A model generated the notes under the pieces. It ran no database searches. It had not been told where the DNA came from and saw only the letters and a program-made list of their open reading frames with translations. A DNA stretch of 64,000 nucleotides from Acanthopleura granulata (taxonomy: Eukaryota > Mollusca > Polyplacophora > Chitonida > Chitonidae). Both the position numbers and the translations under genes were made by a program. The stretch spans positions 47,408,625 through 47,472,624 of the forward strand of contig JABBOT010000001.1 in the NCBI GenBank assembly GCA_016165875.1. Reading direction: 5' to 3'. Shown here in pieces: positions 1-64,000 of this stretch (position 1 is its first letter; each line of letters begins with the position of its first letter).

Positions 1-300
1 TTCAGTTATTACATTGTAATTAGCATTTGAACACATAATTCCTGCAACAAATCTGATTTCCATAATCATGTCAAGACACACTTCCTTTACTTTTTTTCTT
101 TTAAAAATTAGCCAGAGCTTGCAACTTGCCACGACTATACAATTTGATATGGCATATCTGTAAGCTGGGGAACAGTAAATTACTTCCAGAAACTGGAATT
201 CGCAATAAATTTTATCATTCATCTATGTATATCTAGTTATATATTTTGTGGGAGAGCCTTCATTCGCATGGGATTTTCTTATTTCGTTGGGGTATTTTTT

Positions 301-552
301 TATATCTACACTTTTTGGGATACACACTTCCATATACCCACTACATATCACCTACACATAGACATGGGGATATTTCAGGTTTTTTATATCTACACTTTTT
401 GGGATACACACTTCCATATACCCCCTACATATCACCTACACACAGACATGGGGACATTTCAGGTTTTTTATATCTACACTTTTTGGGATACACACTTCCA
501 TATACCCCCTACATATCACCTACACATGGACATGGGGACATTTCAGGTTTTT
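301..552. repeat. 84-bp tandem repeat, three units
   Basis: Three near-identical 84-bp units start at 301, 385 and 469. Each carries the sequence TATATCTACACTTTTTGG followed by a CATATACC and ATCACCTACAC block and GGGGA(T/C)ATTTCAGG. Because 84 is a multiple of three, frames run open through the array and give a repeated 28-residue peptide. There is no other sign of coding, so the open frame is best read as a by-product of the repeat period. Confidence 0.9.
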
Positions 553-2311
553 TCTCTCAGTTGATCAGTTTGTATTTTCTTATTGAATTTGCATGTTCAA
601 TTTTTCTTTAATAATATGGATCATGGTATTTTTATGCGAACACATGCTACATTGAGAGGTTCATTGTAATTCTGAACGTTTATTCCGCCCCTGCATACAT
701 TTTAGGCCACGGCTTTAAGTTATGATGTTTATTAGGTAACGATGAGCCCATAAAATAAATATTAATTATGAATCAGTGTAATAGAAAAGTTCCACCAACT
801 TAACAGCGTAAATGTGGAAATAACTCTGAAATATTTTCCCTCGTGCCAACGCATATTAACATTTTCCAATAAGAATGACGCCTTAAATGCGAATGTCTGT
901 AGTTTCTAGCTGATAAGGCGCTTTTCTAGTAACTATGTTAAAAACAAACTTTATTATCGCCCACATCAGCGGCATACAGATATCATCATTGTGCATCAAT
1001 GCTATAGGTCTTATAGCTGAAGACTTTAAATCTATCAAAAACTGAAAAATGTGCCCTGTAAAACTTTTTTTCAGCAAAAAATTATGAATTTCATTTTTTC
1101 AAATGATGTCATTCATTAAATGTCAATGATGGTCCTAGAACACTAATTCCATCTTATATTCTTATAATAAAATTACACGTATCCACGGAAATGAGTAAAA
1201 TCAATTTGGATACACTCTTTCTTGAACAAATGAGATCTGTATCGAATATTCGAGGTGAAATTATATGTGACTGAGTCACTGTCAAGCTTTTAACTGTTCT
1301 TAATCTAACCTTGTTGTTTGTATGCTTGTGTCACAGATAAGTTAGCCGTACATTATTTAGTTTTGTTGTTAAAAACTCATGGTGTGAGGTCGTGATACCG
1401 TCAAGACTAAAGGGCATTACGAATGGGGTGGGCAGTTTATGTCTTACCCTTGTTACAGCAGCAATGTGATAAAGGACCATTGGTGTCAGTGAAGTTCCAT
1501 TTGTGTACAGAAAACATACAACAAAACATGAATACAACACATATTACCTCGTTGGCATTCCCAGTGGGACTGTTGCATCCATACATAATATTATCCATTC
1601 GGCCATGATTGTATGTGTACATGATTCAGTTAATGTAATTTACAGAGTTTATTCACAAAGATTTCTTGGAATTGGTCAAACCTCATTGTCTTCAGGCGGC
1701 CTGACCAATGCTTAATGATCCACGAACAATATCTGGAACTTTTAGCTGATAATAATGCAACTGAAACGAATCTGTGAAAAATTGTATATCTATGTAATTG
1801 GTATATTCATTTGCTGACAAATGTGTGAAATACTATGTAGACATGGCTTAAGGCGGCACTGTGAACACCTCTGGTGCACTCTACATACACCTTTGTGTTA
1901 ATGTGCGTCTGGGAGTAATCTTTCTTAAGAAAATCGAAATAGGTTACTTTATTTTAGCCTAGTTACTGATCTATCATAAGATCTTTTTGCGAAATTACGT
2001 ATCTTTAATACGGTCATTAGTGTAGATGACGTTTCCTAGACCAGCTGATGGAAATGTGCCGTGCATGACTAATGCATTGTATAAATGATAACAGCACTAC
2101 CTACGTGTATTATTTTTACTCACTGATAATGTGTAATATGTAACGCGTATACTAATCGCATTTCTGCATTGTGTTATCAGAACTTTTTTAAGCCTTTTAT
2201 CTCAGATTTAAAATTCCAGTCAATAATCATTCGCTATAACTTTACTGAATTTATTATCTGCTTACAATATATCTAAAATTGTATACTCGTAAACTTTAAA
2301 AAAGAAATAGG
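553..2311. other. Intergenic, no gene seen
   Basis: This is AT-rich sequence with only short overlapping open frames on both strands. I saw no recognisable protein, RNA gene or repeat array. Confidence 0.5.
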
Positions 2312-2321
2312 TATGCAGATT

Positions 2322-2589
2322 GTTATTTTTATTTATTTATTTGATTGGTGTTTTACGCCGTACTTTACGCCGAACATTTCACTTATACGACGGCGACCAA
2401 CATTGGTGGAAGGAAACCGGTCAGAGCCAGATGGAAACCTACGATCATCCGCAGGTTGCTGGCAGACCTTCCGACGTAGGGCAGGAGATTAAGCCAGCAT
2501 GAGCTAGACTCACAACGACCGCATTGGTGTCAGACTTCTAGGTCATTACGCTGCGATAGGGCGCTAACAAACTGAGCCACGGAAGCTCC
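2322..2589 (-). mobile_element. Full-length tRNA-derived SINE (family A)
   Basis: Read on the minus strand this starts with a tRNA-like head (GTGGCTCAGTTTGTTAGCG, an A-box type, and a B-box-like GTGAGTCTAGC). A conserved body follows, and it ends in the GGCGTAAAACACCAATCAAA and AAATAAATA tail. It is flanked by an imperfect 10-bp target-site duplication, TATGCAGATT at 2312-2321 and TATGCAAATT at 2590-2599. This is one of the most complete copies in the window and defines the family used for the other calls. Confidence 0.85.
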
Positions 2590-3065
2590 TATGCAAATTT
2601 ACTTTAAGTCCAAATGAATGTATATATAAGTTTGTACGTTGAAAAAAAAAGACTTTTCTGGTTCCTTTTCTTAAATTGCTGAAATTCACAGCTAAATTAA
2701 GTCCCATGTGTGTGTAAGGTTGCATTGTTGAATCATTCCAATGGCAAAATGACATGATATATTTGTATATAGAAAAATTGTGAATATTTAGAAAAGAGGT
2801 TTATATAGAATATGGAATTATTTTTGGATATTTATTTTTATTATTAAACAAATAACAATTAAAGCTATTATTCTGTCTTGTTTTCTGTTATAATTAAATT
2901 ATTATGTCCATTATATGGAATGACAGTTCACGGCCAGTGAAGTGTGTATGTTGTTAAATGGGATAAGGTGACATTCTGTCTGGTTCGAAATGCGGAGCGT
3001 GTTAACTTTTCAACCACAACGGATCCCTTCTACTCCTTTCGACATTAATTCCTTAAGAAATCTGC

Positions 3066-3690
3066 GTGCTTGCTAGTAACAATCCACTGAAGTTCAGTAT
3101 TCTTGGCACTACGGCTCCTATCATGCCCCATAGTAATGCAAGACTCTTCGGCATGGTTCACACTATGATTTTTGTCATGCCTAATAGAAACGCACTGGTG
3201 TTTAGCATAATTGACTCTGTGGTTACGACATATTCGCTGGTACTAAAGCTCAGCATGCCTAGCACTGTGGTTTCCACATGTCCGTTACTAGCCCGCTAAT
3301 GTTCGACACGGCTGGCATTGTGGCTCCGATATGCAATGATGTTCAGCGTGTTTGGCACTGTTGTTCCGAAATTTCCGAAGTAACGCAATGATGCTCACCA
3401 TGGTTGTCATCGAGGTTCAGTATTAATGCACTAATGTTTCGCATGTTTGCCACTGTATAGTTCGGACATGTTCGACAGTTGGAAGGTCTGCCAGCAACCT
3501 CTGCCTGGTGGCCTCCCACTATAATGCTGGCCGCCGTCGTATAAGTGAAATATTATTGAGTACGGCGTAAAACACCAAATAAATAAATAAATAAATTAAT
3601 GTTCGACAGTAAAGAAGTTATGACCAGCATGTTTCTGAAGTCTTGACATATCCGGGATATACGCATTGATGCTCATCATGTTCGGCGTAT
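3066..3690. repeat. Degenerate minisatellite of about 60 bp, split by a SINE
   Basis: Imperfect units repeat a theme like 'gcaatgatgttcagcatgtt' then 'tggcactgtggttccgacat'. The array runs to about 3479, is interrupted by a SINE, and resumes from 3599 with the same motifs (GTTCGACAGT, GATGCTCATCATGTTC). An open frame at 3066-3299 is part of the array and is not taken as a gene. Confidence 0.65.
3480..3598 (+). mobile_element. 5'-truncated family A SINE with target-site duplication
   Basis: The 3' half of the SINE is present: the CTGCCAGCAACCTC block, the AATGCTGGCCGCCGTCGTAT block, and GTACGGCGTAAAACACCAAA with an AAATAAATA tail. The 12-bp sequence ATGTTCGACAGT occurs on both sides (3468-3479 and 3599-3610), the mark of target-primed insertion into the surrounding minisatellite. 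The tRNA head is missing. Confidence 0.85.
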
Positions 3691-3699
3691 GGTTATTAT

Positions 3700-6070
3700 T
3701 CATAGTTTATTATTTATTGTTTTTTGGAAGAAATATTATATATGCTTATTTGAATGCTTTTTTCCACCATAATTAAATGAATATACAATCAAACACGTTT
3801 AATTTTGATAGTTATTAACTCCATTCTGAAGAAAGTTTCACTTACACGTTAACAGTGAGTTTTATGGGGAATCTGCAGTGCACAGTTTAAGAAAGTTTAC
3901 TGACAAACTTTCTCACGTATAACGTATAGACGTTGACGCCAAATTGGCGAAAGACAAGTGGGCGAGCATGATAACTAGTCCATCACTACCTGCTCGCTAA
4001 AACGCGTCCATACCCTGCATCATGTCCTGTATGTGCTTACCGATTTCTTTAGTCAAGAATTGTTCACTTATACGATGTCTTTAAATGCAGGACATGTTGT
4101 CCAAAATATATCGGAACTGTACAACACATATTCTTATATTCAACATGACCTGACAATCTGCTCTAGAGCATCTTTAATAATAGGTTTAATACTTGATAAG
4201 GTTTGAAAAACTTTTTTTGCACGACCGCTTGTTTTTTATCTTTTAAGCGAAAGAAAGTGTGATGCTGAAGTAAGCGTTATTATTACGGGCTAACACTTGA
4301 AACTCTATCTGAAAAAAAAAAACTTGACTTATTTTAGATTTTAGATATAAACGTAGTCAGGTGTTTTGATTGTATATGGTGAAATTTAACTCACTGAACT
4401 CCCTATTCACCTCGAACAAGTTACGGACCAGTACGAACTTTATTCAAACAAATGTAAGACAAACAATGTAACGTTGACTCTTTTGGCCTACCCTTTAGTG
4501 CTGATTTCTAAACCAACACACAGGAATCGTTATTTATCAACCACTTTATCCGCTTCATTTTACGAACTTCCTTAAAATCAGTATAATCTACTTACCAATG
4601 TCTCAACCACCTAATTATGAATCTTGCAGCTTAATTCAATCACGCAAATGCTAGCCAGTCTTAGATGTCATTGACAATACCATGCTCTTATCATGAAATC
4701 ATCGCTGAAGCCGTCAAAACAGGATATTATGTTATGGCGCCATTTACGATTTACAATTTTTTAATACTAGCAAGAGTAATGGAAAATTGTAAAAATACCC
4801 AAGTACATGCTATCTACCGTGTACATAGCATATACATACCATATACCAAATATGTCTGCATTTCGTTTATTTCAAATAAGACTCTAATTATGAGTGTTTT
4901 AATATGCCCTATCACGGGTTCAAAGGTACCAGAATCTGGCATAACATCATGACATCCGGACTGTATTTTTAACAGTAGACCCTATAAGCTTATTCACTTA
5001 TCAAACGTGTTTATATGTGTTATACCGTATAATGACGTCTTTGTTCGTGCGTGGATAGCTCAGTGTAAGCTGATGCACCTTTACACACCCACATGTTTGA
5101 ACATGTACCAAGAGAATTCAGGCTGTATGCCTTTATCTATATAATTATATGAATTCATAAATTGACCATCTAATGGTCAGGCTTATGGTATAGTGTTTAT
5201 CACATGCCATTACGGATGAAGACAGAAGGCTCATAGAATTTAGACTATTATCGGCGATGATTAATTGATGAATTTATTGATGAATTCAATGACTGATCAC
5301 TGTTTAACGCCGTCCTCATTTACTTGAAGTTTAAAGTCGCCCCTTAATTTAGACAAGCCGTTCCCGTAAACGACATCTTTATAGCGACCCTTAATGACAT
5401 TCAATGTTCCTAAGGATAGCAAACATCATTTTTATTTTATATAATATGAACCTGTTTCATACAAGCATACCTGTACTTTTTCTTTAAACTACGGACTCTT
5501 GAGCAGTGTATGTATATGTTTTTATTTTTGTTTTTTTTGCCTGTCGGTCTCCTCTCTAGCTGCAAATGCTACACTTGAGTTCATGTCAATAAAGACTTCA
5601 GTAGACTGTAAGTCTGTAGCTAAATTAATTTTTTGCATTTCATGCAAAACCGCTGTTTGCGAAAAATAATTTGCACTTTTATGGTTAAAAAAGAAACGCC
5701 AATTTTACATTTGGAATTATCCATTTAGTCGATTGTTTGGATACTTTTTGTTTACGGAGAGGAAGCGGGATCAGAAACGATGTGCTGTTAAGTGGCACAA
5801 TAATTGTCTGTGGGAAAATAAGGGAGGCATCCTGGAGAACAAAGATTCATACGGTTTGAATGAAACACTCATGGGACTGGAACAATAGCAGCCCTTGGGG
5901 AAATTTTTTAGTGAAAGGTTTAATGTTCGGAATATTTATATGCGTTTAATAAAGATGACAAAAACAATTTATTACTAACACATAACTTTAAACTAACTTT
6001 GTCTGCACGTGTATCTATGGTAACACAATAGGGAAGCTTTACCGTGCCCATGGTGACCACCAAAATATAA
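3700..6070. other. Intergenic, no gene seen
   Basis: AT-rich sequence with short open frames only (the longest, 4665-4952, has no recognisable family). Around 5048-5105 there is a weak tRNA-like stretch (TAGCTCAGTGTAAGC). It is too degenerate to call a tRNA gene and may be an old SINE head. Confidence 0.5.
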
Positions 6071-6074
6071 TATT

Positions 6075-6180
6075 TTTCTATCCCGCCTCTGTCCGCTTTC
6101 CAGCCGCCATAAAGCCAACCTCCGTCGTAAAAGTGAAATATTCTCGAGTACGGCGCAAACGACCAACCAAACAAATAAAT
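6075..6180 (+). mobile_element. Degenerate family A SINE fragment
   Basis: The 3' portion is recognisable by CTCCGTCGTAAAAGTGAAAT, TTCTCGAGTACGGCGCAAA and an AAATAAATA-type tail. Several substitutions and the loss of the 5' half suggest an older copy than those at 2322 and 46439. Confidence 0.65.
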
Positions 6181-6239
6181 AGCTGAACTGTTTCTCCGTG
6201 TTCAGTTGATATCTACTATATCGTGACCTGAAACGCAAA

Positions 6240-9088
6240 GCAAAGTCAAGAATGTTGGATTATGACAGAAAGTGGAATTATTTCAGGCTTGGCAGTTAAA
6301 GTAAACTGTTATTAATATTTTCCCCTGCAAAATAGTTGTTTCTTTTCATCTACTGAAGAAAGTAGTCAATGACTGCAAACCAACCACGCTGCCACAAAAT
6401 CCATTTGACGTCTACCTATAATCCGATGGCTTTTGATACGAGGTTCATGATTGTCTGTATACTGCGGAGGAAATATGTATGGTCGGTTATGGTCCTCTGC
6501 CCACAGGCTTTTTCCTCACAAAGGCTGTCCACAGAGACACACGGTTTAACGTCGTTTCCAACATTTTACATATTTTTATTCCTTGAAGCAGGCCGGTTTT
6601 AGAATTGCATGCATTACAAGGACCAATTTTATTGCAGATATGATTATAAAACAGAAAATCCCACTTCCACGAAATCCAAAACTCCAACATCGCAAGAATA
6701 AACAAATTCATTTTCCCAAGTGGCATATATAGACCTGCATGTCCATTTCAGGTCAACCGACTTATGGAGGATCCAAGATTTGAGGTTCTATGTATTATTA
6801 TAAGTTATGCAAGGCCTCACCTCATATTGTTTTCTCGAGGGCATCCGGGATGTAATTTTTTTTCTTCCCTAACGAGAATGGGAACTTTGAATGAAGGGCA
6901 CCGCCCAATAATCGCACGCTGAGAAGAGCTGGATTAGGTCCTGCTTGCTTCAACTTCTCCATGTTCAGTTCTATGAATCCACGTGCTCCATGCGCGCCAA
7001 ATCACGTAGAAACTGTCACCAGGATTCTTCACTGATCTGTTATCGAAACCTTGAGCTGAGGAATAAACCATTTCAGGGAAATTTTCCAAATGATTGTTTT
7101 CGCTCCGTTTGACTTTTCACTACAGAAAAAAGTAGTTAAACTCTCTCAGCTCTTAGAGGATAGTCATCGTTGACGGTTTAAATTTTATTATCTCGATGTA
7201 ACCAGATTTATAGGTATATGTTTATTTAAATATGAAAAAATAATAAGCTTGGATAATAAAGCTAAGTATTCCAAAAATATGTTTTAGTTTCACAAAGGAT
7301 TATTCTGAACATTGTGCCCAGGAATGATTAAGTGTAATTTGAAAGAAAGGTGTAACTTGAAAATTTCTGGCCGTGGAACTGGCCATTGGGATTTGAAAAA
7401 GTTAAATGAAACCAAGAATAGGTGTCAGGGTTCCTTGCAACTAATCTGTGCGCAAAATCATTATCTAGTACCACAACACAACAAATTGCACGTCGTAAAC
7501 TTTTGAACTGATGTGTTAACAACTTAAAATGAATCATTTTTACATCTTTAATTGTTATTGCCTAACAGAATATTCCTGGGACTATTGTTTCAATCAGATA
7601 AATTTGAAACATTATGATTTATTGTCATAAAGATCATGAAGATAAACTGAAGTTATTAACAATGTTCACGGAGTCTGGTTACAAAGAAAAGTATGACCCG
7701 AGATAATTATGTAAAGTAGATAAGTCATGCCCGGATCACCCTCTGTTTGTTATGCGTAATGACAAGAGATGTGTCGTCCCTTGTCTCACATCTCTTACTC
7801 CTCTCTTTTAATAAACTTCTATGTACCTGGGAAAAATTCTTAGTTTCATTCGAAGTCTTCATTTGAGAAAGACCAATACTTTCTCAATATTTAACTAGGT
7901 CATATACTTGCTGGCGAACATGATATAGATTACAGAGTTTAAAACCTTGCTATGTATATCAGAGGACAGCTTTAATTTAAATTGAAATGAGAATCCACGT
8001 GGGCTGTTTTGGTGTCTCTCTCAGGCTGCAATCCCCGCTGACCCCTGAGGTCAAGTGTTCGAATGTAGGGCCAGTTAGTTTGACTTGTCTTTAGGTCTGG
8101 AAGTTTGTTTTAATGCAACGAAGCAGTGGGAAATTAAAAATGCTGTTGAAAAAATGCGTAATATAATTACAGTCGCATCTTATGCAAGTTACTCTCATTA
8201 TGACTGAACAGTTATCAGCTCTGCGGTGCATGTATCTTGTTAAGTCTATTTTGTCTTTCTGTACCACGTTCCGCGTAACTGTTTTGTCCCATACATGCAG
8301 CAATATAATGAATCCATATTTATATATAATGTATAAATAAATGAATAAATCCTCATTTTTGCCCCTCTTAGAACTCTCTCCTTTTTGTCTCTCCCTTTTT
8401 TCAGATCTAGCACAGCGAATATTAATTCCAATCTCATATAAAGTATATACTTTCTGTCTGTGTTTTCATACTGTTTACTACATGTTATTTGATTTATGTA
8501 TTATTATTTTGTAAATGAACAAAGTACAAATATAAGCTCTGAACATATTGGATATTTACGGTAAATGTAAGACTTGAACATCGTTGATACAGGTTTTTGT
8601 GATGCTCCGTTCAATTTGTTGTATATATACATTTGCCAAAAGATGCGTTGCAAATCCTTTCATTCTTGACTATAGCTTTGTTATCCTTGTTACATGTGAC
8701 TGAGCTGTTCCCAACTGATGATAATGAAATTATCAAAATGTTCAACCCATACTGGCTTTCGTTCTACATTTAAACTAAAGTTCAAAAATAGATCAGGATA
8801 TTGTGCGACTTTAATTACTGAAGTCAGTGCGATGTTCCTGAGGTTTGACTTGTTAGATAAGACTTCGCCGACATATACGACATACATATGCCTAAAAGAT
8901 TTGCCCCGTACACTTCGTGACCACGACGTTAAGTGTAGCCGTATATGAGCCTTGAGTTAATAAAATATCGACATTTTGGTGAATAATTTCATATATATCT
9001 TACAGAAAGTAACCTAATAAAGTGCCGAAATTCTACGTTTTACGAGTGACAGAAGAATATATCATGGTTTTGCTATAAACTGTTATAT

Positions 9089-9127
<39 letters not shown>

Positions 9128-10400
9128 GTTATAAACTGTTATTTCATCAGAATACTTTCCATGGTGTATCTGGAGTTATTGTGTTGTCCATAACATAACA
9201 TTATGTTGTCGTTCAGTTCAAGTCTGCTCTACCATCACTTAGATAATAAAACATTTTGTTAAATTTAACAGATTAGATTTTAAAGTGTAGAATACTAATA
9301 TTGATATTTCACTAAACAGGATCAGTACTGATCATAATGCTACACCACAAATCCACCAGTTTAGACCGCGTTGCTTCGGTGATGGTCGTCATTCTTTGAA
9401 ATTTATTTCGTTACCGACATTTTGCATCACAATCTTAACAACGTATATAGCCACACGCTGGTCGCTCTTGTCATGACGACAGATGACATCTGACAAAACT
9501 CGCTAAAACCATGAGCATGGTACCGATATACGCATGTACACTAAAAAAACCTCCTGCTCCTAAGGTCTGTAAATAATCCAGTAAAGCAATATATGACTAT
9601 ATGCCTGTGGAGTTAAGGCACATACATTATAAGTTTTCTCCAAGAGTAAAAAATAACCTTCAGCGGCTATATTTGTATCTATATATTTCAAATACATTCT
9701 AAACATTCTAAACGTTGACCAACAAGCCATGAGATTTTTTTTTTCTTAAAAAGACGCCAGTTTTGATTATAAGTGTAGACAACTGGTTGCTGTTAATGCA
9801 ACACTAATCCAAGGGCTATTCAATCATAACTTTCGAGCTTTCTAGATAAATCATGTTAATGCTTTGAGAAATATACATGTCGTACATCTATATGTACTAG
9901 TGCAAAACACCATACCACTAACCAGCTGGAGGCGTAGACGGCCCAGGGACATACATACAAGACAGACACAAAGTTGTCTGCAGTTCACATAGTATGTAAT
10001 TAGCCCATACATGTGCAAACTGGACAAGGAAATACAAGCATACATGTGTATATGTCTGTATGTATTGGCCTCTCGTCGTATCGACATAGCAAGCAACAGT
10101 TCAATGTTGAAAATCTTTGCTAGGGCGTTGGCCGAGTCTGACGTCACGCAAACCGCGAGATTTCGCCTCGGGCTTGAGATTCATCAGTATAGCTATCAGC
10201 GGGATATCAGTGAAAGTATATAGGAACGCTATTAATGAACACACGTCTACCTACATTTCTATTAATAATGCTATCATATAATAACACGGCGTAATTAATT
10301 ATATGAAAGGAGTCTTGGGTGCTGCAGGAAAACTGAATGAAAACGTAATACATGTGCTTTTCTTTCTGTAATTGCTTTGGTTGGGGTTTAACGTGACTTT
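6240..10400. other. Intergenic, no gene seen
   Basis: About four kilobases with no supportable gene. It contains a short (TA)n tract near 9093. A tRNA B-box-like stretch near 8040-8065 (CAAGTGTTCGAATGTAGG) could be the head of an old SINE. The short open frames overlap each other on both strands and match nothing I recognise. Confidence 0.5.
9093..9119. repeat. (TA)n microsatellite
   Basis: An uninterrupted TA tract. The words flanking it are direct repeats (TATAAACTGTTAT at about 9074 and again at about 9129), so the tract sits between two copies of the same 13-mer. Confidence 0.9.
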
Positions 10401-10403
10401 CGA

Positions 10404-10585
10404 CCATGTTTTTGTCGTTTCACGATGATCTCGGCCTTGTAATAAACCAGTCCCAACATTGTTTCTGTCATAATACGATGATATCGCCTTGTAACAACTG
10501 TTTCGCAACACTGTTTCTGTTATTCCACGGCGATCACATCTTAGTAGCAAGCCAATCCAAACATTGGTTCATGTCAAGTCACGTA
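10404..10585. repeat. Degenerate tandem repeat of about 60 bp
   Basis: Three imperfect units share a core of the type 'tgtttctgtcattacacgatgatc' then 'cttgtaa'. The 119-residue open frame at 10406-10765 begins in this array and has no recognisable domain, so it is not called as a gene. Confidence 0.4.
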
Positions 10586-10929
10586 ACAAGATTGCAGATG
10601 TTAAAAGTTTTAGTTATGCCTCCATTCGGGTTCACGAGGCGCCGGGGCATTCGGCTTTGGATATTGGTTTTTGGATGTCGAGGGGAATGCCCACCATCGC
10701 GCTTCTCCTCCAGGATGATACTTCAGGATGAATACTTTGTTATGTACTTTGATCAGCGTTTGTAGAACTGCATTATTACAAGGTTACTTTTCAACCCTTT
10801 ATCTTGGAGAACAGTTTAAAGAAAGAATCTCTTCGCGTTGACTTCATTAACGAAGATGTCGTGCAGACTTACGTTCCATCTGCGTTTGTATACTACATTA
10901 TAACAGATAATGGGGCTACATGACCGTGG

Positions 10930-11180
10930 TATTAGCACGCTAGTGCAGCGAAATTGCTCAACAGTCTTGCACAAATGAGGTAGCCGTGAGTTCGAGTCTA
11001 GCTAGTGCTGGTTTTCTCTTCGGCCTTACTTGGGAAAGTCCACCAGCAACCTGCGGATGGTCGCGGTTTTCCCCCAAGCCCTGCCCGGTTTCCTCCCGCC
11101 ACAATGCTGGCCGCCGTCGTAGAAGTGAAATATTCTCGAGTGCAGCGTAAAACACCAGTCAAGTACATAAATAAATAAAT
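10930..11180 (+). mobile_element. Near full-length family A SINE
   Basis: The tRNA-like head (GCACGCTAGTGCAGCG, then GTGAGTTCGAGTCTAGC as B box) runs into the conserved body (CACCAGCAACCTGCGGATGG, TGCCCGGTTTCCTCCCGCC, GCTGGCCGCCGTCGTAGAAG). It ends in GTAAAACACCAGTCAA with an AAATAAATAAAT tail. A second copy follows immediately in the same orientation. Confidence 0.8.
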
Positions 11181-11184
11181 GCTG

Positions 11185-11430
11185 TCGCTTTTAGCTCAAT
11201 GGGCCAGGGGTCTCTCGCCAAAGCGGTCCCTTTGACTCCAGCTTAGTCCAAATTCCTGTCGATCCGGTCATACCTGCGAAGTTCTGCCAACAACCTGCAG
11301 ATGGCCGTGGATTCCCCCCAGGTTCTGCACCGTTTCATAATGCTGGCCGCAGTCCTGTAAGTGAAATGTTCTTGAATACGTCGTAAAACACCAACCAAAT
11401 AAATAAATAAATAAATGAATAAATATAACA
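11185..11430 (+). mobile_element. Diverged family A SINE, adjacent copy
   Basis: The head shows TAGCTCAATGGGCCAGGGG. The body has CCAACAACCTGCAGATGGCC and ATAATGCTGGCCGCAGTC. The end is CGTAAAACACCAACC plus a long AAATAAATA tail. It is more diverged than its neighbour, so the two probably inserted separately, one into or beside the other's A-rich tail. Confidence 0.7.
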
Positions 11431-12189
11431 GATATTTTTTTTTCGTCCATTTATCTTGGCGAACAACACGAGATGTCTTGCAGTTAAGTCATTACATACT
11501 AATATGTTGCATCAGCAAATTACAACTGACAATCGGCCTGACGTGTTAACCGTACTACACTCTGGAGACCTGCTAACGAGTGTCACCTTAACGCTCTATT
11601 ACGTACTCCTGAATTAGTATGCTAAACTTCACCCATGTAGCATTACGCTGACTCATGACTTATCTACACAGGACTTGGAATTATATTAACATGCACCTTT
11701 ATACCGGTTTTCAAGTGACGAAGTACCTATCTTGAGCTCCAAGAATAGAACGTGCAGTCATGTCGATTATACTTCATCTCGTACATAATTTTTGCACAGG
11801 TCACACAGGACGTACGACAACAACGGAGTATCAGCGCGATCTTGAACTAAATCCGCGTCATCAAGCAGTTTCATCAAGACTCAGTTTAGATTACTTTTTT
11901 TAAAACATTTTTTCATATATTATAATATTTCATCCTGCACACTTGAGTTTCGCTTTTGCATGGTATAACGGCATACTGTTGCAGACGTTATATGATTCTT
12001 ATCCAGTCACGTATCCTAACAACCGGTCATCTAGCCGTTTTTATAAAAACGCGAGGGTCTGTGTGCCGAAAATTGTGAGATACCAACTGGTAAATAAAAC
12101 CAATGTTTATGTCATTCGAAATAATGAAAAATAAAATCAAGATAATTTTAAATAAGAGAAGTTATTTCAAAGAATCTCATTTACTACCA

Positions 12190-12390
12190 TTCGCAACGCT
12201 ATGACTGAAATATTACTGACGTGATGGTCAGTCGTAACCCCTTACGTGGCAAGGTCCTCCAGCACTCTGTGGATGGTCATGGGTTTCCTTCGGGAACTGT
12301 TTCCTCTCATCCTAATGATGCCGTCGTCGTATAAGTGAAGTATTCTTGAGTACGGCGTAAAACACTAATCAAATACGTAAATAAATCATT
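12190..12390 (+). mobile_element. SINE fragments
   Basis: The family A body and tail are at about 12240-12390 (CAGCACTCTGTGGATGGTCA, CCGTCGTCGTATAAGTGAAG, GTACGGCGTAAAACACTAA, then an A-rich tail). Just 5' at 12195-12235 is a piece (ATGACTGAAATATTACTGAC) resembling the 3' end of another SINE type, also seen near 29730. Confidence 0.65.
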
Positions 12391-13106
12391 CTTATCTATA
12401 ACATTCATCACATTGATTATTATCATTTCGGCTAAACTCAGGCTGAGTCTACCTTTAAGCTGAATTATAATAGGCGAAAGCCGTCAGTGTAACTGGTTCA
12501 TGCTTCTTCTATAAGGTCACTTGGGTAATCAACATTATAATCAGTGAATGGACGCGGTCTAGTCAAAATATATACAGATGCCAGGTCACCAGGCGCCTAC
12601 ACGAAATGTCTGGGGTTACTTATACAGCCATTGACAACTTCAACAATGACACGGTTACAGTATAAGAAAACATTTCAGGCTAATAAGGCATATCTCATTA
12701 CGACAATTCACAAGTATACATAACGTATGGTTTTGATAACATCCCTAACCCGAGGCACTCTAATTACCCACCAAATATATGCAGTAGGCTAGATGAACCA
12801 AGAAAAAAAACCCAACAAAACAAACAAACAAAAAAACATTGCCCTAGTCGTAGATAAGCAGATTTGATGCATCACTGGGGTAAGAGTTCCCACAAAAAGG
12901 TGACATAGGCCTACATCCTCGCAAACGTTCTCATCTTTACGCCCACAACTTAACTTAGCTTAGCCTATTAACACTTGTTTTTTTATTTCTTATACAGGCT
13001 TTTGTTGTTACCGTTATTTGAATGTGTTATCAACTTGTGTATCCCCTGCTTTATTTTTTTTTACACAAAAAACTGACAGTTTTTACGGCCATTTATGTAG
13101 GCGTCA

Positions 13107-13411
13107 TGAATCATGGAAATCGAGGAGACAATGTCTGTACTGGGTATTATGACACCAGAAATCGAGGAGAAAATGTCTGTACTGGGTATTATGACACCAG
13201 AAATCGAGGAGATCATGTTTATGCTGGACATTATGACACCAGAAATCGAGACGATAATATCTCTACTGGGTATAATGGTTCCAGAAATGAAGGAGATCAT
13301 GTCTGCACTGGGTATTATAACATTAGATATCGAGGAAATCAAAAATCGGGAAGACTGGGTATTATGACACTAGAAATCGAGGAGATCATGCCTGTACTGG
13401 GTATTATGACA
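13107..13411. repeat. 42-bp tandem repeat, about seven units
   Basis: Units of 42 bp carry GAAATCGAGGAGA, ATGTCTGTACTGGGTATTATG and ACACCA. They start near 13116, 13158 and 13200 and continue with growing divergence to 13411. As 42 is divisible by three, frames stay open on both strands (a 181-residue frame at 13022-13567, and others). Openness in several frames at once argues that this is a property of the repeat and not a protein. Confidence 0.85.
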
Positions 13412-14409
13412 AACATTTTGTACCATAACTGTAATGTACAATCATACTCTGTAGAACAATTGTGTACAAATTTGTACATAAATTGTCTATCACTGATTCA
13501 CGTCATTGTGGATGTATTACAAAAATTACACAATTTCTGTACTACTGGTACACAAAAGTTATGTTGATGTGCATTTTTCCCACAATAATGTATCCGACTC
13601 GTACACAGTAGTTTTTAGAGAGTTCCTCAAGACAGAGAGCCGTGGTGTGCAGTAGGTCACGTAGTCGTTCATGGGCAGAGGTAACGCGGCAAATCCCAGT
13701 GGAAACCCACCGCGTGATACATGGGTAGAGGAATCCAAGCAAATCCCAGCTTAGATTTAACCACGGCTAAGAGGTTCTGATATTTGGAGGGGACTCCTTG
13801 ATTTCCTTGCTAAGTGTTGTACAAATGTGTTTATCGGATTTAGCTGGTAGCACTCAATTTGACGTACAACACTGATACTGACACATGTAGAGGCCCGTAC
13901 TTCCGTTATATTCCGTTATGTAATTATTATTACAGTATGGGTAGCAAGTGTAACATTGTTACATGATGAGTAAAAATGCTATATGGTGTGCTCTGGTGTA
14001 ATAACTATTACATTATGTGTAACATTCAGTGAGAGCTGTCTACCCTGCATGCAATATATTGGTAGGCCTGACCCGTTGCATCGTGGTACCCTTGCATTTA
14101 CCTGGGAGGTCCTTGCTTAATAATGACGTCCCGGCTCAGATACGTTTTTGGCTCATTCCCTTGGCCATATCAGTGAGAGCCAGCTATACACATGGACGTT
14201 GATTATGGGTTTAGACCTCCTGCTGTAGCTTGAGCAATCCGCGAGAAGTTGTTATTAACAAACTAGGGATATAGTCCCTGAGGAATCATGTACATAGTAA
14301 AATGCCTGATAATTTGTTGTGTAAAAATGTATCGGTATCGGGAATAGAGCGCATAGCCCAGAGTAAATCTTACACCGTCCTCAGTCAGGCACTGAGCGAA
14401 TTCCGATGA

Positions 14410-14620
14410 CCGGTGATTACCACCAGGACGCCGAGAGATTCGCCATTGAACTTCACGTAGCTCCACCTACATTGTCCTCCAGGAGCAGCATAACGACAAG
14501 TGATCACCACCAAGACGCCTAGAGATTCGGCATTTAACTTCATGTAATTCCACCTACACTGCCCTCCACAAGCACGACGACGACTGGTGATTACCACCGA
14601 GACACCGAGGTCGAGGTTCT
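14410..14620. repeat. 87-bp tandem repeat, about 2.5 units
   Basis: The motif GAT(T/C)ACCACC(A/G)(A/G)GACGCC recurs at 14415, 14502 and 14589, an exact 87-bp spacing. Each is followed by AGAGATTCGCCATT-like and TCCACCTACA(T/C)TG-like blocks. The overlapping short frames on both strands come from this array. Confidence 0.8.
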
Positions 14621-14869
14621 ACGACGAACTTTCGGCAACACAGGTGCTTTCGACCGGCGAATGCCATAAAGACTCAGCAAACGCCCAGCGTTTGGACACA
14701 CAAAAATCTCAAACCTTCACTATCCGATGCTGGTATTTAACCACCACCTCCAACCCGATAAGCTATAGAGAGACAGCTGTTTTGTGTGTGGATGACCGCA
14801 ATTCCTTCCTTGCGGAACAAACAAATCCGCTTGGCAACGTTAAAGCATCGTGTAGGTAAATGACTCTCG

Positions 14870-17560
14870 GTATTCACACACAATTCAGAAACTGCATTTT
14901 TTGCGACTCATTGTAAAACTGAGAATTTAAACAGGAACGAGAACTGAACTGCGCCGAAACCGACATTTGTATACCAGCCGTCAACCAAAATGGGCGTTCA
15001 GTGTCAGGAATCGCAAGACCCGTCTCCAAAAGCGACAGATAACACAAACCACCATAGCACCAAGCAAATATATAAAATACAAAAATTTGGACGATTCATG
15101 CACAAAGAAGCAGTAAATCGTTTTCAATGATGACGAAATGACGTAATTCATGTTTCAGGTAGATGAATAAAATCAATTTTCAAATCGTGTGACATTTTAG
15201 TATATATGATGTCGATAATCAGATATGTATCTCAGTTGGGCTTTGATCGCAACTGTTCACATATCTAACGTGGCGATCGTACTTAACCCGATGAACATAC
15301 GGATACTAGCCCCGGGTTAAGCGGAATTAGACACAATTACGAAGCAAAGTCCCAGAGATTCTGAGCACTTGTAAAACTTAAGAAACTTAGAGTGAACGCG
15401 TTAGTTGCAATATCTCTGACACACTTAGTTTATGCAGCATTAACTTATGACGTTGACGGAAATCAGCACACATGATCTATAGCAAATGCTACAAGGCGAG
15501 GTATGTATACGTCATATGCTGAACCATAAGGTATACTAGTATTCAACGTCTCTGTTGTGAAATAGGCAAATGTTTCTCACGAGGAACAGACTATATATAC
15601 ACACCTGGCCTGCCTTTTCAGGCCCCCTTACAGCTCGCATGAAAGTAGGCCCGGTGTGAATATATAGGCAGTTCCTCAAGAGAAATATTTACTCTGTTGA
15701 AAGTGATTGGTTATCACCGCAACTTTAGTGCTTAAATATAGAAAAAGTTCTTCCAGTAGGTCAGTCTCATATTTTTATATTAATTATTGTTTACCTAGAT
15801 GACTAAGAATCTTCACTCTTGTATGTCCTGTGCTTTGGTTAATCTAACGCTTAACTAGGCGCTATGTGAATGCGTACTGATGCACCCTGCACTCAAACCT
15901 GGCTTAGTCACCATCCATAATCACGTGTCGAAGACCCAGTGCCAGTTAAAAGCCAATATGGCAGATACTCTGGGGTAAGATGAGCTATGACGAGAGCAAC
16001 GTTCACTGGGTCGAATTCGAACCCGTTTCCATAACAAAAATGTAAATATATATACAGGCCAGTAATACTTTCAAGGTAGCGGAAGGTTACAGCGGAAGTA
16101 CTTGTGCGACGCAATACAGTACACAAGCGTGTAACATTTATACATTACTGGGAAAGCCGGAAGAATGCACCGCTAAAATAATGATACAGTTCACGTGTAT
16201 CTGGTAGACGTATACAATAAAATCATATTTAATATTTTGACGGACATATTCATCAATGAATAGACAGACCCTTTGACTCACTGAAATACATGTATAATAA
16301 CGATACAAGAAATCTGAAAAGGTGATCGTTTCACCTGACTGCACACTTAAGCGACTGGACGCTGGTGACATGCAAAAACCTGTTTTCAGATATCATATAT
16401 ACCAAATATCATCGAATGACTACACATTTTATACATGGAGTATAGCTTCGCAGTTTACACAGAGGATCTCTATATATAAAGGTTTTATCTTGTACGGGAA
16501 ATTGTGTCAAGATAGGCCCGCTGGATAGGTGTGCGGAAGGTGTTGGACGGCAGTGCCATCAGAGGCAAAAAGGTATTTGTTTAATCATTTCATTAGTATT
16601 TGATCCATACTAAAGAATATCACACTTATATGACAGCGGCTCTAGCAATATGGTGGCGTGAAAACAACACAACTCGGGGAAGCTGTTAAATCAGGTAAAA
16701 TTTTGCCCATGTGTATACAATGACACACTTGCAGCAACCTTTCCGTACAGCATAAACAAGATATCTGGAATGTAATTTATACAATGAAATATCACTGGAG
16801 AATTGATCCAGATTATGACTTGCACAAACATCCATACTTTACAGAAATCGTATGTATGTGTACAGATACGCTTGACGATGTATACAAATGTAAGCAGAAA
16901 AGGCGCGTATTGTCACATCTTTGCACACCGATAAATGACATAAGAAGGATGGGTTTCTTCAGGGGTTATATTTAAAGCATGCGGAGACTGACACACCCAT
17001 GCGATGTGGTCTACATGGTTTTACAGCGCAGTCTTGTAACAGGTCCTGTTCACTGAATGGAGGGATGTGAATTGCACGTGTCTTCTTAAGTCCATTCAGA
17101 CTGAAATGAGAGAACGCATACCCTCTGCTATAAGTTTGCGCCATCACGACCAAAGGTACATAACTCTTCCCGATGAGTCTGCTTATATAGCAGATACTAT
17201 CTGGAAATGGGGTCGAATCACAGCAGAATGTGCTTTGGTAGTCTGTCTATTATCAGTGTGACGCGGATACATGCATAGGATGAGTAAATGGCTGTTTTAA
17301 TGTGTTTACCGGTCTCTTAGATACATTTTTACAGACCTCTTTTCACCGAGCATGTATAGACATGTTTACAGCAAACAGCATTGCAGCCACTCTTGTAGAG
17401 CTTCACGACAATAAATGTGCTCACTTGTCTGTATTTCCATAACCTTAACAGCGTGCATGGGTGTGAATGTTTGGGTAGGAACTCAGGTCAGTAGTATTTC
17501 GGTGTTTTGTGCATGTAAAATCAGTGTGTCAGTGTGTCGTGGAAACAAAGCACGAGGCGG
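14870..17560. other. Intergenic, no gene seen
   Basis: I saw only short frames without recognisable products, and no clear repeat array or SINE. Confidence 0.45.
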
Positions 17561-17568
17561 TATAAATA
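17561..17568 (+). promoter_or_regulatory. Candidate TATA box for the kelch-b561 gene
   Basis: TATAAATA lies in a locally GC-richer setting (GAGGCGG just before it), about 400 bp upstream of the start codon at 17968. A possible 3' splice site (TTATGATTCTTTCAG ending near 17898) lies between them, so the 5' untranslated region may be spliced. This is inferred from motif and position only. Confidence 0.3.
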
Positions 17569-17967
17569 CTTGGCTAAATTTATAAATAACCGGATGCAAA
17601 AGTTGTTTTAAAATGATGTTTTAAGATTTCACTTGCACAGTTGTAAACGCACGCCTGACTTGCAGTTTTAATCCGGGGAGTGCCAGGATCGTGTCAACAC
17701 ATGAGTAATTATTACCAGTTAAGAGTATTTGATTATAAAATCCATAGCATGATGTGTTCGTCCTCATTGTTGACGGATGCAGCCGAAAATAACAGTCTCG
17801 TTCGTGCACAGAAGCCAGAATAGCTAAATATATGCATGGGACTTACATCTTCATTTCGCATCAACTTTTTATCAGGTTTTGTTATGATTCTTTCAGCGCA
17901 GTTACTGTTCGAGATCTGACCACCTGAATGGGACATTCACCATTCCTAACAGTAACGAACCAGAAAT

Positions 17968-20900
17968 ATGTCTGAAAAACTCATTTCCCTATCCATCCTT
18001 CTAATAACGGTATTCGTCCTTGTGAATGGTCAGCTAAAGTGGCAAGTGCGGCACGATGGCCAATCTGGAGCCCCGGCACAACGCAGGGATGCAGGTTTAG
18101 GCTACGAGCCTGAGAGCAATGTATTGGTTCTATTTGGAGGGAAAGACGAGAAGAATCAACACCTGGATGACACCTGGATATACTCCATATACAGTGGTAA
18201 GATGTAGCCAAAGGAAATAATACTTGTGAAACTACCAATAGTAGGCCCGTAAAGGCTAACCATAGCATGGAATGGTAACCTGAAGAGATACCTATTCTTC
18301 ATCACTTTTGAATCACACTAATACGGTACTTATACTGCCATCATTTTTCTATTTATTTATTTATTTACTTGATTGGTGTATTACGTCGTACTCAAGAATA
18401 TTTCACTTATACGACGGCGGCCAGCATTATGGTAGGAGGAAACCAGACAGAGGGAAACCCACAGCCTTCAGACATTTGCTGGCGGAAATTTCCCACGTAC
18501 GGCCGGGGAGGAAAAGAGCATGAGCTCACAGCGACCGCATTGGTAGGAGGCTTCTGATTCATTACGTGCATCATTTTGGACCTTCAGTTTTGATCATCAG
18601 TTTTGACCTTCACCCAAGATGAATAGCAGATTAGTGTGAAAATCAAAGCTGTCAGAAGTGTTAAACCCATATTCATATGGTGACATGTTAAGCTAGAAGC
18701 ATATATTATGTCACTCATTAAGATTTATCAACAGAAAGAACATGCTGTTTGATTATACATGTATCGTAATCTAAAATATATATATATATGTATATCAGAG
18801 GAAAAGATTAATAGATGTCAAATGTGCCTTAAACATGCGTTGTAGAATTCCCTATAAGTACCAACACGACTTGAACCTAATTGTCATAATAATGAACCTG
18901 CATACACTTATTGTATAGCTAGAAATTTATTTGCTTGCCAGGAAGGTGGCCGGATGGTGGGGGTGGCAGGGGGATCATCTTAGCTTCGATGGCTAAAGCC
19001 TTGGCTCGCTGTACCGCGTGCTCCAATTCAGCTCTCGCTGTTTCCGCCTTTGTTTTAAGTGAGGAGGTTTGTCATGGAGCTGGCGAATTTGGACGATTTA
19101 TCCAAGGCTTATCGGTTCCCTCCACCCACAAACCTTAATTATTTGCAGAGCGATTTAGAACACGAATATGAGCCAAAGTGAAGGCTGACTTTAAACACTG
19201 CGGACATTTACCACACTGATAGTTTCGTGTAGGAGCAGCATTTTGGATGGGGGGGGGGGGGAGTTGCTTGTTTTTGTATCTTACTGTTTACTTGTTTATA
19301 AATGCATAAAATAATGTTACTCTAAGGTATATTACGTTTCACAGGACGATGGCGGAATGTCACATCAAGCGATCGACCTCCTGCGCGGAGAAGTTTTGTA
19401 TATGGTTCTGCCGGAAAACGGTTTTATATCGCAACGGGTGAAGGAGAACCATTGCTTAACGACATCTGGCAGTTTGACTTCAGGTAGACATGTTGCTCAT
19501 TGATTGGCCCACTAGCCCGAGGCCTAACCTGTTCGCTTTGCGCGTTCAAGCTGTGAATTTGTTCGCTGTGACCTATCTGTTCCTCTTACAGGCAGTTCAA
19601 TTTACTACAACCCTAAAGAGCACAGACATATAGCCTGAATTTCGCCCGAGGGGCAAAACTTAGGCCTAATATAACAGGCGGTCTACCACCTCCTTTGACA
19701 AATGGGGTGCATGGTTTTCAGGTTAGCTGTTTGATTAGCTGCTTTGGTTTATTTATTTGCTTAATCGTTGTTTCGCTCAGTACTCAAGAAAAACACATTT
19801 CTATGGCCGAAAGTATGACGGTCTTGCCAAAAAACCTGATACACCTCATTCTCTCATGCCATTTACATCTCTTTCAACTTTGCCAGGCAATTTGATTTCA
19901 AAGGCTTAAGATGAAATGGTGCAGTCATGCATAGAAAGCAGACGAACTTGTATTGCCACAAAAAAAAGAAAAGAAAATGAAACAAAATCTTGAGCAAATC
20001 ATATAAAACTGCAACGTGGTGTCGTGAACAATATAATGGCTATATACAGGTTTTAATCTATGTGGTCGAATGCTCTATATTTGTAGTATAGGAGCCAGTT
20101 TCGTCACGGGCAGGTAAATGTTTGTATGACTCGTTTTATTTTGTTCATTGATTTATTTACTAGTTGATTTAGTGGGAATTTATTTTATTAACCTGGGCAC
20201 GAAGATCTTTCGGTATACTTAATGGGAATGAATCATGGTCTCAACATGACATAGCAGGAGTAAATAGATGACGTCAGACTAAGCGTGACATAATATAAAA
20301 TGTATATTATTCTGTGCATGTCAAGGACACGGGTTAAACTCACATCAGTCTTTAGAACACATGTGCAGTTGTTCTAATAATTTCTTTACAGGTTTATTTT
20401 GTTTAACAACTTAATCATGTATTATTAATCGCATTACCAATACAACCAAGCAGAATAAATTTAGTATACTTGGAGAAGAGTTGTGAATATTGTGAATGTT
20501 TTTGACATACTTTTATTCTGTTTTAAGTATGCACTTTTTCACATTATTTCAGCTCCGAGTTGTGGAAACAACTCCCGCAGTAAGTAACGCTCTTTCACCA
20601 ACATGGCGTATTGGAAATGTCGAGCAAATATCTATCGTACCATTCATAAAAATCGCTTACTTGCAGAATGTCTTTCATATTCTCATTCAGCTCAATAAAG
20701 AACAAAATTGCGATTACAAAACTATTTCCGCTGCCACAGGCATGCGGAACTGCTATTTACAGCCCACTTAAGCAAGGTAATTTAGCGAAGTCATGGTTAG
20801 CCTTTTAACTTTTACATGATTCAGCTTCTTGGTGGCGTCGAGGCGCAATTTCAGCGCATTGCAACATCTACTTGATCCTAGTCTGGAGGCAGATGGGATT

Positions 20901-22636
20901 TTTAGAAGCTGTGTGCAAGATTGGCCTAAATGCAATATGTAAAACAGCGATGTGAGTGCTGTACAAACGTTATATATACATCTCCATCAAGCATGTAAAA
21001 AGTCACACAAAATTGTTCAAGTTAAGAGGCACACCTGGAGTTTCCTTAGCCTATATTTGACGCTTTCTGATCGTGGAGAAAGACATCACTGATCTATGAC
21101 AACGCGATATAGAGCTGTTGCTGATGGAGGGATGAAGCAGTTTGATGGGGTTTGTGTTGTTATAATCTTCAATAGCAGCTGCGCATGGCATGTTGAGTAA
21201 AATCTGACAAATGGCTTTGAAAAATAGCGATATTTCACTGTAATGCTTACGTAGTATTTAGCAAGGGGTTAATGAAAGGAATTAAATCAACATAACTGTA
21301 GCGCTCGTTTTATGACGCCAAATATTCATGTTTTATTTTATTTAAATTCTTTGTTGTTTCTTTTTCTTTGCTTAGCTGTTTAAGACACAGATTTAACATC
21401 TCTTAAAACCCTTCTAAAGTAAACATATGCAACACTAACTGAGAAACATTTTAACAGCTTTCTGATTTTTCTTTAATACATTTTGTCGAAAGGATGATGA
21501 ATTCTCTTTTTTTCAATCCCAGAAAAGCTTGTGACACAAAGGGATCAATTCCCCAGCCCAGGTATGGAGGTGCTGGCGGTATTCACCCGGACTCGGATCT
21601 CCTGTACGTTTCTCTGGGTTTCGGCAAGGTCCGCTATTTTGACACCTATGCCTACAATGTTACAAAGCAATGCTGGAAAGAAGGTAAAACAGTATACTTA
21701 AAAGAAAACATAACACCAGATCAAATGTATATATGTATCGATAAAAAATCCCATTTAAAGTTGAAAAACGCAACTTTTAATTTTTGTAATGTAGGATAGC
21801 CGCACATCGCAATTCAGTGCAAAAACGCCCACGGAGGGAAATCGAACCGGCGGCCATGCTTTCAATTTAATCAATCAAGGGCGAGATATTTCTATCCCCG
21901 GAGGAGGCGTCTGTTTCCGCCGTAACATCACCTGTTCCTAGTTCCAAATTATGCCATGTAAATGGTAGTGTTAAATGAGCTGTTTTCCTCCTGATTACGA
22001 GGCAATTCTGACATACTTTAAAGCCATTTTCAGCTTAAGACGCGACATTGTGTTTACGGTTTCTCTAAAATGGCGTAAACTATGGCCCCAAAAGAATTCC
22101 AGATTACAAGACGATTTATAGTTACCAAGTGCGTCATAAAAGATGCCTGTGCCCGTTTAGGTCTGTACTCCTCTTCTGAAATAACTTTGGTTATACTTCA
22201 GTTGTCTTTTCTTGTAACTAAGTTCTGAAATTAAGATGAAACGATCAGAGCTGGTATTACCGTTAATTCCTAAACATTATTACACGGAACATGAGAATAA
22301 AACATCTGCTGCGAAGAAATGATTATACTCAATCATGGCGAACATACCAGACCACATGATCGTGTTGCGTGTTACAAGTAATACTAATGTCGACCTTTAT
22401 ATATCCTAAACTTTCAGTGACGTCGGTAGCCTCGTCTGTGTATAATCCATCCTACCCCCATGCTCGATGCCTTCATGGTGGGGCGATGACGGATAGAAAT
22501 GAGCTGGTGATATTCGGGGGTTGTCTCGGGTGAGGAATGAATCCCATCGAATGCCAAAAAAAAAAAAACGTTTACATAATGTATATATACATATACATTA
22601 AACGCGAGGCCATTAACACGGTCCAGGAAAACACTT

Positions 22637-22683
<47 letters not shown>

Positions 22684-25600
22684 AGAACTTTTCCGAGGGA
22701 GTGACATGCTTTTGAGATATCGCGTTCTACGGTAATCTATTGGGACAAAGTCCAGATTTGCTATAAATGGGGCCATATCCGTATTTGTTTGGATATATAG
22801 TTCGTTCAAAGATAAAACCGATGACTGCACTCAGATCTCTATATGTGTATACATTTTGAATGATGAAGTATAGGAGCTTGCGTGTTTTGAGTGGGGAAAT
22901 GATGAAGTGACATAACGGTCAGACAGGGCCTCTGTCAATGCGTTTTACTAGATTCTAAAAGTATCGAACTATTTCCGTGCACAGTGTTTGATGGTCTTCG
23001 TTCAAACATTTACTTCACATGAAAGTGTTTTCTTAGACTTTAAGCTATATACATCGTTGAAAGTGTCTCTACTTCTTTTGTGTTGTAATCCTGTTTAAAC
23101 CCTTCTCCTTTGCGAGCCAGTGAATAGGAAATTGTTTTTATTTGTCGTATATGTGATGACTAACGATACCAAGTCTCTGACTCCACTGCAGCATCAAATA
23201 TACTCGATCTTGTGCATTCGCACGTGAGGACAAACTGGGATAAAATAACGCCTGTTACGGGACTTTCAATTAATTGGGAAATTATGTTCTGATTCATAAA
23301 TAAATTGGATTTATATGGAAAGCAATAACACGACACCAAAAATAGAGCACTTGTAGCACCCAGAAGCTAAATCTTGTGTTAGCCAAGAAAAAGTCTTTTG
23401 TGTAATGTAGTATGTAGGATGCTGAAGTAATCTTGAAATTTATAGGCTCATGTTTATGACAGAGGAGGGAGCGTGGCCGGACCCTGTCCCATCGGAGACA
23501 CGTGGATGCTGAGTAAGCAGTCTGGCGGTGAGATGAAGTGGACTGAAATGGAGTATTGCCCACTGCCCAGGTAAGGGCCTTCTTGAACACTTACATGAAC
23601 ATAAAACCCTAACTGGGGTAAACTGACAAGAGGCCGGATTTCATGGGTAACGTGTGACCATTTGCCAACTGTCACATTGTCGCCGATGCTCTGGGTATAC
23701 CCTCTGTTCTGTAGTCTTTTATATTGTAATCGTATTTATTCTAAATACCTCATATGTCAGAATACATCGGCGATCTATGGGCCATCCTGGCTTTTCAACA
23801 AGAGGCATGAGGCGAGCGTGAACCAATTTATTTTAGGCGCACAACGTTGCCCATCTTTTCCCATTAGGCAAGGACGTCGAGAGAATACGGAAGTTTCGAG
23901 TTCGAACTCTTTTGTCGTAAAAGGTAAATAGAGTCCCACGGTGTAATGTAATTTGTCGAAAATGTCAGGCAGTTTTGTTCATTTTAATTTATCGATCACC
24001 TGTCTCGCCGTTTACGGATTTACAAACGATCTCTCCTTCAATCAGCAGCTTCTTAAATTAAAAGAACTTTCAGCTCCCCATTTTTCATTATCGTTCGTCT
24101 AGTCTAAATAACTTTTCCTGACATTTTCTTAGACGTCCTTGTTGTAGTAAACGTAATCAGAAACAGTTACCCAACATTTCTGACAGGCTACATGGTACGG
24201 TAGTGATTTTCTTACCTTTAACGATAAAAGAACTCGATCTCGAAACTCTTCTACTGGAAGTGTGCGCTATTGGTGAATCCAACCGTGTCTGTCTTTCTGT
24301 CTGTGTGTACCCTCAAGAAACCAAATTGTAAGATGTGTGATATTTTTACAATGTCCCTAGGCTCTCATTATACTGTTGTGAAGTAGAATGTATTTATATT
24401 TCCAGGATCTATCCTACAATGGCGAAGCTACCACCCCCCAACCACAAGGCAGTGTTATACGGAGGAATAGAGAAAAGTAAACAGGTTTTAAGAGTAAGCC
24501 AACGCACACTTTATAGCTGAAGTGTTATAGATAGTTTGTACAACAAATGTGAAAAAAAGTCTACTATGTCATACTGATTTTGTGATCGACGATATGACAA
24601 TAACTATTTGTAAAAACTCGCATAAAATATTTAGTTAGGTGAGATATAACGGACGTGTTGAATGTTGTTTTCCTATATGTTATTGTGTCCATCAAATGTA
24701 AATGAAATTTATTTGTCTTCAGTTCTTGTCTTTTAACAGTACTGTTTTTTTTTATATTTTCCTCTCAGACAAGTGATATTCCCGCTGATGAGATCGCCAT
24801 ATTTGACTCTGTCAGTAAAAAATGGACTTTAATACGGACCCAGGTATGTCCAGTTACTCACGCACTGATACATTACCCTGGATCAGGTATCCGCGCCCCA
24901 CAAGAACAGTTATGCACACACGAACACATTACCTTGGATCAGGTATCCGCACCCCACAAGACGAGTTACTCATTGAATGACACTTAATCTTCTTGTACAT
25001 CCCCAAATTCGTGATCATTGTTTTTTGTTTGGTTCCACTTGACTAAATTGTCACTAAGGTTGTCAGAGGTATGAAACAAATTTTTGTTAAATTCATCTGT
25101 TGAGCTGATTGGCGGAGTTTTAGGTAGCTCTGCGGGGTATGTCATTTGTATGACCCCACACTGTTTGAAATGTCCGTGTTTTTACTACGAGGACTTTACC
25201 ACTGTACAGTCGTTTTAGTGGTAAAACATCCGTAATAGGAGAAACGCGTGATCTGTATGAGGTTCACATATTATTTCACACAATGACATTACGACCATTA
25301 TGTTATTTTACAATGAAAACAGCTGGCAGTTTCTCTCCAGGCGTCTTTGCATAAAAGAAGAAGAGCCCGGAGTAAAGCCGTTCCCTTCACCAGACTCCTG
25401 ATAAGACTTAAATCTTGAAGTTGAAGCGAAAACAAAATGGTCACCTGGTGACTTACCTTGGGCTTTAAGTAATTACAACGGTTTATACCGGTTGAGAGCT
25501 CCGCTTTACACCCCCTCACCCCTTTCCTCCACCCAAAAGACTGATCTCCCCGTAAGGGGGGAATCTTGATTTGAAGGCATCCGATAAGAATCAAACACCT

Positions 25601-28600
25601 AAATACAGAGCCGTGGCCATTAACTGAGTAATCAAGCTTTCGTGGATGTTCGACAGAGCCCAGTACCTCGAGTGATTAGTGTGGAACCTCCTTTCTCATT
25701 AGTAAGGGTCTTCTCTGAAGGCATAGGTTATAAACAGATATTCTCTGTTGTAAAACTGTAAAGACATGCATATATACACGTACCTGCTGGTATCCATGCG
25801 ATATGGTGCTCTATTTCAGTTTGTGAAATAAACACGACGCAATCGAAACACCAAATAGGCCTACACGAAGTTTTCGCCTCTCGCATTGTGCATGTTCAAG
25901 TTATATTACAGGTTTGCCTCTAACATCTGGATGCCTGGGGGTCGGCTTCACAAAACGATTTTGGACTTTATCCCAAAATTGTTATCCAAATTAAACTGTG
26001 AAATACATACATCACATCGGTGATGCATACTGATTCTATGCTGTTATAATGCGATTTCACCGAAGTTTGAGCATCTAGCATCGATTATTTTATTTTTCAG
26101 AAAAGTTTTGGGCTTTTGGGCCAAAATCATTTTGCGAAACACGCCCCTGGACTTAAATATTTGACGTCGCAGTTTGTGTCCTTACAGTTTACTTGGGGTT
26201 GATACGACGGCTTTCTTACAAAGTAAGTACATAGAACAGATTTTTAATCCAATGCGTAAAGTGAAATGACTGCATGTTATCTGGTTTGCTTTTAGGAAAA
26301 TGATTCTCCGGACAGACGAGCTTCTGCTGCCATGGTGACAGTGAAGGAAGGTATTTATATGTTTGGGGGAGTTTCCAGGAAGAGGTAGGCACAACTCCAT
26401 TTTACCCAGCAGTTATGTCTGTTTAATCTGAAGAATAATGGGCAAAATATATCTGCGAAGGAATCATTATGACAGGAATGTCACTATTCATCAGCTTGAC
26501 ATGGTGATGTGTTCATGTGTAAATGGTTCAGTTTTAGAAACAAAAGTATATGGTCATGATGCTTAATGGCAGAGACTATTAATTTGTTACTTGTGTGGGA
26601 GTCAGCGCAGATTCATCCCCAAACCGATATCCATGCAACTGATCAGCTCTTGACGTTTTCAGTCGCGTGCTCGAAGTAATTTCGTGTTGGTTCAGCTATG
26701 ACTTTATTTATTTTTTTATTTCACTTATACGACATGGTGGGAGCATTATGCTGGGAGGAAACCGGGCAAGACCCAGGGGAAACCCAGGACCATCCGCAGG
26801 CTGCTGGTGGGCCTTCCCACGTACAATATGAGAGGAAGCCAGCCTAAGCTGGGCTTGAGAGCACAGCGATCACATTGATGAGAGCTACCTGGGTCATTTT
26901 AATGCACTAACGCGTTGTCCCCTTAGCAACGGAGGCCCCGAGAGATAGTATTGTTAAACTAATATTACACAGAAGCTCTGATGGGGGTAAAAAAACTATT
27001 TGAAATGTATGTGTCCTTTGATTCTAGTGGCCGTCCCTTGAATGACCTGTGGCTGCTTGAAGGCGATGTGGACCAAACTCCTATAATTGACTCCTGTAAC
27101 CGACTGTTTTTCAATCACATTATGGTACATGGAATACTGATGTTCCTGGGTTGGGGTGTGTTTCTCCAGGCGGGTGCCTTCATTGCCAGATACTGCAAAG
27201 GCACCAGTTCTATGTGGTTCCTATTTCACTTTGGACTGCAGGTAACACTACAGACAGTCAATATTGACGTAGATGTGCGCACATCTAGATGGCCCAATCG
27301 CATCACGAAAACATCGTACGCTATATAGCATTTGTTTATTTATTTGATTGGTGCCTTACGCCGTATTGAAGAATATTTCATACACTTATGCGACGGCGGC
27401 CCGCATTACAGTGGGAGAAAACCCACTGCCATCTGCAGGATGCTGACAGACCTTCCCACATACGTACTATACAGCATTTGTATTAATCGTTTCCAAAAGT
27501 AATCACAAAGATAAACAACAGGCTACCCCAAGATGGCGCTTCAATATTTGTCTTTGATTACATTAGCAGATACTTCGGAAGTGCAGAAGTCTCCACCGAG
27601 TCCAAACTACAACCGGTTCATTGCATTGTGCAGATTTATCACTGTACAAATGATGCCATATGCCACATTCATTAATTCAGGAGAAATCACAACAACAACA
27701 GTGACTGTGTTTCTGTTCAATACAAAGAGTCACACAGTATATCTTTACTCTGTAAAAAAACTCCTATTCAAGTACCCCCGCTTTGTTTTTACATGGAGGT
27801 GTTTTGAAGATGTCTCGCGCGGTGACAAATCGTGTGGTGTTTTGCAGAGATAAAGTCATTTTCCTTTTTTAGAAATTGGTACGAGAGAAAGTCACGTGTG
27901 CATTATGTACACTCGTTTGTTTCCACAATCGTAAATAAAAACAGTAAGAACGCACAGAAATGGTGATTTAAACAATACTGTAAATCTGATACGTAGCCTA
28001 GACTTACCAGAACGCTTAAAGATTATGTGCTTGTTTTCTAGTTATCATGATAGTTTTTCATTTTAATGTTAAATTGAACTACATTTCTTCATGGTGCAAA
28101 AGGCAGTATGAGAAATATTAATCCATGACCTTTTGAAGACAAGGTGCGTGTAATATGAAATATGGTAAACGTACGAACATGTTTCCAAACTGTAACAGAA
28201 ATGGTGTTTTCATGGTGTGCAATATCAAAACATCTGTTTTTAGTGTGCATAGTGTTTAATAATGTGTTCTTGTTTTCTTTTCCCCAGATATTTGGCCTAC
28301 TCGTCAGCTTAGCCGGCTTTGTGTTTGCTATATTATCCGTCGATAGCTTCAAAACTCATTTCAGCATGGCTCACAGCATCATCGGCCTGATCGTGATGAT
28401 AGTTGGTTGTCTACAGCCTCTCAACGCGGTTATGTAAGTAGTACACTCATTTCTTACTCGCATGCTGCATCTGTATTATTTCGAAAGGTTTTCAAATCGA
28501 CAATTTCCACATTGTATTCCACATGTCAGTATTCAGAATGTATCTTGCACATGTCAGTATTCAGAATATGAAATCCATATGCCAATATTCAGAATGTATA

Positions 28601-29289
28601 TACCAGGATCCAGCTTATTAGAGGAGTTTGCCGCACTCCGAAGAGCATACAGTTGAAAAATCAATATAGCCTTCGACTTGAACAGAAAAACCTCCGTGTG
28701 AAGAAAGTCTGGTTTCCTTCATTCACAAAGACACAGCAAGGCGCGTGTTCAAACTGGCCCTTGGATGGCGAACTGGTGGATGTATGTGCTTTCACTTTTC
28801 AATGGGGCCATGATGACCATAACTTATGGACGATGCTAACTGTGTAGCTACATACATGCCCACAATACCAATTGTCCTTCACCAATGTGGTGTGCAAATT
28901 TGCAGCTCAGAGGTTTGTAAGTTAATTCATCAGTAACTTAGAACAATGACAGAGGGGAATAATTGCTTGTTTTTATAGATTTTACGATATACACTTCTAC
29001 AAATATGCTGGAAGACTTGCAGTTGCAAAGAGTCCACTATGCTACTTTCCATCATTACAGCCGTCCTCACGTCGATGGGGTGAAGACAACAAGGCGGAGG
29101 GTATGGGAGTTCTTTCACAAGAATCTTGGCCGAATTGCTCTGATTTTGGCCACGGTGAACATCACTCTTGGGCTGTTTTTGGCGGTGGTCGCTCGGCCTA
29201 TCTGGATTGCCTGGGCGGTGTACTGGGCAGTTCTCGCCTTTATGTACATTCTGGCCGAACTATGCAAAATGCGACAGGTCAAACAATGA
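17968..29289 (+). CDS. Secreted-kelch/cytochrome b561 membrane protein (12 coding exons)
   Basis: Predicted exons are 17968-18196, 19345-19483, 20553-20579, 21523-21683, 22418-22529, 23463-23570, 24406-24493, 24769-24843, 26296-26384, 27028-27241, 28288-28433 and 29061-29289. All introns are GT-AG, phases agree throughout, and the total is 1617 nt, or 538 residues. Residues 1-22 look like a signal peptide. About 24-355 form kelch-type blades, seen as repeated (F/Y)GG motifs, PPARRSF, NDIWQFDF, PQPRYGG, RNELVIFGG, GIYMFGG and LNDLWLL. From about 370 to the end is a cytochrome b561 domain with five hydrophobic helices. Candidate heme-ligand histidines are H377, H410, H443 and H482, spaced 33, 33 and 39, close to the family pattern, with the typical QPLNAVIRPH and WEFFHKNLGR segments. 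Known b561 proteins move electrons across membranes; here kelch would be the outer domain. The physiological substrate is unknown. Exon borders are inferred, the start is the first ATG giving a signal peptide, and exon 6 could end slightly earlier. Confidence 0.85.
18348..18570 (-). mobile_element. Family A SINE in intron 1 of the kelch-b561 gene
   Basis: On the plus strand it reads as the poly(TTTA) tail, TTGATTGGTGTATTACGTCG, TATACGACGGCGGCCAGCAT, then CTCACAGCGACCGCATTGGT. It lies antisense to the host gene, inside the 18197-19344 intron. Confidence 0.85.
20553..20579 (+). CDS. 27-nt microexon of the kelch-b561 gene
   Basis: A 27-nt block lies between a good acceptor (ACATTATTTCAG) and a good donor (GTAAGT). 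It enters and leaves in phase 2, so the reading frame is kept with or without it. Including it supplies the peptide SELWKQLP after NDIWQFDF, which restores the tryptophan expected at the end of a kelch blade. Skipping it would remove nine residues. It is the weakest-evidenced exon by size, but the fit to the kelch pattern is good. Confidence 0.65.
22641..22680. repeat. (AT)n microsatellite in an intron
   Basis: A 40-bp uninterrupted AT tract in the intron after exon 22418-22529. The 138-residue minus-strand frame at 22414-22830 runs through it and through the real exon in antisense, so it is not a gene. Confidence 0.95.
24852..24966. repeat. 56-bp tandem duplication in an intron
   Basis: CATTACC(C/T)TGGATCAGG followed by TATCCGC(G/A)CCCCACAAGA occurs at 24871 and again at 24927, with similar flanks. 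It sits just inside the intron that follows exon 24769-24843. Confidence 0.75.
25935..26150. mobile_element. MITE-like element with terminal inverted repeats
   Basis: The left end (CCTGGGGGTCGGCTTCACAA then AACGATTTTGG) and the reverse complement of the right end (CCAGGGGCGTGTTTCGCAAA then ATGATTTTGG) match imperfectly over roughly 40 bp. The interior is non-coding. Length is about 216 bp and it lies within an intron of the kelch-b561 gene. It resembles a non-autonomous DNA transposon. No transposase is present and no clear target duplication was confirmed. Confidence 0.5.
26703..26940 (-). mobile_element. Family A SINE in an intron
   Basis: The plus strand shows TATTTCACTTATACGACATG, GGAGGAAACCGGGCAAGACC, CATCCGCAGGCTGCTGG, and a tRNA-like region (GGCTTGAGAGCACAGCGATC) up to the head near 26940. 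The 3' tail end is shortened: the GTGTTTTACGCCG block is missing. It lies in the 26385-27027 intron. Confidence 0.75.
27328..27468 (-). mobile_element. 5'-truncated family A SINE in an intron
   Basis: The plus strand shows TTTATTTATTTGATTGGTGC, TTACGCCGTATTGAAGAATA, TGCGACGGCGGCCCGCATTA and CAGACCTTCCCACATACG. The tRNA head is missing. It lies 86 bp after exon 27028-27241. Confidence 0.8.
28519..28605. repeat. Short tandem repeat near an exon, about 30-34 bp period
   Basis: CCACATGTCAGTATTCAGAA recurs as CACATGTCAGTATTCAGAAT and CATATGCCAATATTCAGAAT, giving three imperfect copies in the last intron of the kelch-b561 gene. Confidence 0.6.
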
Positions 29290-29537
29290 AGTTTGGAGGA
29301 CACTGTAGCGTTTTTTTATGTGTGAACTGCATGTTGCGTGTTCCAAAGTGGAAAACGTGAAACCGTTCCACAAAGTTTTTACTGATAAAGCTGACAGCAG
29401 TGCGCTATTTTCACTTATGTAAGTGAATATTTAGTCCATAAAATGTAGATGTTATAAATGACAGCCTGGCCGCGTGTAATATGAATTGATTAATGGTTGT
29501 CATATATACGTACACACGTATAAGTGCAAAATGTCAC

Positions 29538-29543
29538 AATAAA
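29538..29543 (+). terminator. Candidate polyadenylation signal of the kelch-b561 gene
   Basis: AATAAA lies about 250 bp after the stop codon at 29287-29289. Another AATAAA-type word occurs near 29840. Which one is used cannot be told from sequence alone. Confidence 0.45.
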
Positions 29544-29707
29544 TGTACGCCTTTTCCCGTGTCGTATTTTAGACATCGCTCCGCAAAATGCAAGCTAAAA
29601 GAGATGCAATGAATTTTTTTTATAAAGGTTACATATTTAAACTTATAAATCCGAGGCTTTTCTGACCAGCAGCTTTCGTTTGGTGGCTATTCTTGTAATA
29701 ATAATCC

Positions 29708-29770
29708 ACCACGATTGTTTCATGGCTGAAATGTTGCTGACGTGGCGTTAAGCCGTAATCATTCATTGTA
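29708..29770 (+). mobile_element. 3' end of a second SINE type
   Basis: Contains CATGGCTGAAATGTTGCTGA then CGTGGCGTTAAGCCGTAATC and ATTCATTG, a 3' end I associate with SINEs of marine molluscs. A similar piece lies near 60945-60995 (GGCGTTAAGCAATAATTATT, then CATTCATTCC). No tRNA head is attached here. Confidence 0.5.
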
Positions 29771-30179
29771 ATAATGATCATGTCTGAAAAGTAATAACCG
29801 TGTGTTGAAACATAAAGTGGCTATGTATATAATGGATGGTAATAAAACTGCTGTATTTATTCTCGTGTATGTATCTTGTGATTTTTGAATGCTCTCACTC
29901 AAGAACAGTGTTTGAATGACCTTGATGAGGTCATCTGAAGGAGGGAAATCTTATCCATAATTTAATATTAATGGCACAGTTTGGCTTTGAATTTGTTGAC
30001 CCGTTAATATTACCTTTGATGTAAATCGAATGAAGGCAGTTGTTCGAATAGGGTCATAAGCGAATCTGTTCGTTTGCTTGTTAGTTCCTTTCTTAGTAGA
30101 TTAGCACCGTTGTCCACATGGTTCTAATGTTCTAATATCTGTAGCGCTGCCTCACTGGAACACCATTTGCTGACAGTCG

Positions 30180-30345
30180 TCCCTGACGGAATGTTGTTAA
30201 ACCTCCGCCATTCAGGCCATTGAGGTACCGTGTTCGAATCTAGCTCTCTCCTGTTCGGCTGTCTCTATATGTCAGCAGGGTCAATCGAAGTGTGGTGGTT
30301 GCTTTCTACAATTCAGCTAACCGCAGTCATTCTGTGGAATATTCT
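30180..30345 (+). mobile_element. Possible tRNA-headed SINE fragment
   Basis: A B-box-like GTGTTCGAATCTAGC follows a degenerate A-box region (CATTCAGGCCATTGAGG). Downstream are TCAGCAGGGTCAATCGAAGT and a body similar in spacing to other SINEs. Too degenerate for a family assignment. Confidence 0.3.
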
Positions 30346-30526
30346 CTACAGTCCACCCTAGACACCCGCCCTTTCTTTCTTATAATGTGTGAAAACCGGA
30401 GAAGTACCAAGATTGTCGGCTTTAGTCTCATAGAGGTGATCTTAACCGGGATTTTCAGCTTATGAAACACGAAAAGTTCTGACCTGTCGATGCCTCTTAC
30501 CTGCCTCTTACACCGTGTTAAGTAAT

Positions 30527-30885
30527 AATGCGCGAATAATGTAATACCCACCGTATAATGTAATGATAATTTCCGTGTTATGTAATATCGCCACGTAAAG
30601 TACAGTCAGGCGGACAAATAAACGGCGAAGGTAATTGTAACCAACAGACTGTTGGGGATATGACTAAAGAAATATTCAAAACGACGGCTTTTATTTATTT
30701 ATTTATTTTACTGGTGTTTTAAAACATGTTTTACTCATTTTCATTTTTATAACAGTACCCAGGGACTGGTTTTACTACATTACACGGGGAAATTCATTAC
30801 AGTACTCGGTGATATTACATAACACTGAAATGTTTATTACATTACATGGTGAATGTGACGTTACTCGTATATTATTACATAACAG
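30527..30885. repeat. Imperfect inverted repeat of about 65 bp with a spacer
   Basis: The left arm (about 30527-30592: AATGTAATACCCACCGTATA through TGTTATGTAATATCGCC) is the imperfect reverse complement of the right arm (about 30807-30880: GGTGATATTACATAACACTG through TTACATTACATGGTGAATGT). The spacer holds a (TTTA)n run and a further related word. It could be a palindromic repeat unit or a non-autonomous element. Confidence 0.5.
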
Positions 30886-30899
30886 GCTGTAACAAAGCC

Positions 30900-31960
30900 G
30901 ATATTTTCTATAATTAAGCGGAAAGTTTAGAGGTGAACTGTCCTAGGTATACATTTCACTTTATTTATCTGAATAATATACCAGTGATATAGAAAATATG
31001 ATGCAAACAGAAAAATGCATCTGCTAAGTTTTTTCGCTCGTAGAAAATAAAAATATATTTAACACTAAAAATTCCTAAAACAAAATTGCACATCGCTTGT
31101 CTGCCCTTGATTGGCTTTAGTATAGCAAATATGCGTGACATCTTTCGGTTTTGAGGCTCATTGTTTTTAGTCGGATCGCAGCACGTCTCCTGAAAATGAC
31201 AAGAACATTATATCGAGTGCTTAATCAGTTCGAAATGGTCACGTCGCGTGGCAACTATCCATTTCCTTCGCTTGGAGGGGTCCGATGAAAACTAATGCCA
31301 TCATAATTCGATGTGTGATTAACACAGTTGATTGTTGCACAAAACGGCACACCGTCAGGGTGATGTCATACATAAGGGGACATCAAGGGGAGATAAGCCT
31401 GTAGTGAATACCCCGCTTCATGAAACTAAGCCTATTGGTCTTGAAAAAAATAACTTTTAAAAATGTAACGATTTTTATTCTTTAAATCAGTTCGGCTCTT
31501 TGTCTCAGATGGCCCCAGTATATACGCTTACGTAAACTTGAACAGTTGGGACAGTTAACCTTTCAGGAAGTTTTAGAGGAATCCTTCAATGTGCGTTTAT
31601 CCTACTTTACTGTATAGAAGATGCAATACACAACGGTACAGACATAATCGGTTAAGCCTGATTACGCCTCCAACAAAGTGTAATGACGAAGACCGACGCA
31701 GACAAGAAGAGTTTTTTTACGAACACCTTAAACAGATGACGTTAATCCTAACATGCTTGAGACATGCCACCTGGGGCATGTGTGAGGATTAGGTAGTCCT
31801 GTTTGCTTGCCACGCGCACAGCCAAATGTCACTCATTGCTACATCCTTCGACCATCCAGTCAATTCCATAATTATCTGCTCACGTTGTAGTTATTGTACC
31901 GTATGATACACCAGAGCCTACTTACTGGGTTTATTTACCCCTCTAACAATTTACAATTTT
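30900..31960. other. Intergenic, no gene seen
   Basis: AT-rich sequence between the convergent 3' ends of the kelch-b561 gene and the LIM gene. No recognisable coding sequence. Confidence 0.5.
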
Positions 31961-31968
31961 ATACAATT

Positions 31969-32116
31969 TATTTTTTTATTAATTAGTTTTCATTGATGTT
32001 TTCACGCCGTAGTCTAGAATATTTCACCTATACGACGACGTCCAGCACTACGGTGGGAAGAAACCGGGCAAAACCCAGGGAAACCTACGACCATCCGCAG
32101 GTTGCTGGCAGACCAA
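31969..32116 (-). mobile_element. 5'-truncated family A SINE
   Basis: The plus strand shows TTCACGCCGTAGTCTAGAAT, CCTATACGACGACGTCCAGC, GAAACCGGGCAAAACCCAGG and CATCCGCAGGTTGCTGGCAG. It lies downstream of the LIM gene. Confidence 0.8.
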
Positions 32117-32417
32117 CTACACACTTGCGCAAGTCTTCCAAATCCAAATTGCCATTTGAAACACCAGCTTCATTTTATGTCTCTAAGGTAAAACTGGTTA
32201 AGTTTATTTCCTTGAGACACCGTTCGAAAGATACCAGACACCATGTGCCAATAGTATACCTACACTTGACACTTCCCACCGTTAGTCACTTGTTGTATCA
32301 CTGAATATTACGTCTTCAAGGTGCTAATAAATCAAATGTCAAACAACTACAGACATACTTTCTCCATGCATGACTAATAAGAAGTACTGGAAGGTTTTAA
32401 TGTCATTTTCTCTGGTA

Positions 32418-32423
32418 TTTATT
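32418..32423 (-). terminator. Candidate polyadenylation signal of the LIM gene
   Basis: AATAAA on the minus strand, about 510 bp after the stop codon at 32934-32936. A signal nearer the stop may have been missed. Confidence 0.35.
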
Positions 32424-32933
32424 CTAAGTTGCATTCAGAGTAATAACAAAAATATACAACTGCTGAATGAAATAAAAAGGTGACATGGAAAAACTACAAC
32501 TTGTATGTCTGACGTCAAATAAGCGCTGTCATCAACCACGAGAAAAGTAAGCGGTGGATTTTTAATTAGAGTGAAAGTGTTCGGTGCTGATCTTACAGGC
32601 ATTTGTCGATTAAAAAATTTAATCAGCGCGTGACAGGAGGAAAATCCGGGTGTGCTGTCGTTGCAGTTTGTACCACATATTCCAAGTGCGTCGGGGGTGT
32701 TGGGCAAACAATAACACACTCATGTATATATGTATACATATATGTACTATTACACTATACGAAATCGAATTTTTTGTTCCAAATTTTTCTTCATTTCCAA
32801 TCATTATATGTGTTATAAAAGTCACAAAATCTGTTGATGACGGTTGCCCTAAGTTTCCGTCATCTTCGTTTTGAAACAGTCGTATAAAATTGGTATCCCT
32901 CAATATGGGCTTCTCCTGTGGTCACAGAGCAGC

Positions 32934-35900
32934 TTAAGCCATGGACAAAGTTCCGGCGCCCTGTCCGAAGCCATAACCACTGGGGCCGAACTGCTTACCA
33001 TAGCAGTCTGAAACACAAAACCAAAAAAAACAAAAAGGAAACAAAAAACACACGTATACACACCAAAATGCACAAGATAAGAACACTGAAACATCAGTTG
33101 CTCAATATAAGGTTAGGGTACTCTGTAAATTTTCATTTCCAATGGTCAACAGCTTTGTGAATGACAAAGCCAGCAAATTCCTCGTTGATTTTCATATTTG
33201 AGAATAACAAAGCGATGGCCAAATTTAAAAATTTTGGGGGGCTCGCAAACCGACAGTCCAAATATTAGTAACTGAATGCTCAAACTTGGCTCAGCTTGTA
33301 TTGCAACAGCACAGAATCAGCGGTCAGAGTTGTATCGATTTAATATAAACATATTTAACGACTTTTAATTTGGATTGCACTTTTAGGTTTAAGCACGAAA
33401 TCACTATGAGAAGTGAGTCCCAGATCTGAAGTACACCACTCAGTACTTGTTCAGTGTTCCTGAATGTTTCTCATCAAATCTTCATCTCCGAGAAGTTATA
33501 CAGTGTCATTTATTTATTTATTTTCTTTTTTTTTATATTTATTTGATTGCTGTTTTGTTACGCCGTACTCAAGAACATTGCACTTATACGACGGCGGTGG
33601 GAGGAAACCGGGCAGAGCCCGCGGGAAACCCACGACAATCCACAGGTTGCTATACAGGGTCATGTTACCTGCATGTGTATGTACAGAACTGAAAGGGAAA
33701 GTGAATTCCTTGCGTGTTGTATATCCAGGAGAGTGACTTACTAGCTGAACCCAAATAAGATAAAATTGCGATGATTAATGACGTCATAGTTTCATTTACG
33801 CCATTCACGCGTTGTCCCTTTGAGACGAAACATGTTTTCTCGAAGTCGCTAAGCTCAACAATATTGTTCTCGAATGAGTGAGTGAATGCTTGGGGATTAA
33901 CGTCGTACTTAACAATGTTTCTGTCACATGACGAGGAGGAGTCCTCCTGGGTGTGCTTATAGTGTGTCTTCTTGCTTAAAGTGCTGCCGCCACTGGAATA
34001 TTATGCCGAAAATCTCTGCTAAGATCCAAAGATACCGAAGACAAAGAGTTTGGTATGACCCGACAAGAACTTGAACCTGGGTCTCCCGACCTCGAGGCGG
34101 ACGCTCTTACCACTGGATAACGAGGCGGTCTATTGTTCTCGAAATGACAGTATTGGGCGTGTTATTCTGCAATGACCATACATGTTTTGTCTTTACTGGC
34201 TGCAACTCCACTCGTTTCGTTTTCGTTTGGTGTTGGCCATGCTCATCTCAATAACAGACACAACTCATTACGCCGATCAGAGACAGTTGAACTTACTTTT
34301 GCAGTAGATCTCGGTTTCGTGCTTGTTGGTATTGGTAGAGTCGAGAGACTTGTGGCAGGTTGCGCAGTTAAAGCACGTCTTGTGCCATGGCTGAAACCAA
34401 AAATCATAGTCATCAGAAACGTCAGTCGTCAGTAAAGATTAACTCATATGTCAAATTATCGGCTGATTTTACTGTGGAGTCGTCCTACATCTGGAATATT
34501 AAATAACATCATATAAGAAATAATGAGACGCTAGTTACACCTATTGACTGGTTGATACAGATTAATACCTTTGATTCTTGCACTGATAGCAGGAGCATAG
34601 GCCAATCACTTGTACTGTCCGTTTGGACCTCAGCTGATTACACTGTTTGTAATGCAATTCGCCAGTCCGTCTATGCACATCCGGGCGCTTCCCCTACATG
34701 AGGAGGAGGAAAGCAACCCAGCGATGAAATAAATATCACCAGAAGGGAGGCCTGTATGGAAATGAACAACAGTGGGCTACATTCTGAGAGCAATGCCTCA
34801 GAATGACCAGAAATAAATGTATGTCAGAAGAACATAGCAATCTGCAGACCTGTGTAGAACACAAAAAGTCTGAAGGCTAAACTTAGACGGCTAACTCATT
34901 TAGCCCGCTAACAATTCTGTGTAACCCGTTTCACAAAGAAAATATTTGGCTATCCACTAAAGCTTTTGTCTTACATTTTGAAAGCTAGCCTGAAATCCTT
35001 AGTTATTGTCCATGCTGGCTAGGAGGAAGAATATTCGCCTTCTGTCACTTCCATGATTGCGGGAGGAACAGCGCAAATGCCCGGATGTCCATGATCTCTA
35101 ATACATTTATTGAGAGTTATTATGTTTATTGTTGTTTTTTTTTGTTGTTTTTTTTTTTCATTGAGTGAGCGGGGGCAAGTGTCAGGCAAAAAGAGATAGT
35201 AAAGACAACCAGATTGCCGATTTAGTGCTCACAACACTAACATACTGTCAGCTTTAGGTGCAGCACTGAACTCCTGTCATTTTGCCTGCAGGGCGCACAA
35301 TCTGCCGGTGTTGTCGGTAAATATAATGCCGGTGTCGACACATGCGTCATCAATCCATTGTCCTGACTACACTTTGCCGGTGTCGCCACATTTTGCCTGC
35401 GTTAACGCATATAAGACATCAACGACATTGCTCTTACTGGCACATTGCCGGTGTCAATACTTTACCTTTGTCGACACGAATCCGTCATCAACCCGTTGTC
35501 CTTTTTGGCACATGGCCGGTGTCCACGTTGCAAATACTGATATGACTGGTATTAGCTAGGATAGATCGAGACTTACCACGGTGGACCCAATGGCCCTTTC
35601 GGCGTCATAGACTCTCTTGGCGCAGCGTGGACAACCTCCCTCTACGGGGCCAGCCATCGAGGGGCCAATATGGACCTCGGTGGGACGGTTGCTGAAGTAA
35701 AGAGTATACAAGTAAAAACTGGTGTAAGTGTTTTCCATGTGTCGGAAGAGGCCCAATCAGAGTGTTGAAGAAGTTGTCGCTATGTATGATATTTCAGTCA
35801 TGAAAGATGAAACGCTGTGATAAGGGCGTATCAGGAAAGCGTTAGTTTGTACTTTAGGTGGATTCAGGAACCAACAAACTTAACTTTCTGGCTACCCTAT

Positions 35901-37014
35901 GCTACGGTTCATGTACATAAAACTAACAAGCATTACCGTTAATCACAGGTATAACGTTCTTTTTTTCACAAAAATGAAACCATTTTGCAATAAGTGTTTG
36001 AAGTGAGCATTTTACAATACCTACATTGGAAGTATTGCTCTTACAGCCTTATAGAAAATCAAAAATGGTTTTATTTTTCGAAATCGCATTATTTGTTGTT
36101 ACTTTTGTTCATGCAAATTATCAGTGGAACCATTTGTAGTGATTTACTTTTCCCAGCTTTACCAACTTAAGTATACTCATTACTGTGTATATATTTCAAA
36201 CAATAGAACATTTTAACTGAAGTTTAAACCTGTCAGCTTACCTCATCTGGCACTCCATGTTGCCAAACTGACTGCCGGTGTCCATGCTGAGAGCGCCTGC
36301 GCCGCCTCCGAAGCCGTAGCCCTTTGGTCCAAACAGCCGGCCATGGCAACCTTTACAGTAGAGCTTGTCCTCGTGAGTGGAGCTGTTTGTACTGTCAAGC
36401 ATCTTGTTGCACATTTCTGATAAGAAAGTAGTGATGCATGTTTGATAGAATAATCAGTGGTAGACCCCCTACATGCGAACATCTTCCGTGAAAAGAAAAC
36501 ACCATATAGACCTAAACATATAGTTGTTTTCTTTTCCTTTAAAGCCCAGTTTTGTACGCTTGACCGTGTTATTACATGTATTTGCTGGTGGGTGGATAGA
36601 AAGTTTGGCCGGTGGTCAATTAAACAATGGAATCATAAGGATATCTTCTCCGAAAAGTTGTCTCAAAAATGCTCGATTATATTAATACAGTTTACCGGGT
36701 ATATACCATTTGTTACACCCCTGGACACCATGTTAAAGAACTTAAAACTCGCTGTTGGCTCTGTCAAAGTGAGCCATAACTACCAAGGCACCGTATCTTA
36801 TACAGATATGAAGTTCACTTAGCTAAGTGCTACTTAGTACTGAGTATGCTTTATGAAACTGGCCCCTGGCATACAAGTGGCTGTCGCCTGAAGACTCACC
36901 GCACTTGAAGCAGAACTTGTGCCACTTGAAGCCACCTGCCAGTCTCTCCTCGGCGGCATACACGGATTTGCCGCATTTCGGACACCTAGGAATCTCCTGA
37001 GGTTTGAACGGCAT
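32934..37014 (-). CDS. CSRP: Two-LIM cysteine- and glycine-rich protein (CRP/muscle LIM family)
   Basis: Coding exons on the minus strand are 37014-36900, 36416-36242, 35691-35577, 34390-34297 and 33007-32934. All have GT-AG borders and agreeing phases. The joined product is 190 residues, the usual CRP size. LIM1 spans residues 11-62 and LIM2 117-168; each has the full C-x2-C-x17-H-x2-C-x2-C-x2-C-x17-C-x2-C zinc pattern. Each is followed by the CRP glycine-rich stretch ([12 protein letters not shown] and [12 protein letters not shown]). CRPs are adaptor proteins that bind alpha-actinin, actin filaments and, in the nucleus, transcription factors, and in invertebrates they are mainly muscle proteins. 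The protein ends at GTLSMA. The ATG at 37014 follows a 30-nt untranslated stretch with an acceptor (TTTTCAG) before it, so a 5' non-coding exon lies upstream. Which of the several CRP paralogues this is cannot be told. Confidence 0.93.
33510..33655 (-). mobile_element. 5'-truncated family A SINE in a LIM-gene intron
   Basis: The plus strand shows TTATTTGATTGCTGTTTTGT, TACGCCGTACTCAAGAACAT, TATACGACGGCGGTGGGAGG and ACAATCCACAGGTTGCT. It lies in the last intron (33008-34296), in the same orientation as the gene. Confidence 0.8.
33871..34134 (-). mobile_element. Full-length tRNA-derived SINE of a second family (family B)
   Basis: On the minus strand the head reads CCTCGTTATCCAGTGGTAAG (A-box type), then GCGTCCGCCTCGAGGTCGGG, then GGTTCAAGTTC (B box). 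The body is unlike family A. It ends in TTAAGTACGACGTTAATCCC followed by a short CATTCACTCACTCATTC tail. It sits in the last intron of the LIM gene beside a family A copy. The tRNA-like part is intact enough to define RNA polymerase III boxes. Confidence 0.7.
35275..35545. repeat. Degenerate minisatellite in a LIM-gene intron
   Basis: GCCGGTGTCGACAC, CGTCATCAA(T/C)CC(A/G)TTGTCCT and CACATTGCCGGTGTC recur four or more times with variable spacing. It lies just beyond exon 35691-35577, in the intron towards the 3' end. Confidence 0.6.
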
Positions 37015-37045
37015 CTTCAGTCAGGGAGTACGACCTCTGGTTGTC

Positions 37046-37210
37046 TGAAAACATATAAAACGTATTACCCCTTTGAAATGTATATAAAAAAACGTATTAC
37101 ACCCCTGCTTTACAGAAACAAATAACATTATTACACATCTGCTATATAGAAACACATAAAACGTATTGCACCTCTGCTATATATAAACAAATAACACATA
37201 TTCCACATTT
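37046..37210. repeat. AT-rich minisatellite at the edge of a LIM-gene intron
   Basis: Three to four imperfect units share ATAAAACGTATT(A/G)CACC, CTGCTATATA and GAAACAAATAAC. They start immediately upstream of the acceptor of the first coding exon. The acceptor itself (37045-37047 region) borders the array. Confidence 0.6.
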
Positions 37211-38953
37211 AGATGAATCGACGTAATTCGTTTTGATATCTGAGAACTGCTTAAATGGATGGTGAACTGACAAAGGTTCCACATAATTAACTTTACGATA
37301 TGGACATTGAGTGTTTAAGCTACTAAACATGAGGCGGAAGATAATTCTATGTAAATAATGGTTAAAAGCTCAAAAAATACCATCTTAGTTAAGGCACTCC
37401 AAAACAGGGAACTATATATAAGCATTATATTGAAGAATGAATGAAGTATTGAAGTCTAACGCAACACGGGCCGTATTTCAGCCATACTGCTTCGAAAGTG
37501 TATCAGAGCCAAGAAACAGTCCTCAACTAAAATACAGTAAGGACTCATCACTGATTAAGATAACACTTCTAATCTCTGTCTTAGCTTTACTCTTAGGTTC
37601 TGCTGTTTCGAGTGTGCCTGTTGTTTTGTTAACTGTATCTGTAAATATCTGACATCCACAGAAATCTGTTCAAGCACATAACTCTGTTTCCCTCAGGGTG
37701 AAAATAGGCAGACGTTGTAAGTAAACAGACGGGAATAGCTTGCGAATACTGATAACACATGTGTGGATCAGCAAGAACGAGTTCAGGATCCGGTAGACTG
37801 TGGAGACAAACCTTTTGGATGGCCGCGGAGATTTGCTGAATAAACCGCAGCCAAAACAGTATACACTATAATAATAACCTAGGTCTTGAGGTGTTATAAT
37901 TGATACAGGGTGGAAAAACACCGCCCTCCCGCTCACTCCTTGAGGAACGGATACGCGCAGGAGTTTTGTTTGTGGGCCATCAGTTTGAATTAATAGGCTA
38001 GAACTTTTACAAGGCACTTAAATTGTGCATACATCTAATTAATTTCCATGGTATCGTAATAAACAATCCAGTATAAGACTTGCCCATGAACTGTACCTCA
38101 GGTTATAGGATACAAATCCCGATCCCTGGTCTAAAGGGTGCAGTAAGAGTATCAAACTGGAAATGACGTCAAAAAATCATTTAGAAATCACGGCTCGTAC
38201 GTCACTCCTCCAAACACAGAGGCAATATATCGTTGAAAAATAGAACAGAAAGATTTATTGTTGGCCTTAAATAAATGCTACAAAAAGCATGTGTGAGACA
38301 AGTGCCATCAACAAGCATTGTCTGAATGTATCTTCTATGTACCCGAATTGATAGTAAATAACATGTACGGACGACAGCGAGCCCCGCATGAAACTGTGTG
38401 TGTTGAGTATGCGTGTGTGCCTGTGCTGTGTGGAAGGGAGAGGGTCTGTGCAGAGGTATATACCTGGGACGATTAATACACAAAAACATATATTGGCTGG
38501 TATAATTTATTAGTATTTCATATAAAGTTGTTATATCATAAACAGAGTGCTAGTACGGGCCGGTGATGTAACACAGGTAACCATTCCGTGTTGGTGCCAC
38601 ACAGCACTAAAGTGTGAAGTGAGCACGGTGTGCATAAAGTGTGTAGTGTTCAGTGTAAAGTGTGCACATTGAACACGTTGAAGCGATTACAGATGCTCCT
38701 GTCTGTACGTGCAGCTCTCGCCTCTGACACATGTAACATATTTACCGACAAGACTAATTGACAGCGCCACCTGCCTTAACATAAAACAAGGATATAATCA
38801 GAAAGGAAAGCTGTGCACAGCGTGATTTTCAATTTGTGCTTCTGATTTCACCATCCATCACTAGAACTCCGCAAATGAGCAGTTCCAGCAATACTTGTGC
38901 ATTCAACATTTACCTAAGGCTGTTCCAGTTATCTCATAACATATATCCTATAA

Positions 38954-39102
38954 CCGTACGTGGGAAGGTCTGTCGGCACCCTGCGGATGGTGGTGGGTTT
39001 GACCCGGGCTCTGCCCGGTTTCCTTCAACCATAATGCTGGCCGCCTTGGTATCAGTGAAATATTCTTGAGTACGGTGTAAAACACCAATGAAATAAATAA
39101 AT
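38954..39102 (+). mobile_element. 5'-truncated family A SINE
   Basis: CGTACGTGGGAAGGTCTGTC, GCACCCTGCGGATGGTGG, CTCTGCCCGGTTTCCTTCAA, ATAATGCTGGCCGCCTTGG and GTACGGTGTAAAACACCAAT with an AAATAAATAAAT tail. It lies in the inferred long 5' intron of the LIM gene. Confidence 0.85.
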
Positions 39103-39109
39103 CCAATAT

Positions 39110-41300
39110 ATCCTATAGTGGTGGCCATAAAATTAAGGAATAAAAACACATGGACGTTAGTGAAGCAGGTGTGAATCCGCCTCACGTGTGTAAGCGTATG
39201 TATACAAACTATATAACGGAACCAGCCATATTTGTGTACGTCTGAGTCCATGCAGCGTGCGTAGGTCTGTGGGAACCGGAATTTGTGAATTTGACTTTGG
39301 GTATCGCTTGACTAGTTGACAGCCTGAGCTGTGATTTGGACACTTCGCATAATACCTTACTGTGAAATGGTGTTCTGCTGACAGTAGCAACTATTTTAAC
39401 TTCCAGGCGTAGATATAGCTTTATGAATGCATATCACTCTGATGCATTTACTTTTGGGGCAAGTAAGAAGGAAGTTACAGTTTTAGGTGAAATATCAATT
39501 GCAATGCGGTATCTATATTGGCTTTTTTCAAGGCAATTTCACATCATTTCATTTCAAAGCTTTTGTATTCCAGATTAAACTCTCAAATACATGCATGGAA
39601 TCGATAAATCCGATGAGTAGGTAGTACAATTTCGGGCAAGTTTGAACATCCATCTACCAATAATTTGCTTAAAGAATATTAACGTTTTGGCCACAAATGG
39701 CTTCGTACAATAGGCTCTACAAGTTTGTTGACAAAACGCTGGTGAAGACTTCATCCGTTTACATTATCACCGGGGAACATGACTTCAGACACAAATGTTT
39801 CCAGTTTTCGATGTAAGTGCAAGACGAAAGTACACATAGGCCTACTCTGCTTCATCTTTGTGTTGATACGAATTTCCTAAACCAATGCTGTAATACCCTA
39901 GAGAAGGGCTGGTGCAAAACTCTAATGTGAAAAGTGATGTTTGTGGATTCTACGATAGCGCCGATTCACTACAGCGCCACTTGTACCTGAGTGAAGACTG
40001 GCGAGGAACGTGGGGCTTTTGCTGTAGAGACTTGTACAGTCGTTCTGTGTGGGAGTCTAACCGCACACGTTGAGAGCTTGGGAGCTGAGGGGATTATGAC
40101 AGCACGGCTCTGTCTGTCCTAGAAGAATTTATCTGAGTCACTATCTGGTATATTTAGCATGCATGTGTTCATCTCTACCGTTCCTGGTCGTGTTGATGTA
40201 TAGACTCACAATGAGACTGGTTTTAAGCATCGCTTCATCGCTGATAAGCAATTCCAGCCACCTTGGGATAAATATAGCAAGTCATTCTCAACAAGGTTCA
40301 AGCTGACCGGTAAGTCAAGTCACGCGACAATACTATATTTACAATTCCATAGTGAAAGAAATACTACATAAATGATGAGTTTCAAAAACTTTTGTCTTAA
40401 CCATCAGTATATATTGATATTCGTTACACTGCCTCTATGCCTTGAACTGAAGTTGCGCTAGGAAAGAATGTCTTGTATTTGAACACAAAGCGAAAATTTC
40501 ATTTCCTAAAGACGAAGGTGATGAGCACATATAGCATCTCACAGTAAGTAGGTTATACACATGCTGGTCTTTACAGCATGTTTACAAACATACCCTACAC
40601 GTAACCAAAATACCAAAACAGTAATGCTTGTAAACCCAGATAAGTACTTAACACCCCGTGCAAAGGGAAAACGCAAAGTTACCGTCTACAGTGACAGATG
40701 GAATCCACTCTTTGGGGTATAAACCAATGATTTTTTACTGTTCACAAAAGCCGTTTTCCAAATCCCTGTAAGAATATTATACGGAAAAGAAACTTTTATG
40801 GGACAAGCGTTGAAGGGATTTCATACCGAAACAGAGAATTTTACGAGTGTAACTCTAGATCATCTTTTGGTTGATTTTAGGAACTTCTGTTGCCAACACT
40901 ATGGTGCAACAGGACACATAATTCTTGAGTAATAAAATATGTATTTGTTAGACCTAACCCTAATACTGGAAATGTAACAATTGTATCAAAGATATATAAA
41001 CAGGCTGAGAGTGAAGAAAACAATTTCTTTCCCAGTAGAAAGCTTTGGGAAAGCTTTGATCCCTACCCTCAGTTATACTGATCTCAAACTAAAGTCGAGA
41101 GCAAGGTGCACGGGTCCTCCAAAATATCACGTTAACTCGTCACGCCTGTTTACTTTAACAACGTACCAAAATTTAGTTCTACATTTTCAAAACCGTAAAC
41201 AAGAAATTATGGTTCCGAGCACTGTAATTTTTTTACGAGGATATCAACTTAAAAAAGCGTTTGTAATGATTTCTTGAATTTATTAGGTTTATTGAAATTT
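39110..41300. other. Non-coding, inferred first intron of the LIM gene
   Basis: I saw no exon that I can support on either strand. The 98-residue plus-strand frame at 40981-41277 has no recognisable domain. Confidence 0.4.
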
Positions 41301-41307
41301 GACTTAC

Positions 41308-41470
41308 CTTGAGTAGGGGATACTTGCGCAGTCCACGAGCCTGAAGTATAGTCAAACCACAACTCTCACTGCCTCTACACACCTCCTTTGCACACGACTC
41401 TAGAGAAGCCATGGTCCAATCGATCATCAACTTTACACACGGCACTTTAGAATTTCTCAGTCAAATTGAT
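41308..41470 (-). other. Candidate 5' non-coding exon of the LIM gene
   Basis: The minus strand has a well-formed donor (CTACTCAAG then GTAAGTC) ending an exon at 41308. It could join the acceptor at 37044. An ATG at 41412 would then open an upstream frame that reaches a stop 20 nt into the next exon, before the true LIM start, so this would be untranslated leader with a small upstream frame. The link to the LIM gene rests on position, strand and the TATA box behind it. It could instead be the first exon of another transcript. Confidence 0.4.
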
Positions 41471-41494
41471 GAGATGGACATTTTGGGAATTTTC

Positions 41495-41501
41495 TTTTAT
41501 A
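41495..41501 (-). promoter_or_regulatory. Candidate TATA box of the LIM gene
   Basis: The minus strand reads GGTATAAAAG about 30 bp before the inferred exon start. Upstream on the same strand are an E-box (CACGTG, 41634-41639) and an AP-1-like TGACTCA/TGAGTCA word (41642-41648). These are plausible muscle-gene promoter elements, but they are short motifs without other support. Confidence 0.4.
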
Positions 41502-41759
41502 CCTTTGCACACAGTACCGCGTTTCTTTACAACACTAGTCTCAGATGCGCCCGTCAGCCCGTAATCAGACGTCATATGTGTTCACCATGCACCCAGGCGC
41601 CGAGGTGTAAACAAAACAAGAGTCACGTGGTTGACTCATTTTGGCACCCGACATCCGATCTCTCGTCTGATTTCTTCTCGCCCGACTTGCGGTCGGTCCG
41701 AAACGCGAGAGACGTGCGAGCTGATACTGTCTGAGTTCTAAATTTACTCCGACTCTGAT

Positions 41760-42880
41760 ACCCTCTTAGTCAGCAACCATCTTGCCTTGCTAACAGATGA
41801 TGGGTTGTTAAAGCCGATAGAGCGGCCTGTTTCTGGCTGTCATGTGGAGTACAAGAAGAGAGAGGCATCACCAATCTCACGCCTGTGGAATTTTGATTTA
41901 TAGCCGTGCAGCATCTAAACTCGGCTTTGTCTTTAAACAGTGTGGCTGTAATACACAGCTGTTATTGTACATCAGATTTTTAAGAAGACATTTGAGGACC
42001 AGACTTACGTTAATGAAAGATGACTAAGCATATCACCTTGACCACCTTTCTGTAGAAGTGTGAATGAGACCTGGCACCTGAACGTCATTCCAGTATTACG
42101 AATACGTCCACATACAGCACTAGTATGTTAAGAGTAAGAAAAGACAATCATACATTTTCAAATTTAAGAATGATACTGGAAGAATAATATATCTTCATCA
42201 AATTGCTTTTCAAACAACAGGGAAGAGAACTCAGTTGTTTCAAAGCACTGGCGATCTGCATTTTTCTGATCTCCTGGTCTCAAGACCATCATCAAATTCA
42301 AGGACAAGCTTAAATTGAAATTCTGATATTTTACGGTCTTGTCTGATGATTCATGATACGCACTGATTTTCCAAATGAATTTCCATTTAAAAAGAACCAA
42401 AGATGAGGATGATAAAAAAAGCGAGTAATGGACACAACATAGGAATAGATTGTTAATACTTAAAATCAAAACTCGATTTCATATTTGAAATATGGATACA
42501 TTCAGGAGCAATATAATAACATAAATGGTATTAATGTTTAATGATACCTGGATATGTCCCATAATTCCCATGTTTTTGGCAATTTTTAATTGTAGGAGTG
42601 CTGTTTTATGTATTAGGTATATTTGTTAATTTGTCCTCAAAAACTGAAATCAATGTTTTTGTCAGTATTTATATTGATGGCAGTTGGTTATCGGTGCTGT
42701 TCTTAGACGCCTGAAAAATCTTATTATCATGTATACTAAAGGTGTAAACAGATCAGGCTTGTACTTGTACCATGGCTACGTGTCTACCTAATATCTACGC
42801 GCGACTGGTAGCAGGGGTTGTTGAGGTGACCACTACTGCAAAATCAGTCTCAGAAAACATTAAGATCATGGTCAAAACTT
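41760..42880. other. Intergenic, no gene seen
   Basis: Only short frames with no recognisable product, upstream of the LIM gene. Confidence 0.45.
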
Positions 42881-42884
42881 GCAT

Positions 42885-43082
42885 CTTGCAAATTACAACC
42901 AGTCGGTTATTGTGAGGCCACCAGTCGGGTATGGTAGCAGGACCAGACGGTTATGGTGCTACAACCATTCGGTTATGGTGGTACGACCAGTCAGTAATGG
43001 TGGCACCACCAGTCGGTTATGGTGGTACGACCAGTCAGTTATGGTGGTACGACCAGTCGGATATGGTGGCACCACCAGCCGT
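42885..43082. repeat. Minisatellite, 21-24 bp units
   Basis: About eight imperfect units of the type CCAGTCGGTTATGGTGGTAC-GA. Two overlapping open frames in different phases (42879-43088 and 42931-43152) both run through it, which marks them as repeat artefacts. Confidence 0.85.
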
Positions 43083-43804
43083 GAATGATCGTAGGTCACG
43101 CACTCGCACGGCAAGACGTACTCATACAGTGGAATACACTAGAAAACCTTAAAAGTAGGGAAATGTCTTGTACATGGCAACTTATACAAACTAGGGAAAC
43201 GACATTTACTGTATATAGTAGGGAAATGACCTTATATACAGTAGACCGGGAAATGATCTTATATAAGGGAAATTCACTGTGTACAGGAATATATAACAGC
43301 GCATTGATATAGTGTGAAACTTTTTACAGTAGAAAATTGGTCGTGGATAATGGAGAATTTTGATGTGTAGTTAAATTCTTCTAAGAAAATCAACATGGTT
43401 AGTTTCCGAAGATTGTATGTAAGCAAACCTTTAGGATCTTGGGGAAATTTATTTCAGGAAACTCAGTACGTGTAATAACTTTAGATTAGAGACAAAGTAA
43501 AAGATAAACGAGAACACTGGCAACTGCTAAATATATATGAGACTTTAAGTCAGGGGTTTTGACTGGTATATGGCGAAGGCCGCGGTGATTTACTCCAGAC
43601 ACTTCGGGCTTTGCCTACTCACAAACAACTGGATCGGCGTATACAGTTCCAGTCACACCAGAGCTACGACTACCTATACCAAGTCTGCGATTCCTCGCGA
43701 TGTTTTGATCATGGTGAATCACAGCCAACTTTGCCAGATTGAAACCCAAGAAATTGTTTGCAGTGACACCTATAGTGACCTACCCACTCTTACAGGACTC
43801 ATAT

Positions 43805-43865
43805 TTCTCCACGGCGAGAAAACCCACGGCCATCCGCAGGTTGCTGGAGAGGAAGCCAGCCTGGA
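43805..43865 (-). mobile_element. Internal fragment of family A SINE
   Basis: Contains GAAAACCCACGGCCATCCGC then AGGTTGCTGGAGAGGAAGCC AGCCTGG, the middle of the SINE body, with neither tail nor head. It falls at the end of the 105-residue frame 43570-43887, which is therefore not a conserved gene. Confidence 0.6.
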
Positions 43866-44540
43866 CAGATCGGTTTCAAGTGTTTAAGAACACATCACCT
43901 CTGGCGTTACCTTAAAGCACTGGTTAAACATCTCTTTACTTTATAAGCACAACTGAATTGAAACATATTACAGAATATTTAACAAAAGAGTACTGCTGGG
44001 CACGACTCAATTTACGCGCGCAGAGCTCCCCATTTTAGGTTCCATTGGAATAGCTATTGTTATTCTTCAACCACACTCCCACCTCCCATTTTTATGGTAT
44101 TATTGGACCATATCCGACGTGCATCTTTGTTAATGGTATCAGTTTTTAGAAACATTACAAAAACGATAAATAAAACATTATACGCAGTCATTATGTATAA
44201 CATGATAAAAACTTGTATTATATATGGGGGCAGATGCTTGTCTGGGGTTGAGGTAGAGACAGACCTACATGTGTTAACTGTCTTTCGCTGGTCGTTTGAA
44301 GTTGTGTCTGTGCCAAGTAGTAAAATGGTCCCACGTGTACTAAAGACACAAGTCCCTCCCCTCTGTCCACTCTCCCCCAGCCACTTCAGCTAACCCCGAG
44401 TGTGGTTTCATGTACTTAGTTGTAAACTTACCTTTTACCTCTTACGCTTGCACGTCTGATCAGGGCAACCGTTTCTGCATATCCTAAGCGCAGAAACTGT
44501 TTCATTTCTTGACTTTCTAGATAGATGCCGGCCTCGTCGA

Positions 44541-44739
44541 TAGTTTTTAACCTTGTTTAACATTTATTGAACTAAGAAATACAATAATAAAATAAAACCC
44601 TTTTCACGAGAGTGTTCTTCTTAAATGGTATTATTTGAGATAGTTTTTATCCCTGTTTAACATTTATTGAACTAAAAAAAACTAATAAAATAAAACCCTT
44701 TTCGTAGCAGAGTTCTTCTTACAGAGTATTATTTGAGCT
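44541..44739. repeat. 100-bp tandem duplication
   Basis: Two copies with an exact 100-bp offset (44541 and 44641). Each carries TGTTTAACATTTATTGAACT, AATAAAATAAAACCCTTTTC and GTTCTTCTTA. Each contains AATAAA words, but no neighbouring gene needs a polyadenylation site here. Confidence 0.85.
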
Positions 44740-45774
44740 GAATTGCGAACAGTTGGTGGTTTATTTCAGAGTTACGAAAACAGCTTCACATCAGATCGGA
44801 CAGACATGTTTATAGGTATAAAAAGAGGAGCACAGAAAACGTTGGGGACGGGAAGGGATTGACTGTATCTCTGAAGTGTGTTGAAGTGCTGCCAGGTAAT
44901 CTTGCAGGGATAAGCTATGACAAATACATAAATAGTACGGAATTTTTTAGTGTTTTTATACCTATAGAAGATCATGACGTTCGTGATGGAAGAGTAGATA
45001 ACTCGGGAACAATTTTTAACTATTCCAACCTGTAACCAATATTATCTCCCTTGTATGAACAGGTTTCAACATATATGTATTTGATCTCAACCTGTACCAG
45101 TTTTCATTTGCCAAATCGAGGCTGTGCGAGGCTTGCTAAGTTTTATTCATCTTAAAGTGGGTTTTTCTTTAACTCGCGCGGTCTTCAGTGACCTGATGTG
45201 ATCAGGGAAAGCAAGCCCCTGCATGTACATATATATCCCCAAATATCTAAAAACAACGACGATAGGGAAAGACAGCCATCTGTCCAGCGGAGATCCCTAG
45301 CTGGAAGGTTGCCCGACCTTTCTCAAACTAAATAGTCGCTAAATAATAGTTTTTTTAACCAAAAACAGTTGTGAAACCTAAGACAAATGGAACTAATACC
45401 GTAGCAATATTGTTGGAATACTGCAGCATAGACAGTCATAGTTGTCCACTGATCATACGATACCGGTGAAATACGGCCTGTTGTCAGTTTACAGCCTGTT
45501 GTTTAGTTAGTGTTTTATTCTAATTGTTCGTGTAAATGACAACTTGTACACGCCCTCTAGGACCATGGTTCAAGCAGAATTAGGTATAATAACTGCAATG
45601 AATTCAAATGCAATGTACTAGACGTGACTGGCCTAGATTTACTCAAAAACCTGTTTTGTCATCACATTGAACATAAGTACACAATCACATTTGAGACATT
45701 GAAACCTTTCAAACCTAAATCATGACTAAATTTGTATCGCGTCGATGGCAATATCAGTGTGCAATGGCGTAGCT

Positions 45775-46365
45775 CCTGGCGGATGCACCCTCCAGTATCC
45801 TGTGCTCATCCGTATACAAGGCGGATGAGGTATTCACCGTTCCGTGTCGTTCGTTCATCCGCCTTTAAGGTGACTGCAGGATGCACCGTCCCCTATTCTG
45901 TGTTCATCCGTTTTCAGTGCGGATGGACGATGCACCATCCCGTGTCTCCAAAACGGATGGCGTATTCGCTGTCCCATGTCCTTCACGCATCTATCTCGAA
46001 GGTCACTGGAGAATGCACCATCCCGTATTCTGTGCTCACCCCTCTCCAAGACCGATGACGTATTCACCGTCCCGTATCGTTCGCTCATCCATCTCCAGGA
46101 GGACTGGTGGAAGCACGATCTCGAGTCCTTTGTTCACCCGTCTCCAAGTTGATTGGTGGATACATAGACCCGTGTCCTCTGCTCAACCGTATTCACCGTT
46201 CGGTATCCTTTGCTCACCTATCTCCAAGGTGACTGGCGGATGCACCGTCCCTTATCCCGCGATCATCCAGGGCGGACTGAGGATGCACCATCCCGGGTCC
46301 TTTGCTCAAATATCTCCAAGACTGATGCACCGCCCGGTGTCTTTTGCCCAGTCCCCTGCAAGAAA
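45775..46365. repeat. Minisatellite of about 45-50 bp units
   Basis: More than ten imperfect units on the theme GGATGCACC(A/G)TCCCGTATTC then TGTGCTCATCCGTCTCCAAG. Long overlapping frames (45732-46058, 45881-46369 and minus-strand ones) are open in several phases and are read as repeat-borne. The first part of the region is GC-richer than its surroundings. Confidence 0.8.
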
Positions 46366-46438
46366 ATGATATATGAGCCGAGATCATCAAGAAGGGATGT
46401 CTCACGCAATAAATTTATAAGATAACTTGTTATCAGAT

Positions 46439-46686
46439 AGAGGCGTCCGAGGCTCAGTCGGTTAGCTTGCTAGCGCAGCGCAATGACCCAGAAAGCCTCC
46501 CACCAATGCGGTCGCTGTGAGTTCAAGCACAGCTCATGCTGGCTTCCTCTCCGGCCGTACGTGGGAAGGTCTGCCAGCAACCTGCGGATGGCCGTGAGTT
46601 TCCTTCCACCATAATGCTGGCCGCCGTCGTATAAGTAAAATATTCTTGAGTACGGCATAAAACACCAATCAAATAAATAAATAAAT
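46439..46686 (+). mobile_element. Full-length family A SINE
   Basis: The head is CGTCCGAGGCTCAGTCGGTT then AGCTTGCTAGCGCAGCG, with GTGAGTTCAAGCACAGC as B box. The body is complete and ends in GTACGGCATAAAACACCAAT then CAAATAAATAAATAAAT. The flanks GTTATCAGAT (46429-46438) and GTTAACAGAT (46687-46696) look like a 10-bp target-site duplication with one mismatch. Confidence 0.9.
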
Positions 46687-46699
46687 GTTAACAGATCGT

Positions 46700-49517
46700 C
46701 TGTAAGTATCCTTGATGTCTTCGTATCATATAAGCAGCAACTTTCAACCTTTTAAAGAAAATTAAAATTAAAAAAAAAGCAAAAACAAAGGGGTCGCATG
46801 TGAATAAGTTGATTGTAGGGCTCTCAGATTCGAAATTCAACCCCTCTAACTTTGGCCCACGATTGCAATAGGTAGCTTAGAAAAGTTCCTTTGTGCGAGC
46901 GGTGTAATTATTTTTTACAAAGGATTTTGTAAAGTCATTTTTACAGTTTACGGCCGAATTTATAAGTATATGCCCTCCTCGTACAAACCGTCCAAATCTT
47001 ATGGGTTTTTACATCCGTTTCACATTCGCTACTTTTTGTACTGCTATCTGCTATAGGAATTTGTATGAGTAGCTTTTAAAAGGACTTAGATGATAGTTGC
47101 CAGTCTTTGCGAGGACGGGAGTCGGCCTGGATCGGTGTCTGGGCCGGGTGTGTAGGCCGACCTGACTCTAATCTCTGTCCCATCCTGTTTCTACATCGTC
47201 TTTCACACGCCCTGACTTCTTAGGCCACTGAGTGGGACTGTGCCGTGTCTGTGAAACAGTATTGAGCAAACGTCTTCACTGTTTGCTTTTACTGTGTGTT
47301 TAGTTCCAGTGTCAATAAAACCGACTTCTTTTTGTGGACTTTTATTTGGAGCTAGTGTTCTTATATAATAAAAGAGAGATTATTTAGGGTCCAAATCGCC
47401 GGATTAGTACCTTTCCCATCGTCTGAAATAAGATATAGGTTTTGAGCTGTGTAGTTTGCCTCGGGTCAAAGAATTACCCTCAATATTTCTCAAGCCCCGC
47501 TGGTGTTAGTCACAGCTCGGAGTCCATAATCACAGTCCTTACATTCCCCTAAGACCCGCCCCTCCACCTTATATAAGGGCAAAATTATATAGCATTGAGG
47601 AAAAAAAAGTCATATCCTTGCAATATTCACTAAGTCGTTATTAACTTTAATTATGGCCCATATATAGTCATTAGGTAAACATGGTGTAGAAACCACCAAT
47701 TCTGGGCTAAAGTCAACTTTGATTTGACCTAGAAAGTGACATTTTGGCATTTTCAGAGACTGACAATGCAACTGTTTATTTGCACTGTTTTCTGTCTGCA
47801 ATTTCTTTTTCTTTGGGCATTCTAGTAAAAATATAAAAGCTCGCATTTAGAAAGAATATTATCGTTTGGCCATCGTGTGTTCTGGTTCAGAGAGGGTGCC
47901 ACTGCCTCTAGTGTATATATGGAGAAATCTTGCTGTATATATTTTTGGTAAGTTACAAGTGTAGCTTGTCAGTGTGTGGAATGCTTTTGACTATTCAATT
48001 TCAAATTTCAAATTTCAAAGCTGGAAGGCACAAAGATGACTGCTAAATAGGCCAGCATTGTTTTAGACAATAGTGGATCTATCTGCGACTCACCCAAAAC
48101 TGGTTATTCATAATTTCAATTTTCACTACTCAGTCAGATATCGAATTCTTAGACTTACTTGAGAACAAGTCTTTTCATCATTGATTTGATATTATTGATT
48201 GCTTATTCCTGTATGAAATGTTGACCAAAGTTGCTGAGAAAGATTGCAAGACCACTTTGGCAACAAAGCTAGGTTCGTGCAAAGACAGTGGCAAGGAACT
48301 TAAAGACCGACTTTTCTCTTCTTTCCCTCACTCTCCTATGTTCTACAAGTGAAAAATGTTCACCCGGAATCATCTTTATTGGGCTTATTTTGTTCTTTCT
48401 AATAACAGCAATGAGTCATGCATTTCAGGATATGGTCATAAATTGTGGTGTGAAATTTCTTGTGAATTTTGTTTTCGTGAAGGACTTTGTGTGGGTTATA
48501 ACTTCATGACATGGTTTACGAAAAACATTACAAAAATTGATTTAAGAAGTTTTGTGAAATTGGTCCCAGGGTGGTAAGTTTGAGCACGGCTTTCAAAACC
48601 TATCGGGAAGATCAGCAGACTTAATTGGTCAATGTACATTGAATATTGTTGTTCCCCTCGAGACATGGTGTTCATGCCCTTTTTGACTTGCGGCCTTAGA
48701 GACAGCGCTTAAGAATTTTTCACTTATATGACTTATATGGCCAAGTACGGGGCCCGACAAACCAGACCTAGTGGAAAAAGCCGGGTTCGATTGGCCAAAC
48801 TCCCAGGCGATGAGACACAGTTCAAGACTAAAGGCGTTACTGTGAGAAACGCACGTTGACGATGGCTTGCGGGTTCAAAATTTCATTTTGTTAGATTTCT
48901 ATACCTAACACATCCACTATATTGCCACTTTTCACGAGATTGTGATCAGAAGGATGAGTGTTGTCATGCTCACCACAGTGACCACAAATCTTGTTTTGTT
49001 ATTTCAGTTGGTTTTTCCCAAAACATGTGTGTTAGTTTTGTCAACGAATGTATATTGTTTTCTCTTCTTTTCAGCTCAACTATATTATGACCTGATTGTC
49101 CACCACGAAAGAAGTTCACAAACTGAGAAGTACACCTTGAGAAAACGCAACACAAAATAGACCAGTGATGGTTACAAGTATGTGCAACAGTGTGTGACAG
49201 TGTGGCAGGGGTCAACACTGTAGCAGTCACCACGTTATATCCTCGCAGCTTTGGCGCAGGTCATTTCGCCCTTCGTAGTTTTGTTTTCAACACCCTCGGA
49301 CTTTTTCCAGTAATAAAACCAGCATTGGACGTGGATCCCAAATGTGCAGTGGTCCGTAATATTTGGCTGTTGTTAATTCAATACTGTTCTTCCGAAAAAC
49401 AAAAAGGTCGATTAACAAGTGCGCAAAGTAACTCGGAATAAATTCATGTTCATGATCTCCATATTTCGACTTTAGTTAAGTTATCCTCGAAAGAAATGTG
49501 CCAAGTGTGACAAGTGA

Positions 49518-49594
<77 letters not shown>

Positions 49595-52240
49595 TGGAGG
49601 CCTACTTATATGTAGACTGTATATCTATGTCTCTATATATCTATGCTGAGCACTTTGTTAAATCTGCTTGTTACCGTAGTTACCGTCAAGCTGTTTGATT
49701 GATTACCGTAATTTCAAGGCTATATTTCTTATGGACGGACATGCACCACAACATTTTGAGTAATTCTAGACCAGTGACGTCCAAGAACTGTAATTAACAT
49801 CAATATTGTACCTCCTGATGCCAAGTTTGGTGCAGGGGGTGTCAATGTTGTTACTTATTCAACACACATAAACATTCAGAATAAAACCCATACCAGGTAA
49901 AGTAACAAGGAGCTGGATGACACTCTCGTCGCTGCCTTCGTTTACTCGCTATGCTCTAGTCTTTTATATATTATTTAAACACAAAACGCAGTGGAGTTAT
50001 GCAGTACACGCGTGAAATATACCGGTATCGCCGAGCCGGTAAATAGACCTAAAAATGTAGGAGTCATATATTCTAGAATACATATAATTAGAAGATTATC
50101 GCATGAAATGTTCTGATGTAATGGTCTATACAAAATAATAAAATCCTTTTTGAATCAAAGCACTTTCATACCTTGAAAGAATAGGAAAGAATATTTGCGG
50201 TAAAACTAGCTGCTGTGGCTTATGATATGGATCATCAAGCTACACGAAGAAAGTAATTGTGACGAATTCGTCTGTAATGCACGCGAAAAGATTCGCACCA
50301 TCTCATGGCATAGGAACTTTCTGCATACTAATCTTCTGTTTCAAGGGCTTTACAGCTATGACTAGTGTTGTATTTGTCATGCATGCTTTCATGCCAGATT
50401 AGATCGACGCGAAATCCGCGCCGTACAGAAGCAGTGCGAAAACTCGACGGGAACAGATTGTTAAGCCCTTGTAGAAAACATTTCAGCAATTTCCAGATAA
50501 AATTTCAGATACTATTGACTGCTAACATGAAAAGAGTAGCGATAAAAACAAAATCGCGCAAGTATAATTATCAACAAATTCAAGAGAAAGGCTTGAAATA
50601 GTATGTTATCGCTGCATACAAGTCAGGATGTGATTGAACAGATTGTTTCGTCACTTTTTCTTCTGCTAAATCTTCGGACTGGGCACTCTGGTGTGTAATA
50701 ACTTTTGGAATAGTGAGGAAACATCAGTCCTTTTTGATTGATGGCGTTGTTATGACATTCAGTAATGTAACAGTTGTGCATCATCTTCACCAACGAAGCA
50801 TTTATGTATCCCCATAAAAAAAAAGAGAAAAAAAAAATAGCCGGACACGACGACACGTCAAGTTACCTATATAGCAAGATGATATCTCTGAGAGTGTTAT
50901 TAGTGGTGATGAACCATACATCATATGAAGTTAACTATAATCCTTTTAATTACTTAAAGATATGTTTCGTTTACAGTGTGTGAATTGTAGAGAGGAACGA
51001 GATACATTTACACGTGTGTGTGTCACAGTTTTTTTTCCCCTAAATTTATGTAACGTTCATATGTACATATGTTTCACTGGAGCCAATACAAACGATAAAA
51101 ACGCCTGGACGGACTGGATGGTGTAATCTTCGCATATTTTTGCTAATAACAGCTTCATGAACTATTTTCCTCATTTCTACGCCCATTTCTAAGACTGAAT
51201 AAATTTGCTAAAATGTAGCTGAAATATTTAATAGGAAATTACTGAAACCATAAGGTTTGAGAGTTTATACCTTTCACCGAGTGACATGACTTGGGTGTCA
51301 TCTAATGATTGCTTAAATACTTCATTTACGCACTCGACGGTCAATAGTTCATGCATGTGAGGGGCGAAACCGAGGATATAATTAAAGCCGTTCTATTACG
51401 TTCCAGTTCTTATGGAATTTCAAGACTGGAAAATACAGCCTCATGAAAAATTGTTTGCCAAGGCTGCTTTAATTCTTTCTAGTCAGACGAAACTGGCCTT
51501 TTTCTTTATTAACAGTACAGATGACTTGAGTGTTTATTTAGAGATTATAAACATGGATATGAAGAGATCCGTTACGTGTTCCTTCCGATGTAACTTGGAT
51601 TAGTAGGGGTGTAATTAAATCTCAGTATCATCCACTCCCATGTTGGTACAGATTAACTTGATGTAAAGGAAACTGGTTGTCCTTTGTTTGATTTTCTTTA
51701 CGCGTTGTCTAAAATTGAGGTTTTCAAGGGCGCGAACTTATCTGACCTGCCTCTTTCCAATTCCAACGACACCTGTTCTCAGCGCTTTCAGTCATAAGGG
51801 AGAAGTTGAACGCTTGTTTCTACTTTATCAGGACACACAGCAGACATAAATTGCTTGGGTTAAAATGTTCTATATATACGCAGACCTATTCAGAAACCAT
51901 CCATATCTCCTGGTTCGTTTATTCACACCAGTTAAATATTACTGAACACACAAGCATTCTATCTCATGTGACATAGCGAATTGTTCAGATCAATCCAGCC
52001 TGGATCAAATACAGTACTTCCCTTTGTGAGAAGCTTTTAACGTACAGTTTAGGTTGACATCGACGTGTTTATACTACTTTACTTGGACTTTACCGTACTA
52101 ATAATTGCTCCTTCATGCAAGTGTTTTGTTTCGTAAAGTGTTATTTTTGTGCATGCAAAAGTGTGTTGGAACCATTCGCCTAAGAATGCAGTGTCTGGAA
52201 CAGTAATTGGCACAATGTGGTAATCAAGCCTCCAGATATC
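46700..52240. other. Intergenic, no supportable gene
   Basis: Five and a half kilobases with only short frames. A stretch at about 47100-47330 is somewhat GC-richer and ends near an AATAAA word (GTCAATAAAACC), which could be a 3' untranslated remnant, but no coding sequence precedes it. A degenerate SINE-like piece may lie near 48690-48850. Confidence 0.4.
49521..49592. repeat. (AT)n microsatellite, 72 bp
   Basis: A perfect AT tract, the longest simple repeat in the window. The frame 49498-49698 that crosses it is a simple-repeat artefact (alternating Tyr-Ile). Confidence 0.97.
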
Positions 52241-52249
52241 ATGAACCGT

Positions 52250-53115
52250 TGACAGTCGTCCCGTCATTGTGAACCGTTGATACCGTTGACAACTGTGCTC
52301 ACCAACCGTTCCGTCAATCTGAAGAACTTGACACACTGTGTTCGTCACCCGTTATGTCAGTCTGGACCGTTGGCATACTTCGCTAACCACCTTATATGTC
52401 AGTCTGAGCCGGTGACGAATTGTGCTCACCAACCGTACATTCAGTCTAAAAGGTTGGTATACTTTGCTCACCAACCGTTGGTATACTATAATCACCAACC
52501 GCTCAGCCAGTGTGAACAATTGGCCTATTCTGCCCACAAAACATTCTATCCATCTGAACCAACTGTACACCCCCTCTTTCACCTCTTTCAGCCTGAACCT
52601 AGTATACTGTGCTCCACAACCGTTCAGTCAGTCTAAACTGTTATCATTGCATGCTCACCAACTATCCAGTCTGTCTGAACTGTTGGCATACTGTGCTCAC
52701 CAACAGTGCTACCAGTCTGAACAGCTCACCAAGTGCGTTCACAACCTGTTCAATCATACTGCGTTCACCAAGTGTGTTCACAACCTGTTCATTCATACTG
52801 CGTTCACCAACCGTTCAATTCAGTCTAAATCTTTGGCGTACTGTGGTCTCAAATCACACAGTAAGACAATACTGTGAGCATGTGCTTGCCAACGGCTCTC
52901 CAACGACATACTGTGTTCACAAACACTTCAGTCTAAACCATTGGTATACTGTGTTCACCATTTGTTCAATCAGTCTGAGTTGTTCACATACTGAGTTCTC
53001 AAGCGTCAAGTCAGTGTGAACGGTTGGCATACTCTGCTCGCCAATCTGTCTGAACCGGCGGTATACTGTAATCACCAGATCTGAACTGTTGGCATACTGT
53101 ACTCACCAACCGTCC
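52250..53115. repeat. Minisatellite of about 42-45 bp units
   Basis: About twenty imperfect units of the type CTGAACCGTTGGCATACTGT then GCTCACCAACCGTTCAGTCAGT. Long frames at 52277-52636, 52422-52877 and 52609-53019 are each open in different phases through the array and are treated as repeat-borne. The array ends a few bases before a candidate exon of the lyase gene. Confidence 0.85.
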
Positions 53116-53122
53116 AGTCCGT

Positions 53123-53293
53123 ATGAACCTCTGTTCCCATTACGAGACCTCACAAAGGTGTCACGTGACCGACAGCAGTTCGAGTTCCACTCTCTCAAAA
53201 AGCGTCATATTAAAAGATTGCCACACGGGGAGTGGGAGATTGTACCAAAGTTCCGCTTCTAGAACCAACACTCCAACGATGACCAGCGTCCAG
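53123..53293 (+). CDS. Candidate upstream exon of the tryptophanase-like gene
   Basis: An open frame ends in ...MTSVQ at a good donor (GTCCAG then GTATGT). Joined to the acceptor just before 55452 (a long T-rich tract ending TTTAAG) it continues in phase 0 into MEPFKIK of the lyase, across a 2158-nt intron. Translation could start at 53123, adding 57 serine-rich residues, or at the internal ATG at 53279, adding only MTSVQ. The shorter version resembles the few residues that precede the first conserved block in bacterial tryptophanase. The longer one could be a targeting sequence. This is inferred from splice signals and frame only; the exon may instead be fortuitous. Confidence 0.4.
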
Positions 53294-55451
53294 GTATGTA
53301 TGACTGGTTCGACTTAATTTACCGTGAACCTTTACCCATTCAGCGGCGTAACTTCATGGGTAGACTAATTGTTTGTTGACTGTGGGGTTGCCCTTCCATC
53401 CACGCCCATGGCTCTGTCCGTGTACCAAGTCCGGGACCGCGCGAAATCTCCCACCTAGTTGATAATTTAGTTGATAGCCTTATACATATCAATCTCCTTT
53501 TCATCACTGAATAAACAGCAAGGAAAAAATTCTACGGAATGTTGTCAGGGCGAGAAAAAAAAGTACCGCTTTCCCTGTTTGTTTTGAATACACAACCACA
53601 GTACTAATGACCATGTTGTTATAGTTTATAGTTTAAAGCATAATTGGTATTTGCATAAATACAATCATTACACATTGATGAATTTGTTATTGCCCAGTGG
53701 TTATAGTAAGTCAACCTTACCTCTAATGTTAATAAAAAAATAGTCGTGTGATGCATATACAGCATTATAGTCGTTAACCTCATGTTTTATTGCATGATTC
53801 ATGGTATTCGAATTGAAACATCTGAAATCAAAAAGGCGATACAATTAGCGGGTAACAATCGTCAGGATGACGTGATAAAGTGGTCATATCACTTTTTTGT
53901 CGCGTACTGTGTTGATATTATTTCCTTTTCTTGGTGTGACAAATTGAATCTGATCTTATATATCCAGATCAGTCAATTTATTCTCTCAAGTAAAGCGACG
54001 GCATGTGAAAGTGTTATAGACATCTGTAGCAGGCGATTAGCAGGATAGAAATCACAGATGTGTAAATTAAACATTTTTTGACCGTCAACGTTTGTAGTAG
54101 AACATGTTACACGGAGATGCCGTTACCACGTTCGCTTTCAAGCTGCTTGTCACGTTGCAAGTGTTGACCTACACCACGGTTTAGGCACGTGCTCCTGTGT
54201 GCCGTTGTTGACCAATTAAACCAAGTCAGTAAATAGACCTGTGAATGATCAGAGCAGTAAGAAATGAGAGTAGAGATGTTCCCATACACTGAATCAACTG
54301 ACATGAAAAGATGAGAGGACGTTTTTGAGCGGGAGCTCTTCCCCACTGTCCCCTATTTATTCTGTGTCTCCTTCGAGGGTGTTAGCACAGGCCTGCTACA
54401 GAGTCGGTATTGACTGCAGAGACGATTCTCTCTCAATACGACACAGACATCGTCGGGGTGACTTGAAAGTGTAACAAACATAGGGTACAATTCAGTACAA
54501 TTGTCTCATTCCCCACGCAACAAAAACTTGGAGTTACCAGGGCACACACGATCATTTCCTGCACTATTTGGAGTCGATGCACGACACTTCATCCTCCATG
54601 AACACCTGGCCCCGTATCTTCCTTGTACGCGTGACACCGCACCTTTCATATACGCGTGACACCGCTTTTTTCATTACGGGTGACAGTACATCTTCCATGC
54701 ACTCTAAAAGCCAATCTGTTGATTTGGCCTAATATTATATTTTCTGAGTGATACTGGAATAGGCTATGTTACAGCAACAGAATATAATATTATAGACAAC
54801 ACAATTGATACACCGTTACACCACTAAAAATAACACAACAAGTCCGCCTTATATAGGAATAGCACAATCTATTCTGCCATCACTCAGAAAACGCAGATAT
54901 TTATTGTCTTGAGAGTGTTTAAAGGGGTGACATAACTCTTCTGTGTATAAATGTATTTATGCATTCTGGTATATAAGCTCCATCTTCTGTAACGATGTGT
55001 GGCATCGCGCCACGCTATCGAAAACATGTGAGAGATGTCTGCTATTTGATTAAGAGCAAGTCCGGTCTGATTATTTTTTTAAGTGATAAGTGATAAGTTT
55101 TGATAAGTTTACAGTAAAGAGCCATCAAAAACATCTGGCTTTTAAATCTACATTGTGTCTTAAATATTTCGTACATATAAATTGTTCAAACGTTTATTAA
55201 TGAAACTGTATGAAAATAAGCATAAAAGCTTCCGATGGGACGTATATAATTTCCTCTTCGTCTGCACGTTTGGGTATAAATACATAGTTTTTAAATGGGA
55301 TTGTATCATCTGTTCTAATTGGAAATTGTGTCGTTGCAATATATTTCGTGAACCCACTTTCAAGAAAAACTATGCCTATGTATTTCCAGTAGTTATGAAA
55401 AAGATTAATAAAATTTTTGTTTTTTGTTTTGTTTGTTTGTTTTTTTTTAAG

Positions 55452-56864
55452 ATGGAACCATTCAAGATTAAGATGGTAGATGAGATGCCGGTATCTTCCA
55501 GATCTGAAAGAGAACGAGTGCTGAAAGAGGCCGGGTATAACCTTTTCCTAGTTCCGGCAAAGTACGTGACATACGACCTCCTGACGGATTCTGGGACCGG
55601 AAGTATGAGCAGCCTTCAATGGGCTGCCCTCATGAAAGGTGACGAGAGCTATGCAGGTGCCAGGAGTTTCCTAATGTTCGAGAAGACGGCGAAAGACATC
55701 ACGGGCTTTCAATATTTTCTTCCGATCCACCAAGCTCGAGCAGCCGAAAGGATACTTTTCCACGTTGTAGTCAAAAAAGGTAGCCTTGTGCTAGGCAATG
55801 GCTTTCTTGATACAGCCAAGGTGCATCTTATGCGTTGCGGTGCTATCCCAGTTGACCTATCCGTCGACACTTCCAAGTGGGGCAATTTTAACGGTGATAT
55901 TCAAATCAGCTTACTAGAATGTTACCTAGCCAAGGGTAAGCCAGAAGTATCATTAGTGTACGTCTCCGTGACCAGCCACAGAAACGGTGGACAACCCGTC
56001 AGCATGGCGTGTGCCCTGGCCATCTCTCAAATGTGCCGCAAGCATCGTATACCCTTCTACCTGGACGCTTCTCGCGTGCCCACAAACAGTTGGTTCGTGA
56101 GGTCGCGAGAAAGAGCGTTCGCCAAGCGGCAGCCGATGCAGATCGCCAGGGAAATGTTCTCTCTGTGCGACGGCTGCCTGATGTCCACAAAGAAGGATGG
56201 TATATGTAACACAGGGGCCTTCCTGGCCACAAGCTCTGCTCAGCACCACGCCCTCTTCTCCCAGCACCTGATTCTGACTGAGGGGTTCGTAACTTACGGT
56301 GGCATGACGGGTAGAGACATGGAGGCCGCGGCTGTCGGCTTGATGGAGGCACTGGACGAGAACTACTTGCGATTTAGAGTGGAATCCTTGGCAGATTTCG
56401 GCGAAATGCTCAAAAAAAGAAGTGTGCCTATCATAGAGCCCGTTGGGGGTTACGCCATCTGTATCGATGCCGGTACTTTACTCTCTCACCTCGACCCCAG
56501 CGCCTGTCCCGCTTGGGCGCTCAACTGTGCTATGTATCTGGAAGGGGGCATACGGGGGTCAGAGGAAGGGCATGTGATGAAAGATGTGGAAGCCAATGGT
56601 AAAGGACCCGCCGCTTCCAAGCAACTGCTGCGTTTGGCACTGCCTGGTCGCGTCTATACCCACTCGCACCTACAGCACATTAGTGACGTCATAGCGTCTG
56701 TGGTGGCACGCAGAACCAAAGTGTCGGGCATGCGCCTGAAAGAATCTTCCTCCCCATTACGACATTTCACTGCCGTCCTTGAGCCAGTCAACAGGGAAAT
56801 GTTTCCTAGCGTCACCAAAGGGAAGGAGTCGGTGCCCCAACTGAATAGTTACAGACGACATTGA
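55452..56864 (+). CDS. Tryptophanase / tyrosine phenol-lyase-like PLP enzyme
   Basis: This 470-codon uninterrupted frame aligns along its whole length with bacterial tryptophanase (471 residues in E. coli), a fold-type I PLP enzyme that splits tryptophan, or tyrosine in its sister family, into indole or phenol, pyruvate and ammonia. Conserved features are LLTDSGTG (43-50), KGDESYAG with Tyr67, Q-x-R at 94-96, GGQPVS (179-184), Asp205 and Arg208, the STKKD motif with PLP lysine 248 (245-249), EGFVTYGG (277-284), Arg394 in LLRLALP, and LRHFTA (436-441) with His438. Oddities are His176 where relatives have Asn before GGQPVS, Ala95 for Gly in the phosphate loop, Glu372 where tyrosine phenol-lyases have Arg, and about 20 extra residues at the C-terminus. 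The frame opens further upstream to 55182, but that part is T-rich and low in complexity, ending in an acceptor, and is read as intron. The coding part is visibly GC-richer than its flanks. The substrate is uncertain. A bacterial origin by transfer is likely but needs a phylogeny. Confidence 0.92.
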   Translation: MEPFKIKMVDEMPVSSRSERERVLKEAGYNLFLVPAKYVTYDLLTDSGTGSMSSLQWAALMKGDESYAGARSFLMFEKTAKDITGFQYFLPIHQARAAERILFHVVVKKGSLVLGNGFLDTAKVHLMRCGAIPVDLSVDTSKWGNFNGDIQISLLECYLAKGKPEVSLVYVSVTSHRNGGQPVSMACALAISQMCRKHRIPFYLDASRVPTNSWFVRSRERAFAKRQPMQIAREMFSLCDGCLMSTKKDGICNTGAFLATSSAQHHALFSQHLILTEGFVTYGGMTGRDMEAAAVGLMEALDENYLRFRVESLADFGEMLKKRSVPIIEPVGGYAICIDAGTLLSHLDPSACPAWALNCAMYLEGGIRGSEEGHVMKDVEANGKGPAASKQLLRLALPGRVYTHSHLQHISDVIASVVARRTKVSGMRLKESSSPLRHFTAVLEPVNREMFPSVTKGKESVPQLNSYRRH

Positions 56865-57170
56865 CTCACTGACCCATTTTTCAGCAGAAAAAGTGAGGAG
56901 TCGGCTCTCCTACAGAATAGTTACACGAGACTGACTCACTAACCCATTGTTCAGCAGCATTAACAGCGAGGAGGAGTCGGTTCTCCAAAAGAATGCTACA
57001 CTCTGACTCACTAGCCTATTTTGAGAACACGCAATGAGAAGGAACTGACTCTTCAACAGAATAATTACACTGACTCAATGTCGCATTTTTCAGTATAAGC
57101 ATTGAGAACGGGTCGGCTTTCCAACACAATGGTTACAGGGGACACTCCCTGACGCGTTTCCCCCATTTAT
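56825..57170. repeat. 68-76 bp tandem repeat covering the lyase stop codon
   Basis: Five diverging units start at about 56825, 56897, 56973, 57041 and 57110. Each has GGAGTCGG(T/C), a CTCC-AACAGAATAGTTACA-like block, then TGACTCACT(G/A)(A/G)CCCATTTTTCAG-like sequence. The first unit encodes the last residues of the lyase and its TGA stop; the other four lie in the 3' untranslated region. Confidence 0.8.
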
Positions 57171-57775
57171 GTTACCACAACTTTCGCCAAAATACCAAAT
57201 CAGTCGTCGTTAAATGAAATGCACAACAGACTATCAAAACATTTTGTATTGTAAATTACAATTGGTAACACCAGATTTGTTCTTTAAATCACCTTGAGGT
57301 CATTCCGACTGAGAGAAACGTGTGTAGTTTCGATATTTTTCTTGTAGCCATTTGGGATAACAGGACAGCAGAACATTTTGCAGTTACGCAGTATAAGCTC
57401 TATCAAAGTAAAGATAGGAGTATATTACTGCCATGTATTGTTTACTGCATTTACTGTTATATGTTGATCATATTCTGTATTTATCAGATAATGCGTACCT
57501 TTATTTAATATTCTTTATTATGTCACATGAACCCCTAATATCTCAGTGTGCAGCGTTCCCGACATATACATAAGGACATGGGTTAGGACATGTCTTGATG
57601 CTTCGTTCGCCGACAGGCTATTAAAATTCGTCTAGGTTGTGATGTGACGCTACACATACGAATAATATTAGGCGTTATTATTTTTCTGGCATTGAGATAA
57701 AGCTCCCATTAGACAAGAACGTAATATAGAGGCCCTACATTATATTAAATGCGCCCTTTGTTTCCTTTTAGAAAC

Positions 57776-57781
57776 AATAAA
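57776..57781 (+). terminator. Candidate polyadenylation signal of the lyase gene
   Basis: AATAAA about 910 bp after the stop codon and the first clear one I found downstream. Usage is not shown by the sequence. Confidence 0.3.
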
Positions 57782-58229
57782 GAATTTTAGATCTACATTT
57801 AATGAATGGATGTCTTCACCATGTCTTTATCTATCCAGTATATCTTTGCCTGGGTCCTGATTTACTTCAGTGGGATTGAATTCATAGCATTACCATCAGG
57901 GCTTAGCATTACCATTGGGTCACCACTGACTCAGATGACTCTCTGACTAGGTGCAACTATCAAGCCTTTTATCACTGAGGTTGCATGTTCGAGTCCATCT
58001 CTCGTCGTTTTTAGGGCTGTGAGGTTTGTCAGGTACCTATCCAAGATCGGCAGTTTAATTATGTGACAAAAATTTCAAATATGTGGCAAGGTGAAGTACA
58101 CCACAAAGGAATGTTTCTCTCTGTACCCATTAATATTTTTGAAATAGCATGAGAGATACATGTATGTATATTGCCTCTTGCTTGAAGGCCAACACCCCGA
58201 ATACATGTATATTTCATACCAAACCATAA

Positions 58230-58835
58230 TACATAATGTTGTGACTTAGCATAACCGCGTACCCTAATACCACATTGTGGCATATTTCTTTATTGTTTAT
58301 TTGATTGGTGTTTTACGCCGTATTCAAGAATATTCCACTTATACGACAGCGGCCAATATTATGGTAAGAGGAAACCGGGCAGTGATTGTAGGAAACCCAC
58401 GGCCAGGTGGTGGCAGACTTTCCCACCTAAGACCGGAGAGGAAGCCATGCATGAGCCGGGTTTGAACTCACAGCGACCGCATTGGTGATTTCCTGGGTCA
58501 TTGCCCTAGCATTGTGACAATTCCCACACCCTATTACCACATTGTGACATATCCTAACATCCCAATACCACCTTGAGACATATCTCCACATTGTGACCTG
58601 TTCTCACACCCTGATATCACATGGTGACATACCCCAACGCCCTGATACCACGTTGTGACATATCCCCATACCTAACACCACATTGAGGCATATCCTCTTA
58701 CCTTATACAACATTCTGACATTTCATCATACTATAATACTTCATGGTGTCATATCCTAACACCCTAATACCACATTGTGACAATTCTAACAACTAAAACC
58801 ACATTGTGACAATTCTAACACCCTTATACCACATA
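58230..58835. repeat. Minisatellite of about 30-36 bp, interrupted by a SINE
   Basis: Units of CCTAATACCACATTGTGACA then TATCC(C/T)(A/C)ACA run from about 58510 to 58835. One unit (ACCCTAATACCACATTGTGG) lies at about 58260-58280, on the other side of the SINE, so the array was split by the insertion. Confidence 0.75.
58287..58513 (-). mobile_element. Near full-length family A SINE inside a minisatellite
   Basis: The plus strand shows TTATTTGATTGGTGTTTTAC, GCCGTATTCAAGAATATTCC, TATACGACAGCGGCCAATAT, GAGCCGGGTTTGAACTCACA and GCGACCGCATTGGTGA. The same minisatellite unit flanks both ends. The last part of the tRNA-like head is worn or missing. Confidence 0.85.
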
Positions 58836-59059
58836 ATGTGTATGATCTCGCCATTTTTCCTCGATCATTCGCAGCAAGCGGTGTTTATGCTATACTTCTA
58901 AGGTATTGTGATCTTACGCAAAGAAGCTGTTTCTTACACTGATCAGAAATGAAATCACATGAATTAAAAAACATTAAGGAAAAATCACTGGCTTCACCTT
59001 ACAATCTAGTTGCATCTAACTGCGGTTAATGTGTGCCCTTTTGAAAATGTCAATGTCCA

Positions 59060-59135
59060 AATTACTTCGTCACGGTCCGATTGACTTCGTAACGGTCTGC
59101 ATGACTTCATCACGGTTCGAATGACTTTAACGCTT
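59060..59135. repeat. Short tandem repeat of about 25 bp
   Basis: Three imperfect units of the type TTACTTCGTCACGGTCCGAT / TGACTTCGTAACGGTCTGCA / TGACTTCATCACGGTTCGAA. Confidence 0.7.
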
Positions 59136-59139
59136 TTTG

Positions 59140-60490
59140 AGACTTTTGGAGAACCTATGGTTCATTAAGGATATTTCAATGCTCACAATCCATGTCAGAG
59201 ATGTTTATATATAACAGCAACAAAGGTACTGATTATAGTTACTCTCGGGGCACTTTTTGACATTTTTTAAAATAAGATAACGATAAACGTATATTCATTG
59301 TCCAAAAGATTAAAATAAACTCTTATTTTTTCTGAAATGTCTATTTAATCCCAGGATGGACATTTCAGTTATAATGGTGAAATTTGGGAAACAACCATAA
59401 TCTAAGACACTCATTCAGAGCCAGATAAGATGGCTACTCCCATGCGACCCCTGCTGTATGACACGCCCACACTGCTCTCACCAAGGACCCGTGAATCTAG
59501 AACCCTCCAAATTAACAACGAAGTTTCTAATTGGAATGCACGAAATTTGCAGAAATAGGAAAAATCAACGTTACTATTTTAGCAACCATTCAAAATAAAC
59601 GTAACAGACTGTGTATATGGATAAGAATCTCTGTTTAATTGGATCCCAGTGTTTCGATGTACATTCTAACATCTTCGTCAAGCGAGTGAAGACACGAAGC
59701 AAAATTCTAACTTAATACATCATGATGTAAATACTAAAACCAGAAATTATGAAAGTATCTTCTGACGTCGAAAAGGCTGAATTTTAATAGCAATATAACA
59801 GGCACGAATTTGTATAATTTTCCACGAAAAAATTGTCACATCACACACATTTCTGTACTTCATTCCTCGAACAATTGCAGCTTTTAGCCCTGAGGATAAC
59901 CTTGGGGATTTTCGGAAGAAAATGTGCTTGGAGTGTTATTTTGGACTTCGATCAATAAATAAGTTTACCATTGTAGTGCTTATAGCAATGAGGTAAAACT
60001 GCTCTGACTTGTGTACAACTACACAGCTGTGCACATTACATAATATTACTATGAAATAATATTTCACCTTATTAAGATTTCATGCTCAAGGGAACACAAA
60101 AACTAACTCAAAAGTCGAGTGTAGATTTTTCTAATATAACCTCCTTTTGTAGAATGTGAGTCTTAAGTGTGATGCTAATTTTGGTGCACAAAAACTTTCT
60201 AAAAAAATTGGCAACTTCACGTCTAAAAAGTTCTGCCAATGTGAGGGATGGAACCCGAGCTTCTTGTGTCTCGTTCATTGCTGGAGACTCGTCATTTGCT
60301 TGGGTTCTGAGCCACCTCCCGTTTAAGCTATATATAGCTTATATATAGCTTAAACTAACTTGTCATTATGCGAATAAATATACTCGTTCCCGGGCGAGGG
60401 GTTTTAGGGGTAGACACTATTATACGTTACAAGTATGCATGTGCTCAGTCTGTTCAGGAACTAGCCGTGATCCTGACGCGCAGTCAGAAG
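59140..60490. other. Intergenic, no gene seen
   Basis: AT-rich. A small palindromic stretch (AGCTATATATAGCT and TATATATAGCTTAAA, about 60328-60356) may be incidental or a TATA-like element. No coding sequence recognised. Confidence 0.4.
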
Positions 60491-60507
60491 CGTCCACGTC
60501 AACAACT

Positions 60508-60516
60508 ATGGGAAAA
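60508..60516 (+). CDS. Possible first coding exon (Met-Gly-Lys) of an unidentified gene
   Basis: CAACTATGGGAAAA followed by the strong donor GTAAGTAC would give a tiny initiating exon after a GC-richer leader. No certain next exon was found. One possible partner is 61910-61974, which has an acceptor (TTCTTATAG), an ATG at 61944 and a donor (AAG then GTTAGT). Evidence is limited to splice motifs. Confidence 0.15.
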
Positions 60517-60519
60517 GTA

Positions 60520-63500
60520 AGTACTTTAATACTGATTAGACAACCTCGCATATACAGGGCCTCAGTTATAGTTGTTTTTGTTTAACGGCAATTAAACCTG
60601 AGTGTAAATCATGCAAGTTACAAACTAAAATTCCCTTTCATTTTTGTGGGTTTCGAAAACTTCACAGTCTTTCGTAATGTTTTCTATTTATTTCATCAAT
60701 TTGATTATAACTTTAACGTTATATATACATACTTTATACTATATACTATATAGAGTTTTCTATGTCTTCAGTGGTGGTAATTTTGTTTTAATTCACTCGA
60801 AATATAATTGAATAGGATATGACCTCAAACAGCTGTGATTGCAAGGCAGAACGTTCTGTACATAACGTCACTGTACATTCTGTACATTCACCACAAACCA
60901 TCAGAATGATGTTTTGGTTGTGGAAGTGCAACTATAGTAACACTATTTGTCTCGCCATTGATTGGCGTTAAGCAATAATTATTCATTCATTCCTTCTGCA
61001 TCTCTGAGAGCATCCAGTGTAGTTAACCAGTCCTGCTAAACGACAATTAAGAGATAACAAGAAGGAAGTCAATGAACGCGTCGCCACATAAACTACCCCT
61101 TGCAACGAGATGAGAAATCGTCCCCTGCTGTTGCAAGAGTGAGATGTCATTTTTTTCCTGCAAAAAAGAAAGAAAATCTACTTGAATCTGAAGTAAAATT
61201 GCTATGCAGAATATCCGTGAAAAATTGGAGTGGTGTGATTCATACGTTTTCTTTTATCAGATGGCAAAACTAAAGTCAAAAACATATTTCGCTATTTTAG
61301 GTCGTTTTTGAGGAGGGAATTCCCATCATAATAAAACTATGAATACGTGAACCAAAATCGTGTGTGTGTCTTTGATGTCAAGTTGGAGAGATCTAATCTA
61401 TTGGGAGGTATCACGTTGATTCAAGCAATCATACTGTTGTAATTCGTAAAAATGCCATATTTTTTAGAGTCAGCATATTCACCATTACAGTTCGTGACTC
61501 ATTGCTCTTTGTTTCGCGTAGTACAGCGATAACACGCGCCGCCATGAATCCAACTGACAATAGAGTTCAGGAATTCAAGCCCTCTCTTTGTGTACATTTT
61601 TTTTAGTACCATGAGTTACGGTAAAATGATTAAACCAGACACAAGACAAGTCTCATTTGTTTACATTTTGCAAAGCTACATATTAGATATGCTTCCTACT
61701 ATAACCAATATGCATGGATGATATATGGTACACACTTTCGATGAAACCTCATTGCAGCTACAAGTGATATCAGCCCGTTTCAACGCGCAGCGCGTTAGGT
61801 GTCAGCACATCGAATAGTCATATGTGGAGAAAGGCAACCATGTGTGTTTATCAGTTCACCTTCATAAATATCCGTCGAAGGTTTAAATATTAAATCCAAC
61901 TTCTTATAGATCTGACTGGAAGAGATTTTATTTAGCGGACAAAATGTGTAAAAAAGACAGGGTGGACGCTCAAGGTTAGTAGCTAATTTTTTTTTATTAT
62001 TGGCCTATTACAAGGTAAGACCTGTTATGTAAGAACTTCAACCCCATACCGGGGAAGCCCTTGCGTCATTCTACAGTAGATTTGTCACTGTGAGCTGGTT
62101 GGCAAATGTCCTGAGCGCTATGGGAAGAATTTCCCATCTGTCTGCAAAGGGGTCCTTTTAGGGTTTCACAAGCTTCTGATGCTCTTGTCGAAATCACTTG
62201 AGAAAGTAACAGTCTCGAGAGCTTGCGGAACCTTAAAATTTATGTGGTCACACTTTGATTTCTGCATTATCATTATTGCTGCAATAGTAAGTCCTGTGCA
62301 GGTGAAACCACAAAGTTGAAAACAACCATGTGTAAACACTGAAATAAAGGGACACATTAATTGGAAAGCTTTAAACAGTGTCAAGCCAAGCATGAGATTA
62401 GGATCCAAATGATGGACAACGCCTGTCTGTGTGTATATATACATATATATACAACGTATATATGCATTAGCAAAAACAAGCAAGAAGTATGTATCGATAA
62501 AGTATCCCATCCAAAGTTTTACTTTTATAAATTGTTATATGACTAAGATACTGATGTTCAAAGTAAGAAAGAATGCACACATCGAGAAGAGGAATGCACC
62601 GCCAAGTTTTCAATTACAACCAATCACAGAAGACCTATTTTTATGCCGTACCCGATACTGCGTTTGTTTCTGCTGTTTCGTCACTTGAGCCCTCTTTTGC
62701 CTTGGTGTCATACAGAGTGAAGAGCGCATGGTGTGTGTCCCTCTTCTCTAACATGGCGTATCACCTGTAAGAATTTCAAGATAAAAGTTGATTTATGGAG
62801 ATGCCACTGGCGTCAGAAAAAGAAGACGGCCGTGGCTGTTCATGCCTGCTGCAACAGATGGCTTCCTCATTTTGTCACATCACGCCATGCCAAAACCTCG
62901 ACAAAAGATATTTTCCACTGGGTCAGTGCGACTGTCAACTCGGCCAAGTCAACTACTCATGCGGTAGATCTGTATTGAGAAACCGAACTAACTGGATCTA
63001 ATCGGGTAATATCTCATACAGTCAGTTCATAATTAATTGTACTTTTTTTTATTACATTTCAACATTAAATACAAGTTACTGGACATGGTAACAGCTCAGT
63101 AATTGCCAGGGTATTAAAGTAGAAAAACACCAATATTTCAGTGCAATATGGCGCGTTTCTCCGAGTGAAAAAATTACCACATAGCAACACTTCATTTCAT
63201 GTTTTGAACAAAACCAGTTCCATTTCGATGCGCTCACGTGTAATATTACAGGTTGTTTATGACTATCTTGTTCATTGTAAACTAGTTCATAATATGTCTG
63301 TTCTTTACACATTTGTGTATCTTTATACTGCTTATGACTTAAATCACTTGACTTGATTGATAGAGCTCTCTGATCAGTCAAGGTAGATTTAGAAAATGGA
63401 GTTTTTCCAGGCTTGTAGGAAGAAATGGTTTGCTCTGTGATCCTATAGGAAATATAAGTATAAAACTGTACATGCGTCTTTGTTTGTGTACTCAAGAATT

Positions 63501-63930
63501 CAATATGGTGGAGAACCTCAAAAGATGGCAGCGGTGAGCAATCATATTGATAACCATTGTCGTTTGAGCTGTTTTTGTGGATTGACGAATGTTGCCTCGG
63601 TACTGTGTGCAGAACCACCTTGTCAGATGCCAACCTCTCTGACATTTCCCCACGCCGCACGTGCACATGGGTGGTTGTGCTAAACTTTTCTAAATGCCGA
63701 ATTGTGCGACAGTTTCTGAATTTCGTGAAAATGCAATGCTATCGAGCCGGCGAGCTTTTCAAAACGCATATCGCCTAATAAACTTGGCTTCACTCCGCTA
63801 ACTGGTGTGAATGTGTTTGTCAGTCAGGCGACTATAGGTGACAGTTTTATTGCGCATGACCTTCGTCCATTCCATGCTTCCACCGTGTTTTTCACTCCCC
63901 GTCGACAGCCTACTCGATCTGTTATAAGCA
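60520..63930. other. No supportable gene
   Basis: Contains a SINE 3' end fragment near 60945-60995 and many short frames. The longest, 196 codons on the minus strand at 63076-63666, has no recognisable motif and overlaps plus-strand frames of similar quality, so it is not called. Confidence 0.4.
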
Positions 63931-63932
63931 AC

Positions 63933-64000
63933 ATGTCAAAGTACATCAAAGTGGACATCACTAAGTTTGGTTGTCTCGGTCACGAGAATGCAGAGAAGTT
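63933..64000 (+). CDS. 5' end of an unidentified gene, cut by the window edge
   Basis: An ATG at 63933 in a favourable context (AGCAACATGTC) opens a frame of 22 codons beginning MSKYIKVDITKFGCLGHENA that is still open at the last base. The local base composition and peptide look like real coding sequence. I do not recognise the family from so few residues. Confidence 0.5.
   Translation, partial: MSKYIKVDITKFGCLGHENAEK

What the first reader, a model, noticed from the sequence alone, without database searches (positions are those of the whole stretch)
55452..56864. Full-length tryptophanase/tyrosine phenol-lyase-type enzyme in an animal-like genome
The frame aligns end to end with bacterial beta-eliminating lyases and keeps the PLP lysine, the Asp/Arg cofactor contacts, the carboxylate-binding Arg and the LRHFTA motif. 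This family is mainly bacterial. The surroundings (SINEs, minisatellites, spliced neighbours, a likely 5' intron) show it is integrated in a eukaryotic chromosome. An animal that could release indole or phenol from amino acids would be notable, for instance for indole-derived pigments or defence compounds, but that link is speculation.
Basis: partly seen in the sequence, partly recalled or inferred. Interest (0 to 1): 0.88.

Follow-up and report, generated by a model that had tools for sequence, protein, structure and literature searches.

The report
Animal tryptophanase with altered active site
A genome that is probably a mollusc's carries an intact gene of a mostly bacterial family of enzymes that split tryptophan or tyrosine, and its cofactor pocket is changed at sites identical in 323 sampled relatives, so it likely acts on something other than plain tryptophan.

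Summary
In detail: 55452-56864 (+) is an intact 470-codon PF01212 gene, full length against tryptophanase (TnaA) and tyrosine phenol-lyase (TPL), in animal-type DNA. A splice-acceptor-like sequence precedes the ATG, copies of one SINE-like repeat lie on both sides, and a minisatellite has grown from its own 3' end. Its nearest relatives are an unnamed protein (84%) and one of the chiton Liolophura sinensis (52%). The three form one clade (100/96), with two unnamed proteins as sister (100/100), apart from the bacteria sampled. A recent transfer is therefore unlikely, and animal tryptophanases are already in print. The catalytic residues and the indole-NH Asp/His pair are kept. But at 7 of 56 columns invariant in 323 other members, both it and the 84% relative differ. 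These include the Phe over PLP (now Leu) and the Asn that binds carboxylate and PLP O3' (now His). The specificity position, Ile in TnaA and Arg in TPL, is Glu. I read it as a likely active PLP beta-lyase retuned away from plain tryptophan. The substrate is unknown and no activity was tested. New variant of a known kind.

The parts
55452..56864 (+). Coding exon of the tryptophanase/TPL-family protein, 470 codons plus stop (P0001)
55415..55451 (+). T-rich tract ending in AG directly before the ATG: likely 3' splice site of a 5' intron
   Evidence: 13 of 3413 AGs on the + strand of the window have as pyrimidine-rich a lead; not shown by RNA
55806..55808 (+). Leu119, where the Phe over PLP stands in 322 of 322 other rows
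   Evidence: role of the Phe from PMC11301627
55809..55811 (+). Asp120, equivalent of E. coli Asp137 (binds the indole NH)
   Evidence: PMC11301627, PMC5805759
55977..55979 (+). His176, where the Asn on carboxylate and PLP O3' stands in 322 of 322 other rows
   Evidence: PMC11301627
56193..56195 (+). Lys248, PLP lysine
56559..56561 (+). Ser370, equivalent of E. coli Val394 / TPL Met379
56565..56567 (+). Glu372, specificity position (E. coli Ile396, TPL Arg381); Glu in 0 of 322 other rows
56763..56765 (+). His438, equivalent of E. coli His463 (TPL Phe448)
56817..57160 (+). Five decayed tandem units of about 70 bp; the first holds the last 15 codons and the stop
57776..57781 (+). AATAAA, candidate poly(A) signal
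58280..58507 (+). Copy of the dispersed SINE-like repeat downstream of the gene
46437..46690 (-). Copy of the same repeat upstream of the gene

Best explanation
The window holds an intact tryptophanase/tyrosine phenol-lyase-family gene in what is likely mollusc chromosomal DNA, and its product is predicted to be a working PLP-dependent beta-eliminating lyase whose pocket has likely been retuned away from plain tryptophan. Shown: the ORF, its family, its setting, its clade with a chiton gene, the kept catalytic residues and the replaced conserved ones. Inferred mechanism: the amino acid displaces K248 to form an external aldimine on PLP held by D205, R208 and R96. K248 takes the alpha proton, Y67 of the neighbouring subunit protonates the leaving group, and the side chain leaves, giving pyruvate and ammonia. 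D120 and H438, which in tryptophanase hold the indole NH, would still accept an NH or OH of the leaving ring. Ser370 and Glu372 in place of Val and Ile would make the ring end of the pocket roomier and acidic, which would suit a leaving group with a further hydrogen-bond donor, such as a hydroxy-indole, better than bare indole. Leu119 and His176 would change how PLP and the carboxylate are held. The substrate itself is a guess from side chains.
For: Family and full length. Fold: mean pLDDT 86.4; the 48 best PDB rows are all tryptophanases or TPLs, TM on query 0.73-0.92, best 8sbg. Residues kept: S47, Y67, R96, D120, D205, R208, K248, R394, H438, F439 and S245. Departures: at 7 of 56 columns invariant in 323 other rows, both the window and its 84% relative differ (TPL numbering G99A, F123L, T126A, N185H, G265A, H343Y, R409G). 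The same leave-out count gives 0 of 56 for Liolophura and 0 of 58 for the P0004/P0165 pair. Glu at the specificity position occurs in 0 of 322 other rows. The stem of the window pair is long, 0.9 and 1.06 changes per column against median end branches of 0.37 and 0.39, followed by tips of only about 0.1, so the changed sequence is held. E. coli positions 394 and 396 bear on specificity: I396R and V394L were two of the four changes in a TnaA variant with phenol-lyase activity (PMC5805759), and M379A in TPL enlarges the pocket (PMC9262865).
Against: No substrate, transcript or activity is shown. E. coli TnaA, a proven tryptophanase, departs at 6 of 62 such columns and the TPL pair at 4 of 60, so departures alone do not prove a new function. 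E. coli TnaA also departs at 33 of the 149 columns that are at least 95% conserved, as many as the window. The rows are mostly uncharacterised proteins of bacterial type, partly near-duplicates, so 323 is not a count of independent lineages. Asp133, whose loss left no detectable activity with Trp in P. vulgaris, and His458, whose loss left 1.6% of kcat, are both kept, which speaks for an indole-type leaving group. In M379A TPL the polar substrate L-DOPA did worse than in the wild type, though position 381 there is Arg, not Glu.
Confidence: 0.5

Rival explanations
1. [quoted passage not shown]
For: Asp120 and His438, the indole-NH pair, and Phe279 (E. coli Phe304) are kept; the best NCBIfam model is the tryptophanase subfamily; the proven E. 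coli enzyme also departs at 6 of 62 otherwise invariant columns.
Against: The changes hit the Phe over PLP, the Asn on carboxylate and O3', and the specificity Ile, which is Glu in 0 of 322 others. Scores lie far below the TnaA equivalog cut-offs (338.9 of 825.8 and 410.2 of 750), though bacterial relatives of this branch may miss those cut-offs too (not tested).
Confidence: 0.27
2. A PLP-binding protein that has lost lyase activity and does something else, or a gene on its way to decay.
For: Seven otherwise invariant positions are replaced, two of them direct cofactor or substrate contacts (PMC11301627).
Against: No stop or frameshift in 470 codons; the catalytic residues checked are kept; the replacements are the same in an 84% relative, and both tips are short.
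Confidence: 0.15
3. Contamination or an assembly join: a bacterial gene placed in an animal contig.
For: The CDS has 52.4% GC against 38-40% in 5 kb on each side; no reads could be seen.
Against: The nearest named relative is a chiton gene on an 82-Mb contig. All rows other than P0002 and P0003 in the best-120 lists are at most 49% identical. The gene's own 3' end seeds a tandem array that runs into the flank, the same repeat family lies on both sides, and a splice-acceptor-like sequence leads in. Higher GC is common in animal exons (general knowledge).
Confidence: 0.03
4. Several separate transfers into molluscs from related donors rather than one old acquisition.
For: The sister proteins P0004 and P0165 are unnamed, so the make-up of the sister group is open; only one named mollusc was found.
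Against: Window, P0002 and Liolophura are one side of a branch in 100% of 200 bootstrap trees, support 100/96, and all five rows are one side at 100/100.
Confidence: 0.15

Closest known systems
Bacterial tryptophanase, TnaA / tryptophan indole-lyase (EC 4.1.99.1)
   Same: Fold, PLP lysine, indole-NH Asp and His, carboxylate Arg, leaving-group Tyr
   Different: Phe over PLP is Leu; Asn on carboxylate and O3' is His; specificity Val/Ile are Ser/Glu; five further otherwise invariant positions changed; likely animal host
Tyrosine phenol-lyase (EC 4.1.99.2)
   Same: Fold and PLP chemistry; 36-38% identity in structural alignment among the best TPL rows
   Different: Thr124, Arg381 and Phe448 are Asp, Glu and His
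tryptophanase-like protein of Liolophura sinensis (P0003)
   Same: 52% identity, same clade, named animal source
   Different: None of the seven replacements; Leu, not Glu, at the specificity position
Unnamed Logan protein P0002
   Same: 84% identity, all seven replacements and Glu at the specificity position
   Different: Organism not named; predicted start 11 residues later
Dicathais orbita tryptophanase transcript (PMC4962025, passages seen)
   Same: A tryptophanase reported from a marine snail
   Different: Its sequence could not be seen here; its relation to this gene is not tested

Membership tests
Tryptophanase/TPL family (PF01212; NCBIfam NF009709 subfamily) | Score above the curated cut-off | tested here: met
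   170.8 bits against 27; 500.8 against 285
Tryptophanase/TPL family (PF01212; NCBIfam NF009709 subfamily) | PLP lysine, PLP N1 Asp, carboxylate Arg, leaving-group Tyr | tested here: met
   K248, D205, R394, Y67
Tryptophanase, EC 4.1.99.1 | Indole-NH Asp (E. coli D137) and His (H463) | tested here: met
   D120 and H438
Tryptophanase, EC 4.1.99.1 | Phe over PLP (P. vulgaris F132) and Asn on carboxylate and O3' (N194) | tested here: not met
   L119 and H176
Tryptophanase, EC 4.1.99.1 | Hydrophobic residues at E. coli V394 and I396 | tested here: not met
   S370 and E372; Ser at 394 also occurs in 5 of 322 other rows, Glu at 396 in none
Tryptophanase, EC 4.1.99.1 | TnaA equivalog cut-off | tested here: not met
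   410.2 of 750 (NF053783); 338.9 of 825.8 (TIGR02617)
Tryptophanase, EC 4.1.99.1 | Releases indole from L-Trp | not testable with these tools
   needs an enzyme assay
Tyrosine phenol-lyase, EC 4.1.99.2 | Thr124, Arg381, Phe448 | tested here: not met
   D120, E372, H438
Tyrosine phenol-lyase, EC 4.1.99.2 | Equivalog cut-off | tested here: not met
   378.2 of 720.7 (TIGR02618)
Horizontally acquired animal gene | Nested among or beside bacteria, intron-poor, in host DNA | tested here: inconclusive
   Protein read from one exon apart from a likely 5' intron, and kin to bacterial enzymes incl. Chloroflexota and Planctomycetota, but the two sister proteins are unnamed, the tree is unrooted and few other eukaryotic rows were in reach

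The most novel reading that the evidence does not exclude
A mollusc lineage took a bacterial-type tryptophanase and rebuilt its active site into a new amino-acid beta-lyase: an acidic, roomier ring pocket (Ser370, Glu372), Leu in place of the Phe over PLP and His in place of the Asn on PLP O3'. It makes an animal-made hydroxy- or otherwise substituted indole, or another leaving group, that no characterised family member is built to release.
Probability: 0.35. Interest if true: 0.78.

Novelty: new variant of a known kind. Interest (0 to 1): 0.56.

Why it matters
If active, it is an animal-encoded enzyme for releasing a ring compound from an amino acid, a step usually credited to bacteria. Whether snails or their microbes make the precursors of Tyrian purple is an open question (PMC6562550, start of abstract seen in the listings: origin 'not currently known'); no link of this gene to that pigment is shown. 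The natural replacement of residues fixed in the sampled family would also test which contacts this well-studied PLP chemistry really needs.

Tried and rejected
Recent transfer or contamination: judged unlikely from the clade with a chiton gene, the repeat family on both sides and the 3' tandem array.

Tyrosine phenol-lyase: rejected on the three TPL-specific residues and the cut-off.

A viral carrier: one scan of viral contigs found 131 pattern matches and no relative.

A short coding first exon with a GTRAGT donor, phase 0, 2-14 codons, in the 10 kb upstream: one candidate of two codons, inside a repeat copy. The first exon stays unknown; it may be non-coding, use another donor or phase, or lie further away.

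Printed copies of the dispersed repeat: none found with three sequence strings. A figure legend in PMC11121367 mentions limpet SINEs of the Nin type but no sequence could be compared, so the repeat is called only SINE-like.

Neighbour genes: Pfam on three + frames of 24-34 kb and three - frames of 33-43 kb gave one LIM match above its cut-off, and one LIM and two propeller-type matches below theirs. Ten ORFs gave nothing above cut-off. The rest of the window was not scanned this way.

In print: ten searches, eight of them on this enzyme and two on the repeat, listed no paper that I could recognise as describing an animal tryptophanase with these replacements; only open-licence PMC papers are held and I read listings and passages, not whole papers.

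Not done: dN/dS, because the DNA of P0002 was not available; docking; the wider eukaryotic tree.

Full report
What is there. The frame 55452-56864 (+) is open for 470 codons. Pfam gives PF01212 only. NCBIfam gives the tryptophanase subfamily NF009709 above its cut-off, and two TnaA equivalogs and the TPL equivalog well below theirs. It aligns end to end with solved tryptophanases and TPLs. A model from a 40-row alignment has mean pLDDT 86.4, and its best solved match is the tryptophanase 8sbg, TM 0.92 on the query.

Setting. No tRNA and no Rfam family at gathering threshold is found in the 64 kb. A dispersed repeat occurs at 14 places in both orientations, among them 46437-46690 (-) and 58280-58507 (+) on either side of the gene. 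LIM-domain pieces lie on the minus strand near 34.3 kb (above its cut-off) and 36.9 kb (below it). Directly before the ATG stands a T-rich tract ending in AG; 13 of 3413 AGs on the + strand have as pyrimidine-rich a lead. The chiton protein has seven more residues before the matching Met, which fits an upstream exon, but no such exon was identified. Five decayed units of about 70 bp start inside the last 15 codons and run into the 3' flank; AATAAA stands at 57776. CDS GC is 52.4%, the 5-kb flanks 39.5% and 38.1%.

Kin. Three protein searches each scored 8000 candidates and listed the best 120. The window's protein is 84% identical to P0002 (Logan, unnamed) and 52% to tryptophanase-like of Liolophura sinensis on an 82-Mb contig. 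All other rows listed are at most 49% identical (50% for one row in alignment A4). In a tree of 55 rows, chosen from 248 by a 72% identity filter with nine rows fixed beforehand, window, P0002 and Liolophura form one group (100/96), and P0004 joins them at 100/100. In a second tree of 49 rows (14 far rows taken out, 8 added) the five rows including P0165 are one side of a branch at 100/100. The stem of the window pair measures 0.9 and 1.06 changes per column, against median end branches of 0.37 and 0.39. The neighbouring rows include Chloroflexota and Planctomycetota enzymes and the alga Vitrella; E. coli TnaA and TPL lie far off. What P0004 and P0165 come from is unknown. The trees are unrooted, so the direction of transfer is inferred, not shown.

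Active site. Roles come from PMC11301627 (P. vulgaris, passages), PMC5805759 (E. coli and C. freundii, passages) and PMC9262865 (C. freundii, passages). Matching P. vulgaris to E. coli numbers by a constant offset is mine. Kept: S47, Y67, R96, D120, D205, R208, K248, R394, H438, F439 and S245; the exact PLP contacts of R96 and R208 are recalled. Replaced: in an alignment of 325 rows, 56 columns (at most 5% gaps) are invariant in the 323 others; at 7 of them the window and P0002 share a different residue (A95, L119, A122, H176, A256, Y334, G399). Leaving out other groups in the same way gives Liolophura 0 of 56, P0004/P0165 0 of 58 (1 each when left out singly), the TPL pair 4 of 60, 8sbg 2 of 58, L066 3 of 59, E. 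coli TnaA 6 of 62; over 323 rows left out singly the median is 0. At the specificity position (E372) 322 other rows hold I 312, V 4, M 3, R 2, L 1 (Liolophura, with Leu, was left out of that tally). At S370 they hold V 281, A 16, C 14, S 5, G 2, T 2, M 1, I 1. Over 149 columns at least 95% conserved in 245 rows the window departs at 33, P0002 at 33, Liolophura at 17, P0004 at 16, E. coli TnaA at 33 and the two TPLs at 27 and 29. So the amount of change is that of a distinct family branch; the surprise is its place, on the cofactor and the specificity position, and its timing after the split from the chiton gene.

Reading. In P. vulgaris Phe-132 sits over the PLP ring in the internal aldimine, Asn-194 holds both the carboxylate and O3', and Asp-133 with His-458 holds the indole NH. 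This protein keeps the last pair and replaces the first two. With Ser370 and Glu372 the ring end becomes polar. I infer a working lyase whose leaving group carries an NH or OH plus a further donor. The hydroxy-indole suggestion is a guess from side chains, with no docking. Against it, polar L-DOPA did worse in M379A TPL, and the kept Asp/His pair would also fit plain tryptophan.

What is known. tnaA in octopus, corals, sea anemone and others was listed in 2021 (PMC8537960, passages), where the origin in higher eukaryotes was left open. A 2016 transcriptome reported tryptophanase in Dicathais orbita, with no match in Lottia gigantea, Octopus bimaculoides and Crassostrea gigas in KEGG (PMC4962025, passages); the two papers differ on O. 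bimaculoides. None of those sequences could be compared here, and none was named in the three capped lists.

Verdict. Observation confirmed; a recent transfer and a plain Trp or Tyr lyase are not supported. A family member, but a variant whose substrate should be tested afresh.

Noticed in passing
window 56817-57160: A tandem unit of about 70 bp begins with the last 15 codons and stop of the gene; coding sequence seems to have seeded a tandem array in the 3' flank.
   Followed up: partly
window, 14 places incl. 2328-2592, 18350-18566, 46437-46690, 58280-58507: One dispersed SINE-like repeat in both orientations, pairs 69-88% alike, whose longer copies end in a stretch that reads by eye like a tRNA-type head on the opposite strand.
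   Followed up: partly
window 26963-27325 (+): ORF with a stretch (HGILMFLGWGVFLQAGAFIARY) that looks by eye like a cytochrome b561 or DOMON-type reductase exon; no Pfam match.
   Followed up: partly
window 34289-34390 and 36898-36984 (-): Pieces of LIM domain in two frames, probably exons of one neighbour gene; one above and one below the cut-off.
   Followed up: partly
P0149 (not in the window): A tryptophanase of the alga Vitrella brassicaformis groups with rows P0050 and P0099, away from the mollusc clade (with P0050): probably a separate eukaryotic acquisition.
   Followed up: no
P0004 and P0165 (not in the window): Two unnamed ENA proteins, 74% alike, are sister to the mollusc clade, start at M-E/D-P-F-K without the leader usual in the bacterial rows, and carry Gln in place of the specificity His.
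   Followed up: no
window 52253-53108: Imperfect tandem repeats with strand asymmetry (GC skew -0.119 at 52-54 kb) and three overlapping open frames.
   Followed up: no
window 13116-13411 and 14413-14609: Tandem repeats of 42 and 87 bases (multiples of three) overlapping open frames; may be repeat-protein exons.
   Followed up: no
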